Shown here piece by piece: positions 1 to 64,000 of a stretch of 64,000 nucleotides of DNA. The notes beneath the pieces were generated by a model. The model was not told where the DNA came from and did no database searches. It worked only from the letters and a program-made list of their open reading frames with translations. How positions within the stretch are numbered: position 1 is the stretch's first letter; each line of letters begins with the position of its first letter. The DNA is from Pseudomonadota bacterium. GTDB lineage: Bacteria; Pseudomonadota; Gammaproteobacteria; Steroidobacterales; Steroidobacteraceae. The stretch lies in the NCBI GenBank assembly GCA_021843755.1, contig JAKBWB010000039.1, positions 124,001-188,000 of the forward strand, read 5' to 3'. The position numbers and the translations under genes were made by a program.

Positions 1-554
1 TGGACGTTGCGCCCGCGCAGCTCGGCCAGCGAGCGGATGTAAGCCACCGAGTCGTTGAGAATCTTGCGCTGCTCGGCGCTCATCGGCGGCCCGCTCGCGC
101 GGCCCTTGCCCGTCGGCGGGGCCGGCGTCGAGCCGCCCAGGCTCACCGGCGTGGCCGCCCCGAGGTTCGTGGCCGGGGCCATCGCCGCGATGGGACAGGC
201 GTAGAGAATGTAGGTGCCCGCGCTCGCAGCGCGCGCTCCGGAGGGCGCGACGTAGCCCACCACGGGCATGGGAGCGGCGAGGATGGCCTTGACGATCTCG
301 CGCATGGACGTCTCGAGACCCCCGGGGGTGTCGATTTCCAGAATGACGAAGGGGCTGCCTCGCCGGGCCGCCGTGTGCAGGCCGTGCACGACGTATCGCG
401 CGCTCGCCGGTCCGATGGCCCCGCTCAGATCGAGCCCGATCGCCACGCGCGAGGGGGCCGCCGGAGCGGCCGGCGCCGCGGCCCGAGCCGTCGCGAGCCC
501 TCCGGCGAGCCCCAGCATCAGCGCGGGCAGCAACGCTTTCATACGGAGATTCAT
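1..554 (-). CDS. NfeD-family membrane-bound serine protease (ClpP class), N-terminal part
   Basis: The gene runs off the left edge, so only about 184 N-terminal residues are visible. An N-terminal signal sequence (hydrophobic stretch around residues 7-25) is followed by a ClpP/S49-like protease domain. It holds the phrase EIDTPGG near residue 73 and [10 protein letters not shown] near residue 106, in which the serine at about 111 is the expected nucleophile of this family. Family knowledge: NfeD1b proteins have this periplasmic protease domain followed by membrane segments and an OB-fold, and usually sit beside a stomatin/SPFH gene. Neither the rest of the protein nor a partner is visible here. 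The ATG at 554 is preceded by AGAGG; a second ATG at 542 is possible. Ala-rich linkers are seen around residues 24-35. Confidence 0.85.
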
Positions 555-653
555 TATCCTCTTGCGCCGCGACCGGGCAACTTGCGTCCATCACCGATAT
601 GCGCAGAGGCACCCGACTGCGCGCAGCGCACCGGACGCACCGCAGTCGGCGAC

Positions 654-1121
654 CTACCGTTCGAGCGGCTTGACGTACACCCGCTGCGTCTTGGCGAGAA
701 CGTAATCGAGCGCGGGGTAGAAAAAATGCGCCTCCGTACGCAAGGCATTCGAACGCACCACGATCCGCTCCAGACCGTGTCCCCGAGCCCAGCGCTCCGC
801 GCGCTGCACCAGCTGCCGGCCCACGCCGGCACGGCGGACGAGCGCTCCGACGACCAGACCCAGAATCTCGGCGGCCGGGCCGCCCTCGAGCGAAATCACC
901 CGGCCGACGTGGATCCAACCGGCCAACCCGCTTATCGGCTCCGACGGCGTACCGCCACGCTCGGCGACGAAGACGGCGTGATCGGGCCGCTCGGCCAGCA
1001 ATGCCAGACGCTGGCGCAGGATCTCAGCATCGGCTCGGTAGCCGAGTTCCTCGGTCAGTTGCGCGAGCGCCGGCGCATCGGTTGCGGCCGCCGCCCGCAG
1101 GGTCAACGCGGTATCGGTCAT
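654..1121 (-). CDS. GNAT-family N-acetyltransferase
   Basis: A 155-residue single-domain GNAT acetyltransferase, predicted to move an acetyl group from acetyl-CoA to an unknown amine. The acetyl-CoA binding motif A is visible as RRAGVGRQLV at residues 97-106, after the beta4 strand region around EILGLVVGALV. The C-terminal part (RSNALRTEAHFFYPALDY) is typical of small acetyltransferases in which the last strands shape the acceptor pocket. The ATG at 1121 is chosen because GGAG lies just upstream and because the reading frame before it is not protein-like. It lies about 100 bp upstream of the NfeD gene on the same strand and may be transcribed with it. The substrate cannot be told from the sequence. 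Confidence 0.85.
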   Translation of the reverse strand: MTDTALTLRAAAATDAPALAQLTEELGYRADAEILRQRLALLAERPDHAVFVAERGGTPSEPISGLAGWIHVGRVISLEGGPAAEILGLVVGALVRRAGVGRQLVQRAERWARGHGLERIVVRSNALRTEAHFFYPALDYVLAKTQRVYVKPLER

Positions 1122-1233
1122 GGGTGCTCCAGTGCCGTTGTCGTTTCGTCTCTTGCCCGTACACGCCGTGCGGGACTGGGTCGCCGGCCCGGCGCGACGC
1201 CTCCGCCACGGCGTGCGCGGCCGCACGAGAGGC

Positions 1234-3402
1234 TCATCGGCGCGGATTGCGCGGCAAGCCCGTGTGTTGGGTACGGAAGGAGGCGGCGCGGCGTGGACCC
1301 CGGCGGCCGGTCGGCACCCGGTGCGACCCAACATGAGAATTCCTGGCGCGAGAGTTCCCGCCCGTCCCCGCCGGCTGGTACGCCGGTACGAGCTGACCGG
1401 CGCCGCTGCCGATCAGATCGGCCCGCCCCATGCGCCGCAGTGCTTCGCGCAGCAGCGGCCAGTTGTTGGGATCATGGTAGCGCAGGAAGGCCTTGTGCAG
1501 CCGCCGTACCTTCAGCCCTTTCGGGACGTGCACGTCCCCGCCGCTGCGGCGCACGCGCCGCAGCGGATTCTTGCCCGAATGATACATGGCGGTGGCGCTC
1601 GCCATCGGCGCGGGCAGGAACGCCTGCACCTGATCGGCACGGAAGCCATTGCGTTTCAGCCACAGCGCGAGTTCCAGCATGTCCTCGTCGCGGGTGCCGG
1701 GGTGGGCGGCAATGAAGTACGGGATGAGGTATTGCTCCTTGCCCGCCTCGCGCGAGTAACGATCGAACAGTGCCTTGAAGCGGTCGTATGCGCCGATGCC
1801 GGGCTTCATCATCAGCGACAGCGGCTCCTCGGAAATCGCCTCCGGGGCGATCTTGAGGTACCCGCCGGTGTGATGCTGCGCGAGCTCCTTGACGTACTCG
1901 GGCGACTCGACCGCAAGGTCGTAACGGACACCGGAGGCAATCAGCACCTTGCGAATGCCGGGCAGCGCACGCACGCTGCGATACAAGCGGATGAGCGGCG
2001 CGTGATCGGTGTCGAGGTTCGGGCAGATCCCCGGGTAGACACACGAGGGCCGCCGGCATGCGCTCTCGATCTCGCGACTGCGGCACGCCAGACGGTACAT
2101 GTTGGCGGTCGGTCCGCCGAGGTCCGAGATCACACCGGTGAAACCGGGCACCTGGTCACGGATCGCCTCGACTTCGCGTACCACCGACTGCTCGGAGCGG
2201 CTCTGGATGATGCGTCCTTCGTGCTCGGTGATCGAGCAGAACGAGCAGCCGCCGAAGCAGCCGCGTTGGATCGCCACCGAAAAACGGATCATCTTGTAGG
2301 CCGGGATGTTGGCCGCGCCGTAGCGCGGGTGCGGTGTGCGCTGGTAGGGACGCTCATACACCCAGTCTAGCTCCGCGGTGGTGAGCGGAATCGGCGGCGG
2401 ATTGAGCCACACGTCGAGGTCGCCGTGCCGCTGCACCAGGGCCCGCGCGTTGCCCGGATTCGACTCCAGATGCAGGATGCGCGAGGCATGCGCGTACAAC
2501 ACCGGATCATCCGCCACTTGCTCGTACGAGGGCATCCGGACGACGCTGCGTGCCCGGTCGGCGTTCTTGACGCGGCGCACGAAACGCACGACGGTCTCGG
2601 CGGACGCGCCCGGCGCCGCGGCGCCCGCCTCGGACGGGCGCTGCTCTGACATGGCGTAGGGATCGGGGTGCGGCTCGAGGGGGCCCGGCGCATCGAGATG
2701 GGTCGAGTCGATCTCGATCCACCCCGACGGCACGGATCTGCGCACGAACGCCGTGCCCCGGATGTCGGTCAGTTCGTGAATCGGCTCGCCCGCCGCCAGG
2801 CGATGGGCGATCGCGCAGACCTGCCGCTCGCCGTTGCCGTACACGAGCAGATCCGCCTTGGCGTCCAGCAGCACGGAGCGGCGGACTTTCTCCGACCAGT
2901 AATCGAAATGCGCAATGCGCCGCAGCGACGCTTCGATTCCACCGATGATGACGGGCACGTCCTTGAACACCTCGCGCACGCGCTGGGCATACACGATCAC
3001 CGAGCGGTCCGGGCGGCCTCCCCCCACACCCTCCGGCGTGTACGCATCATCGCTGCGCACCCGCCGATCCGCCGTGTACCGGTTCACCATCGAGTCCATA
3101 TTGCCGGCGGTGATGCCGAAGAACAGGTTGGGCCGGCCGAGCGCGGCGAACGGCGTCGCGCTGTGCCAGTCGGGCTGCGCGATGATCCCGACGCGAAAGC
3201 CCTGCCCCTCCAGCACGCGCCCGATGATGGCCATGCCGAAACTCGGCAGGTCCACGTACGCATCGCCCGTCACCAGGATGATGTCGCAGCTGTCCCAGCC
3301 GAGCGCGTCCATCTCCGCGCGCGTCATGGGCAGGAAAGGCGCAGTGCCGAAACACGCGGCCCAGTGCTGGCGATAACCCGTGATGTCGCGTGCGGTCTGC
3401 AT
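1234..3402 (-). CDS. ygiQ: YgiQ-family (UPF0313) radical SAM protein
   Basis: A 722-residue member of the YgiQ family, which combines an N-terminal B12-binding-like region with a radical SAM core. The 4Fe-4S cluster motif CxxxCxxC is present as C382-FGG-C386-SF-C389, in the expected context [12 protein letters not shown]. The N-terminus ([20 protein letters not shown]) matches the usual start of the family, which supports the ATG at 3402. The C-terminal 40 residues are basic and low in complexity. The family is conserved in many bacteria but its reaction is unknown; assignment is by the motif and the characteristic N-terminal phrase. The next gene upstream on the same strand is the NamZ homologue, 116 bp away. 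Confidence 0.92.
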
Positions 3403-3518
3403 GTTCTGTGGAATCCGGCGCCCGGCGGCGGCCTCAAGCGGCCGCGCGTGCGGGCCAGTCGGACAACGGAGAGCGGGCAGCAGCCGGAGCGTGAGCTACG
3501 CCAGCCGTGGATCGCAGG

Positions 3519-4724
3519 TCAGTATATCAAGAACGCGCGCCGCTCGTCCTGCCACGCGGCTTCGTCCGCGGCCGCCAACATATCGAGATCGCTCACCGCG
3601 GCCGCCGGATCGTCCACCCAGCGCCGCAGCACCTCGCCGCCGTTGATCACGTCGATGGCCAGCCGCTCGCGCTCGTACTCATAGGGAAAGTCGCGCCACA
3701 ACGGATAGTCCGGCCGCAGCTGCCGCAGCGCCTTGAAGGCGAGCGCCACCAGCCGCCAGGGTCTGAACGCCGGATGCTCGTAGTGGGAGGGATCCTCGAC
3801 GTGCAGCTGCAGCCCCGAGCACAGCGTACCGCCGTGCTTCTGGAACGTGGGCTCGAACCAGCACCGCCGCAGCCGGCAGCCGGCGAGCCACGCCGGCGCC
3901 AGGGCATGCATCGCGGCCAGCAGCGCCGAGGCGTCCAAGTCCGGGGCGCCGAACAGCTCGAGCGGCCGGGTCGTGCCGCGCCCCTCCGACAGCGATGTCC
4001 CCTCGATCATCACGGTGCCGGGGTAGCAGCGTGCCATGAACACGTTGGGCGCGTTGGGACTGGGGTTGATCCAGGTGCGCTGTCCGAGCGGCCAGCCGTG
4101 GCCGGGCGGCGCGTGCGGATTCCATCCCTCGAGGGCGACGACCTGACAGTCCACGTCGAGCTGCAGAATGTGCACGAACCAGCGCGCGAGTTCCCCGAGC
4201 GTCATCCCGTGGCGCATCGGCATGGGCGCGGCGCCCACGAAGCTCTCGCAGCCCGGCTGCAGGCGCAGGCCCTCGACCGGCCGCCCGATCGGATTGGGCC
4301 GATCGAGCACCCAGATGCTCTTGTGGTGATGCGCACATGCCTCCAATACGTAGCGCAGTGTCGTCACGAACGTGTAGACACGGCAGCCGAGATCCTGCAG
4401 ATCGACCAGCAGCACGTCGAAGGTGTCCATCATCTGCGCGGTAGGACGGCGCACGTCACCGTACAGACTGAACACCGGGATCCCATGCACGGGATCGGTG
4501 AAGTCGGGCGACTCCATCATGTTGTCCTGTTTGTCCCCGCGCAGCCCGTGCTGGGGGCCGAAGGCTGCGCTCAGACGCACATCACCCAGCGCGGCCAGCG
4601 CGTCGAGGCTGTGCGTCAGCCCCCGAGTGACCGAGGCCGGGTGCGCCAGCAGCGCCACCCTGCGGCCCGCCAGGGGGGCGCGCAGCGCCGGTTCAGTAAG
4701 CAGACGATCGATGCCGAATTTCAT
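3519..4724 (-). CDS. DUF1343 / NamZ-type exo-beta-N-acetylmuramidase homologue
   Basis: A 401-residue DUF1343 protein. Characteristic features are AFGPQHGLRGDKQDNM (about residues 54-69), DVLLVDLQDLGCRVYTF (about 104-120) and DRPNPIGR (about 141-148). DUF1343 contains Bacillus subtilis NamZ (YbbC), an exo-N-acetylmuramidase acting on peptidoglycan fragments (CAZy GH171). A role in cell-wall sugar recovery is inferred from that. The protein starts MKFGIDRLLTEPALRAP and shows no signal peptide, unlike secreted NamZ, so it would act in the cytoplasm unless the true start is elsewhere. It is followed on the same strand by ygiQ and preceded, 38 bp upstream, by the DOMON-like gene. Confidence 0.85.
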   Translation of the reverse strand: MKFGIDRLLTEPALRAPLAGRRVALLAHPASVTRGLTHSLDALAALGDVRLSAAFGPQHGLRGDKQDNMMESPDFTDPVHGIPVFSLYGDVRRPTAQMMDTFDVLLVDLQDLGCRVYTFVTTLRYVLEACAHHHKSIWVLDRPNPIGRPVEGLRLQPGCESFVGAAPMPMRHGMTLGELARWFVHILQLDVDCQVVALEGWNPHAPPGHGWPLGQRTWINPSPNAPNVFMARCYPGTVMIEGTSLSEGRGTTRPLELFGAPDLDASALLAAMHALAPAWLAGCRLRRCWFEPTFQKHGGTLCSGLQLHVEDPSHYEHPAFRPWRLVALAFKALRQLRPDYPLWRDFPYEYERERLAIDVINGGEVLRRWVDDPAAAVSDLDMLAAADEAAWQDERRAFLIY

Positions 4725-4761
4725 GCACGAACTCGCAAGCGCTGCCGGGCAACGGACACGT

Positions 4762-5397
4762 TCACCTCCAATGCAATGTCAGGACGAAGGCGTCCGGGTG
4801 GTGAAAATCCGGCCGCCCCGACCCATGCCGAAGAGCCCAATATGACAGAGTCCCCGTTTCGTCCTCCACTATCGCGCTCAAGGCCAGGCGAAGCTCCCGT
4901 CCCGCCTGCGCACCGGGGACGGGCAGATGAACCAGCGCCTCGAGCGCCAGCGCGTCCTCTTGCGCGGCAGGGGCCGCGGCTGCCGCCTGCGCCCGTTCAC
5001 GCTGGCCGATGGTGATCGACACCGGCTGCGGCAGGTCCGCCGGCATCATGCCGTCACGATATGCGGCGAACTGATATGCCTGCCAACGGCCTGACGGTGC
5101 GAAGTTCAGCTCCAGGTACCCCGGATCGTCAGCGCGGCGAACGAAGGCCTCGAAGCAGGTATGCCGCCACAGCGCATCGGCCCGCGCACCGTCGGCCTCG
5201 GCTGGCACGCGGACACGATGCAAGTCGCCCCGCAGCAGGAACTGCAGGATCAGGGCCTGCGGTGGGACCGCAAACACCCGAGCCGTGATCGACTCGACGG
5301 GTCCGCGCGGAACCCGCGGGTGCGGCAGGAGATGATGGTGCGTCACGACGCCATGATGCCCGTCGGTGGGCGCTTGCGCCATCTGCGCAATCCTCAT
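4762..5397 (-). CDS. DOMON-like domain protein
   Basis: A protein of about 211 residues resembling the DOMON-like conserved hypothetical proteins of proteobacteria: a beta-sandwich with features such as LWRHTCFEAFV, YLELNFAPSGRWQAYQF near the middle and SYWALRHGSGRPDFHH near the C-terminus. DOMON folds often bind haem or sugars, but no ligand residues can be assigned with confidence. Two starts are plausible. The ATG at 5397 gives MRIAQMAQ; the ATG at 5382 (MAQAP) has AGGA at a suitable distance. There is no signal peptide. It lies upstream of the NamZ homologue on the same strand, 38 bp away, so co-transcription is likely. Function unknown. Confidence 0.72.
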   Translation of the reverse strand: MRIAQMAQAPTDGHHGVVTHHHLLPHPRVPRGPVESITARVFAVPPQALILQFLLRGDLHRVRVPAEADGARADALWRHTCFEAFVRRADDPGYLELNFAPSGRWQAYQFAAYRDGMMPADLPQPVSITIGQRERAQAAAAAPAAQEDALALEALVHLPVPGAQAGRELRLALSAIVEDETGTLSYWALRHGSGRPDFHHPDAFVLTLHWR

Positions 5398-5567
5398 GGC
5401 CGTTGTGCGGTTTCGCGGACGCTTGACCGGGCCGGGGGTGTCCTGCAACGACAGTGGCGCGAGGCGATCCGCGCGGGCACCCGTACAGTACCCGGGAACT
5501 CCGCGTGCTGTACGAATCATTCCGCCTGCGCGATTGGCGTATACCGCCCCCGGGATGTGCTTTCCGG

Positions 5568-5604
5568 TAGAATCACGAAGAACCGCGCGCTATTGACGCG
5601 CGGT
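5568..5604 (+). promoter_or_regulatory. Possible -10 box and leader hairpin before uvrA
   Basis: TAGAAT at 5568-5573 resembles a sigma70 -10 box, but no convincing -35 box lies 16-18 bp upstream. It is followed by a perfect inverted repeat, ACCGCGCG (5582-5589) and CGCGCGGT (5597-5604) with a 7-nt loop, 35 bp before the uvrA start codon. No LexA-type box was recognised. This is a weak prediction. Confidence 0.3.
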
Positions 5605-5638
5605 ACTCCCTGAGTTGAATCGTCGCAGGATTGAGGGA

Positions 5639-8600
5639 ATGACCGACGCTCCTCGAGACGTCATCCGCGTACGCGGCGCACGCCAGAACAACCTGAAGAA
5701 CCTCGATCTCGACCTGCCGCTCAACGAGCTGATCGTCGTGACGGGCGTCTCGGGCTCGGGCAAGTCCTCGCTCGTCTTCGATACGCTCTACGCCGAGGGC
5801 CAACGCCGATACGTCGAGACGTTCTCGCCCTATGCGCGCCAGTTCCTCGATCGCATGGACAAGCCGCAGGTCGATGCGATCACGGGGATTCCCCCGGCCA
5901 TTGCCATCGATCAGACCAACCCGGTGCGCACCTCACGCTCCACGGTCGGCACGATGACCGAGCTCAACGATCATCTGAAGCTGCTGTTCGCGCGCACCGC
6001 GACGCTCCATTGTCAGCGGTGCGGCCAGCCGGTGCGCCGCGACAGCGCCGACACCATCCACGCGGACCTCGTCGCACGAGCGGCGGCGGCCGGCGATCCG
6101 CGGCTGATGGTGACGTTCCCGGTCACCGTACCGGCCAACTTCCAGGAAAGCGAGGTCCGCGCACTGCTGGAGAAGCAGGGCTATACCCGCTTCATCGAGC
6201 GCCCGGTCGACCGCGCCGCGCCGCGCCGGCAGCCGGCCCGGCGGCGGCGCAAGTCCACGCCCGAGCCGGAGATCGCCCTCGAAGTCGTTCAGGACCGCTT
6301 CCGCGCCGCTCGCGCCGAGCGCAGCCGCATCATGGAGGCGCTCGAAGCGGCACTGCGTGTGGGGCGGGGCAAGGTGAACATCCGCGTGACCGACGAGAGC
6401 GATCCGCCCAACACCCTGGCGATCTGGCGCTACTCGAGCGGCCTGCACTGCGCCGAGTGCGATCTCTCCTACCAGGAGCCCACCCCGAGCCTGTTCTCGT
6501 TCAACTCTCCGCTCGGCGCCTGCGAGACCTGCCGCGGGTTCGGGCGCGTCATCGGCATCGACTATGGGCTGGTGGTGCCGGACGACGCCAAGACATTGCG
6601 CGGCGGCGCGGTCAGGCCTTGGCAAACTCAGTCCTATCGCGAATGTCAGGAGGATCTGGAGAAGTTCGCGCGCAAGCGCGGCGTGCCGCTCGACACGCCA
6701 TGGCGCGAGCTGTCCGCCGAGCAGCGTCGCTGGGTCATCGAGGGCGAAGGCGCGTGGAACAAGGGCGTGTGGTACGGCGCTCAGCGGTTCTTCGCCTGGC
6801 TCGAGAGCCGCTCATACAAGATGCACGTGCGCGTGCTGCTCTCGCGCTACCGCGCCTATACTCCATGCGAGACGTGCGGCGGCGCGCGCCTGAAGACCCA
6901 GGGTCTGCTGTGGCGCGTGGGCGATCACGAGTCGGCCCGTGCGGCGCTTGGGGCCGCCCCGCCCTTCCGGCCGCGCGGCGCAGAGTGGAGCGACGAGGTG
7001 CTGCAGCGTCTGCCGGGCCTGTCCATCCACGACCTGATGCTGCTGCCGGTGGCGCGCGCACGCGAGTTTTTCGAGCGGTTGCACCTCCCGAAGCCGCTCG
7101 ATGAAGCCACCGAGCTGCTGCTCGGCCAGGTGCGCGCACGCTTCGGCTACCTCGCCGACGTCGGTCTGGGGTATCTGACGCTCGACCGCCAGTCGCGCAC
7201 GCTCTCCGGCGGCGAGGTCCAGCGCATCAACCTGACCACCGCGCTCGGCACCTCGCTGGTCAACACTCTGTTCGTGCTCGACGAGCCCTCCATCGGATTG
7301 CACCCGCGCGACATGCAGCGGGTGATCACGGTGATGAAGCGCCTGCGGGATGCCGGCAATTCATTGCTGGTGGTGGAGCACGATCCGCAGATCATGCTGG
7401 AAGCCGACCGGATTCTCGATCTCGGGCCGGGCGCCGGCGAGCGCGGCGGCGACATCGTCTTCTTCGGCACGCCGCGCGAGATCCGCCGCAGCGCACACTC
7501 GCTCACCGGGCAATACCTGAGCGGCAGACGCCACGCCGGCAGCGAGCGGGCGGCCATCGGAGAACGGAGCGGAGCGGATACCCGAGGGGAGACGTCCAGG
7601 CGCCCGCCCGCAGCCCTGGCAAAGTCGGCATCGCGCGCTGAGCGGGTCCGCGGCGCAGCCTCCGCCGTGCCCCACGGGGAAGTCGTGGCCGAGGCTCGCT
7701 CGAATCGCTGGTTGGAGCTGCGCGGCGTCACACAACACAACCTCAAGAGCATCGATGCGCGTATCCCGCTGAAGCGCTTGGTCTGTGTGACGGGAGTATC
7801 CGGTTCGGGCAAGTCGACACTCATCGAGGACGTTCTCTACCCCGCGCTGCTGAAGTACCACGGCAAGCCGACCGAAGCGCCCGGCGCATTCACGGCACTC
7901 GCGGGCGCCGAGCTCATCGATGACGTGGTGATGGTCGATCAGAGCCCGATCGGCCGCACCACACGATCCAACCCCGCCAGCTACGTCGGCGCCTTCGACG
8001 CCATCCGCTCGCTGTTCGCCGCCGAGCCGGCGGCAACCGAGCGCAAATACACCGCCGGCACGTTCAGCTTCAACTCGGGCACCGGGCACTGCCCGACCTG
8101 CAACGGCAACGGCTTCGAGCACGTCGAGATGCAGTTCCTCTCGGATGTATATCTGCGCTGTCCGGACTGCAACGGACGTCGCTATCGCGACGAGGTGCTG
8201 GACATTCGCCGCGAAGGTGCCGACGGACGTCGCGCGAACATCGCCGAGGTGCTGGAGATGACCATTACCGGGGCGCTGGCGTTCTTCAGCGACTCCCGCG
8301 AGGTGTGCCAGCGTCTCGCGCCGCTGGCCGACGTCGGCCTGGAGTATGTCACGCTCGGGCAGCCGGTACCGACCCTCTCCGGCGGCGAAGCGCAGCGGCT
8401 GAAGCTCGCGGGGCACCTCGCGCAGGCCGGCTCCGTGCTCTCGAGCATCACGCACAAGGGCAAGCTCTTTCTGTTCGACGAGCCGACCACGGGGCTGCAC
8501 TTCCAGGACGTCACCCGACTGCTCGGCGCGTTTCGCAAACTGCTCGCCGCGGGCCACTCGCTGCTGGTCATCGAGCACAACCTCGACGTGATCCGCGCCT

Positions 8601-11440
8601 GCGACTGGATCATCGATCTCGGGCCCGAAGGGGGCGAGGCGGGCGGCCAGGTGGTGTGCGCCGGAACGCCGGCCGACGTGCGCCGCAACGCGCAGTCGCA
8701 CACTGGACGGGCGCTCATCGACTACGAGCGGGTCCTCACCGGCGAGCCGGCCGCCGAAACCGCGGCGGTCGCCGAGCCGACCCCGCACTACGGCGCGATC
8801 GTGGGCGACGCCCGGCATGACATCGTCATTCACAACGCCCGCGAGCACAATCTCAAAAGCATCGACGCGCGCATCCCGCGCAACCGGTTCACGGTCATTA
8901 CCGGTGTGTCGGGATCGGGAAAATCGACGCTCGCCTTCGACATCCTGTTCAATGAAGGACAACGGCGCTACCTGGAGTCTCTGAACGCTTACGCGCGCCA
9001 GTTCGTCCAGCCGGCGGCTCGGCCCGATGTGGATGCGATCTTCGGCATACCGCCTACCGTGGCGATCGAGCAGCGCACCAGCCGCGGCGGACGCAAGAGC
9101 ACGGTGGCGACGCTGACGGAGATCTATCATTTTCTGCGGCTTCTGTACGTGAAGCTCGGCAGTCAGTATTGCCCCGACTGCAACGTGCCGATCGAGCCGC
9201 AGAGCCTCGCCTCGATCGCGGCGCGCCTGCTGCGCACCTATCGCGGCAAGCGCATCGGGCTGCTCGCGCCGCTGGTCCTGGCGCGCAAGGGCTACTACAC
9301 CGACCTCGCCAAATGGGCTCACAAGAAGGGTTTCAAAGCCCTGCGCGTCGATGGCATCACTCTGCCGACAGCGCACTGGCCGCGACTGTCACGCTTCAAG
9401 GAACACACCATCGAGCTGCCCGTGGCCGATATCGACGTCAGCGCGCGCACCGACACACAGCTGCATGATGCGCTCGCGCGCGCCCTGGATTTCGGCAAGG
9501 GTGTGGTGCACGTGCTGGCGCCGGGCGCGGCGCGCGTAACGGTTTTCTCGACCAGGCGAGCCTGTCCGAACTGCGGACGCAGCTTCGCCGAGCCGGATCC
9601 CCGCCTGTTCTCGTTCAACTCCAAACACGGCTGGTGCGAGAGCTGCTACGGCACCGGCGTCGCATTGCCGGGATTCGACGCCGAGCAGACCGGCGAAGAG
9701 CACGGATGGAACGAGTGGCTCGCGGCCGAGCCGCCGGTCTGTCCGGCCTGTCGGGGCCGGCGGCTCAATCCCGTCGCGCTCAACGTGCGCTTTCGCGACC
9801 GCTCCATCGCCGAACTCACCGCGGAGCCGGTGCGGCGCACCGCCGAGTTCTTCGCGCAGCTGAAGCTCTCGGGACGCGAGCGGCAGATCGGTCGCGACGT
9901 GCTTGCCGAGATCCGCTCCCGGCTCGCCTTTCTCGAGCGGGTCGGTCTCGGCTACCTGCAGCTCGAGCGCTCCGCCCCCACGCTCTCCGGAGGCGAGGCG
10001 CAGCGTATCCGCCTCGCCGCACAACTCGGCTCGAACCTGCAGGGCGTGTGTTACGTATTGGACGAACCGACCATCGGCCTGCATCCGCGCGACAACGCCG
10101 TCCTGCTCGACTCGCTCACCGAGCTCTCGAGCCATCACAACACCCTGGTGGTGGTCGAGCACGACGAAGATACGATTCGCCGCGCCGATCACGTGCTCGA
10201 CCTCGGTCCGGGCGCCGGTGTGCTCGGCGGGCAGATCGTGGGCGAGGGGACGGTGCGGGACCTGATGCGCAATCCGCGCTCCATCACCGGACGTTTCCTG
10301 CGCCATCCCTTGCACCACCCGGCCGAGCCCCGCCGCAGCACACGGCGCGGCTCCCCGCATCTGACCCTGGAGAAAATCGCGCTGCACAACGTGCGCGCCG
10401 ATGTGCGCATTCCACTCGGCCGGCTGGTGGTCGTCACGGGTGTATCGGGCTCCGGCAAATCGACCGTCGCCCGCGATGTCCTGTACACGAATCTGCGCCG
10501 GCTGCTCGGGGCTGCCCAGGACATGCAGCGCAAGAGCCGCGGCGGCGCGGGCCGGCGCAGCGCAGCCGACCTCATCGGCTGCCGCGCCCTGCGCGGCCTG
10601 GAGCACCTCGACCGGGTCCTCGAGGTGGACCAGACACCCATCGGCAAGACACCACGGTCGTGTCCGGCGACGTATATCGGGTTCTGGGACGACATCCGGC
10701 GGATCTTCGCGACCACCAGCGAAGCACGGCTGCGCGGCTACACGGCCAGCCGCTTCTCCTTCAACACCGCCGGCGGGCGCTGCGATGCGTGCGAGGGCCA
10801 GGGAATCAAGACCATCGAGATGAGCTTCCTGCCCGAGGTGAAGGTACTCTGCGATGTGTGCGGCGGGCGGCGCTTCAACCCCGAGACGCTTGCGGTGCTC
10901 TGGCGCGGCCGGAACATCGGCGACGTGCTGGCGATGAACGTCGATGAGGCGGTACCCTTTTTCGCGGCTCATGCACGCATTCATCATGCGTTGAAGCTGC
11001 TGCAGGACGTCGGTCTGGGCTATCTGACCCTCGGCCAGCAAAGTCCGACGCTCTCGGGCGGCGAGGCACAACGCATCAAGCTCGTGACCGAGCTGGCCAA
11101 GGTCCGCGATCCGCCCGCCGCGGGACCGCGTCCGACGATGCGGCACACCCTCTACGTTCTCGACGAGCCGACGGTCGGTCTGCACATGGCGGACGTCGAG
11201 AAGCTGATCCATGTCTTGCACCGCCTCGTCGACGCCGGCAACACCGCGGTGCTCGTGGAGCACAACCTGGACATCATGGCCGAGGCGGATTGGATCATCG
11301 ACATGGGACCGGAGGCCGGCGAGAGCGGCGGTCGGGTGGTGGCCCAGGGAGCGCCGGCGGCGGTGGCGCGCAGCGCCAGGCGCTCGCACACCGGCCGGGT
11401 GCTCGCGGCATTCCTCGCGCAGCGCTGCGCGCGCGCCTGA
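5639..11440 (+). CDS. uvrA: Double-length UvrA (four ABC ATPase cores)
   Basis: A 1,933-residue protein, twice the roughly 940 residues of ordinary UvrA, the damage-recognition ATPase of nucleotide excision repair. Four Walker A motifs (GVSGSGKS) are visible at about residues 36, 719, 1089 and 1601, and four LSGGE signatures at about 522, 914, 1449 and 1805. Each half therefore carries the UvrA ABC-I/ABC-II pair. Zinc-binding CxxC pairs are kept in both halves, including the C-terminal fingers CPTC...CPDC (first half) and CDAC...CDVC (second half). The first half keeps a region like the UvrB-binding and insertion domains (LLEKQGYTRF, EVVQDRFR). A disordered basic linker lies near residues 640-690. 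The ATG at 5639 is chosen for AGGA 8 nt upstream. The protein would act as an intramolecular tandem where normal UvrA is a dimer; this is inference. Confidence 0.93.
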   Translation: MTDAPRDVIRVRGARQNNLKNLDLDLPLNELIVVTGVSGSGKSSLVFDTLYAEGQRRYVETFSPYARQFLDRMDKPQVDAITGIPPAIAIDQTNPVRTSRSTVGTMTELNDHLKLLFARTATLHCQRCGQPVRRDSADTIHADLVARAAAAGDPRLMVTFPVTVPANFQESEVRALLEKQGYTRFIERPVDRAAPRRQPARRRRKSTPEPEIALEVVQDRFRAARAERSRIMEALEAALRVGRGKVNIRVTDESDPPNTLAIWRYSSGLHCAECDLSYQEPTPSLFSFNSPLGACETCRGFGRVIGIDYGLVVPDDAKTLRGGAVRPWQTQSYRECQEDLEKFARKRGVPLDTPWRELSAEQRRWVIEGEGAWNKGVWYGAQRFFAWLESRSYKMHVRVLLSRYRAYTPCETCGGARLKTQGLLWRVGDHESARAALGAAPPFRPRGAEWSDEVLQRLPGLSIHDLMLLPVARAREFFERLHLPKPLDEATELLLGQVRARFGYLADVGLGYLTLDRQSRTLSGGEVQRINLTTALGTSLVNTLFVLDEPSIGLHPRDMQRVITVMKRLRDAGNSLLVVEHDPQIMLEADRILDLGPGAGERGGDIVFFGTPREIRRSAHSLTGQYLSGRRHAGSERAAIGERSGADTRGETSRRPPAALAKSASRAERVRGAASAVPHGEVVAEARSNRWLELRGVTQHNLKSIDARIPLKRLVCVTGVSGSGKSTLIEDVLYPALLKYHGKPTEAPGAFTALAGAELIDDVVMVDQSPIGRTTRSNPASYVGAFDAIRSLFAAEPAATERKYTAGTFSFNSGTGHCPTCNGNGFEHVEMQFLSDVYLRCPDCNGRRYRDEVLDIRREGADGRRANIAEVLEMTITGALAFFSDSREVCQRLAPLADVGLEYVTLGQPVPTLSGGEAQRLKLAGHLAQAGSVLSSITHKGKLFLFDEPTTGLHFQDVTRLLGAFRKLLAAGHSLLVIEHNLDVIRACDWIIDLGPEGGEAGGQVVCAGTPADVRRNAQSHTGRALIDYERVLTGEPAAETAAVAEPTPHYGAIVGDARHDIVIHNAREHNLKSIDARIPRNRFTVITGVSGSGKSTLAFDILFNEGQRRYLESLNAYARQFVQPAARPDVDAIFGIPPTVAIEQRTSRGGRKSTVATLTEIYHFLRLLYVKLGSQYCPDCNVPIEPQSLASIAARLLRTYRGKRIGLLAPLVLARKGYYTDLAKWAHKKGFKALRVDGITLPTAHWPRLSRFKEHTIELPVADIDVSARTDTQLHDALARALDFGKGVVHVLAPGAARVTVFSTRRACPNCGRSFAEPDPRLFSFNSKHGWCESCYGTGVALPGFDAEQTGEEHGWNEWLAAEPPVCPACRGRRLNPVALNVRFRDRSIAELTAEPVRRTAEFFAQLKLSGRERQIGRDVLAEIRSRLAFLERVGLGYLQLERSAPTLSGGEAQRIRLAAQLGSNLQGVCYVLDEPTIGLHPRDNAVLLDSLTELSSHHNTLVVVEHDEDTIRRADHVLDLGPGAGVLGGQIVGEGTVRDLMRNPRSITGRFLRHPLHHPAEPRRSTRRGSPHLTLEKIALHNVRADVRIPLGRLVVVTGVSGSGKSTVARDVLYTNLRRLLGAAQDMQRKSRGGAGRRSAADLIGCRALRGLEHLDRVLEVDQTPIGKTPRSCPATYIGFWDDIRRIFATTSEARLRGYTASRFSFNTAGGRCDACEGQGIKTIEMSFLPEVKVLCDVCGGRRFNPETLAVLWRGRNIGDVLAMNVDEAVPFFAAHARIHHALKLLQDVGLGYLTLGQQSPTLSGGEAQRIKLVTELAKVRDPPAAGPRPTMRHTLYVLDEPTVGLHMADVEKLIHVLHRLVDAGNTAVLVEHNLDIMAEADWIIDMGPEAGESGGRVVAQGAPAAVARSARRSHTGRVLAAFLAQRCARA

Positions 11441-11454
11441 GGTAAAGTGGCGCC

Positions 11455-11751
11455 ATGGCCCACGATCTGGTCTGCTGGAAATGCGGGGCATCGCTCGCGG
11501 CGCTGACGCTGCCGCTGCGCCGTCTGGAGGAATGCCCGAGCTGCCGGGCGGAGCTGCACGTATGCCGGATGTGTGTCGAGTACGACACGTCCGTCGCCAA
11601 GCATTGCCGGGAACCCACGGCCGAGGAAGTGCGGGAAAAGGACCGGGCCAACTTCTGCGATTTCTTCAAGCCGCGGCCCGGCGCGTACACCGCGCCCAAC
11701 ACGGCCGCGGTGGAACACGCGCGCGCGGCGCTCGAAAAGCTGTTCCAGTGA
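11455..11751 (+). CDS. Small multi-CxxC (zinc-ribbon-like) protein
   Basis: A 98-residue protein with CWKC (residues 7-10), CPSC (27-30) and CRMC (37-40), plus two further cysteines (about 50 and 67). The pattern suggests one or two zinc-binding knuckles. After that it has a charged helical stretch (EEVREKDRANFCDFFKPR) and a final helix. Similar short proteins are found as conserved hypotheticals in gammaproteobacteria; I do not know a function. The ATG lies 14 bp after the uvrA stop codon, with GAGG upstream, so it is very probably translated from the same message. That suggests, but does not show, a link to UvrA or DNA metabolism. Confidence 0.8.
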   Translation: MAHDLVCWKCGASLAALTLPLRRLEECPSCRAELHVCRMCVEYDTSVAKHCREPTAEEVREKDRANFCDFFKPRPGAYTAPNTAAVEHARAALEKLFQ

Positions 11752-11874
11752 GCTGCGGGTGAGAATGCCGCAACGGCCGGCGCACGGACGATGCCGCGCC
11801 AAGGCGCAAGCCGCGCGTACCCGTGCGTGCGCGAAACGCCGCTGAGCGATCGAGCGCGCCGCAGCCGACGACCG

Positions 11875-13362
11875 TCAGTTCTTTCTGACTCGCTCGCCCA
11901 GCCGCTCGAGCAGCCGGGTGAACGGCGTGCTTTTCTCCGACTTGCGCGCCAGTGCACCAGCGCGGCCGTCGATCGCGCCGTCTCGTCCCTCGTCAATCGT
12001 CAGCTCATTCGCACCGAGGATCTCGAGCGTCTCTTCCAGCGTCTTGGGACCGCGCCGCTCGCGCGCATGCACTTGAGTGTTGCCCGCAGATCGCTTCTGC
12101 GGGGGTATCGGCCGCAGCTCGCGCACCGGGGCCTTGGGTCTTTGCGATTCGGCCGCCGGCTCAGTCTCACTCGGCACCGGCGCATCGGCGTCGAACAGCT
12201 TGAATTCGTTGTCAGCGCGCTGGCGCTTCGTTGCGGCCGCGCGCAACGGGACCGTGTTCGAGTCGCCGCTCACGCGCCGGCGCTCCTCTGCGCTGACCGG
12301 GACCACGGCGGCCGAGACGAACTCGGAGCGAACGTATGCGGCAACCTGCTTGGCCGAGATCGGATCGTTGAAGAATCCGAGCCGCAGCCCGAACCACTTG
12401 CGGCCCTCGCGGCTCCCCTCGACGCAGTAGAGACTGTACGCGCTGAATATGGCCAGCGGCGGCAGCTTCTCGACGCTGATCGGCTGGACCGACCATTGCA
12501 GTTGCACCGCGAACGCCGCGGGCTTGGCCGACTCCGACGTACGACCCTCCAGACACTGCAGCGCCTGCGCATCGGTCAGCGGCACACCGGGGGGTGACGG
12601 CATGGGCAGCGGGCGCGGCGCGCTCCTCGTGACGGTCGGCTGATCGAGCGCGGCGAGAACTTCCTTGATGTTCGAGCCGGCCAACGCCGTCGGCGCCTTC
12701 GCGGCGCGGGCCACCGTGGTCTTCGCCCGGGTCGGCGGCGCGAGGGCGGCGATTCCCGAACGCTCGGCCGCGGCGCTCGCGCGCGGTTTGAAGCCTGCCT
12801 CCGGTACCGTTACGGCGGCCTGCTTCGCCGCAACCGGCGGCGCGGCAGGGGAACCTGCCGCAGGTCGCAACGTCGGCACGGCCGCAGTCGCGTCGGCTCC
12901 CGGCGCGGCGGCGCGCGTCTGCGCCGGCGGAGCCGGCGCGACTTCCGCCGCCAGCTCGATTTCCATCGCAGGCTCCACCTCGGGCGCCGGTGGTCGCGGG
13001 CCTGCCGCCTCCGCCGCCTGAGCCTCGGCGGCGGCTACGGCCCGGGCCCGCAGCTTCTTCCCGGGTGCTTCGCCCGCCCAGGCGCCGGGGTAGACCTCGC
13101 GCACCAGGCCCAGCCAGCTTTCCGCCTCGGCCTGCGTCGCGAAGAACCCCATGTGCAGCCGGAAGCGCTCACGCCCTTCTTCGAAGCGGCGGCTCACGAA
13201 GAAATTGAACCGGCTGAGTTCGGGCATGTCCGCGCGCGGCAGCGCCATGGGCGTGCTGGAGGAGCACAGATTGATCACGAACGGGCCCGCCTCGGCGGCG
13301 GACTCCACCGATGATGCGGCGCCGTTCGTCGGAAGCGGCGCCAGATTTTCCGCTGGTGTCAT
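11875..13362 (-). CDS. SPOR-type repeat protein under a c-di-GMP riboswitch
   Basis: A 495-residue protein with two SPOR-like modules. The first is at about residues 27-100 (FFVSRRFEEGRERFRLHMGFF, then a helix EAESWLGLVREVYPGAW). The second is at about 283-352 (YSLYCVEGSREGRKWFGLRLGFF, then SAKQVAAYVRSEF). Between them lies an Ala/Pro-rich, probably disordered linker of about 170 residues. A conserved-looking tail (TLEETLEILGANELTIDEG, then TRLLERLGERVRK) ends the protein. SPOR domains bind peptidoglycan with denuded glycan strands at division sites. There is no signal peptide or clear membrane segment, so whether this protein reaches the periplasm is open. The mRNA leader holds a cyclic-di-GMP class-I riboswitch, so expression should follow the c-di-GMP level. 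SD-like AAGAGA precedes the ATG. Confidence 0.85.
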   Translation of the reverse strand: MTPAENLAPLPTNGAASSVESAAEAGPFVINLCSSSTPMALPRADMPELSRFNFFVSRRFEEGRERFRLHMGFFATQAEAESWLGLVREVYPGAWAGEAPGKKLRARAVAAAEAQAAEAAGPRPPAPEVEPAMEIELAAEVAPAPPAQTRAAAPGADATAAVPTLRPAAGSPAAPPVAAKQAAVTVPEAGFKPRASAAAERSGIAALAPPTRAKTTVARAAKAPTALAGSNIKEVLAALDQPTVTRSAPRPLPMPSPPGVPLTDAQALQCLEGRTSESAKPAAFAVQLQWSVQPISVEKLPPLAIFSAYSLYCVEGSREGRKWFGLRLGFFNDPISAKQVAAYVRSEFVSAAVVPVSAEERRRVSGDSNTVPLRAAATKRQRADNEFKLFDADAPVPSETEPAAESQRPKAPVRELRPIPPQKRSAGNTQVHARERRGPKTLEETLEILGANELTIDEGRDGAIDGRAGALARKSEKSTPFTRLLERLGERVRKN

Positions 13363-13444
13363 GTCTCTTGGACGCTCGGTTGAACGCCCCGGCGCGACGG
13401 TGATTCAGCACATGCGGGAGAAGCGAGCGATGCGCCTGTCGCGC

Positions 13445-13535
13445 GATCGTGGCAGCCCCGCCGTCATGGGATCGTCCCGAAGACCGGTGGCTTTGCGTCC
13501 CCGTCTTTCGACGGGTTTGCCCTTATCACACCGCG
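13445..13535 (-). promoter_or_regulatory. Cyclic-di-GMP class-I riboswitch (GEMM-I)
   Basis: On the minus strand the sequence AGGGCAAACC is followed by a GC stem capped by a GAAA tetraloop (CCCGTC-GAAA-GACGGG) and then GACGCAAAGCC. This is the invariant P2 arm of GEMM-I riboswitches with its conserved joining strand. A P3 arm follows (CCGG...GACGG), with the receptor strand CGGGGCTGCC, equivalent to the GCGGGGUUACC strand of the Vibrio Vc2 aptamer. P1 is variable in this class; TCGCG and CGCGA flanks could pair. It ends about 85 nt before the ATG of the SPOR-type gene and starts just after a good promoter. No intrinsic terminator with a U-tract is seen downstream, so translational control is more likely. 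The exact ends are approximate. Confidence 0.92.
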
Positions 13536-13536
13536 A

Positions 13537-13565
13537 AGTTTCGAGGCAGGAACGCTGCGAGTCAA
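13537..13565 (-). promoter_or_regulatory. Sigma70-like promoter of the riboswitch leader
   Basis: On the minus strand TTGACT (13565-13560) and GAAACT (13542-13537) are separated by exactly 17 bp. The -35 box matches 5 of 6 consensus positions; the -10 box is weaker (3 of 6). The expected transcription start, a few bases downstream of the -10 box, falls right at the 5' end of the riboswitch aptamer, which is what one expects for a riboswitch leader. Confidence 0.6.
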
Positions 13566-13678
13566 GCACTGCTTCGAGGCGCAATTCTCAGGACGTATAG
13601 ACCGCGGCCGCATGCGTACATAACGCAGCTTGAGCGCTGCGGCGAATGCTCTTTATGTCGCAACCGCGGCGCGATATG

Positions 13679-15394
13679 TCATCCCGCGGCCGCCCGCTCG
13701 GATCGCACGCCGAGGATGCCGGGCAAGTCGAGCCCTTGCGCGCGCGCGCAGGCGATGGCCTCGGGATAGCCGGCATCGGCATGGCGCATCACTCCGCTGG
13801 CCGGATCGTTCCAGAGCACCCGCGCAATGCGCCGCGCTGCCGCCGCCGTGCCGTCGCAGACGATGACCAGACCGGCATGCTGCGCAAAGCCCATCCCGAC
13901 GCCGCCGCCGTGGTGAAACGAAACCCAGGTCGCCCCGGAGGCGGTGTTGAGCAGCGCATTGAGCAGCGGCCAGTCGGACACCGCGTCCGAACCGTCGCGC
14001 ATCGCTTCGGTCTCGCGATTGGGCGAGGCGACCGAGCCGGAGTCGAGATGATCGCGGCCGATGACCACCGGCGCCTCGAGCTCCCCGCGCGCGACCATGT
14101 CGTTGAACGCCAGTCCCAGCCGATGCCGATCGCCGAGGCCTACCCAACAGATCCGCGCCGGCAGGCCCTGGAAGCGGATCCGTTCGCGCGCCATGTCGAG
14201 CCAGTGATGCAGATGTGTATCCTGCGGCAGCAGCTCCTTCACCTTGGCATCGGTTTTATAGATGTCCTCGGGATTGCCCGAGAGCGCCGCCCAACGAAAC
14301 GGTCCCATGCCGCGGCAGAACAGTGGTCGGATGTAGGCCGGAACGAATCCCGGGAAATCGAATGCGTTGTGCACGCCCTCCTCCAGCGCCATCTGCCGGA
14401 TGTTGTTGCCGTAGTCGACAGTCGGCACGCCGGCGGCATGAAACGCCAACATCGCGCGCACATGAACGGCCATCGAGGCCTTGGCGGCCCGCACCACGGC
14501 CTGCGGATCGCGCTCCCGCATCTCCAGCCAATGCTCGACGCTCCAGCCGGCGGGCAGGTAGCCGTTCAGCGGATCGTGGGCCGAGGTCTGGTCGGTGAGC
14601 AGATCGGGCCGCACGCCGCGCTCGAGCAGCTCCGGGAGCACCTCGGCGGCGTTGCCGAGCAGGCCCACCGACACCGGCCGCCTGGCTTCGCAGGCGCCGC
14701 GGATGATCGCGAGCGCATCATCGAGGCGCTCGACGGCCTGATCGAGATAGCCCGAGCGCAGGCGCATCTCGATGCGCGAGCGCTGGCACTCGATCGCCAG
14801 AGACGATGCCCCGGCCATCGCCGCCGCGAGCGGCTGCGCTGCGCCCATGCCGCCGAGACCGGCGGTAAGCAGCCATCGGCCGGCGAGGTTGCCGCCGTAG
14901 TGGCGGCGGCCCATCTCGGCGAATGTCTCATAGGTGCCTTGTACGATGCCCTGACTGCCGATGTAGATCCAGGAGCCGGCGGTCATCTGACCGAACATCA
15001 TCAGCCCCTTGCGGTCGAGTTCGTTGAAGTGCTCCCAGGTCGCCCAGCGCGGCACGAGGTTGGAGTTGGCGATGAGCACCCGGGGTGCGTCCGTGTGCGT
15101 GGCGAACACGCCGACCGGCTTGCCGGACTGGATGAGCAGCGTTTGATCCGCCTCGAGCCGCCGCAACGTGGCGACGATGGCGTCATAGCTTTCCCAATTG
15201 CGCGCCGCACGCCCGATGCCGCCGTAGACGACCAGCTCGGACGGCCGCTCGCCCACGGCCGCATCGAGATTGTTCATCAGCATGCGCAGCGGCGCCTCGG
15301 TGAGCCAGCTCTTGGCGGTACACCGGGTGCCGGTCGGGGCGCGGATGACCCGCGTGGTATCGACGCGGGTGTGGATCGGAGAATCTGCGGTCAT
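13679..15394 (-). CDS. hutU: Urocanate hydratase
   Basis: A 571-residue urocanase, which converts urocanate to 4-imidazolone-5-propanoate with tightly bound NAD+ (second step of histidine degradation). Family features are [20 protein letters not shown], the NAD-binding stretch [14 protein letters not shown] (about residues 172-185) and the active-site segment [19 protein letters not shown], which holds the conserved cysteine. Near the C-terminus, [19 protein letters not shown] is also typical. Length is normal for the family. Its ATG (15394) overlaps the hutG stop codon by 4 nt (ATGA), so it is the last gene of the hutI-hutH-hutG-hutU operon. It should be repressed by HutC through the operator upstream of hutI. 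Confidence 0.97.
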
Positions 15395-16230
15395 CGGGCG
15401 GCTCCCGTGTCACTGTGAGCGAAGTTCGAGCAGGCCGCGAGCACCCGGCGCAACACGGCGCCGAGCGCGGCGGCGCGCTCGGGCTCGAAGGGCGGCGGCC
15501 AGTTTCCCGGATCGGGCGAGGCCGGTTCGTCGAGGTAGCCACGGCAGGCGAGTTCCATCTGCACCGCGTGCACGTTACGCCGGGGAGCGCCGTAATGGCG
15601 CGTGGTCCACCCGCCGACGAAGCGGCCGTCGGTGACTCGGCTGAAGCGCGCATCCTCGCACGCCTGCTCGATCGCGCGCGCGAGCGCCGGCGCGCAACTG
15701 GCGCCGCGGTTGGTGCCGAGATTCAGGTGCGGCAGCTCGCCGCAGAACAGCCGCGGCACGCGCGAGCGGATCGAATGCGCCTCGTAGAGCACCACTCGGC
15801 CGCAGCGCTCGCGCAATCGCTCCACCTCCTGCGCAAGGGCCGCGTGATAAGGCTCGAAAAACTGCGCGCGCCGCTCGGCAATCTCCGCCTCGTCCGGCGC
15901 CTCACCCTGGCGGTACAGCGCCTCGCCGTCGAAGGTCTCGGTCGGGCACAGTGCGGTGGCAGCCTGTCCGGGATACAACGAGACACCGGACGGATCGCGG
16001 TTGACGTCGATCACGGTGCGGCTGATCGCGGTACGCACGGTGGTCGCGCCGAGTTCGAGGACCATGGCATAGAGCCGCTCCACGTACCAGTCGGTGTCCT
16101 TGCGCGCCAGCCACTGCGAGACGAGGCGCGGCGTGAGAGTGGCGGGCAGATCGATGCCGGTATGCGGGAAACTGACCACCAGGGGAGCCTCGCCGCGGCG
16201 GATCTCCAGCCAGTTGGCCGTCGTGCTCAT
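15391..16230 (-). CDS. hutG: N-formylglutamate deformylase
   Basis: A 279-residue N-formylglutamate amidohydrolase, which splits N-formyl-L-glutamate into glutamate and formate, the last step of the five-step hut pathway. Motifs are [12 protein letters not shown] near residue 20, DWYVERLY near 47, [14 protein letters not shown] near 70, [17 protein letters not shown] near 142 (metal-binding region) and GGWTTRHYG near 200. The use of HutG fits with hutF next door, which makes N-formylglutamate from formiminoglutamate. The start codon overlaps the hutH stop and the stop overlaps the hutU start, 4 nt each, suggesting translational coupling through the operon. Confidence 0.96.
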
Positions 16231-17762
16231 ATCAAAGCCGGCAGCGGCACACCCGCGACAGCCCGCAGCAGCTCGCGGCGGGTCACGAGCCCGCCGGCGG
16301 CCTCGATGTCCGGATGAAGGTAGCGGTCGTCCGTCAACGGAGGAATGTGCGCGCGCACCAGCCCGCGCACGGCCTCGAGCGCCTCGCTGGACCGCAGTCC
16401 CGCGTGGAAATCGCAGCCCTGCGCCGCGGTCAGCAGCTCTATGCCGATGATCGCCGCCGCATTGGCGACCATCCGGTGCAGACGCCGCGCCGCATGCGCG
16501 GCCATCGACACGTGATCCTCCTGATTGGCCGAGGTCGGAATCGAGTCCACGCTGGCCGGATGGGCGCGCTGCTTGTTCTCGGCGACCAGGGCGGCGGCGG
16601 TGACCTGCGGCATCATCAACCCGGAGTTCAGGCCGGGGTTGGGAGTCAGAAACGCCGGCAACCCCGAGAGCGCCGGATCGACCAGCATCGCGATACGCCG
16701 CTCGGCGAGCGAGCCGATCTCGCACACCGCAAGCGCAATCACGTCGGCCGCGAAGGCGACCGGCTCGGCGTGGAAGTTCCCGCCGGAGAGCGCCTCGTCC
16801 GATTCGGGGAAGATCAGCGGGTTGTCCGAGACCCCGTTTGCTTCGCGCTCGAGCGTGCCGGCCGTGTGGCGCAGCAGATCGAGCGCCGCGCCCATCACCT
16901 GCGGCTGACAACGCAGACAGTAGGGGTCCTGCACGCGCGGATCGCCCGTCCGGTGCGAGGCCCGGATGGCCGAGCCGGCCATGAGGGCGCGCAGCGCCGC
17001 GGCGGTCTCGATCTGTCCGGGATGGCCGCGCAGCGCGTGGATGCGCGCATCGAAGGGCGTGTCGGAGCCTTTTGCCGCCTCGGTGGCGAGTGCCCCTGTG
17101 ATCAATGCGCACTGGAACACCATCTCGATGTCGAACAACGCGGCCAGCGCATTGGCCGTGGAAAATTGCGTGCCGTTCAGCAGCGCCAGCCCTTCCTTCG
17201 GCGCGAGCGTCAGGGGCGCGAGGCCCGCGCGCCGCAGCGCATCGATGGCCGCGACCCGCTCCCCGCCCGGCAGCTGGATCTCCCCCACGCCGATCAGCGC
17301 CGCGGCCAGATGCGCCAACGGCGCCAGATCGCCCGAAGCGCCGACCGACCCCTGCGCGGGCACCACCGGCAGCAGGCCGCGCTCGAGCATGAGGCACAAT
17401 CGCCGGACCGTTTCGGGCCGGACGCCCGAGGCGCCCCGGGAGATGTTGGCGATCTTCAATGCCAGCATCAACCGTGTCACGGACTGCGGCAGAGGATCCC
17501 CGACGCCGGCACAGTGCGACAACACGATGTTGCGCTGCAGCCGGGCGAGATCGGGCGCGTCGATACGCACGCTGGCGAGCTTGCCGAATCCGGTGTTGAT
17601 GCCATAGACCGGCTCGCCGCGCGCCGCGATCCGAGTCACGGCCTCGGCGCCGCGGGCGATGGACTCGAAGCAGGCCTCCTCGAGCGAGGCGCTCGCTCCG
17701 CGGTACACGCCGGCCCACTGCGCCAGGGTGACCCGGCCGGGCTTGAGGATGATGCCGCTCAT
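16227..17762 (-). CDS. hutH: Histidine ammonia-lyase
   Basis: A 511-residue histidase, which removes ammonia from L-histidine to give trans-urocanate, the first step of the pathway. The catalytic MIO group forms from A142-S143-G144 in [14 protein letters not shown], the same numbering as in the Pseudomonas putida enzyme. Other active-site phrases are [12 protein letters not shown] (residues 52-63), [10 protein letters not shown] and GNFHAEPVA. Length is normal. The ATG at 17762 overlaps the hutI stop codon by 4 nt. Cytoplasmic tetramer by family knowledge. One other ASG triplet (residues 111-113) is not the MIO site. Confidence 0.97.
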
Positions 17763-18961
17763 GCGCCGCCCCAAAGGCGCGCATGCAGGGGATTGCGCCC
17801 GAGCCAATAGACCAGCTCGGCCGGCCGCTCGACGTTCCAGATGGCCAGATCCGCCCGCTTGCCGACCTCGAGCGTGCCGATCTCGCTCAGCCGCCCAAGG
17901 GCGCGCGCCGCCTCGCGCGTCACCGCGGCCACCGTCTCCTGCACACTCAGGCCGAACTGCACCGCCCCGATGTTCATGGCCGTCAGAATCGACAGCAGCG
18001 GCGCGGTGCCGGGGTTGCAATCCGTTGCCAGCGCCACAGGCACGCCGGCGCGCCGCAAGGCCGCGACCGGCGGAACCTGCCGCTCGCGCAGAAAGTGAAA
18101 CGCTCCGGGCAGCAGCACCGCCACCGTGCCCGCGCGCGCCAGCGCGGCGACGCCCGCCTCGCTGGTCCACTCCAGGTGATCGGCGGACAGTGCCTCGAAC
18201 TCGGCCGCGAGCGACGCGCCGCCCCCGTCAGAGAGCTGATCGGCATGCAACTTCACCGGCAGGCCATGCTCGCGCGCGACCTGGAACACCGCACGAATCT
18301 CCGCCGTGGTAAACGCGATGTGCTCGCAGAAGCCGTCGACGGCGTCGGCTAACCGCTCGGCCGCGGCTCGCGGGATCAGCTCGCCGGTGATCTCAGACAG
18401 ATACGCGGCGCGGTCGGTGTCGGGCGGCAGGGCGTGGGCGGCGAGCAAGGTGGTCACCACTCCGAGCGGCAGCTGCCGCCCGAGGGAGCGCGCAATGCGC
18501 AGCATGCGCAGTTCGGTCGGCACATCGAGCCCATAACCGGACTTGATCTCGACGGTGGTGACGCCCTCGTTCATCAACGCCTCGAGCCGCTCTGCGGCAG
18601 AGCTCAGCAGCGTCTCGTCCGATGCGGCGCGAGTGGCCCGCACGGTCGAAAGGATCCCGCCGCCGGCCCGCGCGATACTTGCGTAGTCCGCCCCCGCGAG
18701 GCGCAGCTCGAACTCCGCGCTGCGCTCCCCGCCGAACACGATGTGGGTGTGACAGTCGATCAACCCCGGTGTGACCAGGCGCCCGCCCAGATCGATCTGC
18801 TCCGTGGCGCGCGGCGCGGCGGGCAGCTCGCTCATCGGACCTGCGAACACGATGCGTCCCTGCGACACGGCCAGCGCGGCGTTTTCAATCAAGCCGATGC
18901 CCGCGCGTTGCGGCGCGAGTGTCGCGAGCGTGGCGTGGCGCCAGATCCGGTCGAATCGCAC
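17759..18961 (-). CDS. hutI: Imidazolonepropionase
   Basis: A 400-residue amidohydrolase that opens the ring of 4-imidazolone-5-propanoate to N-formimino-L-glutamate, the third step. Metal-binding HTH is at residues 71-73 in [12 protein letters not shown], with further ligands expected in [12 protein letters not shown] and [14 protein letters not shown] start at 18961 is chosen: AGAAGG lies 6-7 nt upstream and the protein then begins MRFDRIW. A TTG 27 nt further up would add an improbable Arg/Lys/Pro-rich leader. This is the first gene of the minus-strand hut operon; the 84 bp between it and hutF hold the HutC-type operator. Confidence 0.95.
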
Positions 18962-18993
18962 GGGCGGCCTTCTTTTTCGGCTGCGCAAATCAT

Positions 18994-19011
18994 AATATGC
19001 CTAGACATATT
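18994..19011. promoter_or_regulatory. HutC-type operator between hutI and hutF
   Basis: AATATGCCTAGACATATT is an 18-bp near-perfect palindrome: AATATG and CATATT arms around a CTAG centre, with only one mismatched pair. The core TGCCTAGACA resembles the TGTxTAxACA type of site bound by GntR/HutC regulators. It lies in the 84-bp gap between the divergent hutI and hutF genes, and hutC itself follows hutF, so one site could repress both operons. Urocanate is the usual HutC inducer. Confidence 0.7.
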
Positions 19012-19045
19012 CAGAAACCCCCGGCGCGTGCGGATTACAGGCGGG

Positions 19046-20416
19046 ATGAACCGGACATTCTTCTTCGAGAGCGCATGGCTGCCGGGCGGCTGGCAAGCGG
19101 GCGTGCGGGTCGAGGTGCGCGGGGAGCTGATCACCGGCGTCGCGTGCGGTACGACGGCCGGGCCGCACGATGCGCGGTTGCGGCTCGCCCTGCCCGGTCT
19201 ACCGAATGTGCACAGCCACGCCTTCCAGCGCGCCATGGCCGGGCTCGCCGAGCGCCGCGGGCCGAGCGGCACGGACGACTTCTGGTCGTGGCGAGAGGTG
19301 ATGTATCGCTTTCTGGCGCGCATCGGGCCGGACGATCTCGAGGCGATCGCGGCCTATGCGTACGCGGATCTGCTCGAGGCAGGGTTCACCAGCGTTGGGG
19401 AATTCCATTATCTGCACCGCAGTCCCCAAGGCGGTCTGTACGACGATCCGGCCGAGCTCGCGATGCGCCATGCGGCGGCGGCGGACTCGACCGGCATCGG
19501 CCTCACGCTGCTGCCGGTGTTCTATGAGTCCAGCCAGTTCGGCGGCGCGCCGCCGGCGCCGGGCCAGCGGCGTTTCATCACGGATCCGGCGACCTTCGGT
19601 GAGATCGTCGCGGCGGTGCGCAGCGGGATCCACCCCTCTCCCGGGCGCAATGTCGGGATTGCGCCGCATTCGCTCAGAGCGGTGACGGCCGGGCACCTGG
19701 CAGCCCTGCTCGATCGTTACCGCGAGGGCCCCATCCACATCCATGCCGCCGAGCAGATGAAGGAAGTGGAGGATTGCGTGGCCTTCACCGGCGAGCGCCC
19801 GGTCGAATGGCTGCTGCGCCATGCCGCCGTCGATACACGCTGGTGCGTCGTACATGCGACACATCTGACTCCCGCGGAAACCTCGGCCCTGGCGCGCTGC
19901 GGCGCAGTCGCGGGACTGTGCCCGGTGACGGAAGCGAATCTGGGTGACGGCATTTTCCCGGCCCCCGCCTATCGCGCGGCGCAGGGCCGCTGGGGCATCG
20001 GCACCGACTCACACATCCGGCTCGATGCGGCCGGAGAGCTGCGGCAGTTGGAATATGCGCAACGCTTGCTGCAGCGGCAGCGCAACGTGCTCGCGCGCCC
20101 CGATCAACCCTCGACGGGCACGAGCCTGTATCAGGAGGCGCTCGCCGGCGGAGCACAGGCACTCGGCCTGCCGGTGGGCGCAATCGCGCCAGGCCATCGC
20201 GCCGATTTCCTGGCGCTCGATGCGGATCATCCGGACCTGGCGGGACGGGCACTGGATGCGGTTCTGGACACGTGGATCTTCGCCCAAGGCCGATCACTCA
20301 TACGAGACGTCATTGCCAGTGGGCGCATCGTCGTAGAGAACCGGCGCCACCTGGAACGCGAGCGGATTGACGCGGCATACCGCCGTACGCTGCGCAAGCT
20401 GTTGCATGACACGTAA
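19046..20416 (+). CDS. hutF: Formimidoylglutamate deiminase
   Basis: A 456-residue amidohydrolase-superfamily enzyme that converts N-formimino-L-glutamate and water to N-formyl-L-glutamate and ammonia, the fourth step in the Pseudomonas-type hut pathway. Metal-binding HSH (residues 56-58) lies in LPNVHSHAFQRAMAG, followed by DDFWSWREVMYRF, a HutF hallmark. Later ligands are HIHAAEQ and GTDSHIRL. The ATG at 19046 has GGCGGG just upstream. Divergent from hutI; the 3' end overlaps hutC by 11 nt. Confidence 0.95.
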   Translation: MNRTFFFESAWLPGGWQAGVRVEVRGELITGVACGTTAGPHDARLRLALPGLPNVHSHAFQRAMAGLAERRGPSGTDDFWSWREVMYRFLARIGPDDLEAIAAYAYADLLEAGFTSVGEFHYLHRSPQGGLYDDPAELAMRHAAAADSTGIGLTLLPVFYESSQFGGAPPAPGQRRFITDPATFGEIVAAVRSGIHPSPGRNVGIAPHSLRAVTAGHLAALLDRYREGPIHIHAAEQMKEVEDCVAFTGERPVEWLLRHAAVDTRWCVVHATHLTPAETSALARCGAVAGLCPVTEANLGDGIFPAPAYRAAQGRWGIGTDSHIRLDAAGELRQLEYAQRLLQRQRNVLARPDQPSTGTSLYQEALAGGAQALGLPVGAIAPGHRADFLALDADHPDLAGRALDAVLDTWIFAQGRSLIRDVIASGRIVVENRRHLERERIDAAYRRTLRKLLHDT

Positions 20417-21155
20417 TCCGCACAGGCGCACTGCAATCGGGTCGAGCGCCATTCCCCGCTACCGGGAGATCTACGAGTCGCTGCGACAGAAGATTGTCTT
20501 GGGGCAATGGCCGCCCGGACATCGCCTGCCGTCGGAACACGAGCTCGCCCGCAGCTTCGGCTGCGCCCGCATGACCATCGGCAAGGCCCTCGGGGCGCTC
20601 GCGGATCAGCGCCTCGTGACGCGGCGACGGCGCGCCGGCACGGTCGTGAACGCGCCGCGGCCGCAGGAGTCGGTGCTCGAGATCCACGACATCGAGGCGG
20701 AACTCCTGGCCGCGGGAGTGAGCTACGCGTATCAGTCGCTCGAGCGGCGGGTCCGCCGCGCCAATACCGCCGACGCGGCCACCCTCGGTGTTCCGCCCGG
20801 CACGCCAGTGCTGGCGCTCACGGGGCTGCATCGGGCCGGCGGGCGGCCGCACGCGCTCGAGGAGCGATTGATCAACCTGCAGGCCGTGCCCGAGGCGCGC
20901 GCCGAACGGTTCGCGGACATCTCGCCGGGCCGTTGGCTGCTGCGGCGCATTCCCTGGACGGAGGCTGAACATCAGATCGGAGCGCTGAACGCCGACGCCG
21001 CCATTGCCCGGCGGCTCGCGATTCGGCGCAACACCGCGTGCCTGACCATCGAGCGCAACACCTGGCGCGATCAGCAGCGCATCACCCACGTACGGGTCAT
21101 CTATCCCTGCGATCAGCACCGCCTGGTGGCGCGCTTTCGCTACGGACCGGCCTGA
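20406..21155 (+). CDS. hutC: Histidine utilization repressor (GntR family)
   Basis: A 249-residue GntR/HutC-family repressor. The winged-helix DNA-binding domain covers about residues 17-80 (YREIYESLRQKIVLGQWPPG, then LPSEHELARSFGCARMTIGKAL). The UTRA ligand domain covers about 95-245 (DIEAELLAAGVSYAYQ, ERLINLQAVPEA, TWRDQQRITHVRVIYPCDQHRL); in HutC this domain binds urocanate. The ATG at 20406 lies inside the end of hutF, giving an 11-nt overlap and probable coupling. It is expected to bind the palindrome between hutI and hutF and to control its own synthesis with hutF. Confidence 0.95.
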   Translation: MTRNPHRRTAIGSSAIPRYREIYESLRQKIVLGQWPPGHRLPSEHELARSFGCARMTIGKALGALADQRLVTRRRRAGTVVNAPRPQESVLEIHDIEAELLAAGVSYAYQSLERRVRRANTADAATLGVPPGTPVLALTGLHRAGGRPHALEERLINLQAVPEARAERFADISPGRWLLRRIPWTEAEHQIGALNADAAIARRLAIRRNTACLTIERNTWRDQQRITHVRVIYPCDQHRLVARFRYGPA

Positions 21156-21167
21156 GACGCCGCGCCG

Positions 21168-22277
21168 TTAAAATTCCAGGGTCATCTGCCGCTGCGCCCC
21201 CGGCGGCCGGAAAAGACTGACATCGAGCGGCGTGCCGCGCCCGGTGTTCAGCCCCGCCCGGCGGCACGCCGCACGAAATCGGGCGCGCAGCAGCTCGGCA
21301 AGGGGCCCGGTGCCGCGCATGCGGTAACCGAAGCGCGGGTCGTTGTCGCGCCCCGCGCGCATCTGGCGGATCAGCGAGAGCACGTGGGCGGCGCGCTCGG
21401 GATAATGGGCCTCGAGCCACTCGCGGAACAGCGGGCCCACCTCGTAGGGCAAACGCAACAGAACGTAGCCTGCCCAGCGCGCCCCCGCCTCGGCCGCCGA
21501 TTGAACGATACGTTCCATCTCGTGATCGGTCAGCGCCGGAACGACCGGCGCGACGAGCACCCCGGTCGGGACGCCCGCTGCGGTCAGTTCGCGCACCATG
21601 CGCAGCCGCGCCGTGGGTGAGGCCGCCTGCGGCTCCAGGGTCCGCTTCAGCTCGGCATCGAGTGTGGTGATGCTGATGCCGACCTCGACCAGATGGTCGC
21701 GGGCCAGCGCGCCGAGCAGGTCGATGTCGCGCAGCACCAGAGCCCCCTTGGTGATGACGGTCACCGGGTGGCGGCAGCGGGCGAGCACCGCGAGGATCTC
21801 GCGCGTCACGCGCATGCGCCGCTCGATGGGTTGATACGGATCGGTGTTGGCCCCCAGCGTGATTGGCTTGCAGAGGTAGCCCGGACGGGCGAGTTCCTGC
21901 TCGAGCAGTTTGCCCGCATCCTGCTTGTAGAAGAGCCGGGTCTCGAAATCCAATCCCGGCGACAGTCCCAGATAGGCGTGACTCGGGCGCGCATAGCAGT
22001 AGATGCAGGCATTGCCGCATCCCCTGTACGGATTGATCGACTGCTCGAAGGGAATGTCCGGCGAATCATTGCGGCTGATCACGCTGCGGGCGCGATCCGG
22101 CATCAGCTCGAGCGGCAGGCTGTCGGGGAGCTCCTCCTGGAACCAGCCGTCGTCCCAGGCTTCCGTCCGGCGCGTCTCGAAGCGGCCCGCCGGGTTGGAG
22201 AGCGCACCGTGGCCAGGGATCACTTCAGTGTCTGCGTTGGGCTTTGCCACCCGGGAACTGTATCTGTATACAGCCAT
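21168..22277 (-). CDS. PA0069-family radical SAM protein
   Basis: A protein of about 369 residues with a radical SAM core. The cluster motif CxxxCxxC is C87-GNA-C91-IY-C94 in INPYRGCGNACIYCYARPSH, a context shared by the PA0069 group and Mycobacterium Rv2578c and similar to spore photoproduct lyase. Further core motifs are ITLGANTDPYQPIE and VGISITTLD. The reaction is unknown. The ATG at 22277 is chosen, although no good ribosome-binding site precedes it; a GTG at 22340 in the same frame could add 21 residues. It converges with hutC, 12 bp apart. Confidence 0.88.
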   Translation of the reverse strand: MAVYRYSSRVAKPNADTEVIPGHGALSNPAGRFETRRTEAWDDGWFQEELPDSLPLELMPDRARSVISRNDSPDIPFEQSINPYRGCGNACIYCYARPSHAYLGLSPGLDFETRLFYKQDAGKLLEQELARPGYLCKPITLGANTDPYQPIERRMRVTREILAVLARCRHPVTVITKGALVLRDIDLLGALARDHLVEVGISITTLDAELKRTLEPQAASPTARLRMVRELTAAGVPTGVLVAPVVPALTDHEMERIVQSAAEAGARWAGYVLLRLPYEVGPLFREWLEAHYPERAAHVLSLIRQMRAGRDNDPRFGYRMRGTGPLAELLRARFRAACRRAGLNTGRGTPLDVSLFRPPGAQRQMTLEF

Positions 22278-22362
22278 GAAGTGAAGTCCGGGTCCGCCAT
22301 CCCCGGGAGGCGCAACCGTTGCGGGACCGGATGGGAACACCGGTCGGCGCGAGCCGAATCGC

Positions 22363-23586
22363 TCAGCAGGCCTGCGGCAGCGGCACGCCCGGATCGGCGA
22401 GCCGCGCGCGGTCCGGCCGCACGCGTGCCGGAATCAACTTGCGCGCGGCGAGCTGATCCTTCGGCGTGTTCACGCTGTCGACCGCGATCAGCTCCCCATC
22501 GCGCAGGTAGCAGGCCGTGAATGCCTGCGTCGCCGGATCACTGCGGAGCACGACTTCATCGTAGCCCGCGCTGACCCCGACGATGACGAGCTTCAGGTCG
22601 TACTGGTCCGACCAGAACCAGGGCACCTTGTCGTGGACCGTGGGCCGGCCGATGAGGTTCAGCGCGGCGCTCGCCCCCTGCTCGAAGGCATTGTCGACCG
22701 ACTCCAGGCGCAGCCGCCGCCCGTAGCGCGGACTGGGATGGCGGGTGCAGTCGCCGGCGGCATAGATCGCGGGATCGGCCGTGCGGCAGTACTCGTCCAC
22801 GAGAATGCCATCTTCACAGGGCAGTCCGGCGCTCGAGGCGAGCTCCGCTGCCGGCAGCGCGCCCACACCGAGGAGCACGGCATCCGCAGGGTATGCCGTC
22901 CCGTCATCGGTGATCACGGCGCGCACCCGCTCCTGTGCCACCTGCGCCGCGATCGCTTGGATGCGCACGCCGCAGACGACGCGCACCCCGTGACGCTCGT
23001 GCGCCGCGGCATAGAACCTGGACACCTCCGCACAGGTTACCCGCTCGAGCACGCGGGGTGCGCGCTCGAGCACCGTCACGGCGACCCCCATCTCCCGGGC
23101 GGTCGCCGCGACCTCGAGTCCGATGTATCCACCCCCCACGATGACCAGCCGTCCCCCGCCGGTCAGGGCCGGGCGGATCCGGTCGGCATCGCCGAGGGTC
23201 CGCAGGCTGAACACGCCGTCGAGCTCGGCGCCAGGCAGCGCGAGCGGCCGGGCGCGGCTGCCGGTCGCAAGCAGCAGCGCGTCGTAGGCCACACTCGCTC
23301 CGTCATCGAGTCGCACTCGCTGCGCGTTGCGCGAGATTTCCTCGACACGGCGGCCGAGGCGGGTCTCGACCCCGTGCTGCTGATAGAAGGAGGCCGGACG
23401 CAGCGACAGCCGCTCGGGCGGCAGCGTCCCGGCCAGGTATTTCTTCGAGAGGGGCGGACGCTGGTAGGGCAGCCCCGGCTCGGCGCCAAGCAGCGTCACC
23501 CGCCCGGCGAAACGGTTGCGCCGCAAGGTATCGATGGCCTGCACGGCCGCCTGCCCCGCCCCGACGATGACGACCTGCTCGGTCAT
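22363..23586 (-). CDS. FAD-dependent ferredoxin/rubredoxin reductase-type oxidoreductase
   Basis: A 407-residue flavoprotein of the ferredoxin--NAD(P)H reductase type that serves P450 and Rieske dioxygenase systems (putidaredoxin/rhodocoxin reductase-like). The FAD-binding Rossmann motif VIVGAGQAAVQA is at residues 5-16, YQRPPLSKKYL follows near 42, the NAD(P)H-binding GGGYIGLEVAA is near 151, and the second FAD contact YAAGDCTRHP is near 272. The C-terminal reductase domain is complete (VPWFWSDQYDLKLVIVG). No P450, oxygenase or ferredoxin gene is seen nearby, so the electron partner is unknown. Confidence 0.88.
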   Translation of the reverse strand: MTEQVVIVGAGQAAVQAIDTLRRNRFAGRVTLLGAEPGLPYQRPPLSKKYLAGTLPPERLSLRPASFYQQHGVETRLGRRVEEISRNAQRVRLDDGASVAYDALLLATGSRARPLALPGAELDGVFSLRTLGDADRIRPALTGGGRLVIVGGGYIGLEVAATAREMGVAVTVLERAPRVLERVTCAEVSRFYAAAHERHGVRVVCGVRIQAIAAQVAQERVRAVITDDGTAYPADAVLLGVGALPAAELASSAGLPCEDGILVDEYCRTADPAIYAAGDCTRHPSPRYGRRLRLESVDNAFEQGASAALNLIGRPTVHDKVPWFWSDQYDLKLVIVGVSAGYDEVVLRSDPATQAFTACYLRDGELIAVDSVNTPKDQLAARKLIPARVRPDRARLADPGVPLPQAC

Positions 23587-23649
23587 GCACCGAGCTTACG
23601 GAGTTTCGGTGCCCGCCGCACCAGGGCTGGGCAAGCCCCCGCGCCACGC

Positions 23650-23664
23650 GTGCCAAAATGGTGC
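23650..23664 (+). promoter_or_regulatory. NtrC-like binding site upstream of the PII gene
   Basis: GTGCCAAAATGGTGC matches the enteric NtrC site GCACCAACATGGTGC at 12 of 15 positions, by hand alignment. It lies about 63 bp upstream of a sigma54-like promoter, a normal place for an enhancer-type activator. Confidence 0.5.
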
Positions 23665-23726
23665 AGCCTGGGTCCGCCGGGATTACAAAACCCTATACAC
23701 TCAGGCCCTTAGCCGCATTCCCAGCA

Positions 23727-23742
23727 TGGCACGAAAGCTGCA
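23727..23742 (+). promoter_or_regulatory. Sigma54 (RpoN)-type promoter of the PII gene
   Basis: TGGCAC-N5-CTGCA differs from the -24/-12 consensus TGGCAC-N5-TTGCA at one position. It lies about 77 bp before the PII start codon on the same strand, with an NtrC-like palindrome upstream. Expected transcription start is near 23753. Confidence 0.65.
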
Positions 23743-23791
23743 AATTTGCCGACGCACCCGAGGCGCCTCGCGCTGTGGCACGCTACGCTAA

Positions 23792-24157
<366 letters not shown>

Positions 24158-24176
24158 TCCCCCGGTACCGCAGCGC

Positions 24177-24677
24177 TCAGCGCAGCATGCGCATGGGGCG
24201 CTGGTTGCGCTCGATGCCGAGCGCGCCGCTGCGGACCACTTCGAGCAGTTCCGCGCCGCGGGCGAGTTCCGCGGTAAACGCGTTGATCTCCGCTTCGCTC
24301 GCGGTCAGCTCCACGATGAATCCGTCAGCGGCCGGGTCGAGCACCCGCCCCCCCGTGCGCACCACATGGCCCCTCACCGCGTCGATCTGCTCGGGGCGCA
24401 CCTTGAGCTTCAGCAATATCAACTCGCGCTCGAGGTGCTCGCCCCGAGTCATGTCCTGAACATTGACCACGTCGACCAGCTTGTTGAGCTGGTTGACGAT
24501 CTGTTGGATGACGGCGTCCGAGCCTTCGGTCACCAGCGTCAGGCGCGAGACGGTCGGATCGTCGGTCGCTGCAACCGACAACGACTCGATATTGTAGCCG
24601 CGCGAGGCGAACATGCCCGCGACCCGGCTCAGGGCGCCGGCTTCGTTCTGCAGCAGAATGGCAATGATGTGACGCAT
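24177..24677 (-). CDS. ilvN: Acetolactate synthase small (regulatory) subunit
   Basis: A 166-residue regulatory subunit of acetohydroxyacid synthase. The N-terminal ACT domain starts MRHIIAILLQNEAGALSRVAG and continues ESLSVAATDDPTVSRLTLV; in this family it binds the feedback inhibitor valine. The C-terminal domain includes ERELILLKLKV and GFIVELTASEAEINAF. Length fits IlvH/IlvN of about 165 residues. Unusually, it is divergent from the large-subunit gene, with 235 bp between the two starts, and not downstream of it. It converges with the PII gene, 19 bp apart. Confidence 0.94.
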   Translation of the reverse strand: MRHIIAILLQNEAGALSRVAGMFASRGYNIESLSVAATDDPTVSRLTLVTEGSDAVIQQIVNQLNKLVDVVNVQDMTRGEHLERELILLKLKVRPEQIDAVRGHVVRTGGRVLDPAADGFIVELTASEAEINAFTAELARGAELLEVVRSGALGIERNQRPMRMLR

Positions 24678-24912
24678 GCGCCCTCGGGCAAGAAGCACGG
24701 AACGCTCAGAAGGATAATGGATCGCGCCCGCCCGGAGCGAATCGTGCGCATGCGGGCCGGCGCACGAGCGGCTCCCTGTCCTGCGCGTACGGCCCCGGGG
24801 CACCGCCGTGATCCGTCGCGCGCCGGCGGCTTTCAGCCCGGGGACCGACCTGATAGTCTCGTGGAATCTCCCCTTATTCGGACCATTGCCGCCACCCCAT
24901 GAGAGCGCCCCT

Positions 24913-26760
24913 ATGACCGAGATCGCCCCCGCACCGTCCCGCAGTGCGCACCCGCTCGCCGGCCAGAAGATGTCCGGGGCGCGGATGATCATGCAAGTGC
25001 TGGCGGACGAGGGCGTGGAGGCGATTTTCGGCTACAGCGGCGGCGCCATCCTGCCCACGTATGATGCCGTGTTCCTGTACAACGAGGCGCAGCAGAGCCA
25101 CGGTGGCCGGCAGATCCCGCTGATCGTTCCGGCCAACGAACAGGGGGCGGGCTTCATGGCGGCCGGCTTCGCCCGCGCCACCGGCCGAGTCGGGGTCTGC
25201 CTGGTGACCTCCGGTCCCGGCGCAACGAATACGGTCACGCCTGTGCGTGACTGCATGGCCGATTCGGTGCCCATCGTGGTCATCTGCGGCCAGGTGGCCC
25301 GCGCATCGATCGGGACGGATGCATTCCAGGAAGCGCCGGTCACCGCGATCATGGGCTCGGTCGCCAAGCACGTATTCCTGGTCACCGAGCCGCAACGGCT
25401 CGAGGCCACCATGCGCACGGCGTTCGAGCTGGCGCGCACCGGCCGGCCCGGCCCAGTCGTGGTCGACGTGCCGAAGGACGTGCAGAACTGGGAGGGTCTG
25501 TTCGAGGGCGGCGGCTCGCTGCCCATTCCCGGCTACCGCCGCCGGATGCAGGAGCTGGCCGGACGGGAGCTCGACCCCCGCGATGCGGCCCGCTTCTTCG
25601 AGATGCTCGCGGAGTCGCGCCGCCCGTTGATTTACGCCGGCGGAGGCGCCATTCACGGCAATGCGTCCGAGGCGCTGACCGCATTCGCCACCGCGTTCGG
25701 TATTCCTGTGGTGACCACGCTGATGGGCATCGGCGCCATCGACACCACCCATCCGCTTGCGATGCGCATGCTGGGCATGCATGGAACCGCATTCGCCAAC
25801 TACGCGGTCGATGACTGCGATTTCCTCATCGCCATCGGCTCGCGCTTCGACGACCGGGTCGCGGGCGTACCCGCCAAGTTCGCCCGCGGCGCACGCCGCA
25901 TCGCGCATCTGGACATCGATCGGGCGGAAATCAACAAGGTCAAGCGCGTCCAATGGAGCCACGTGGGGCTGCTGCCCGAGGCGCTGCGCGCCCTCACCGA
26001 GTACGGACTGCGGGCGGGATTCACGCCGGACCTCGCGCCCTGGCATGCGCACCTGAGCGAGCTGAAGCGCCGCCACGCCATGAACTACGACCGGGAGAGC
26101 CCGCTCATCCAGCCGTACTCGGTCATCGAGCACATCAACGCCGTGACCGGCGGCGAGGCCATCGTCACCACCGGAGTCGGCCAGCATCAGATGTGGGCGG
26201 CGCAGTACTGCGATTTCCGCCGCCCGCGGCTCTGGCTCACTTCCGGCAGCATGGGCACGATGGGCTTCGGACTGCCCGCGGCGATCGGCGCGCAGCTGGC
26301 GCACCCCGAGGCGCTGGTGGTGGATATCGACGGGGACTCGAGCATCCGCATGAATCTCGGGGAGCTCGAGACCGTCACCACCTACGACCTGCCGATCAAG
26401 ATCGTCGTGCTCAACAATTTCGGCGACGGCATGGTCAAGCAGTGGCAGAAGCTCTTTTTCAAGGGACGGCTCTCGGCGAGCGACCGCTCGCTGCACAAGA
26501 AGGACTTCATTCGCGCTGCGCAGGCTGACGGGTTTCCCTACGCCACGCGCCTGGAGCACAAGCAGGACGTGCCGCGCGTAATCGAGGAATTCCTGCGATT
26601 CGACGGCCCCGCCTTTCTCGAGGTGATGATCGATCCGGATGCGGGCGTGTACCCGATGGTCGGCCCCGGTCAGAGCTACGAGGAGATGATCACCGGCGAG
26701 TTCATCGCCTCGCGCCACAAGGTGGACATCAAGCCACCGGGACCGTCCGAGATGTTCTAA
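24913..26760 (+). CDS. ilvB: Acetolactate synthase large (catalytic) subunit
   Basis: A 615-residue thiamine-diphosphate enzyme that makes acetolactate or acetohydroxybutyrate, the first common step of branched-chain amino-acid synthesis. Motifs in order are IFGYSGGAILPTYDA (about 38-52), the catalytic glutamate E76 in NEQGAGFMAAGFARATG, SGPGATN, the FAD region GIGAIDTTHP, and the ThDP/Mg motif starting GDSSIRMN and ending LNNFGDGM. The N-terminal 20 residues are an extension. Length is slightly above that of E. coli IlvI/IlvB. The ATG at 24913 follows GAGAGCGCC. The small subunit gene is divergent, and ilvA lies 3.3 kb downstream on the same strand. Confidence 0.95.
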   Translation: MTEIAPAPSRSAHPLAGQKMSGARMIMQVLADEGVEAIFGYSGGAILPTYDAVFLYNEAQQSHGGRQIPLIVPANEQGAGFMAAGFARATGRVGVCLVTSGPGATNTVTPVRDCMADSVPIVVICGQVARASIGTDAFQEAPVTAIMGSVAKHVFLVTEPQRLEATMRTAFELARTGRPGPVVVDVPKDVQNWEGLFEGGGSLPIPGYRRRMQELAGRELDPRDAARFFEMLAESRRPLIYAGGGAIHGNASEALTAFATAFGIPVVTTLMGIGAIDTTHPLAMRMLGMHGTAFANYAVDDCDFLIAIGSRFDDRVAGVPAKFARGARRIAHLDIDRAEINKVKRVQWSHVGLLPEALRALTEYGLRAGFTPDLAPWHAHLSELKRRHAMNYDRESPLIQPYSVIEHINAVTGGEAIVTTGVGQHQMWAAQYCDFRRPRLWLTSGSMGTMGFGLPAAIGAQLAHPEALVVDIDGDSSIRMNLGELETVTTYDLPIKIVVLNNFGDGMVKQWQKLFFKGRLSASDRSLHKKDFIRAAQADGFPYATRLEHKQDVPRVIEEFLRFDGPAFLEVMIDPDAGVYPMVGPGQSYEEMITGEFIASRHKVDIKPPGPSEMF

Positions 26761-26769
26761 GGAGCAACC

Positions 26770-27189
26770 GTGAAATATCTGCACACCATGGTGCGCGTGA
26801 CGGATCTGGACGCCTCGCTGCGCTTCTACCGAGACGCGCTCGGCCTGATCGAGCTGTCGCGCAAAGACTATCCGCAGGGACGCTACACGCTGGTATTCCT
26901 GGCCGCTCCGGGCGACGAGTCGGCGCAAGTGGAGCTGACGTACAACTGGGATCCGCAGGCGTACACCGGCGGGCGCAACTTCGGCCATCTCGCCTACGCT
27001 GTCGATGACATCTATGCCGCCTGCGAGCGGCTGCAGCGCCATGGCGTGACGATCAATCGGCCACCGCGCGACGGGCGCATGGCGTTCGTGCGCTCGCCGG
27101 ATCAGATCTCGATCGAGCTGCTGCAGCGCGGCGCGCCGCTGGCGCCGGCCGAGCCCTGGACATCGATGCCGAACATCGGCAGCTGGTAG
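26770..27189 (+). CDS. gloA: Lactoylglutathione lyase (glyoxalase I, VOC family)
   Basis: A 139-residue glyoxalase I that isomerises the hemithioacetal of methylglyoxal and glutathione to S-lactoylglutathione. The first beta-alpha-beta module is LHTMVRVTDLDASLRFYRDALGL, the second GRNFGHLAYAVDDIYAACERL, and the metal-ligand strands end with ISIELLQRG. Expected metal ligands (His near 5, Glu, His, Glu) are present. A GTG start at 26770 is chosen for TAAGGAG 6 nt upstream. It lies 9 bp after ilvB. The next enzyme of the pathway, gloB, is encoded at about 44 kb. Confidence 0.9.
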   Translation: MKYLHTMVRVTDLDASLRFYRDALGLIELSRKDYPQGRYTLVFLAAPGDESAQVELTYNWDPQAYTGGRNFGHLAYAVDDIYAACERLQRHGVTINRPPRDGRMAFVRSPDQISIELLQRGAPLAPAEPWTSMPNIGSW

Positions 27190-27211
27190 CCGCAGCGACA
27201 CGGAGCGGGCG

Positions 27212-27682
27212 GTGACCGAGCCCCTCGAACGCTATCTGCACACCCGGATTCCGCTGTCGGCGGCTCTGGGGGTGCGCGTGCTCGAGGCGAACCCCGAGTG
27301 CGTGCGGTTGACAGCCCCCCTCGGCCCGAACATCAATCACACCGGCACGGTATTCGGCGGCAGCGCCGCCGCCGTCGCGATCCTGACTGCCTGGGGCCTG
27401 CTGCACGTGCGCCTGGCCACCGGCGGCCTGCGGGCACAGACACTGATCCAGCGCAACCGCATGGAATACCTGCAACCGATCCGCGCGGATTTCGAAGGCG
27501 AATGCCGCTTCGCCGATGCCGTATCCTGGAACCGCTTCCTCACCATGCTGGAGCGGCACGGCCGGGCGCGACTGGCTCTCGAGACCGAGCTGCGCTGTCT
27601 CGGACGGTCGGTCGGCCGGTTCGCGGGCGCATTCGTCGCCCTCGGCGCGGCGCTCGCCGTACCGGACCCTCCGGGGCTCTGA
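27212..27682 (+). CDS. YiiD C-terminal-type hotdog thioesterase
   Basis: A 156-residue protein of the hotdog-fold thioesterase group named after the C-terminal part of YiiD. Visible features are VRLTAPLGPNINHTGTVFGGS (helix entry with the typical NHTGTVFGGS), then ILTAWGLLHVRL and a conserved IQRNRMEYLQPI. Substrate unknown. The GTG at 27212 follows GGAGCGGGC. It is 22 bp downstream of gloA, likely in the same transcript. Confidence 0.8.
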   Translation: MTEPLERYLHTRIPLSAALGVRVLEANPECVRLTAPLGPNINHTGTVFGGSAAAVAILTAWGLLHVRLATGGLRAQTLIQRNRMEYLQPIRADFEGECRFADAVSWNRFLTMLERHGRARLALETELRCLGRSVGRFAGAFVALGAALAVPDPPGL

Positions 27683-27797
27683 GCGGCGAGGTCAACCTGG
27701 AAGAACGGCGCGTGTCGGCGCACAATGCCGCGGTTACCGGTGCCGCTCAATCACACCAACCACGACGCAGCCCGCTTTACCCAAGGGGGACCTGGCC

Positions 27798-28979
27798 ATG
27801 AGTCAAGCCGACCTTCGAGGCAAGTTCATCTGGCACGAGTTGATGACGCCAGACATCCAGAGCGCGGCGGATTTCTACGCGCGCGTGTTGCCCTGGAGCA
27901 GCGAGTCCTCCACCGTGCCAGGCTACACGCTGTGCGTGAGCGGCCGATGGGGCGTCGCCGGATTGATGCGTCAGCCCGACGCGGCGCGGGAGCAGAGCAC
28001 GCCGCCGAGCTGGCTGGTTTACGTCGGCGCCCCCGATGTCGACGCGACCGCCGAGGCGGCGCAGCGACTCGGCGGCAAGCTCCTGAAAGCCCCGACCGAT
28101 ATCCCGGGCATCGGGCGCTTCGCGGTGCTGTCCGATCCTCAGGGTGCCGCGTTTGCGGTATTCGCGCCGGCGATGCCGACGCCGGACGGGGCACAGGCGG
28201 AACCCGCCGGGCACTTCTCCTGGCACGAGCTCGCCACGATCGACCCGCAGGGCGCACTCGCGTTCTATGCGCAGCTGTTCGGCTGGACCGGGGGACCCGT
28301 GCATGAGATGGGTGCCGGCGGCCGGTATCAGATCATCGAGCACGCCGGCGTGCCGATCGGCGGCATGTATGTCATGCAGGATCCGTCCAAGCCGCCGCAT
28401 TGGCTGAGCTACGTGCAGGTAAAATCCCTGGACGAGGCGATCGCGGCGGTCAGAGCATACGATGGGCGCGTCGTGCACGAACCGCATGTCGTGCCGGGCG
28501 GCGACCGCGTGGCTCACATCATGGACCCGCAAGGCGGGGTCCTTGCGCTGCACGAGCGGTCCAGAGCCACTCCGGGGGCGGGTACGACGCCGCCTCCCGC
28601 CCGTACCCGGCGAGCCGCGCGTCCCCGGAAGTCTCCCGCCACGGCCGCGCCGGCGAAAAAGTCGGCGGGTGCGGCACCGCCCGCCCGGAAAGCACCTGCC
28701 CGAAAGGCTCCCGCCAAGAAGGCCGCGCCCGGCGCAGGTACGCCGCGTACCAAGGCTCGTGCCAAGCGGGGCACCGCCAGAACGTCCGCTCCATCGGCCG
28801 CGCGCCGGTCCGCGACACGCAAGGCGGCCGCCAAGCGCCGCCCGGCCCACAAACAGCACGCCGCCAAGCCGGCAGCGGCGCACAAGACCGCCGCCCACAG
28901 GCGACCCGGCGGCAAACGGCCGGCCGGCAAAGCGAAAGCCGCAGGCCGCCACGGGCGCGCAAGGGCACGGCGGCGCTGA
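27798..28979 (+). CDS. Tandem VOC-domain protein with histone-H1-like basic tail
   Basis: A 393-residue protein. Two glyoxalase/VOC modules lie at about residues 5-128 (KFIWHELMTPDIQSAADFY to GAAFAVFAP) and 135-253 (GHFSWHELATIDPQGALAFY to GGVLALHER). This pair is common in small VOC proteins of about 260 residues. From about residue 255 to the end it carries some 135 residues of Lys/Arg/Ala/Pro only, with repeated PARKAPAKKA-type units, resembling histone H1, AlgP and other bacterial H1-like tails that bind DNA. No enzymatic activity can be assigned. The ATG at 27798 is preceded by AAGGGGG. Confidence 0.85.
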   Translation: MSQADLRGKFIWHELMTPDIQSAADFYARVLPWSSESSTVPGYTLCVSGRWGVAGLMRQPDAAREQSTPPSWLVYVGAPDVDATAEAAQRLGGKLLKAPTDIPGIGRFAVLSDPQGAAFAVFAPAMPTPDGAQAEPAGHFSWHELATIDPQGALAFYAQLFGWTGGPVHEMGAGGRYQIIEHAGVPIGGMYVMQDPSKPPHWLSYVQVKSLDEAIAAVRAYDGRVVHEPHVVPGGDRVAHIMDPQGGVLALHERSRATPGAGTTPPPARTRRAARPRKSPATAAPAKKSAGAAPPARKAPARKAPAKKAAPGAGTPRTKARAKRGTARTSAPSAARRSATRKAAAKRRPAHKQHAAKPAAAHKTAAHRRPGGKRPAGKAKAAGRHGRARARRR

Positions 28980-29227
28980 GTGCGGCGCGGCCGGAGCGAC
29001 TCCGGATCGTCCCCCCGCGGGTCAAACTTCGATCCGTGATCAGCCCATAGGGCCTTGCAGAGGAGGCCGCTGTTGGTCGGCGGCGGGATGTCCCCGGGCC
29101 CCACCCCGAGATCCCGGCCGGTGGCCGCGGCGCTGCGGATTCTGACTTCGAGATTGCTCATGGCGGAACCTCGCGCGGCGCCCACGGCCGCCAAAATAGC
29201 TTAATCCGGATTGCCGCCTCGGGCACA

Positions 29228-30055
29228 ATGGCCGCTTACACCATGGCGAAACGTACGATGCTCCCGCCTCAGCCGGCCGCCCCCGCCGCGGCACGCATCA
29301 GACGCGGCTATTTCGAGTGCCGCTACGGTCAACTGCACGTCCATCAGGCAATACCGGCCGGCGGCGGCTTCGAGGAAGGCACGCCGCTTCTGGCACTGCA
29401 TGCCGCGCCGTTCTCGGGCCGCATGTTCGCGGGCCTGTTCGCGCGGATCGGCCAAAGCCGCTCGGCGTTCGCGCCCGACCTGCCGGGATTCGGCGCGTCG
29501 GATGCACCGGCGCCTCTGTCGATCGCCGAGCACGCCGCGGCCATCGGGGATTTTATCGACATGATGCGCCTGCGGGAAATCAACGTCATGGGTTGCGGCT
29601 TTGGTGCCCTGGTCGCCCTGGAGCTCGCCGCGGCGCGGCCCGCGGTCAAGCGCGTGGTCATTGCCGCACTGCCGGTGGCCGCTGCACCCGAACCGCCGCG
29701 GTCGGCCGATCTGGCCGAGGCCTATCTCCTGCAGGCCTGGACCGGCGCGCGCACGGACTGCGGCCCGGAGGCGCCGCTGGCGAGCGCCTTTACCGCCTGT
29801 GCCGAGCGATTGCTCAATGGCGCGCAGGCCGCCGCCGCGGCGGCCGCCGAGCGCGACTACCCGCTGCGCGAGCGGTTGCGCCAGAGCGCACAGCCGCTGC
29901 TGCTGTTGCACTCGAGCGAGTGGCCGCGAAACTTCGGCGCACAGCTCGAGGATCTGCCGGCGCGCGCGCGCCAGCGGCTGCCCGGCGGCCTGGCGCTGTT
30001 CGAATCGGCGCCACAGTCGATCGCCGCCGCCATCCACGACTTCCTCAACGCCTGA
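29228..30055 (+). CDS. Alpha/beta-hydrolase-fold protein lacking the catalytic serine
   Basis: A 275-residue protein with the outline of an alpha/beta hydrolase: LLALHAAPFSGRMF (oxyanion-loop region, about 53-66), FAPDLPGFGASD (about 81-92) and the nucleophile-elbow strand INVMGCGFGALVALELA. In the usual G-x-S-x-G elbow the serine position is glycine (G-C-G-F-G), the codon being GGC. The C-terminal stretch GGLALFESAPQSIAAAIHDF lacks the histidine normally placed before the last helix. It is therefore probably not a conventional hydrolase. The gene ends 6 bp before ilvA, so it is likely translated with it. The ATG at 29243 is an alternative start. Confidence 0.78.
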   Translation: MAAYTMAKRTMLPPQPAAPAAARIRRGYFECRYGQLHVHQAIPAGGGFEEGTPLLALHAAPFSGRMFAGLFARIGQSRSAFAPDLPGFGASDAPAPLSIAEHAAAIGDFIDMMRLREINVMGCGFGALVALELAAARPAVKRVVIAALPVAAAPEPPRSADLAEAYLLQAWTGARTDCGPEAPLASAFTACAERLLNGAQAAAAAAAERDYPLRERLRQSAQPLLLLHSSEWPRNFGAQLEDLPARARQRLPGGLALFESAPQSIAAAIHDFLNA

Positions 30056-30061
30056 ATACTC

Positions 30062-31579
30062 ATGGTCAGCCCCTACATCGAGCAGATCCTCAAGGCGCGC
30101 GTCTACGACGTCGCCATCGAATCGCCCCTGGACCCCGCGCCGCGCCTCTCGCGCCGCATCGACAATCACGTACTGCTGAAGCGCGAGGACCTCCAGCCGG
30201 TGTTCTCCTTCAAGCTGCGCGGGGCGTACAACCGCATCGCGAAACTCTCCGACTCCGCGGCCCGCCGCGGCGTGGTATGCGCCTCGGCCGGCAACCACGC
30301 CCAGGGCGTGGCGCTCGCGGCGCGCCGGCGCCAGATCAAGGCGGTGGTCGTGATGCCGCAGACGACTCCCCGGATCAAGACCCAGGCGGTCGATGACCTC
30401 GGCGGTGAGGTCGTGCTGCACGGTGACGATTACGATTCGGCATTCGAGCACGCGCTCGCGCTCGCCCGCGAACGCAACATGGTGTTCGTCCATCCATTCG
30501 ACGATCCGGACGTGATCGCGGGCCAGGGCACGATCGCCGTGGAGCTGGCGCGCCAGACCGGGGGTCATTTGGACGCGGTGTTCGTGCCCATCGGCGGCGG
30601 CGGGCTCATCGCCGGAATGTCCGTGTACCTGAAGTACCTCTACCCGGGCATTCGCGTCATCGGCGTGGAGCCGCAAGACGCCGCATGCATGTATGAGTCG
30701 CTGAAAGTCGGAAAGCGCGTGACGCTCGAGCGAGTCGGAATCTTCGCCGACGGGGTGGCCGTAAAACGTGTTGGCGAGGAGACCTTCGAGCTGTGCAGGC
30801 AGCATGTCGACGAGGTCGTGCTGCTGGACAACGACGAGATCTGCGCCGCCATCCAGGATGTATTCGAGGACACGCGCTCGATCGTCGAGCCCGCCGGAGC
30901 GCTCGCGGTCGCGGGCCTGAAGAAGGTGGCCGCACGCGAGCACTGGCGCGGGAAACGGCTCGCGGCCATCGCCAGCGGCGCCAACATGAATTTCGATCGG
31001 CTGCGGCACGTGGCGGAGCGGGCCGACCTCGGCGGGGAGCGCGAAGCGCTGCTCGCGGTCACCATTCCGGAGCGGCCCGGGAGCTTTCGGCAGTTCTGCG
31101 AGGTTCTCGGCCGGCGCAGCATCACCGAGTTCAACTATCGATATGAAAGCGGCGACGCTGCGCACGTGTTCGTCAGCTTCGGGCTCGCACACGGCCGCAG
31201 CGAGAAGGACGAGGTCATCCGGGCCCTGCGCGGCAGCGGCTACACCGTCACCGACATGAGCGAGAACGAGACGGCCAAGCTGCACGTGCGCTACATGATC
31301 GGCGGTCGCGCACACGGGCTGCGCGATGAGCTGCTCTACCGTTTCGAGTTCCCCGAACGCCCCGGCGCATTGTTGCAGTTCCTCGATGCCGTCGGCTCGC
31401 GCTGGAACATCAGCCTGTTCCATTATCGCAACCAGGGCACGGACTACGGCCGGGTCCTGGCCGGCATCCAGGTCCCGGTGGCCGAGCGCGGCGAATTCCT
31501 GCAGCACCTGAATGCGCTGCATTACGAGTACGCCGACGAGACGGTCAATCCCGCCTACCGGATGTTTCTCGGCGCGTGA
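30062..31579 (+). CDS. ilvA: Threonine ammonia-lyase, biosynthetic
   Basis: A 505-residue PLP enzyme that deaminates threonine to 2-oxobutyrate, the entry to isoleucine synthesis. The PLP lysine is K51 in FSFKLRGAYNR. SAGNHAQG (about 79-86) and the glycine loop PIGGGGLIAG bind the cofactor. Two ACT-like regulatory modules follow from about residue 330 (LLAVTIPERPGSFRQF and YRFEFPERPGALLQFL), which in this type mediate isoleucine feedback. Length matches the long biosynthetic form. It lies 3.3 kb downstream of ilvB on the same strand. Confidence 0.96.
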   Translation: MVSPYIEQILKARVYDVAIESPLDPAPRLSRRIDNHVLLKREDLQPVFSFKLRGAYNRIAKLSDSAARRGVVCASAGNHAQGVALAARRRQIKAVVVMPQTTPRIKTQAVDDLGGEVVLHGDDYDSAFEHALALARERNMVFVHPFDDPDVIAGQGTIAVELARQTGGHLDAVFVPIGGGGLIAGMSVYLKYLYPGIRVIGVEPQDAACMYESLKVGKRVTLERVGIFADGVAVKRVGEETFELCRQHVDEVVLLDNDEICAAIQDVFEDTRSIVEPAGALAVAGLKKVAAREHWRGKRLAAIASGANMNFDRLRHVAERADLGGEREALLAVTIPERPGSFRQFCEVLGRRSITEFNYRYESGDAAHVFVSFGLAHGRSEKDEVIRALRGSGYTVTDMSENETAKLHVRYMIGGRAHGLRDELLYRFEFPERPGALLQFLDAVGSRWNISLFHYRNQGTDYGRVLAGIQVPVAERGEFLQHLNALHYEYADETVNPAYRMFLGA

Positions 31580-31653
31580 GGCGGCCGCACCGGGACGATC
31601 GGGGCCGCGGTCCGCGGGCCTCCCCGCACTGCGCGGCACCAGGCTCGCGCGTG

Positions 31654-32082
31654 CTATCCGTGGATGTAGCTCTCGAGTTCCTCGATGGTCCGCTGCTGCT
31701 CCTGGATCACCGACTTGACCAGATCGCCGATGGAGACCACGCCGATCACGCGGCCGCCTTCCACCACCGGCAGGTGGCGGATGCGCCGCTCGGTCATCAA
31801 GACCATGCAGCGCTGTACGTTGGTGTCGGGCGAAACGGTCACCACGGGCGAACTCATGATCTGCGCGATCGGGGTATCAGCCGAGGCGCGGCCGAGCAGC
31901 ACGACCTTGCGCGCATAATCGCGCTCCGAGACGATGCCGGCCAGCGCATCGCCGCGCATCACCAGCAGCGCACCGACGCCGTGCTCGGCCATCGAGCGCA
32001 CGGCCTCGAGCACCGGCGCATCCGGTCCGATCGTGAAGAGAGCCGATTTCTTGCTGCCGAGCAGGTGACGTACCGTGGTCAT
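31654..32082 (-). CDS. CBS-domain pair protein
   Basis: A 142-residue stand-alone CBS pair (Bateman module). The first CBS repeat is at about residues 16-66 (VLEAVRSMAEHGVGALLVM to IVSERDYARKV). The second is at about 80-130 (VVTVSPDTNVQRCMVLMTE to VIGVVSIGDLVKSVI). Such modules bind adenine nucleotides and regulate a partner; which partner cannot be told. It converges with ilvA, 74 bp apart. Confidence 0.88.
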   Translation of the reverse strand: MTTVRHLLGSKKSALFTIGPDAPVLEAVRSMAEHGVGALLVMRGDALAGIVSERDYARKVVLLGRASADTPIAQIMSSPVVTVSPDTNVQRCMVLMTERRIRHLPVVEGGRVIGVVSIGDLVKSVIQEQQRTIEELESYIHG

Positions 32083-32145
32083 CTCTGCCTCCTCTCGGGC
32101 ACGCCGCGGCGTGCCGGCGGTGGATTCATACCCCCGAGCGTACCC

Positions 32146-32677
32146 CTACCGAGGCGCGGCGACCACTGTCAGATTGACGCCGGCCGTGACGCGAATGGCG
32201 CCCCACTCGATGGGCGTCGTCCTGGGCTGCATGCGCACCGCCTGCTGGCCGATTCGCGGGCTCGGCGCAGCGCCCGTCGGGCCGGTCTCCCGAGCGGACG
32301 CGATGCGCACGATCCGCAGCCCCAGCGCTGCGGCAAGCGCCCGTGCGGCCGCGCGCGCCCGCCGTGCCGCATGAGCCAGCGCACGCAGACGGGCGGCCTG
32401 CGGATCGCGTAGCGCAAAGCGAAGACTGTGCTGAAGGTTGGCGCCCGCCGCGCTCGCCGCGTCGATCACGGGCGCGACACGCCGCAGATCATTCAGGCGA
32501 ATCCGCACGACGTTGCTCACCACGTAGCCTGTGAGTGTCGGCGGGCGGCCGTTGGTGGAGTACCGATACTGCGGCACGACCGAGTAGTTGGATGTCGTCA
32601 GCCTGGCGTCGGGACCCGGTGCTCGCCCAGGCGAGTGCCGGCGCAACGGCAAGCACGAGCGGAATCACACACTTCAT
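32146..32677 (-). pseudogene. Broken SIMPL-domain (DUF541) periplasmic protein gene
   Basis: The first codons from 32677 encode a good signal peptide (MKCVIPLVLAVAPALAWAS). In that frame the sequence soon turns to nonsense. The rest of a SIMPL protein continues in another frame, from LTTSNYSVVPQYRYSTNGRP through LTGYVVSNVVRIRLNDL to the end at 32146. In intact SIMPL proteins about 80-90 residues separate the signal peptide from the TSNYS phrase. Here they are almost adjacent, so an internal stretch has been lost and the frame shifted. It lies 27 bp behind the ABC permease gene. An alternative start in the second frame could still give a product of up to 168 residues without a signal peptide, which is unlikely to be functional. 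Confidence 0.75.
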
Positions 32678-32704
32678 GCTTCGACCTCCATTCAGCCGGC
32701 GCGC

Positions 32705-33880
32705 TCAGCCGAGCAGACGCTCGCGCCGGTACAAACGGCCGGCGAGATACCCGAGCACCGCCCCCAGCGCCAGGCTCACGCCCGCGGAAATCGCCACATA
32801 GCCGCTCGGCAGAGGCTGCCCGCGGAGCAGACTCATGATGATGAAATGCTGGCTGAGCGACGGCACCGCCATCAGCGCCGCGCGCGGCTGCAGCCCCAGA
32901 ATGCTCGCGAAAATGAGCGGCAGCGTGGGCACCAGCAGCACCAATCCGACGTAGGTCTGTGCTTCACGGTAGCTGCGCGTGTAGGAAGCCACCAGAATCA
33001 TCAGGGCCGCGCCCGCGGGAATCAACGGCAGACACCCGAGCACGATGCCGGCCGCGACGCCTGGCCCGAAGTTGGCGCTCATGCCGAGCCGCGCCAGTCC
33101 GATGTGCCGCAGGGTCAGGGCGAAAGCCGCCACCGTGAGCATCAGCGATACGAGCATCATGACGCACGCGGCCAGCATCTTGCCGTACACCAGATGCTCG
33201 CGCTCGACCGGTACCGTCAGCAGCGGCTCGAGCGAGCCGCGCTCGCGCTCCCCGGCGGTGGTGTCGATGGCGATGTACAGCCCGCTCATCAACATCGTGA
33301 ACAGGATCGCGTAGCTCAACATGCCGAGCGTCAGCGCCGCCCGGCTCTGCGGCGTCGAGGTATCGATCGAATGCAGTGCGATGGGCGCGAGCAGCTGCGG
33401 ATCGAGTCCGCGGGCCACCAGGCGCAGCCGCGCGATCGTCCCGCCGTAGAGCCCGAGCAGCGTGCTCAGGCGCTCGACCTTGCCATGCACGGTGCGGTTG
33501 GATTCGTCGGCGTAGAGGCGCAGCGGGGCCGGCTTGCCGGCCGCCAGCCGCGCGCCGAAGTCGCGCGGCACGTACAGCAGCGGACCGTGCTCCCGCTCGA
33601 CCAGACGGCGCGCGCGCGCGCGATCGGCGTCGACCGGTCTGACGCGCACCTGGTATTGGCGCAGGAAATCCAGCAGCTGCGGTGCACGCCCGGCGTGGGC
33701 CACGGTCAGCGTGATCGGTCCGGTATTCGCCGCGCCGCTGTGGCGGATGGCCATGAAGATGACCGCACCGATCAGCACCGGCATCAGCAGCGGTCCGATG
33801 ATCAGCGTGGTGAACAGGGAGCGGCGATCGCGCAGCGTCTCGCGAAACTCCTTGCGGAAAACGCGCCAGATCGACTTCAC
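32705..33880 (-). CDS. ABC transporter permease (NatB-type ABC-2)
   Basis: A 391-residue membrane protein of the ABC-2/NatB exporter type. One membrane segment near the N-terminus (TTLIIGPLLMPVLIGAVIFMAI) is followed by a large external domain of about 150 residues. Five or six further segments follow from about residue 190, with the conserved cytoplasmic loop ERERGSLEPLLTVPV. The N-terminus IWRVFRKEFRETLRDRRSLF is typical. The GTG start at 33880 overlaps the ATPase stop codon by 4 nt. Substrate is unknown; NatAB itself exports sodium. Confidence 0.87.
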   Translation of the reverse strand: MKSIWRVFRKEFRETLRDRRSLFTTLIIGPLLMPVLIGAVIFMAIRHSGAANTGPITLTVAHAGRAPQLLDFLRQYQVRVRPVDADRARARRLVEREHGPLLYVPRDFGARLAAGKPAPLRLYADESNRTVHGKVERLSTLLGLYGGTIARLRLVARGLDPQLLAPIALHSIDTSTPQSRAALTLGMLSYAILFTMLMSGLYIAIDTTAGERERGSLEPLLTVPVEREHLVYGKMLAACVMMLVSLMLTVAAFALTLRHIGLARLGMSANFGPGVAAGIVLGCLPLIPAGAALMILVASYTRSYREAQTYVGLVLLVPTLPLIFASILGLQPRAALMAVPSLSQHFIIMSLLRGQPLPSGYVAISAGVSLALGAVLGYLAGRLYRRERLLG

Positions 33881-34614
33881 GGTCCGTCCTGCGCGCCGTT
33901 CGGATCGATCAGCCGAACGAACGCCTCCTCGAGCGAGGCCGTGCCGGCGCGCGCCTTGAGCTCCTCGGGTCCGGCTTGAACGACGACCCTGCCGCCGGCG
34001 ATGACGATCACGTCATCACACAGCGCGGCCACTTCCTGCATGACGTGACTCGAGAACAGGATGCAGTGGCCCTCGTCGCGCAGCTCACCGAGCAGCCGCC
34101 GCAACGTGCGCACGGCCATGACATCCAGGCCACTGGTCGGTTCATCGAGCAGCACGTTGCGCGGCTGATGCACCAGCGCGCGCGCGAGCGCGGTCTTGAC
34201 GCGCTCGCCCTGGGAGAATCCCTTGGCCGCACGATCGGCGAAGGGTTGCATCTCCAGCCGCGCGATGAGCTCCGCGGCGCGCGCGCGGCGCACCGCGCGC
34301 GCCAGCCCGTGCAACGCTCCGAAGTACTCGATGTTCTCGCGCGCCGTCAGGTTCGGATACACCCCGGCGCCGTGCGGCAGCACCCCCATGCGCCGGCGCG
34401 CCTCGAGCGACTGGGCAAGTACACTTGCGCCGTCGATCCAGGCTTCGCCGCCGTCCGGCCTCAACACGGTGTAAAGGATGCGCAACGTGGTCGACTTGCC
34501 CGCGCCGTTCGGCCCGAGCAGCCCGGTGATGCGGCCGTCGGCCGCCCGCAGCGACACACCGTCGAGCGCAGTGAGCGTGCCGAAGCGCTTGATGAGGGCG
34601 CGGGCCTCGATCAT
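33877..34614 (-). CDS. ABC transporter ATP-binding protein (NatA-type)
   Basis: A 245-residue ABC ATPase. Walker A GPNGAGKST is at residues 34-42, the signature is GFSQGERVK (about 137), Walker B and D-loop are NVLLDEPTSGLD (about 156-167), and the switch histidine is in FSSHVMQEV. The ATG at 34614 starts MIEARALIKRFG. It pairs with the permease directly downstream (overlap GTGA) and lies 13 bp after the TAP-type peptidase gene, so the three likely form one operon. Confidence 0.93.
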   Translation of the reverse strand: MIEARALIKRFGTLTALDGVSLRAADGRITGLLGPNGAGKSTTLRILYTVLRPDGGEAWIDGASVLAQSLEARRRMGVLPHGAGVYPNLTARENIEYFGALHGLARAVRRARAAELIARLEMQPFADRAAKGFSQGERVKTALARALVHQPRNVLLDEPTSGLDVMAVRTLRRLLGELRDEGHCILFSSHVMQEVAALCDDVIVIAGGRVVVQAGPEELKARAGTASLEEAFVRLIDPNGAQDGP

Positions 34615-34627
34615 GCCGGTGCGCCGC

Positions 34628-36127
34628 TCATGGCCCGGGCCCGTTGAGGGTGAGGAAGAACGGCATGGGACGCACCGCGTGAATGCACGACACATTCAGT
34701 CCCACCACCGACGCGCGCCGCACGAATTGCGCCATCACCCTGTCCATGCAGGGATCCAACAATTGGCCGTGACCGCCTTGCGGCACCACGATGCTCAGGC
34801 TGTGCGGATAGCCCCGCGCAGCCAGCGCCGCATACCGCGGCGGGGTAATCGGATCGTTGCCGCCCGACAGCAGCAGGACGGGCACGTCCGAGTGCAGCGG
34901 GGCGTGAAAGTCGGCGGCCACCGGCCCCTTTGGCCAGAGCTTGCAGACCGTCCGCAGCTCCCGCAGCGGGGCCGTGCCGAGAAAGGTACGGCGCATCGCG
35001 GCACGCTGCTGCGCGGTGACGTGATAGAAGGGCACGTCCTCGGAGCAGACCACGGTATTGTTCATGCCCACGGCGATCGCGTGGCTGTACACCCGGTCGA
35101 TGAACAGGTATTGCCCGGCGAGCGGTCGGTAATTGCCGGCCGCCGCCGCATGCAGATCGAGCGGCAGGAGCGCCGCGAGCGCCGGCGTATAGCTGGCCAG
35201 GCGCAGCACCTGCCCGAGCTGGTAAGTGCCCAGGCGCAGCGCGACCGGCGTGCCGCGGGTCGGATCCGGGACGGTCAGCTCGAGCGGATGCGCCGCGAGA
35301 CTGGACATGACGTGGTGGTAGGTCACGAGCGGATTGCCAAAGCGGGCCCGGCAGTCGGCCGCCGCGGCACACTCGGCGAAAATGCGGTCCACGGCGCGCT
35401 GCGCGCTGAGCGCGCTCAGCGCGCCGATCGGTACCTGCGGCGGCACCACTCCGTCGAGAATCATGCTACGCACGTGCCGCGGGAAGCGGCGCAGGTACTC
35501 CTGCGCGACCACGGTGCCGTAGGACGAGCCATACAGATCGATCTTGCGGTACCCGAGCGCGGCGCGCACGCGATTCAGATCGCCCACGGCCAGATCGGTC
35601 GTGTAATCGCGCACGTGCGCGTGCTTGCGCAGCAGGCGCAGACATTGCTCGGTCGCCGCGATGATCTGCGCGCGGGTCGGCGGTCCGGCGTCATCGTGCC
35701 GGCCGCGCCGGGGCTGCGGGCAATCGAGCGCGTTCGAGCCCCCGGTACCGCGCTGATCGACCAGCACGATGTCACGGTCCCGATGGATCAGGGCGAAGGC
35801 GCTCGCGACGCCGGCATAGAACGTGGTGGCGGCCTCGCCGGGGCCGCCGGCCAGGACGAACAGCGGATCGGGTCGCGGCACGGTGCGCACCGCCGGCACC
35901 ACGGCCACGGCCAGATCGATCCACCGGCCGTGCGGATCGGCCGGATTCTGCGGCACCGGCAGCCGGCCGCACTCGGCCTTGACCAGCATCAGATCGCCGC
36001 TCGAGCGCAGCTCGCACGGCGCGAGCGCCAGATGTGCCGCCGCCGGAGCCGCCGAGGCCAGTGCGCTCGCGGCGATCAGAGCCAGGGCTGGAAATCGCGA
36101 TCCACTTCGCACCACGGCACGAATCAT
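34628..36127 (-). CDS. Secreted alpha/beta hydrolase, TAP/proline iminopeptidase type
   Basis: A 499-residue hydrolase with an N-terminal signal peptide (about residues 1-31, ending ASAAPAAAH). The oxyanion motif GGPG is at 94-97, DQRGTGGSN follows, and the nucleophile is S202 in LYGSSYGT. The acid is in GGNDPITPPR and the histidine in QGGHGQL. This is the pattern of tripeptidyl aminopeptidases and prolyl aminopeptidases (family S33), so it probably trims peptides in the periplasm or outside. The ATG at 36127 is chosen over an upstream GTG at 36139. It is the first gene of the operon with the NatAB-like exporter; the reason for that link is unknown. Confidence 0.88.
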   Translation of the reverse strand: MIRAVVRSGSRFPALALIAASALASAAPAAAHLALAPCELRSSGDLMLVKAECGRLPVPQNPADPHGRWIDLAVAVVPAVRTVPRPDPLFVLAGGPGEAATTFYAGVASAFALIHRDRDIVLVDQRGTGGSNALDCPQPRRGRHDDAGPPTRAQIIAATEQCLRLLRKHAHVRDYTTDLAVGDLNRVRAALGYRKIDLYGSSYGTVVAQEYLRRFPRHVRSMILDGVVPPQVPIGALSALSAQRAVDRIFAECAAAADCRARFGNPLVTYHHVMSSLAAHPLELTVPDPTRGTPVALRLGTYQLGQVLRLASYTPALAALLPLDLHAAAAGNYRPLAGQYLFIDRVYSHAIAVGMNNTVVCSEDVPFYHVTAQQRAAMRRTFLGTAPLRELRTVCKLWPKGPVAADFHAPLHSDVPVLLLSGGNDPITPPRYAALAARGYPHSLSIVVPQGGHGQLLDPCMDRVMAQFVRRASVVGLNVSCIHAVRPMPFFLTLNGPGP

Positions 36128-36186
36128 AATGTAATGCACGGGCCGCGGCCGTGCCGTTTGGGCTGGCCCACAGGCTGCACTACACT

Positions 36187-38100
36187 ATGTCAATGCGATT
36201 CGTCCACACGTTCCAGGTCATCGTAATCGGCGGCGGGCATGCCGGCACGGAGGCGGCCCTGGCGGCCGCGCGCATGGGCGCGCGCACGCTGCTGCTGACG
36301 CAGAACATCGAGACGCTCGGGCAGATGAGCTGCAACCCGGCGGTGGGGGGCATCGGCAAAGGCCATCTGGTGCGCGAGATCGACGCGCTCGGCGGCGCGA
36401 TGGCCCGCGCGACCGACCGTGCGGGCATCCAGTTCCGCACGCTCAACGGCAGCAAGGGACCCGCGGTGCGCGCCACGCGCGCGCAGGCCGACCGGCAGCT
36501 GTACAAGCAGGCGATCCGCGCGCGGATCGAGGCGGAGCCGCGTCTTTCGGTCTTTCAACAGGAGGTGGCCGATCTGCTGCTCGACGGTGAATCGGTCCGC
36601 GGGGTCGTCACCGCGACCGGCATCGTGTTCGAGGCGCCGCGCGTGGTGCTGACGGTGGGCACGTTCCTCGGCGGACGCATCCACGTCGGACTCGACAACC
36701 ACGCGGGAGGCCGCGCAGGCGACGCGCCGTCGAACCGCCTGGCGGCGCGCCTGCGCGAGCTGCCGCTGCGCGTCGGGCGGCTGAAGACCGGCACGCCGCC
36801 GCGCCTGGACGGGCGCACCATCGATTACAGCGTGATGACCGTGCAGCACAGTGACCAGCCGCTGCCGGTCTTCTCCTTCCTCGGCCGCGCGACGGAACAC
36901 CCGCCGCAGGTGCCCTGCCACATCACCCACACGACCGAGCACACGCACGCCATCATCCGCGCGGCGGCCGATCGCTCGCCGATGTTCACCGGCCTGATCG
37001 AAGGCGTGGGCCCCCGCTACTGTCCCTCGATCGAGGACAAGGTGGCACGCTTCGCCGATCGCGCCTCGCATCAGATCTTCGTCGAGCCCGAGGGCCTGAC
37101 GACGCACGAGATTTATCCCAACGGCATCTCCACCAGCCTGCCGTTCGACGTGCAGGTCGCTTTGGTACACAGCATTCCGGGCTTCGAGAACGCACATGTG
37201 ACGCGGCCCGGCTACGCCATCGAATACGACTTCTTCGATCCCCGCGATCTGCGCCCGTCGCTCGAGACGCGCGCAGTGCCTGGTCTGTACTTCGCCGGAC
37301 AGATCAATGGCACGACCGGCTACGAGGAGGCCGCCGCGCAGGGCCTGCTCGCCGGCATCAATGCCGCGCTCGCGATGCGCGGGGAACCGCCGTGGATTCC
37401 CGGGCGCAGCGACGGTTATCTCGGCGTCCTGGTCGATGACCTGGTGACGCGCGGCACGCGCGAACCGTACCGCATGTTCACCAGCCGGGCCGAGCACCGC
37501 CTGCTGCTGCGCGAAGACAATGCGGACGCGCGGCTGACACCGATCGGCCGTACCCTGGGCCTGGTCGACGATGAGCGCTGGCGCTTCTTCGAGGCCAAGC
37601 AGCAACGCATCGAGAGCGAGGTCGAGCGCCTGCGGGCGCTGCGTATCCATCCGGCGGGCCTCGATGCACAATGGTCCGCGCGCGTGCTCGGGGCATCGCT
37701 GGCACGCGACGTGTCGGCATTCGAACTGCTGCGCCGGCCCGAGGTCGCTTACGACACGCTGCTCGAAATTGCCGCACCGCCCGCGGAGGCAGCCGACGAG
37801 CGCATCGCCGCGCAGCTCAGCGTCCAGGTGGAGGCGCTGGCGAAGTACGCCGGCTACATCGAGCGCCAGCTGGAAGAGGTGGCGCGGCAGCGCCGCAATG
37901 AGGAGACCCGATTGCCCGAGGACATCGATTACGCGCACATCGCCGGACTCTCGCACGAAGTGCGGGCACGACTGAACGAATATCGGCCGATGACACTCGG
38001 ACAGGCCGGCCGCGTGCCCGGCGTGACGCCGGCCGCCCTCTCGCTGCTCCTGGTGCACCTGAAGAAGCGCGCCTCGGGCGCCGGCTCGCGCGTCGCATGA
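36187..38100 (+). CDS. mnmG: tRNA uridine-5-carboxymethylaminomethyl modification enzyme MnmG
   Basis: A 637-residue FAD protein that with MnmE installs the cmnm5 group on wobble uridine 34 of certain tRNAs. The FAD-binding motif [18 protein letters not shown] is at the N-terminus, followed by [15 protein letters not shown], the C-terminal catalytic region [21 protein letters not shown] and the family phrase [16 protein letters not shown]. The ATG at 36187 or 36193 is the likely start; neither has a clear ribosome-binding site. The stop overlaps the pyrF start by 4 nt. The common partners rsmG and parAB do not follow. Confidence 0.96.
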
Positions 38101-38933
38101 GCGCTTTCATCGAGCGGCTCGAGCGCAGCTGGGCGCGCAGTGACTCTCTGCTGTGCGTGGGCCTCGATCCCGATATCGAGCGCTTCCCGCACCACATTGC
38201 CGCACACGCCTCGCCCATCTTTCAGTTCAACAAGGCGATCATCGACGCGACCGCCGATCTCGCCTGTGCGTTCAAGCCGCAGTTCGCGCATTACGCCGCC
38301 TACGAGGCCGAGGATCAGCTGCAGCGGACCATCGAGTATGTCCACACCGCCTACCCCGACGTACCGGTGATCCTCGACGCCAAGCGGGGCGACGTGGGCA
38401 ACACCGCCGAGCGCTACGCCATCGAGGCCTTCGAGCGGTACGAGGCCGACGCCGTCACGGTCAATCCTTACCTCGGCACCGACTCCCTCGAGCCGTTTCT
38501 CAAGCGCGCGGACCGGGGCGTGATCGTGCTGTGCCGGACGTCGAATCCCGGCGCCCGGGACCTGCAGGATCTGACGGTGGACGCCGCCGGACGGCGGCTC
38601 TATCACGCCGTGGCCGAGCTTGCGGCGCGCGAATGGAACGTCCACGGCAACTGCCTGCTGGTGGTCGGCGCAACGTATCCGCAAGAGCTCGCGCAAGTGC
38701 GCGCCCTCGTCGGCAACATGCCGCTGCTGGTGCCGGGAGTGGGAGCGCAGGGCGGCGATGTGGGCGCGGCGGTGCGCAGCGGTCAGACCGCCGCCGGAAC
38801 GGGGCTGATCGTCAACTCCTCGCGGGGGATTCTCTACGCCTCGAGCGGCGCTGATTTCGCCGCTGCCGCCCGTTCGGCGGCCGAGCAGCTGCGCGCACGG
38901 ATCAACGCGCACCGTTCGCGCGCGGTGCGCTGA
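38097..38933 (+). CDS. pyrF: Orotidine 5'-phosphate decarboxylase (type 2)
   Basis: A 278-residue OMP decarboxylase that makes UMP, the last step of pyrimidine synthesis. The active-site motif DAKRGD is at residues 94-99. The N-terminus [14 protein letters not shown] and the segment [11 protein letters not shown] define the longer type-2 form, unlike the roughly 240-residue type-1 enzyme of E. coli. It overlaps mnmG by 4 nt (ATGA) and converges with trkH, 13 bp apart. Confidence 0.95.
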
Positions 38934-38946
38934 GCGAGAACCGGGA

Positions 38947-40398
38947 TCACTTGCGCCAGAAGGCGCGCGTGAACAGCACGATGACGCTGAAGATCTCCAG
39001 CCGCCCGAGCAGCATCGCGGTGGTGCAGATCCAGATCTGCGCCGTGCCAAGCCCGTGCAGGGTCCACGCCGCCTGACCGGGCAACCCGTAGGCGGTATTG
39101 TTGATACACGCCACGATCACACGGAAGGCGGGCGAGAAACCCAGACCGGTGAGCAGCATCGCGAACACCAGCAGCGCAATCGCCATGAAATAGAGAAAGA
39201 TGAATGCCAGCACCGCACCGGCGATCCGCTCCGGGATGGGCCGCCCGCCGACGCGCACCGACGCGACACCACTGGGATGCACCAGTAATTTCAGCTCGCG
39301 CTCGGCCTGACGAACCAACACCAGAGTGCGGAACATCTTGATGCCCCCGCCAGTGGTGCCGGTACTGCAGACGATGCCGGATAGAAACAGCATCCAGATC
39401 GGCGCGAACACCGGCCAGCGGCTGAAGCCGTTGCGCACCGTCACCCAACCGGTCGTGGTCGCCATCGAGATGACATTGAAGGCCGAGTAAAGCAGCGAGG
39501 TATTGAAAGTCGGGAACACGTGATCGACCGACAGCAGCACCGCGATGCCGAACACGCTGAGCGACAGCACGATGGCCATCGCCTTGAGTTCCGGATCGTT
39601 GCGGTAGGGCCTGAGCGTCAGGCGGCGCAGAGCCACGAAATGGCGCGTGAAGTTTATGGAGGCCGCCAACATCAGCCCCATCAGCACCAGATCCACCGCC
39701 GCCGAATGGAAGTAGCCGATACTGGCGTCATGAGTCGAAAACCCGCCGAGCGCGACCGCCGAGAACGCATTGCAGATCGCGTCGAACCAATTCATGCCAC
39801 TGATGCGCAGACCGGCGATGCCGGCGATGGTGAGCAGCAGATAGACCAGCCACACCGAGCGCGCCGTCTCGGTGATGCGCGGCTCGAGCTTCTGGTCCTT
39901 CACCGGACCTGGCGTGTCGGCTTTGTGCAGCTGCATGCCGCCGATGCCGAGCAGCGGCATCACGCCCATGGCCACCACGATCACCGCCAGGCCGCCCACC
40001 CAGATGAGCGAGCAGCGCCAGAAATTAAGCGACGGGGCAAGCGAGCCCAAACCCGTGAGCACCGTCGAGCCCGTGGTCGTCAGGCCCGACATGGTCTCGA
40101 ACAGCGCGCGGGTGAAGGTGAGTCCGGGCATTGCGAGCAGCAGCGGCAGGGTCGCAACGACCGCGATCAGAATCCAACCGAGCGTCATCAGCATGAAGCC
40201 GTCGCGCGGCTTCAACTCGCGCCGGTAGCGAAACGTGAGCGCCGCGACCGCCGCGCCCACGCACACCGTCAACGCGGCACAGATCAGGAACGTCGGCCAC
40301 AGACCGTCGCCCGTGGCGAGCGAGCAGGCGATGGGCAGCAGGTAGACCAGGCTGAACGCCGAGAGGATCAGCCCCAGGAAATAGACGATGCCGAGCAT
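38947..40398 (-). CDS. trkH: Trk potassium uptake protein TrkH
   Basis: A 483-residue integral membrane protein, the ion-conducting subunit of the Trk K+ system. It has about ten hydrophobic segments arranged as the four M1-P-M2 units of the family. Pore-loop sequences are visible as MSGLTTTGSTVL (unit 1), NAFSAVALGGFSTHD (unit 2), ISMATTTGWVT (unit 3) and NNTAYGLPG (unit 4). The ATG at 40398 lies 12 bp after the trkA stop, so the two subunits are co-transcribed. Confidence 0.95.
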   Translation of the reverse strand: MLGIVYFLGLILSAFSLVYLLPIACSLATGDGLWPTFLICAALTVCVGAAVAALTFRYRRELKPRDGFMLMTLGWILIAVVATLPLLLAMPGLTFTRALFETMSGLTTTGSTVLTGLGSLAPSLNFWRCSLIWVGGLAVIVVAMGVMPLLGIGGMQLHKADTPGPVKDQKLEPRITETARSVWLVYLLLTIAGIAGLRISGMNWFDAICNAFSAVALGGFSTHDASIGYFHSAAVDLVLMGLMLAASINFTRHFVALRRLTLRPYRNDPELKAMAIVLSLSVFGIAVLLSVDHVFPTFNTSLLYSAFNVISMATTTGWVTVRNGFSRWPVFAPIWMLFLSGIVCSTGTTGGGIKMFRTLVLVRQAERELKLLVHPSGVASVRVGGRPIPERIAGAVLAFIFLYFMAIALLVFAMLLTGLGFSPAFRVIVACINNTAYGLPGQAAWTLHGLGTAQIWICTTAMLLGRLEIFSVIVLFTRAFWRK

Positions 40399-40410
40399 GC
40401 GATGCGGGCG

Positions 40411-41781
40411 CTACGGCGCGACCCGCGTGAACAGGCGCTCGACCGCGTCGATGTGGCGCCGGTCGGCGAGGAACAGGATCAGATGATCGTTCGCCTGAAC
40501 GCGCGCGTCGTGATGCGCCATGATCACTTCCTCGCCGCGCACGATCGCGCCGATTGCGGCCCCTTGCGGCAGCTCGATTTCCTGCAGCGTCCGCCCGATC
40601 ACACGCGAGGTGTGTTCCTCGCCGCGCGCCACCGCTTCGATCGCTTCCGCGGCACCGTGCCGCAGTGAATGCACCCGCACCACGTCGCCGCGCCGCACGT
40701 GCGCAAGCAGGGAGCCGATGGTGATGTTCTGCGGCGCGATCGCCACGTCGATGCTGCCGCTCTCGATGAGGTCCGCGTAGGATGGTCTGTTGACCAGCGC
40801 CATGACCCTGGTGGCACCGAGCCGTTTGGCGAGCATGGCCGAGAGGATATTGGCCTCCTCCGAGTTCGTGATCGCGGCGAACACATCGGTGCTGTCGATG
40901 TTCTCCTCGATGAGCAGCTCCTCGTCGGCCGCGTCGCCGGCCAGCACGATGGTGTTCTCGAGCTGTTCGGAGGCCAGACGCGCGCGCTCCGGATCGTGCT
41001 CGATCAGCTTGACCTGCGCGGACCGCTCGAGCGAGCGCGCCAGCAGCCGCCCGATATTGCCGCCGCCGGCGATGAGTACGCGGTGTGCGCGCGAATCATC
41101 GGCGCGCAGCTCACCGATGACGCGACGAACGTCCTCGCGGGCGGCAAGAAAGAACACCTCGTCGTCGGCCTGGATGATCGTATCGCCGTCGGGAACGACG
41201 TTACGGCCACCACGGTAAATCGCTACGACGCGCACCTCCGTATCCTCGAGGTGCTCGCCGAGCACGCGTAACGCGTGTCCGACGAGCGGGCCGCCCCGCG
41301 CAGCATGCACCCCGGCGAGGCACACTTTGCCGGCGGCGAAATCCAGCACCTGCAGTGCGCCGGGGTTCTGGATCAGCCGCTCGAGATACTCGGTCACGAG
41401 TTGCTCGGGACTGATGAACACATCGACGGCGATCGCCTGCTCGCTGAACAGCTGAGGACGAGAGGTGTACTCGGGCGAACGGATGCGGGCGATCTTGGTC
41501 GGCGTGCGGAACAGCCGGAAGGCAACCTCACAGGCCATCATGTTGACCTCGTCGCTGTTCGTAAGTGCGACCAGCAGGTCCGCCTCGCCGGCACCAGCGG
41601 CCTCCAGAACGTTGGGATGCGCCGCATGGCCCGCCACGGTGTGCACGTCGAGGCGATCCTGGATGTCGCGCAGCACGTCCACGTCATTGTCGACGACGGT
41701 CACGTCATTGGCTTCTTCGCGCGAGAAGTGCCGGGCCACGGTACGACCCACCTGACCGGCACCGAGAATCAGGATCTTCAT
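40411..41781 (-). CDS. trkA: Trk system regulatory subunit TrkA
   Basis: A 456-residue peripheral protein that gates TrkH in response to NAD(H)/ATP. It has two RCK units, each a Rossmann domain plus a TrkA-C domain. The first glycine motif is ILILGAGQVGRTVA (residues 3-16), the second VLIAGGGNIGRLLA (about 235). The ATG at 41781 overlaps the uvrD stop by 4 nt. The product works with TrkH, encoded 12 bp downstream. Confidence 0.96.
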   Translation of the reverse strand: MKILILGAGQVGRTVARHFSREEANDVTVVDNDVDVLRDIQDRLDVHTVAGHAAHPNVLEAAGAGEADLLVALTNSDEVNMMACEVAFRLFRTPTKIARIRSPEYTSRPQLFSEQAIAVDVFISPEQLVTEYLERLIQNPGALQVLDFAAGKVCLAGVHAARGGPLVGHALRVLGEHLEDTEVRVVAIYRGGRNVVPDGDTIIQADDEVFFLAAREDVRRVIGELRADDSRAHRVLIAGGGNIGRLLARSLERSAQVKLIEHDPERARLASEQLENTIVLAGDAADEELLIEENIDSTDVFAAITNSEEANILSAMLAKRLGATRVMALVNRPSYADLIESGSIDVAIAPQNITIGSLLAHVRRGDVVRVHSLRHGAAEAIEAVARGEEHTSRVIGRTLQEIELPQGAAIGAIVRGEEVIMAHHDARVQANDHLILFLADRRHIDAVERLFTRVAP

Positions 41782-43997
41782 AACGGCTCGAGATTCGCGT
41801 ACTGCATCACCAGCCACTTCGGACCCTGACGCTCGAAGTTCACCTGCACACGCGCCTGCGGGCCGGAGCCCTCGAGGTCGAGGATCACGCCTTCGCCGAA
41901 CTTGCCGTGCCGGACTCGGGCCCCGAGCCGCATCCCGGGCACCGACGGCTCCTCACCGAGAATGCGGGCGGAATGTCCGGCGCGGGGGCGCGGGGGCGCC
42001 TGGTCGGCGCCGGTATCCCGGGCGAAACGTCCCGGCGCCACCGGTCGGCGGACATGCAGGCGCGGGCGGACCTCCTCGATCAGATCCTCGGGCGTCTCCT
42101 TGATGAACCGCGACGGCTGGCTGAAGCTGTCGATGCCGTGCAGCCGCCGCTGCTCCGCGTAAGTCAGGTACAGCTGCCGCATCGCCCGGGTCATGCCGAC
42201 GTAACAGAGCCGGCGCTCCTCCTCCAGTCCCTCGAGATTTCCGATCGAGCGCTGGTGAGGAAACAGACCGTCCTCCATGCCGCACAGAAACACGATGGGA
42301 AATTCCAGGCCTTTCGCCGTGTGCAGCGTCATCATCTGGACGCAGTCCTCCCATGCCTGCGCCTGTCCTTCGCCGGACTCGAGCGTCACGTGCGCGAGAA
42401 ACGCCTCGAGCGGCGGCAGCTCGGTCTCGAGGCGCTCGGCATCGAAGCCGCGAGCCGCACTGACCAATTCCGCGAGGTTCTCGGCGCGCGCCTCGCCGCG
42501 ATCGGCCTTGTCGCGCTGGTGAAACTCGATCAAACCCGTCGCGGCGAGCATGTGGTCGACCTGCTCGTGCAGGGCGAGCCCTGTGACTTGCGCGGCGAGC
42601 CGCTCGATCAGCTCCGTAAATCCTCGCATCGCCGCCGATGCCCGCGCCCCCAGGGCTTCGCCGAGGCACGCACCGGTGGCTTCCCACAGGGAGGTGCCGG
42701 CCGCGCGCGCCGCGGCCCGCACGACATCGAGGCTCTTGGCGCCGATGCCGCGGGTCGGCAGATTCACCACCCGCTCGAACGAGGTGTCGTCGCGGCGATT
42801 GACGAGCAGGCGCAGATACGCGAGCGCGTCCTTGATCTCGGCGCGCTCGAAGAAACGCAAACCGCCGTACACGCGATAGGGCATGCGGGCGGCGAGCAGG
42901 ATTTCCTCGAATACGCGCGACTGCGCGTTCGAGCGGTACAGGATGGCGGCGTCGCGGTGCGCCCCGCCGTGCGCCACGTGCTCGCGGATGCGCTGGCAGA
43001 CGAACTCGGCCTCGTCGCGCTCATTGAAGGCGGCGTACAGCCGAATCGGCTCGCCCTGCGCACCACTCGTCCACAGCGTCTTGCCGAGCCGAGCGGCGTT
43101 GTTGGCGATCAGTCCGTTCGCGGCCGCGAGAATCGCACCGGTGGAGCGGTAATTCTGCTCCAGACGGAACAGACTGACGGCCGGGAAATCACGCCCGAAC
43201 TGCTGCAGGTTCTCCACCCGCGCGCCCCGCCAGCCGTAGACCGACTGATCGTCGTCCCCGACGACGAAGGGACACGATTCCGAGCCGACCAGCAGCTTCA
43301 GCCAGGCGTACTGGATGGCATTGGTGTCCTGGAACTCATCGACCAGCACGTGCCGGAAGCGCCGGCGGTAGTGCTGCAGGATCGCCGGCTGATCGCGCCA
43401 GAGCTCGAACGAGCGCAACAGCAGCTCGGCGAAATCGACGACCCCGCTGCGCGCGCACGCCTCCTCGTACAGCGTGTACAGCCGGATCATCTGCGCGCGG
43501 GTTGGATCGTTGCCGGCCTTGAGGCTGTGCGGCCGGCGGCCTTCGTCCTTGTTCGAATTGATGAACCACTGAACCTCGCGCGGCGCCCAGCGGGTCTCGT
43601 CGAGCTGCTCGGCCTTGAGCAGTTTCCTGATCAGACGTTGCTGGTCCTCCGCATCGAGGATCTGAAAGCTCTCGATGAGTCCGGCCTCGCGCCAGTGCCG
43701 GCGCAGCAGGCGATGCGCGATGCCATGGAACGTGCCGATCCACAACACCCCCGGCGGCATCTCGAGCAGGCTCTCGACGCGCGAGCGCATCTCGCCGGCG
43801 GCCTTGTTGGTGAAGGTGACCGCCAGAATCGAATGAGGCGAGACGTCGTGCGCGCGGATCAGCCACGCGATACGGTGGGTCAGCACGCGCGTCTTGCCGC
43901 TGCCGGCGCCGGCCAGCACCAGCGCCGGGCCAAGCGGTGCGGTCACGGCGGCGCGCTGGGCCGCGTTCAGGGGCTCGAGGATCGAATCGGCATTCAT
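41778..43997 (-). CDS. uvrD: DNA helicase II (UvrD/PcrA family)
   Basis: A 739-residue superfamily-1A 3'-5' helicase that unwinds DNA in excision and mismatch repair. Motifs in order are Q-motif LNAAQRAAV, Walker A AGAGSGKT (residues 30-37), Ia TFTNKAAGEM, Walker B/II VDEFQDTN, III GDDDQSVYGWRGA, IV RLEQNYRSTG, V TLHTAKGLEFP and VI CYVGMTRA. The C-terminal tail has the Tudor-like region VRHGKFGEGVILDLEG. It follows gloB by 15 bp and overlaps trkA, so repair and K+ genes share one transcript. Confidence 0.96.
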   Translation of the reverse strand: MNADSILEPLNAAQRAAVTAPLGPALVLAGAGSGKTRVLTHRIAWLIRAHDVSPHSILAVTFTNKAAGEMRSRVESLLEMPPGVLWIGTFHGIAHRLLRRHWREAGLIESFQILDAEDQQRLIRKLLKAEQLDETRWAPREVQWFINSNKDEGRRPHSLKAGNDPTRAQMIRLYTLYEEACARSGVVDFAELLLRSFELWRDQPAILQHYRRRFRHVLVDEFQDTNAIQYAWLKLLVGSESCPFVVGDDDQSVYGWRGARVENLQQFGRDFPAVSLFRLEQNYRSTGAILAAANGLIANNAARLGKTLWTSGAQGEPIRLYAAFNERDEAEFVCQRIREHVAHGGAHRDAAILYRSNAQSRVFEEILLAARMPYRVYGGLRFFERAEIKDALAYLRLLVNRRDDTSFERVVNLPTRGIGAKSLDVVRAAARAAGTSLWEATGACLGEALGARASAAMRGFTELIERLAAQVTGLALHEQVDHMLAATGLIEFHQRDKADRGEARAENLAELVSAARGFDAERLETELPPLEAFLAHVTLESGEGQAQAWEDCVQMMTLHTAKGLEFPIVFLCGMEDGLFPHQRSIGNLEGLEEERRLCYVGMTRAMRQLYLTYAEQRRLHGIDSFSQPSRFIKETPEDLIEEVRPRLHVRRPVAPGRFARDTGADQAPPRPRAGHSARILGEEPSVPGMRLGARVRHGKFGEGVILDLEGSGPQARVQVNFERQGPKWLVMQYANLEPL

Positions 43998-44012
43998 GGG
44001 CGGGACATTCTA

Positions 44013-44795
44013 CTACCAGCCGTTGCGCAGCTCGCGCAGTCTGATGAAGACCGCGCGCGCGCTCGGGTGCGCCCCGAGATGCGCATCCGTCTCGCGGAGC
44101 CGCTCGATCAGCGCGGGGCTATCGAGCCGCAGGAAAGTGTTGATCCGCTTCTCGTCGGCAAGCGTGGTCACCGGCACGTCGGCGGGCTCGACCGAGCGCA
44201 CCGCCGCCAGCAGCGCCCGCGCCGCGTCGTTATTCGGTTCCCGGTCGAGGGTGAACGCGAGATTGCGCGCGAGATACTCGTGGCCCGGATAGATCCGGGT
44301 CTGATCCGGCAGCCGGGCCAGGATCCGGCTGAAAGTCTCGTAGAGCCGCTGCGGATCGCCGCCGTTGTGGCAGTTGCCGGCCCCGGCGTTGAACAGCGTG
44401 TCACCGCTGAACAGTGCCGGCCGATCGCCGTGCGAGAGCAGACACACGTGCGCGAGCGTATGACCCGGCGTGTCCAGACATTCGAGTTCGAGCCGCCCGA
44501 GGCGGATCACCTCGCCCGCCGCGAGGCGACGATCGACGCCCTCGATGCGCGCCGCCGCATGCGCCAGCAGTTTCGCTCCCGTGGCGCTCACCAGCCCCGC
44601 ATTTCCCCCGGTATGGTCGCGGTGCTCATGGGTATTGAGGATCTGGGTGATCGTCCAGCCGCGCTTGTGCGCCGCGGCCAGGCACAGCCGCCATTCGAGC
44701 GGGTCGATGGCGAGCGCCACGCCGGTCTCGGGGCAGGCTACCAGATAGTGGAAGTTTCGATAGGCGTTGCCCGTCCAGATGCGCTCGATCAGCAT
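44013..44795 (-). CDS. gloB: Hydroxyacylglutathione hydrolase (glyoxalase II)
   Basis: A 260-residue metallo-beta-lactamase-fold enzyme that hydrolyses S-lactoylglutathione to lactate and glutathione. The metal motif HEHRDH is at residues 56-61, with further ligands in DTPGHTLAHV and FSGDTLFNAGAGNC and the C-terminal PGHEYLARNL. The glutathione-binding C-terminal helices are present. The ATG at 44795 gives MLIERIW, the usual start. First gene of the gloB-uvrD-trkA-trkH run. It completes the pathway begun by gloA at about 26.8 kb. Confidence 0.95.
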   Translation of the reverse strand: MLIERIWTGNAYRNFHYLVACPETGVALAIDPLEWRLCLAAAHKRGWTITQILNTHEHRDHTGGNAGLVSATGAKLLAHAAARIEGVDRRLAAGEVIRLGRLELECLDTPGHTLAHVCLLSHGDRPALFSGDTLFNAGAGNCHNGGDPQRLYETFSRILARLPDQTRIYPGHEYLARNLAFTLDREPNNDAARALLAAVRSVEPADVPVTTLADEKRINTFLRLDSPALIERLRETDAHLGAHPSARAVFIRLRELRNGW

Positions 44796-44921
44796 GGCGG
44801 GAGCATACCCGATCGGCGCGTGCACGGGGCCCGCGCAAATCCGCGCCAGACTTGCCGATTCGCCGCGAAAGGCGCGGGGCAGCCCCCGGCCGCCGCAAGG
44901 CTTGCGAACCCCTTAAGGGCG

Positions 44922-46417
44922 TCAGGCCTGTTGGGCCGGCAGGCCCGCAACCAGCGCCCCCGCACGCGGCTCGGCAACGCGTAACGTGCACAGGCCCGCG
45001 ATCAGAAGGCTGATCCCGCCGAGCACCAGGCCATATACCGGCTGGTTACGGAAAACCGCGTGCACCAGCACCCCGAGCACACTTGCCCCGAGGATCTGCG
45101 GCAAGGTGATGAAGAAATTGAACATGCCCATGTACACGCCCATCTTCTCGGCCGGCAGGTTGTCCGCAAGCAGCGTGTACGGAAGCGACAGGATCGACGC
45201 CCAGCCGAAGCCGACCCCGAGCATGGACAGCAGCAACCAATCGGGATTGTGAATCCAGACGAAGGAGATCAGTCCCAGGGCCGCCAGCGCCAGATTGATC
45301 AGGTGGCTCCAGCGAAGTCCCGCACGGCGCACCATCAGCGGAATGATGGCCGCGGCCAGCACGGCAAAGCCGCTATAGGCTCCGCTCAACACATCGGCCC
45401 AATTGGCGCCCGCGTTGTAGGCCGCCGACAAAGGATCACTGCTGCCGAACTGCACCGCGGCCACCGCCGGCGTGAGGTAATTCCACATGGCGAACATCGC
45501 GAACCAGGAGAAGAACTGCACCCACGCCAGCCGGCGCATCGGCCCGGGCATGCCATAAAGATCCGCCATCACCTGGCGGAGCATGCCGCGGCTGCGGGTG
45601 CGGGCGAGCCACAGGTACAGCCCGCCGATCACAACCAGTCCGACGGCGAGCAGATACAATTGTGCGTCGAGCGAAAAGTTTCGAATCAACAGCACACCGA
45701 CGACTCCGAGCACCAGCATGGCCGAGCCGGGCAGCCAGGCGCGCGCTACGCCGATGTCAGTGGGCGCCGGCGGCGAGCCGCTGAAGCCGCGCAGCCGCTC
45801 CGGTGGATATTCGCGCGTCGTGAAAACCGTCCACGACACGGCAACCAGCAGCACGGCGGCGCCGGCATAGAACGCAATGCGCACCGTGGCCGGAATCTGG
45901 CCTGCCGGCGCCACGTTGAGGATGCCGAACCGGGCCAGAAGCCAGGGCAGAATCGAGGACAGGACGCCACCGACACCGATGAAAAGGCTTTGCAGCGCAA
46001 AGCCGAGCGGCCGCTGCGAGGTGGGCAACTGGTCGGCGACGAACGCGCGGAATGGTTCCATCGAGATGTTGACGGACGCATTCATCACCCACAGCATCAC
46101 CGCCGCGACCCACAGCACCGGGGAATTCGGCATCGCCACCAGAGCGAGCGTCGTCAGGATCGCGCCGGCGAAGAAATAAGGCCGCCGCCTGCCGAAGCGC
46201 CCCCAGGTGTGGTCCGAGGCGTAGCCGATGAGCGGCTGTACCAGCAGTCCCGTCAGCGGCGCGCCCACCCAAAGGATGGGCAGGCGCTGCATGTCCGCAC
46301 CGAGGGTCTGGAAGATGCGACTGACGTTGGCGACCTGCAGCCCGAAGGCGAACTGAATGCCGAGAAACCCGAGGGACATGTTCCAGATCTGCCGGAACGA
46401 GAGCTCGGGCTTTTGGT

Positions 46418-46421
<4 letters not shown>
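44922..46421 (-). CDS. SLC45-type MFS sugar transporter (maltose/maltodextrin importer)
   Basis: A 499-residue membrane carrier with about twelve hydrophobic segments. The loop after TM2 reads SDHTWGRFGRRRPYF, the RxGRRRP signature of SLC45/GPH-type sugar:H+ symporters. The N-terminus LSFRQIWNMSLGFLGIQFAFGLQ is also typical. Such carriers (for example MalY of Caulobacter) import maltose or maltodextrins in loci that pair them with a TonB receptor. Its ATG overlaps the stop of the glycosidase-like gene by 4 nt, making it the last gene of the GH31-amylase operon. Substrate is inferred from context. Confidence 0.9.
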
Positions 46422-50835
<4,414 letters not shown>

Positions 50836-52905
50836 TTATTGCTCGAGTATCGCCCCGCGGTAGCCCGGCAGCGCAATGCGCACGACGCCGTGGTTCACAC
50901 GATAGGTTTTTCCGTCCAGCAAATCGGTAACCCCGGATCCATTCACGTCGCTCAACTGCCACACCGGTATCGCAACCGTTTGCGTCCGATCCGATGCGTT
51001 CAGCACCACGGCGATCCGGTGTCTTCGATCGAATCGACCGAAGGCATAGACATCCTGTCTGTTGTCCCTCAGCAGCGTGATGAACGAACCGGTACGCAGG
51101 GCCGCATAGCGGCGGCGGATCACGATGAGTTTGTGCGCCAGGGCGATCGGTGGATCGGCCCGCGCCGCTTTCGACCAGATGAAGGTGCGCCGATTGTCGA
51201 ATCCCGGCGGGCTCTGCATCCCGTATTCGTCACCGTAGTAAATGGTCGGCGTACCGATGTAGGTGAACTGGAAGACCATGGCGAGTTCGCTCCTGGCGAG
51301 CACGCCACCGCAGCGCGTGGCGAATCTCGGCGTGTCGTGGGTGCCGAGCTCGTTGGTCATGGTTTCCTGGGCGGCCACGGGCAAATCGGCCCGTGTCCGA
51401 TGCAGCCATGCTGAGAATCGTCTGACGCCGATGGACGCCGGCTTGCCGCTTTCGTTGACACCGCACATCCACTCAGAGAGGGGATTGGTGAACCCATTGT
51501 AGTTCATCGCTCCGTCCCACTGGTTGCCTTGATCCAGCCACGGCGCCGGATTTCCCCAATACTCGCCGAGAATCTCCGCATGCGGATTGACCGACAGGAC
51601 GGCGGCGCGCAGCTGGCGCATGATCTGATGATTGGTCGCATCACCGCCGGGACCGCCATTCGCATCGAGCATCTGCGCGGAGTCGAGCCGCCAACCGTCG
51701 ATCCCAAAGGGCCGCCTCAGGTAGGTCTGCACCACGGAATGCCGCGACGCGTAAATTTGCTCACGAACCGGCGAGCCGGTTGTCCCGTAGTTCAGCTTCG
51801 GCATGTCCGGAACGACGTTCTCGAAGCTCGAATAATCGTCCGGCCAGTGTTGAAACGTGTACCAGGAATAGTACGGGCTGGATCGCGACTTGTACGCGCC
51901 GACAACGTGGCAGGAGATATGCTCGTACGTATACCGACCAAACCAGCAGTTCGAACCGCCGGTGTGGTTAAAAACGCCATCGAGAATGATGTAGCCTTTT
52001 GGGCCGTTCCTGGCGCTGTGCACGGCGTGAATCAATTTCTCCAAGGTTCGCGCCGTTCCGAACGATGGATCAACCCTGTAGTAATTCGTCGTATCGTACT
52101 TGTGATTGGTCGGCGCCTCGAAGATCGGGGTCAGATACAGGATATTCGCGCCGAGGGTGTGCTTGATGTAGCCGAGCTTCTGCTCGATGCCTGCCAGATC
52201 GCCGCCAAAGAAGACTTCCTGGCCGCATCCCCGGACCCACGGACGGGTGGTGGTACCCCAAGCATGATGTTCGGCCGCACAGCCGAGAAACGTGTATTGG
52301 TTGCTCTTGACCCGAATCCGCGGATCGCCGTCGTAGAAGCTGTCGACGAAGATCTCGTACATGACGCCGTTCTTCATCCAGTTCGGCGTGCGGAATCCCG
52401 GGATGATGAAGAAATCGCCCAGGGCCGGCTGAGTTGCGCTCGCTCCCGCGGCGTTGTACCAGACCGTCTCGGCGCCGTTTGTCACTTCGAACCGGTAGTA
52501 CTTTTCGGAGGGTCCCGCCGGGATCGTTCCCCGCCAATAGTCGAATTTCCCGGTCGGGTCCGTCGACCGCTTGATCATGCGCACGTCATGAAACGCCTCA
52601 TCGCCGGCGTCATAGTACTTGATCGTCGCGCGGGTCACGTTATCGTGCCCGGTGCGCAGCATGACGGTCACCGGCTGGGTGGCGCTCGGCTCCTGGTTGC
52701 TGTCGTACATCGTGCCCTGATCCGAGAACAGATCCGCCTTGATGATCGCGTTCGCTCGGGTGGTAGGCGTCGCAGGAGCGCTCGCGAGCGCCGGATGCGT
52801 CCAGGCTGTCAGCAGTGCGGCCGCGAGGATCGGCGCGAGTCCGGCGCCTCGCGTAGAAAAGCCGGCTCTTCGCTTGCTTGCCAGTGTCATGGTCAGGTCA
52901 CTCAC
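50836..52905 (-). CDS. GH13 amylase 2, neopullulanase-type, secreted
   Basis: A 689-residue paralogue of the flanking two amylases. It has a Sec signal (LAPILAAALLTAWTHPALASA) and no lipobox. After the N-terminal beta-sandwich, the barrel has region I DGVFNH, region V MPKLN, nucleophile D408 (GWRLDSAQM), acid/base E448 (ILGEYWG), and H523-D524 in LGTHDTPRF. It therefore keeps the canonical His that amylases 1 and 3 have lost. It is also more basic than the other two (RRPF, RRYAALR). The GTG at 52905 is chosen because AGGGGAG lies 7 nt upstream; the ATG at 52890 is the alternative. Confidence 0.92.
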   Translation of the reverse strand: MSDLTMTLASKRRAGFSTRGAGLAPILAAALLTAWTHPALASAPATPTTRANAIIKADLFSDQGTMYDSNQEPSATQPVTVMLRTGHDNVTRATIKYYDAGDEAFHDVRMIKRSTDPTGKFDYWRGTIPAGPSEKYYRFEVTNGAETVWYNAAGASATQPALGDFFIIPGFRTPNWMKNGVMYEIFVDSFYDGDPRIRVKSNQYTFLGCAAEHHAWGTTTRPWVRGCGQEVFFGGDLAGIEQKLGYIKHTLGANILYLTPIFEAPTNHKYDTTNYYRVDPSFGTARTLEKLIHAVHSARNGPKGYIILDGVFNHTGGSNCWFGRYTYEHISCHVVGAYKSRSSPYYSWYTFQHWPDDYSSFENVVPDMPKLNYGTTGSPVREQIYASRHSVVQTYLRRPFGIDGWRLDSAQMLDANGGPGGDATNHQIMRQLRAAVLSVNPHAEILGEYWGNPAPWLDQGNQWDGAMNYNGFTNPLSEWMCGVNESGKPASIGVRRFSAWLHRTRADLPVAAQETMTNELGTHDTPRFATRCGGVLARSELAMVFQFTYIGTPTIYYGDEYGMQSPPGFDNRRTFIWSKAARADPPIALAHKLIVIRRRYAALRTGSFITLLRDNRQDVYAFGRFDRRHRIAVVLNASDRTQTVAIPVWQLSDVNGSGVTDLLDGKTYRVNHGVVRIALPGYRGAILEQ

Positions 52906-53023
52906 CGTACTGCTCCCCTCTGCAAATACATGCGCACGGACCGGCATCCCGGCGGATACACGCGAGCGCCGGACCCCGGCGGCAGCTTCGCCGCCCGCGT
53001 CCGGCGACTTACTGCTGTCGTTC

Positions 53024-57683
<4,660 letters not shown>

Positions 57684-58277
57684 GTCGTCAAATCCTCCTC
57701 AACACGCCGCACGGCGCTGGTGTGGAATCGCCGCCGGGTCCCGATGGAAGCGGCCGGCGACGTTCTTGCGTCATTCCAGGTTGCGCGAGGGTCACCCCAC
57801 GCCGGCGCAGCAGCGCAAAACTCGTGGCCCCCTCCAGTGTCGTTCGTAAACGCTTCCGAATTGCCCCAATCGGACGCGAACCCCGTGACAGCATGCCGGC
57901 CGGTTGCTCGCGGCACCCGTGCACGCTGCGGCACAGCCGGCGCTTCGCACGCGCGCACCGAAGTCGGGGCGCCTCGGCCCCGTAGCGACGCGATCGGAAC
58001 GACGATGCCGTGCACCGCGCAGTCCTCTGCCGGATAAGTAGAGTGCGACGGGCGCGCCGGATTTGGCAACGTTCCGCATACGTATTCATCGCCCGGGAAA
58101 TGGTCCGCGGCAATTGCGAGGCTCTATGCTGCGAGTGTCGGTCCGGCGCAGACGCACGGTTGACCCGGGTGCGCTCGGAGCATGGTCGGTACCCAAGAGC
58201 CCGTTGCGTTATGGCAATATCAATGCGAGAGTGTCGCGTGGTGGCGCGACGGCTTCACGTCAGCCCGGACAGCCTGC
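57684..58277. other. Noncoding divergent promoter region between GH31 and halogenase 1
   Basis: A gap of 594 bp. The open frames in it have no protein-like composition and no start sites worth naming. It must hold the promoters of both divergent units. The clearest signal is the LacI-type palindrome at 57843-57860. A weaker AACGTT-centred site (GGCAACGTTCCG) lies at 58064-58075. No convincing -35/-10 pair was found by eye. Confidence 0.6.
57843..57860. promoter_or_regulatory. LacI/GalR-family-type operator
   Basis: TTCGTAAACGCTTCCGAA is an 18-bp inverted repeat centred on CG, with arms TTCG/CGAA and a core of the AAxCGxTT type used by LacI-family sugar regulators. Only two positions per half are mismatched. 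It lies 160 bp upstream of the GH31 start and about 420 bp upstream of halogenase 1. No LacI-family gene is in the window, so the regulator would be encoded elsewhere. Confidence 0.5.
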
Positions 58278-59801
58278 ATGACTGACACCGCAGAACGTCG
58301 TATTCGGCGCATCGTGATCGTCGGTGGCGGTACTGCCGGCTGGATGAGCGCGGCGGCGCTCGCCGCAGCAACGCAGGGTCAAACGTCCATCGAGCTGGTC
58401 GAGTCCGATGCCATCGGCACGGTCGGCGTCGGCGAGGCGACCATCCCGCCGATCCGCCATTTCAACCAGCAGCTGGGTCTCGATGAGAATGCCTTCATGG
58501 CCGCCACCGGCGGCTCATTCAAGCTCGGCATCGAATTCGTCGACTGGACCCGACCCGGCCATCGCTACTTCCATCCCTTCGGCAGGTTCGCGCCTGATTT
58601 CGACGCCGTCTCGTTGCATCAGTACTGGCTGCGCGAACGCGCTCGCGGAAACAACACGCCGCTGGAGGATTACGCTATCGCCTGGGTTGCGGCCCGTGCC
58701 GGGCGCTTCGACCGGCCCTTGCCCGACCCGCAGCTGGTGTTGTCGCGTCTCGATTACGCCTATCACTTCGACGCGGCACTGTACGCCCGCCACCTGCGGG
58801 GCTACGCCGAGCAGCGCGGCGTCAAGCGGACGGAGGGGAAAATCGTCGCGGTCGCACTTCGCGGCGAAGACGGGTTCATCGAGGCGGTCATTCTCGAGGG
58901 CGGCGCGCGCATCGAGGGCGATCTGTTCGTCGACTGCTCGGGATTTCGTGCGCTGCTGATCGAGGGGGCGCTGAACAGCCGCCTCGATGACTGGCGGCAC
59001 TGGCTGCCGTGCGACCGGGCACTCGTCGTGGGCTCGGCGGTTGGCGCGGAGTTTCCGCCCTATACGCGCTCGACTGCGCGCCCGGCCGGCTGGCAATGGC
59101 GGATCCCGCTGCAGCACCGCATCGGCAACGGGCACGTGTACTGCAGCGACTACATGCGCGATGACGAGGCTGCTTCCATCCTGCTCGCGGGCCTCGATGG
59201 CGAGGCGCTCGGTGAGCCGCGCCTGATCGAATTCAAGGCCGGCGCGCGTTGCGAGTCCTGGTCGCGCAACTGCGTGGCCATCGGGCTCGCCGCGGGCTTC
59301 CTCGAGCCGCTCGAGTCGACCGCGATCCACCTCGTACAGTCGGCGATCACGCGGCTTCTGGCGCTGTTCCCCGACCGCGATTTCGACCCCCTCCTCCTGC
59401 GGGAATTCAACCGGCTGACGTACACGGAGTACGAGCGGATTCGCGACTTTCTCATCCTGCACTACCACGCTCAGCTGCGCGAGGAGCCGCTGTGGCGCTA
59501 CACGCGAACGATGGCGATTCCGCAGACGCTGCAGTACAAGATCGATCATTTCCGCTACGGCGGGCGGATCGTGGCCGAGCCGTTCGAGCTGTTCCAGAAT
59601 TCCTCCTGGATTGCGATACTCGTCGGCCAGGAAGTCTGGCCGCAGCGCTATGATCCGTTGGTCGATCTGCATACCGGGGTCGATGCGCCGCGCTACCTGA
59701 CGGGGATCCGCAGCGTACTGGAAAAGGCGGCACACGCACTGCCGACCCACCGCGAGTACATCGAGAGGCATTGCGCCGCGACCGCCGCGCGGACCAAGTG
59801 A
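58278..59801 (+). CDS. Flavin-dependent tryptophan-halogenase family protein 1
   Basis: A 507-residue member of the flavin-dependent tryptophan halogenase family. The FAD motif GGGTAGWM is at residues 16-23 and the catalytic lysine K82 is in GGSFKLGIEF. The halogenase hallmark WxWxIP is GWQWRIPLQ at 271-279. FLEPLESTAIHL includes E346, the same number as the active-site Glu of PrnA. All residues expected for activity with FADH2, O2 and halide are present, but the substrate need not be tryptophan. Homologues of this clade often sit beside TonB receptors and glycan genes. The ATG at 58278 starts MTDTAERR. It is divergent from GH31 and convergent with halogenase 2, 9 bp apart. Confidence 0.88.
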   Translation: MTDTAERRIRRIVIVGGGTAGWMSAAALAAATQGQTSIELVESDAIGTVGVGEATIPPIRHFNQQLGLDENAFMAATGGSFKLGIEFVDWTRPGHRYFHPFGRFAPDFDAVSLHQYWLRERARGNNTPLEDYAIAWVAARAGRFDRPLPDPQLVLSRLDYAYHFDAALYARHLRGYAEQRGVKRTEGKIVAVALRGEDGFIEAVILEGGARIEGDLFVDCSGFRALLIEGALNSRLDDWRHWLPCDRALVVGSAVGAEFPPYTRSTARPAGWQWRIPLQHRIGNGHVYCSDYMRDDEAASILLAGLDGEALGEPRLIEFKAGARCESWSRNCVAIGLAAGFLEPLESTAIHLVQSAITRLLALFPDRDFDPLLLREFNRLTYTEYERIRDFLILHYHAQLREEPLWRYTRTMAIPQTLQYKIDHFRYGGRIVAEPFELFQNSSWIAILVGQEVWPQRYDPLVDLHTGVDAPRYLTGIRSVLEKAAHALPTHREYIERHCAATAARTK

Positions 59802-59810
59802 ACGCCAGCG

Positions 59811-61319
59811 CTAGTGCCGCTCGGTGGCGCAGTGCTCGGCGATGAAGCGCTCGTGGGCAGGCATACGCTCCACGGCCGTGGCGATCACGTTGCGGATGGT
59901 GTCGAGGAATTCCTGCAGCTGACCCTGAGGCAAGTCATCGGCGGCGGGATGGTAACGCTTGGGCAGGATACCCTGGCCCAGCAGAACCTGCAGCCACGAC
60001 TGCTCGGTGAACAGCTCGTCGCCCTCGCGAAAGATCTGGCCCGTTGCCCGGAAGATCGCCAGCTTGCGCGCCAAACCGGGCGGTGCCGGCAGCGCCGCGC
60101 AGTGCCGCCAGAAGGGCGTATCGCGCCGTTCGGTCGCGCGGTAGTGCAGCACGACGAAATCGCGCACCTGCTCGTATTCTTCGCGCATCTTGCGGTTGTA
60201 TTCCTCGGCGATCGCCGGATCGAAACCGGCATCCGGAAAAAGCGCCAACAGACGGTTGATGCCCGACTGGGCCAGATGAATCGCCGTCGATTCCAGCGGC
60301 TCGATGAAACCCGCGGCGAGCCCGATGGCCACGCAGTTGCGCACCCACAGGCGGCGCCGCACGCCGGTTGAGATCCGAATGATGTGCGGCTCGCTCAAAG
60401 CCGGACCCTCCAGACCGGCCAGCAGGATCGCCGTGGCCTCGTCGTCGCTCATGAACTCGCTGCAGTACACGTGTCCGTCCCCGCTGCGATGTTGCTGCGG
60501 AATACGCCACTGCCATCCGGCGGGCCGGGCCGTCGCCTGCGTGAACGGACGGACGGCGGCTGCGCTGGCGGCAGTGGTCGCCACGGCCCGATCACACGGC
60601 AGCCACTCGCGCCAGTCCTCGAACCCGCTCTTCAGCGCCCCCTCGATCAGCAGCGCACGAAATCCCGAGCAGTCGACGAACAGATCGCCCTCGATGCGCG
60701 CGCCGCTCTCGAGAACGACCGCCTCGATGAACCCGTCCTCCGCGCGCAGCTTGACTTCGACGACCCTGCCCTCGGTCCGCGTCGCTCCCCGCTGCTCGGC
60801 GTAGCGGCGCAGCATCTGCCCGTAGAGCTTGGCATCGAAATGAAACGCATACTTGATGCCACCGATCGGAGTCTGTCCCACTCGTTCCATCCGCGCCATC
60901 CGGTGCCCGCGCGCGGCCGCGGCGTTGAGCGAATAGGCCCACAGGTCCGGCGCCGCCGAGTCTGCGCGGCTGCGGAGCCAATAATGCTGGAACGGCAGCG
61001 CCCCGAGCGGCAGCCCGACCTCGCCGAAGGCGTGCAGGTACGAGTGACCGAGGCGCAGCCAGTCGTTGAATTCAATGGCGAGCTTGAAGGTTCCGCCGCT
61101 CGCCCGCAGCATCGCGTCCTCCTCGATGCCGAGGAAGGTGTTGACGTTGCGGATCTGCGGAATGGTGGCCTCGCCCACCCCGATCGGGCCGATCGCGTCC
61201 GACTCCACGACGCACACTTCCAGATGCGCCGCCATGGTGCGGATCAGCACCGCCGCGGCCATCCATCCGGCCGTACCGCCGCCGACGATCACGACGCGCC
61301 TGATGCTCTGCCCGCTCAT
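59811..61319 (-). CDS. Flavin-dependent tryptophan-halogenase family protein 2
   Basis: A 502-residue paralogue of the preceding gene. GGGTAGWM is at 13-20, the catalytic lysine K79 is in GGTFKLAIEF, the hallmark GWQWRIPQQ is present, and FIEPLESTAIHL carries the active-site Glu. The two proteins share long identical stretches (for example LFVDCSGFRALLIEGAL). Halogenase 2 starts at the ATG at 61319, with GGAGGGG 5 nt upstream. It is transcribed in the same direction as the TonB receptor upstream, but a strong hairpin lies between them. FADH2 would have to come from a flavin reductase not seen here. Confidence 0.88.
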   Translation of the reverse strand: MSGQSIRRVVIVGGGTAGWMAAAVLIRTMAAHLEVCVVESDAIGPIGVGEATIPQIRNVNTFLGIEEDAMLRASGGTFKLAIEFNDWLRLGHSYLHAFGEVGLPLGALPFQHYWLRSRADSAAPDLWAYSLNAAAARGHRMARMERVGQTPIGGIKYAFHFDAKLYGQMLRRYAEQRGATRTEGRVVEVKLRAEDGFIEAVVLESGARIEGDLFVDCSGFRALLIEGALKSGFEDWREWLPCDRAVATTAASAAAVRPFTQATARPAGWQWRIPQQHRSGDGHVYCSEFMSDDEATAILLAGLEGPALSEPHIIRISTGVRRRLWVRNCVAIGLAAGFIEPLESTAIHLAQSGINRLLALFPDAGFDPAIAEEYNRKMREEYEQVRDFVVLHYRATERRDTPFWRHCAALPAPPGLARKLAIFRATGQIFREGDELFTEQSWLQVLLGQGILPKRYHPAADDLPQGQLQEFLDTIRNVIATAVERMPAHERFIAEHCATERH

Positions 61320-61636
61320 GATGCCCCTCCGCCGCCCCTTGACAACCGCGTGATCGGCGTCACCCCGGTCCGCCGGATCGCCGTCCGGTCCGACGCTCGG
61401 AACCTGCATGATCAGCGCTCGAGAATCCTCCGATCGAGCGCCGCGACGATGTGCGTCCGATGCAGTCCCTCGGCGCGAAACTCGTCCACGGTCCGGCGAC
61501 CCCGCTTGCTCGAACTCGGCGCGCGCCGGGTCGCCTCGAGCGGCTCAGGCACCGACATTGTACATGTTCCGGTATTTTCTTACGTGTCAGGCCACCAGCA
61601 CCGCCCCGAGGGCGTGTGCGGCCGATCAAAGCCAAG
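61320..61636. other. Noncoding gap between halogenase 2 and the TonB receptor
   Basis: Together with the adjoining terminator, this makes a gap of 365 bp without a gene. On the minus strand TACAAT (61562-61557) is a good -10 box for halogenase 2, 238 bp before its start codon. The -35 region is not convincing. Nothing else was recognised. Confidence 0.4.
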
Positions 61637-61660
61637 CCCCGCCGGCTCGCGCCGGCGGGG
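61637..61660 (-). terminator. Hairpin terminator after the TonB receptor gene
   Basis: CCCCGCCGGC-TCGC-GCCGGCGGGG forms a perfect 10-bp GC stem with a 4-nt loop, 24 bp after the receptor stop codon on the minus strand. The following sequence CTTGGCTTT is only moderately T-rich, so termination may be partial and halogenase 2 could be reached by read-through. Confidence 0.7.
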
Positions 61661-61684
61661 GAAGCTTTGTCTCTCGAATGCGGA

Positions 61685-64000
61685 TCACTCGAGCTGGTAG
61701 GAGAAGCCGACATTGAGCGTGCGGCCGTACTGCTCCCAGCGGATCACCTGTCGCGGGTCGTTGTTCTGGTATTCCTCCTGCACCTCGTTCCCGAGGTTCC
61801 AACCCGAGGCGATGAGGGTCAGACCCTTGAGCGGCCCCTGGCTGAACGAGTAGCTCACCTGCGCACTGATCCAGTGCTGAGCCCGTTGCATATCCAATAT
61901 GCGGGTCTCGCTGATGCCGTAGATGTTGGCCAGGGCCTTGGTGCGGGAATTGAAATTCACGTCCGCCTCGAAGCCGCGGTACGCGTAGTAGAACGTGTAG
62001 TTCTGCACCCACTTGGCGAGGCCCAGGACCGTCACGGGCTGCGTGTTGCCCGCGTAGTATATCGCGCTCCGGGTCAGGGTGCCGCTGGCCTCCACACCGA
62101 ACCCGTTCAGCCAATGGGTCAGGTCACCCAGCGGCACATCCGTGGCGAGCTGCGCGCCATAGATATGGCCGCTGCCGTCATTCTGCGGGACGGTCAGGGT
62201 GCCATACGCCGTGCCGAGCTGTGACTGCTGCGCGGGCGTGAGATACGAACTGACGAACGGCGTAAAGTTATACAGGGTCGCCGCTGCCGGGTTGATGTAG
62301 TTGCTCAACTGCAGGTAGAAGCCCGACAGCTGCACATAGCCGGAGCCCCCGCTGAGGCACAGCGCGGAATTCTCGGCCCGCTCGCCCGCGGTGCACTTGT
62401 AGCCCCCGCCCGTGAAGTAGTGCGCCAGGCTCACATTGACGTTCGTGGCCATGGTCGGCAACAGCTTCGGATTGCCGCCGCCACCGCTGAAATATGCCTG
62501 ATTCGGGTTGGTGCTGGTCAGGTACGCCGGATTCGTGCCGATCGACAGGCTGGGGGCCATTTGGTCCTCGAACGGCCGGGCCATGGTCCGCGCGACGGCG
62601 AGGCGCGCCTCATAGTTGTGCGGGAACGAGAATACCAGGTTCAGGCTGGGCAGATACCGGGTGAAGCTCGTGCCGCCCACCATGGGAATCAGCGTGACCT
62701 TCGATGCGCCGCCCGCGGTCTCTCCCGGCGCGATGCGCGAGCCCTGCGATGCCTGGGAAGTATGAGCGACCTGCACGCCGAAGTTGCCGCGCAGTCCGAC
62801 GTCGCGGCCCAGAGACGTCTGCAGGTTGAACTGCAGGAAGCCGTAGGTGTCGTCCTCGTGCATCGTCCAGTTCGGCGGTCCCATGGGGCCGGTGTTCGAG
62901 CCCGAGGTCGGGAAGAACAGATCGGCGCCGCTCGCCAGCAGCGCATTCGGGTTATACGTGACTTGAGGTCCGATGCCCATGAAGCCGAGGGCATCCACCG
63001 AACCGGTGCGTGCGCTGGCCGGAATGGGCGCGGTCTCGGTGGGCGTGCACGTGCTGCTGAAGACGTAGCAGCTGCCCGGCAACACCACGTAATCCTGGGC
63101 GATCGTGGCATTCTTGTGGTGATGCATGTAGTCCGCGCCGATCACCATGCTGGAAATCGGTCCGCTCGCGAAATAATGCCGGGCCGAGACCTTGAAGTTG
63201 GCGATGTATTCGTTGTTGTTCAGCTGGTTGAGAAAGCCCTGCTGCACGAGGCCGGCACCCGCGCCCCAGCCCTGCGGATCCGTGAGGACGATCGAGGGGG
63301 ACGCGAAATTATTCGGCGAGGTCAACAGCAGCTGGCCGTCCGCGGCGTAGCTGAAGTTGACCGTGCTGGGCGGAACGGTCGTCTGGTTGGCCGGACCGTC
63401 GTAGCCGAAGCCGGAGTAGCTCTCGAGCTTGCCATAGGTTCGCGCGGCTCTGTTGTAGCTCGCGCTCAGACGGCCGGTCCAGTTATCGGCGAATTTGATC
63501 CGGTTGCCCCAGCGGATGTTGTAGACGTAGTCCTTGTGATGATTGTAGTCGTTGCGGATGACGGGGTAGACGTTGGCATAGCTGCCGCTTTCCACGAACC
63601 CGTTGCTCACCGGCCCCGGCGTCAGCACGGTACCGGAGCCCCAGAACAGCGGGAACTCGATGCCTTTGCGCTGGGTCGTCTTCTGGTAGTCCTCGTACGA
63701 CAAATTGAGCGTCGTGCTGTACACGCTCGATGGCCGGTACTCGAAGGTGGCGAAGTACGACTCGCGCTTTCTGAGGCTGGAGTAGTTGTAGTTCTTCGAG
63801 CCGCCGATCACCAGGTTGCCGGCCGAATCGGTCGGATATCCCCAGGGCGCCTCGCGCAGCCGCTTCGACGGCAGGGCGCTCAGGTCCACCCCCAAGGCGA
63901 CCCCGAATCGCCTGTGGTCGAACTGATTGATGTAGATGCCGTTGACGTCATAGCCCTTGTCGCTGACGCCCGGACCGGGCATCAGATTCCCGGGATCCAC
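61685..64000 (-). CDS. TonB-dependent receptor (Xanthomonas/Caulobacter type), C-terminal part
   Basis: The last 771 residues of an outer-membrane TonB-dependent receptor; the signal, TonB box and most of the plug domain lie beyond the right edge. The visible part is a beta-barrel: alternating aromatic strands (SYFATFEYRPSSVYSTTLNLSYEDY, NFKVSARHYF), many Asn/Gly/Ser-rich outer loops and a C-terminal strand LNVGFSYQLE. The late barrel motif NYEARLAVARTMARPFEDQ is typical of the Xanthomonas-Caulobacter subgroup used for plant and starch glycans, as in MalA of Caulobacter. In this locus it is expected to import maltodextrins. A strong hairpin follows the stop codon. Confidence 0.9.
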   Translation of the reverse strand: MDPGNLMPGPGVSDKGYDVNGIYINQFDHRRFGVALGVDLSALPSKRLREAPWGYPTDSAGNLVIGGSKNYNYSSLRKRESYFATFEYRPSSVYSTTLNLSYEDYQKTTQRKGIEFPLFWGSGTVLTPGPVSNGFVESGSYANVYPVIRNDYNHHKDYVYNIRWGNRIKFADNWTGRLSASYNRAARTYGKLESYSGFGYDGPANQTTVPPSTVNFSYAADGQLLLTSPNNFASPSIVLTDPQGWGAGAGLVQQGFLNQLNNNEYIANFKVSARHYFASGPISSMVIGADYMHHHKNATIAQDYVVLPGSCYVFSSTCTPTETAPIPASARTGSVDALGFMGIGPQVTYNPNALLASGADLFFPTSGSNTGPMGPPNWTMHEDDTYGFLQFNLQTSLGRDVGLRGNFGVQVAHTSQASQGSRIAPGETAGGASKVTLIPMVGGTSFTRYLPSLNLVFSFPHNYEARLAVARTMARPFEDQMAPSLSIGTNPAYLTSTNPNQAYFSGGGGNPKLLPTMATNVNVSLAHYFTGGGYKCTAGERAENSALCLSGGSGYVQLSGFYLQLSNYINPAAATLYNFTPFVSSYLTPAQQSQLGTAYGTLTVPQNDGSGHIYGAQLATDVPLGDLTHWLNGFGVEASGTLTRSAIYYAGNTQPVTVLGLAKWVQNYTFYYAYRGFEADVNFNSRTKALANIYGISETRILDMQRAQHWISAQVSYSFSQGPLKGLTLIASGWNLGNEVQEEYQNNDPRQVIRWEQYGRTLNVGFSYQLE

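Follow-up and report, generated by a model that had tools for sequence, protein, structure and literature searches.

A class-I c-di-GMP riboswitch precedes a conserved gene for a predicted cytoplasmic SPOR-fold protein in Steroidobacteraceae

The window analyzed here, a stretch of 64,000 nucleotides from contig JAKBWB010000039.1 of a member of the Steroidobacteraceae, a family of Gammaproteobacteria (assembly GCA_021843755.1), carries on its minus strand what is very probably an ordinary class-I c-di-GMP riboswitch, located at the start of a monocistronic mRNA that encodes a predicted cytoplasmic target with SPOR-type folds. The riboswitch class is already known; the target family is conserved and new. 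In the freely accessible literature other than PMC13029372, the one paper in which all three terms occur, no link between c-di-GMP riboswitches and SPOR proteins was found. The features of the locus are collected in Table 1.

Table 1. Features of the riboswitch locus, in coordinates of the window.
Feature	Position	Strand	Basis
Promoter TTGACT-17-GAAACT	13537..13565	(-)	sequence, read directly; kept in relatives
c-di-GMP-I (GEMM-I) riboswitch aptamer, P1-P2-P3	13447..13530	(-)	RF01051, RF03167, core bases by position
P3 3' strand GCGGGGCUGCC, common to aptamer and competing hairpin	13451..13461	(-)	folds, pair counts
Post-aptamer hairpin CGAU-C-GCGC/GCGC-AUCG	13428..13449	(-)	alignments A2, A3
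Segment CUCGCUUCUCCCGC, potential partner of the P3 3' strand in the competing hairpin	13414..13427	(-)	folds, pair counts
Ribosome-binding region GAGCG / AAGAGA, weak	13364..13377	(-)	sequence, read directly; leaders of relatives
Gene for 495-aa protein with two SPOR-fold modules	11875..13362	(-)	AF2 models, fold matches, hhalign, PF05036 in relatives, hydropathy

A search of the whole 3.32-Mb genome with the c-di-GMP-I model RF01051 returned a single match, which is the aptamer itself (13530-13447, minus strand) and which covers model positions 1-87 of 87 with 78.9 bits against a cut-off of 35 (E 9.3e-16). The sequence-only reading had proposed a GEMM-I core on this strand and a comparison with RF01051; the full-length match lies far above the cut-off, and all the motifs that were named are present, namely GGGCAAACC, a GAAA-capped P2 stem (CCCGUC-GAAA-GACGGG), GACGCAAAGCC, and a P3 arm ending in GCGGGGCUGCC. 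The plain folding energy of the aptamer is unexceptional (z -1.2 to -2.1), as expected because this is a tertiary-structured RNA, and the aptamer call rests on covariance models and conservation rather than on folding energy. With the RF01051 class, the element shares every core motif, the GAAA loop of P2, the G20/A47/C92 bases described below, and a 5'-leader site before a start codon; the aptamer itself is no different from that class, whereas the regulated gene belongs to a family that has no Pfam or NCBIfam annotation. Since the genome encodes 18 GGDEF domains, c-di-GMP signalling is expected in this organism.

To place the locus in its wider context, family and order genomes and a set of named species were searched with the protein and with RF01051, and the upstream DNA was then read. 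The aptamer lies just upstream of the gene in 63 of the 76 non-redundant protein-family members with enough readable upstream DNA and is absent from that place in the other 13; related species are not independent samples in these counts, while the pattern spans many genera, and some of the matches are labelled Steroidobacteraceae. The proposed linkage in cis to the gene of the protein with the SPOR-like modules is thus conserved. Seventeen family genomes contain the gene and exactly one GEMM-I aptamer: the two occur together in 14 and apart in 2, and in the remaining genome the gene is situated at a contig end, hence 14 of the 16 determinable cases are linked. Within the genus of the window, aptamer and gene occur together in all determinable genomes that have the gene and exactly one GEMM-I. 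This distribution marks the linked SPOR-fold gene as a putative core c-di-GMP target across much of the bacterial family.

Where GEMM-I aptamers are present, the family and order genomes have 1-21 of them, and their other targets include PilM, secreted surface proteins with Ig/fn3 domains, and M23 peptidases, among others; PilM, Ig/fn3 and M23 targets fit known c-di-GMP biology. At several loci (L032, L047, L119, and similar ones), a c-di-GMP-I aptamer is found upstream of an M23 peptidase gene, which is a direct, sequence-predicted link between the c-di-GMP-I class and peptidoglycan in this order. Seven further loci (L030, L034, L036, L037, L038, L042, L116) carry two c-di-GMP-I aptamers in tandem, and several of these tandems are followed by a gene for a secreted protein that bears an SGSVGDGP-like motif. 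The riboswitch-linked gene of the window stands alone and its upstream neighbour varies between relatives, thus a function could not be assigned from operon neighbours. Convergent with it is a gene for a 1941-aa UvrA-like protein (5615-11440, plus strand), seemingly two UvrA in one chain with two interaction domains; most of the relatives that were inspected encode a similar long UvrA close to the gene.

The 495-aa protein gave nothing useful in Pfam and NCBIfam searches, no match to the Pfam SPOR family (PF05036) at E<=1, and no relative in PDB sequence searches. AlphaFold2 predicts two confident modules, one spanning residues 28-98 and the other 283-356, with a long stretch of disordered linker between them, and hhalign relates the modules to each other as homologs (97.4%). 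Each model matches the SPOR domain of RlpA with Z 7.8, a value below 8 and thus only moderately strong, with rmsd of 2.5 and 2.4 A over about 72 residues, and the SPOR domains of CwlC, DamX, and DedD are also among the best fold matches of both modules. In the ranking for module 1, the top six rows (these four SPOR domains, with RlpA appearing twice, and BPSS2145) stand out from the unrelated rows below them. Four relatives of the protein family (L073, L077, L078, L080) pass the PF05036 cut-off. The earlier description of two SPOR-like modules, made from the letters alone, is thus right in substance: the fold, the homology of the modules, and the four relatives speak for it, although the window protein itself has no Pfam match. 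The modules share the beta-alpha-beta-beta-alpha-beta type fold of the SPOR family (RlpA, DamX, DedD, CwlC, FtsN); they differ from it in a shortened or lost first helix, the lack of an export signal as judged by hydropathy, and the presence of two modules on one long linker.

Known SPOR domains bind denuded septal glycan, and in RlpA a glutamine and a basic patch (Q270, R302, R309, and R311) are involved (PMC6895207). In module 2 of our protein, Q287, the equivalent of the glycan-contacting Gln, and R327, which matches one RlpA arginine by motif, are invariant in 42 of 42 sequences. In module 1, the conserved-Gln position is occupied by Asn in the window protein and by N or T among the 42 sequences. 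As to location, hydropathy indicates neither a signal peptide nor a membrane segment in the window protein or in its riboswitch-linked relatives, and, owing to a stop codon in the same frame, the window gene could be lengthened by no more than 14 codons before the ATG, so that no signal peptide is hidden by a wrongly chosen start. The simplest reading, because signal peptide and membrane segment are lacking, is that the protein is cytoplasmic, as predicted from its sequence. The hydrophobic moment of the protein peaks in a C-terminal amphipathic helix (residues 480-494, TPFTRLLERLGERVRKN) with a conserved hydrophobic face, by which a peripheral contact with the membrane is possible.

These data also bear on the alternative of a target that genuinely works in the envelope or in division, whose SPOR modules would be exported non-classically and bind denuded glycan, such that c-di-GMP would tune septal peptidoglycan. 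The SPOR fold of both modules, the invariant Q287 and R327, and the occurrence of M23 peptidases among the GEMM-I targets of the order all agree with such a role; however, the riboswitch-linked relatives have no route of export apparent in hydropathy, the Asn of module 1 replaces the glycan-contact Gln, and the distant long paralogs that do have a signal peptide or membrane segment have no aptamer upstream. We consider this alternative unlikely, and the peptidoglycan-binding, envelope assignment of the sequence-only reading is not upheld. The long proteins in question (L082, L084-L088; 775-840 aa) have a signal peptide, the same SPOR-like module, and no riboswitch upstream, and are possibly secreted paralogs; the four that were scanned (L082, L085-L087) contain TPR, and these SPOR+TPR proteins of the same order thus have the module in common with the window protein while differing from it in length, signal peptide, TPR, and the missing riboswitch. 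Beyond the prediction of a cytoplasmic SPOR-fold target, we put forward more tentatively, as a possibility, that c-di-GMP has a core target throughout the bacterial family in a new class of SPOR-fold proteins acting on the cytoplasmic side, with two RNP-type modules and an amphipathic membrane-targeting helix and without septal-glycan reading any longer, and that their riboswitch tends to be retained longest in lineages that lose their other c-di-GMP riboswitches.

In the Rfam scan of the window, the sole hit is to RF03167 (c-di-GMP-I-GGC), which scores 75.6 bits (cut-off 59; E-value 3.9e-16). Read by position, the ligand-contact bases are G20, A47, and C92 (Vc2 numbering), which we take from known structures to be the c-di-GMP set; a pattern match in the fetched loci of relatives found the same three bases in 83 of 87 distinct aptamers. 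The RF03167 consensus GACGCGAA requires a G at the equivalent of Vc2 A47, which is absent here, since the aptamer reads GACGCAAA; that this base defines RF03167 is taken from the consensus and the family name. Another ligand on the strength of the RF03167 label was therefore rejected, as the distinguishing base (GACGC-G-AA) is the canonical A in our aptamer (GACGC-A-AA). In the genus g67, two aptamers preceding the same gene family (L141:834-922 and L142:1776-1864) have A at Vc2 position 20, a change of the type known from cGAMP-sensing GEMM variants, and the ligand preference may have shifted in this genus. A variant aptamer in the window (c-di-GMP-I-GGC or cGAMP-type GEMM-Ib) sensing a ligand other than c-di-GMP is quite improbable: RF03167 is the family with the best E-value, matched over its full length above the cut-off, and the g67 aptamers carry their A before the same gene, but the GGC-distinguishing base is A, position 20 is G and not the cGAMP-type A, and RF01051 gives more bits. 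By its bases, the aptamer is a canonical c-di-GMP-I element and no variant, the GGC label being a nearest-model effect. The class and its cGAMP variants have been reviewed (PMC7266159).

Upstream of the aptamer, TTGACT (13565-13560) and GAAACT (13542-13537) are separated by a 17-nt spacer on the minus strand, and their position implies that transcription starts approximately at the first aptamer base (about 13530). Of 47 relatives, 41 have the motif TTGACN-17-nnnACT at the corresponding position, and it is aligned in 15 leaders of the genus as well; in the window it was not picked up by a scan for the sigma-70 consensus. The ATG (13362) lies 84 nt 3' of the aptamer, and in relatives the aptamer usually ends 72-130 nt before the conserved start. 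Both the promoter with a start at the aptamer and the distance of about 85 nt to the gene had been correctly read from the window. Many other relatives have CGGGGAA in the ribosome-binding region.

No intrinsic terminator was found on the minus strand of the window, and a terminator was accordingly rejected as the expression platform. The post-aptamer hairpin is kept in position across relatives with some compensatory changes (alignments A2 and A3), and it can be extended if the segment that follows pairs with the P3 3' strand; the aptamer would thereby be broken up. In the alignment of relatives, 92% of the cells of this competing hairpin are paired, compared to 43-56% in slid controls; its covariation is modest, with double changes at two pairs only, in part because the aptamer fixes the P3 strand. 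In folding ensembles, its mean pairing is 0.55 vs. 0.36 for shuffled linkers, a modest gain, and in the window sequence itself it is 0.02 and not dominant in the full-length ensemble. The segment CUCGCUUCUCCCGC may also pair with the ribosome-binding region, in a manner inconsistent between species. With the aptamer closed, predicted access to the ribosome site falls in 26 of 40 leaders, which come from related, non-independent species; it falls in most leaders of the window genus and rises in some other species, and a clean switch that sequesters the ribosome site was rejected since the predicted shifts go both ways. The expression platform is probably translational, given that no terminator is present and that P3 faces competition from a conserved hairpin, and for the window genus we lean slightly towards an OFF switch (repression). 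A conserved relic or a chance match without regulatory role is a hardly credible explanation of the aptamer: the unremarkable folding energy, the inconsistent ribosome-site access, and the weak competing pairing in the window would allow it, but the covariance scores far over the cut-offs, the linkage, and the conserved spacing and promoter speak against it.

For a functional class-I riboswitch, the following mechanism may be proposed. RNA polymerase would start at the conserved promoter, and the first ~84 nt would fold into the aptamer. Binding of c-di-GMP would stabilize P1/P3 and make the P3 3' strand unavailable to the downstream hairpin, which would alter how accessible the start region, 84 nt further on, is to ribosomes. 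The product would reside in the cytoplasm, possibly in peripheral contact with the membrane, and would contain two SPOR/RNP-type folds; it would most likely be a scaffold or adaptor whose dose would follow c-di-GMP.

The interest of this system lies in a conserved target whose apparent cytoplasmic location misfits the usual role of its fold; if the protein is indeed cytoplasmic, SPOR folds would extend beyond septal peptidoglycan. Across the bacterial family, Steroidobacteraceae included, a single unnamed gene family has retained a c-di-GMP riboswitch, and a protein without Pfam annotation that is the sole GEMM-I target of its genome offers a dependable entry point to the role of c-di-GMP in these little-studied bacteria.
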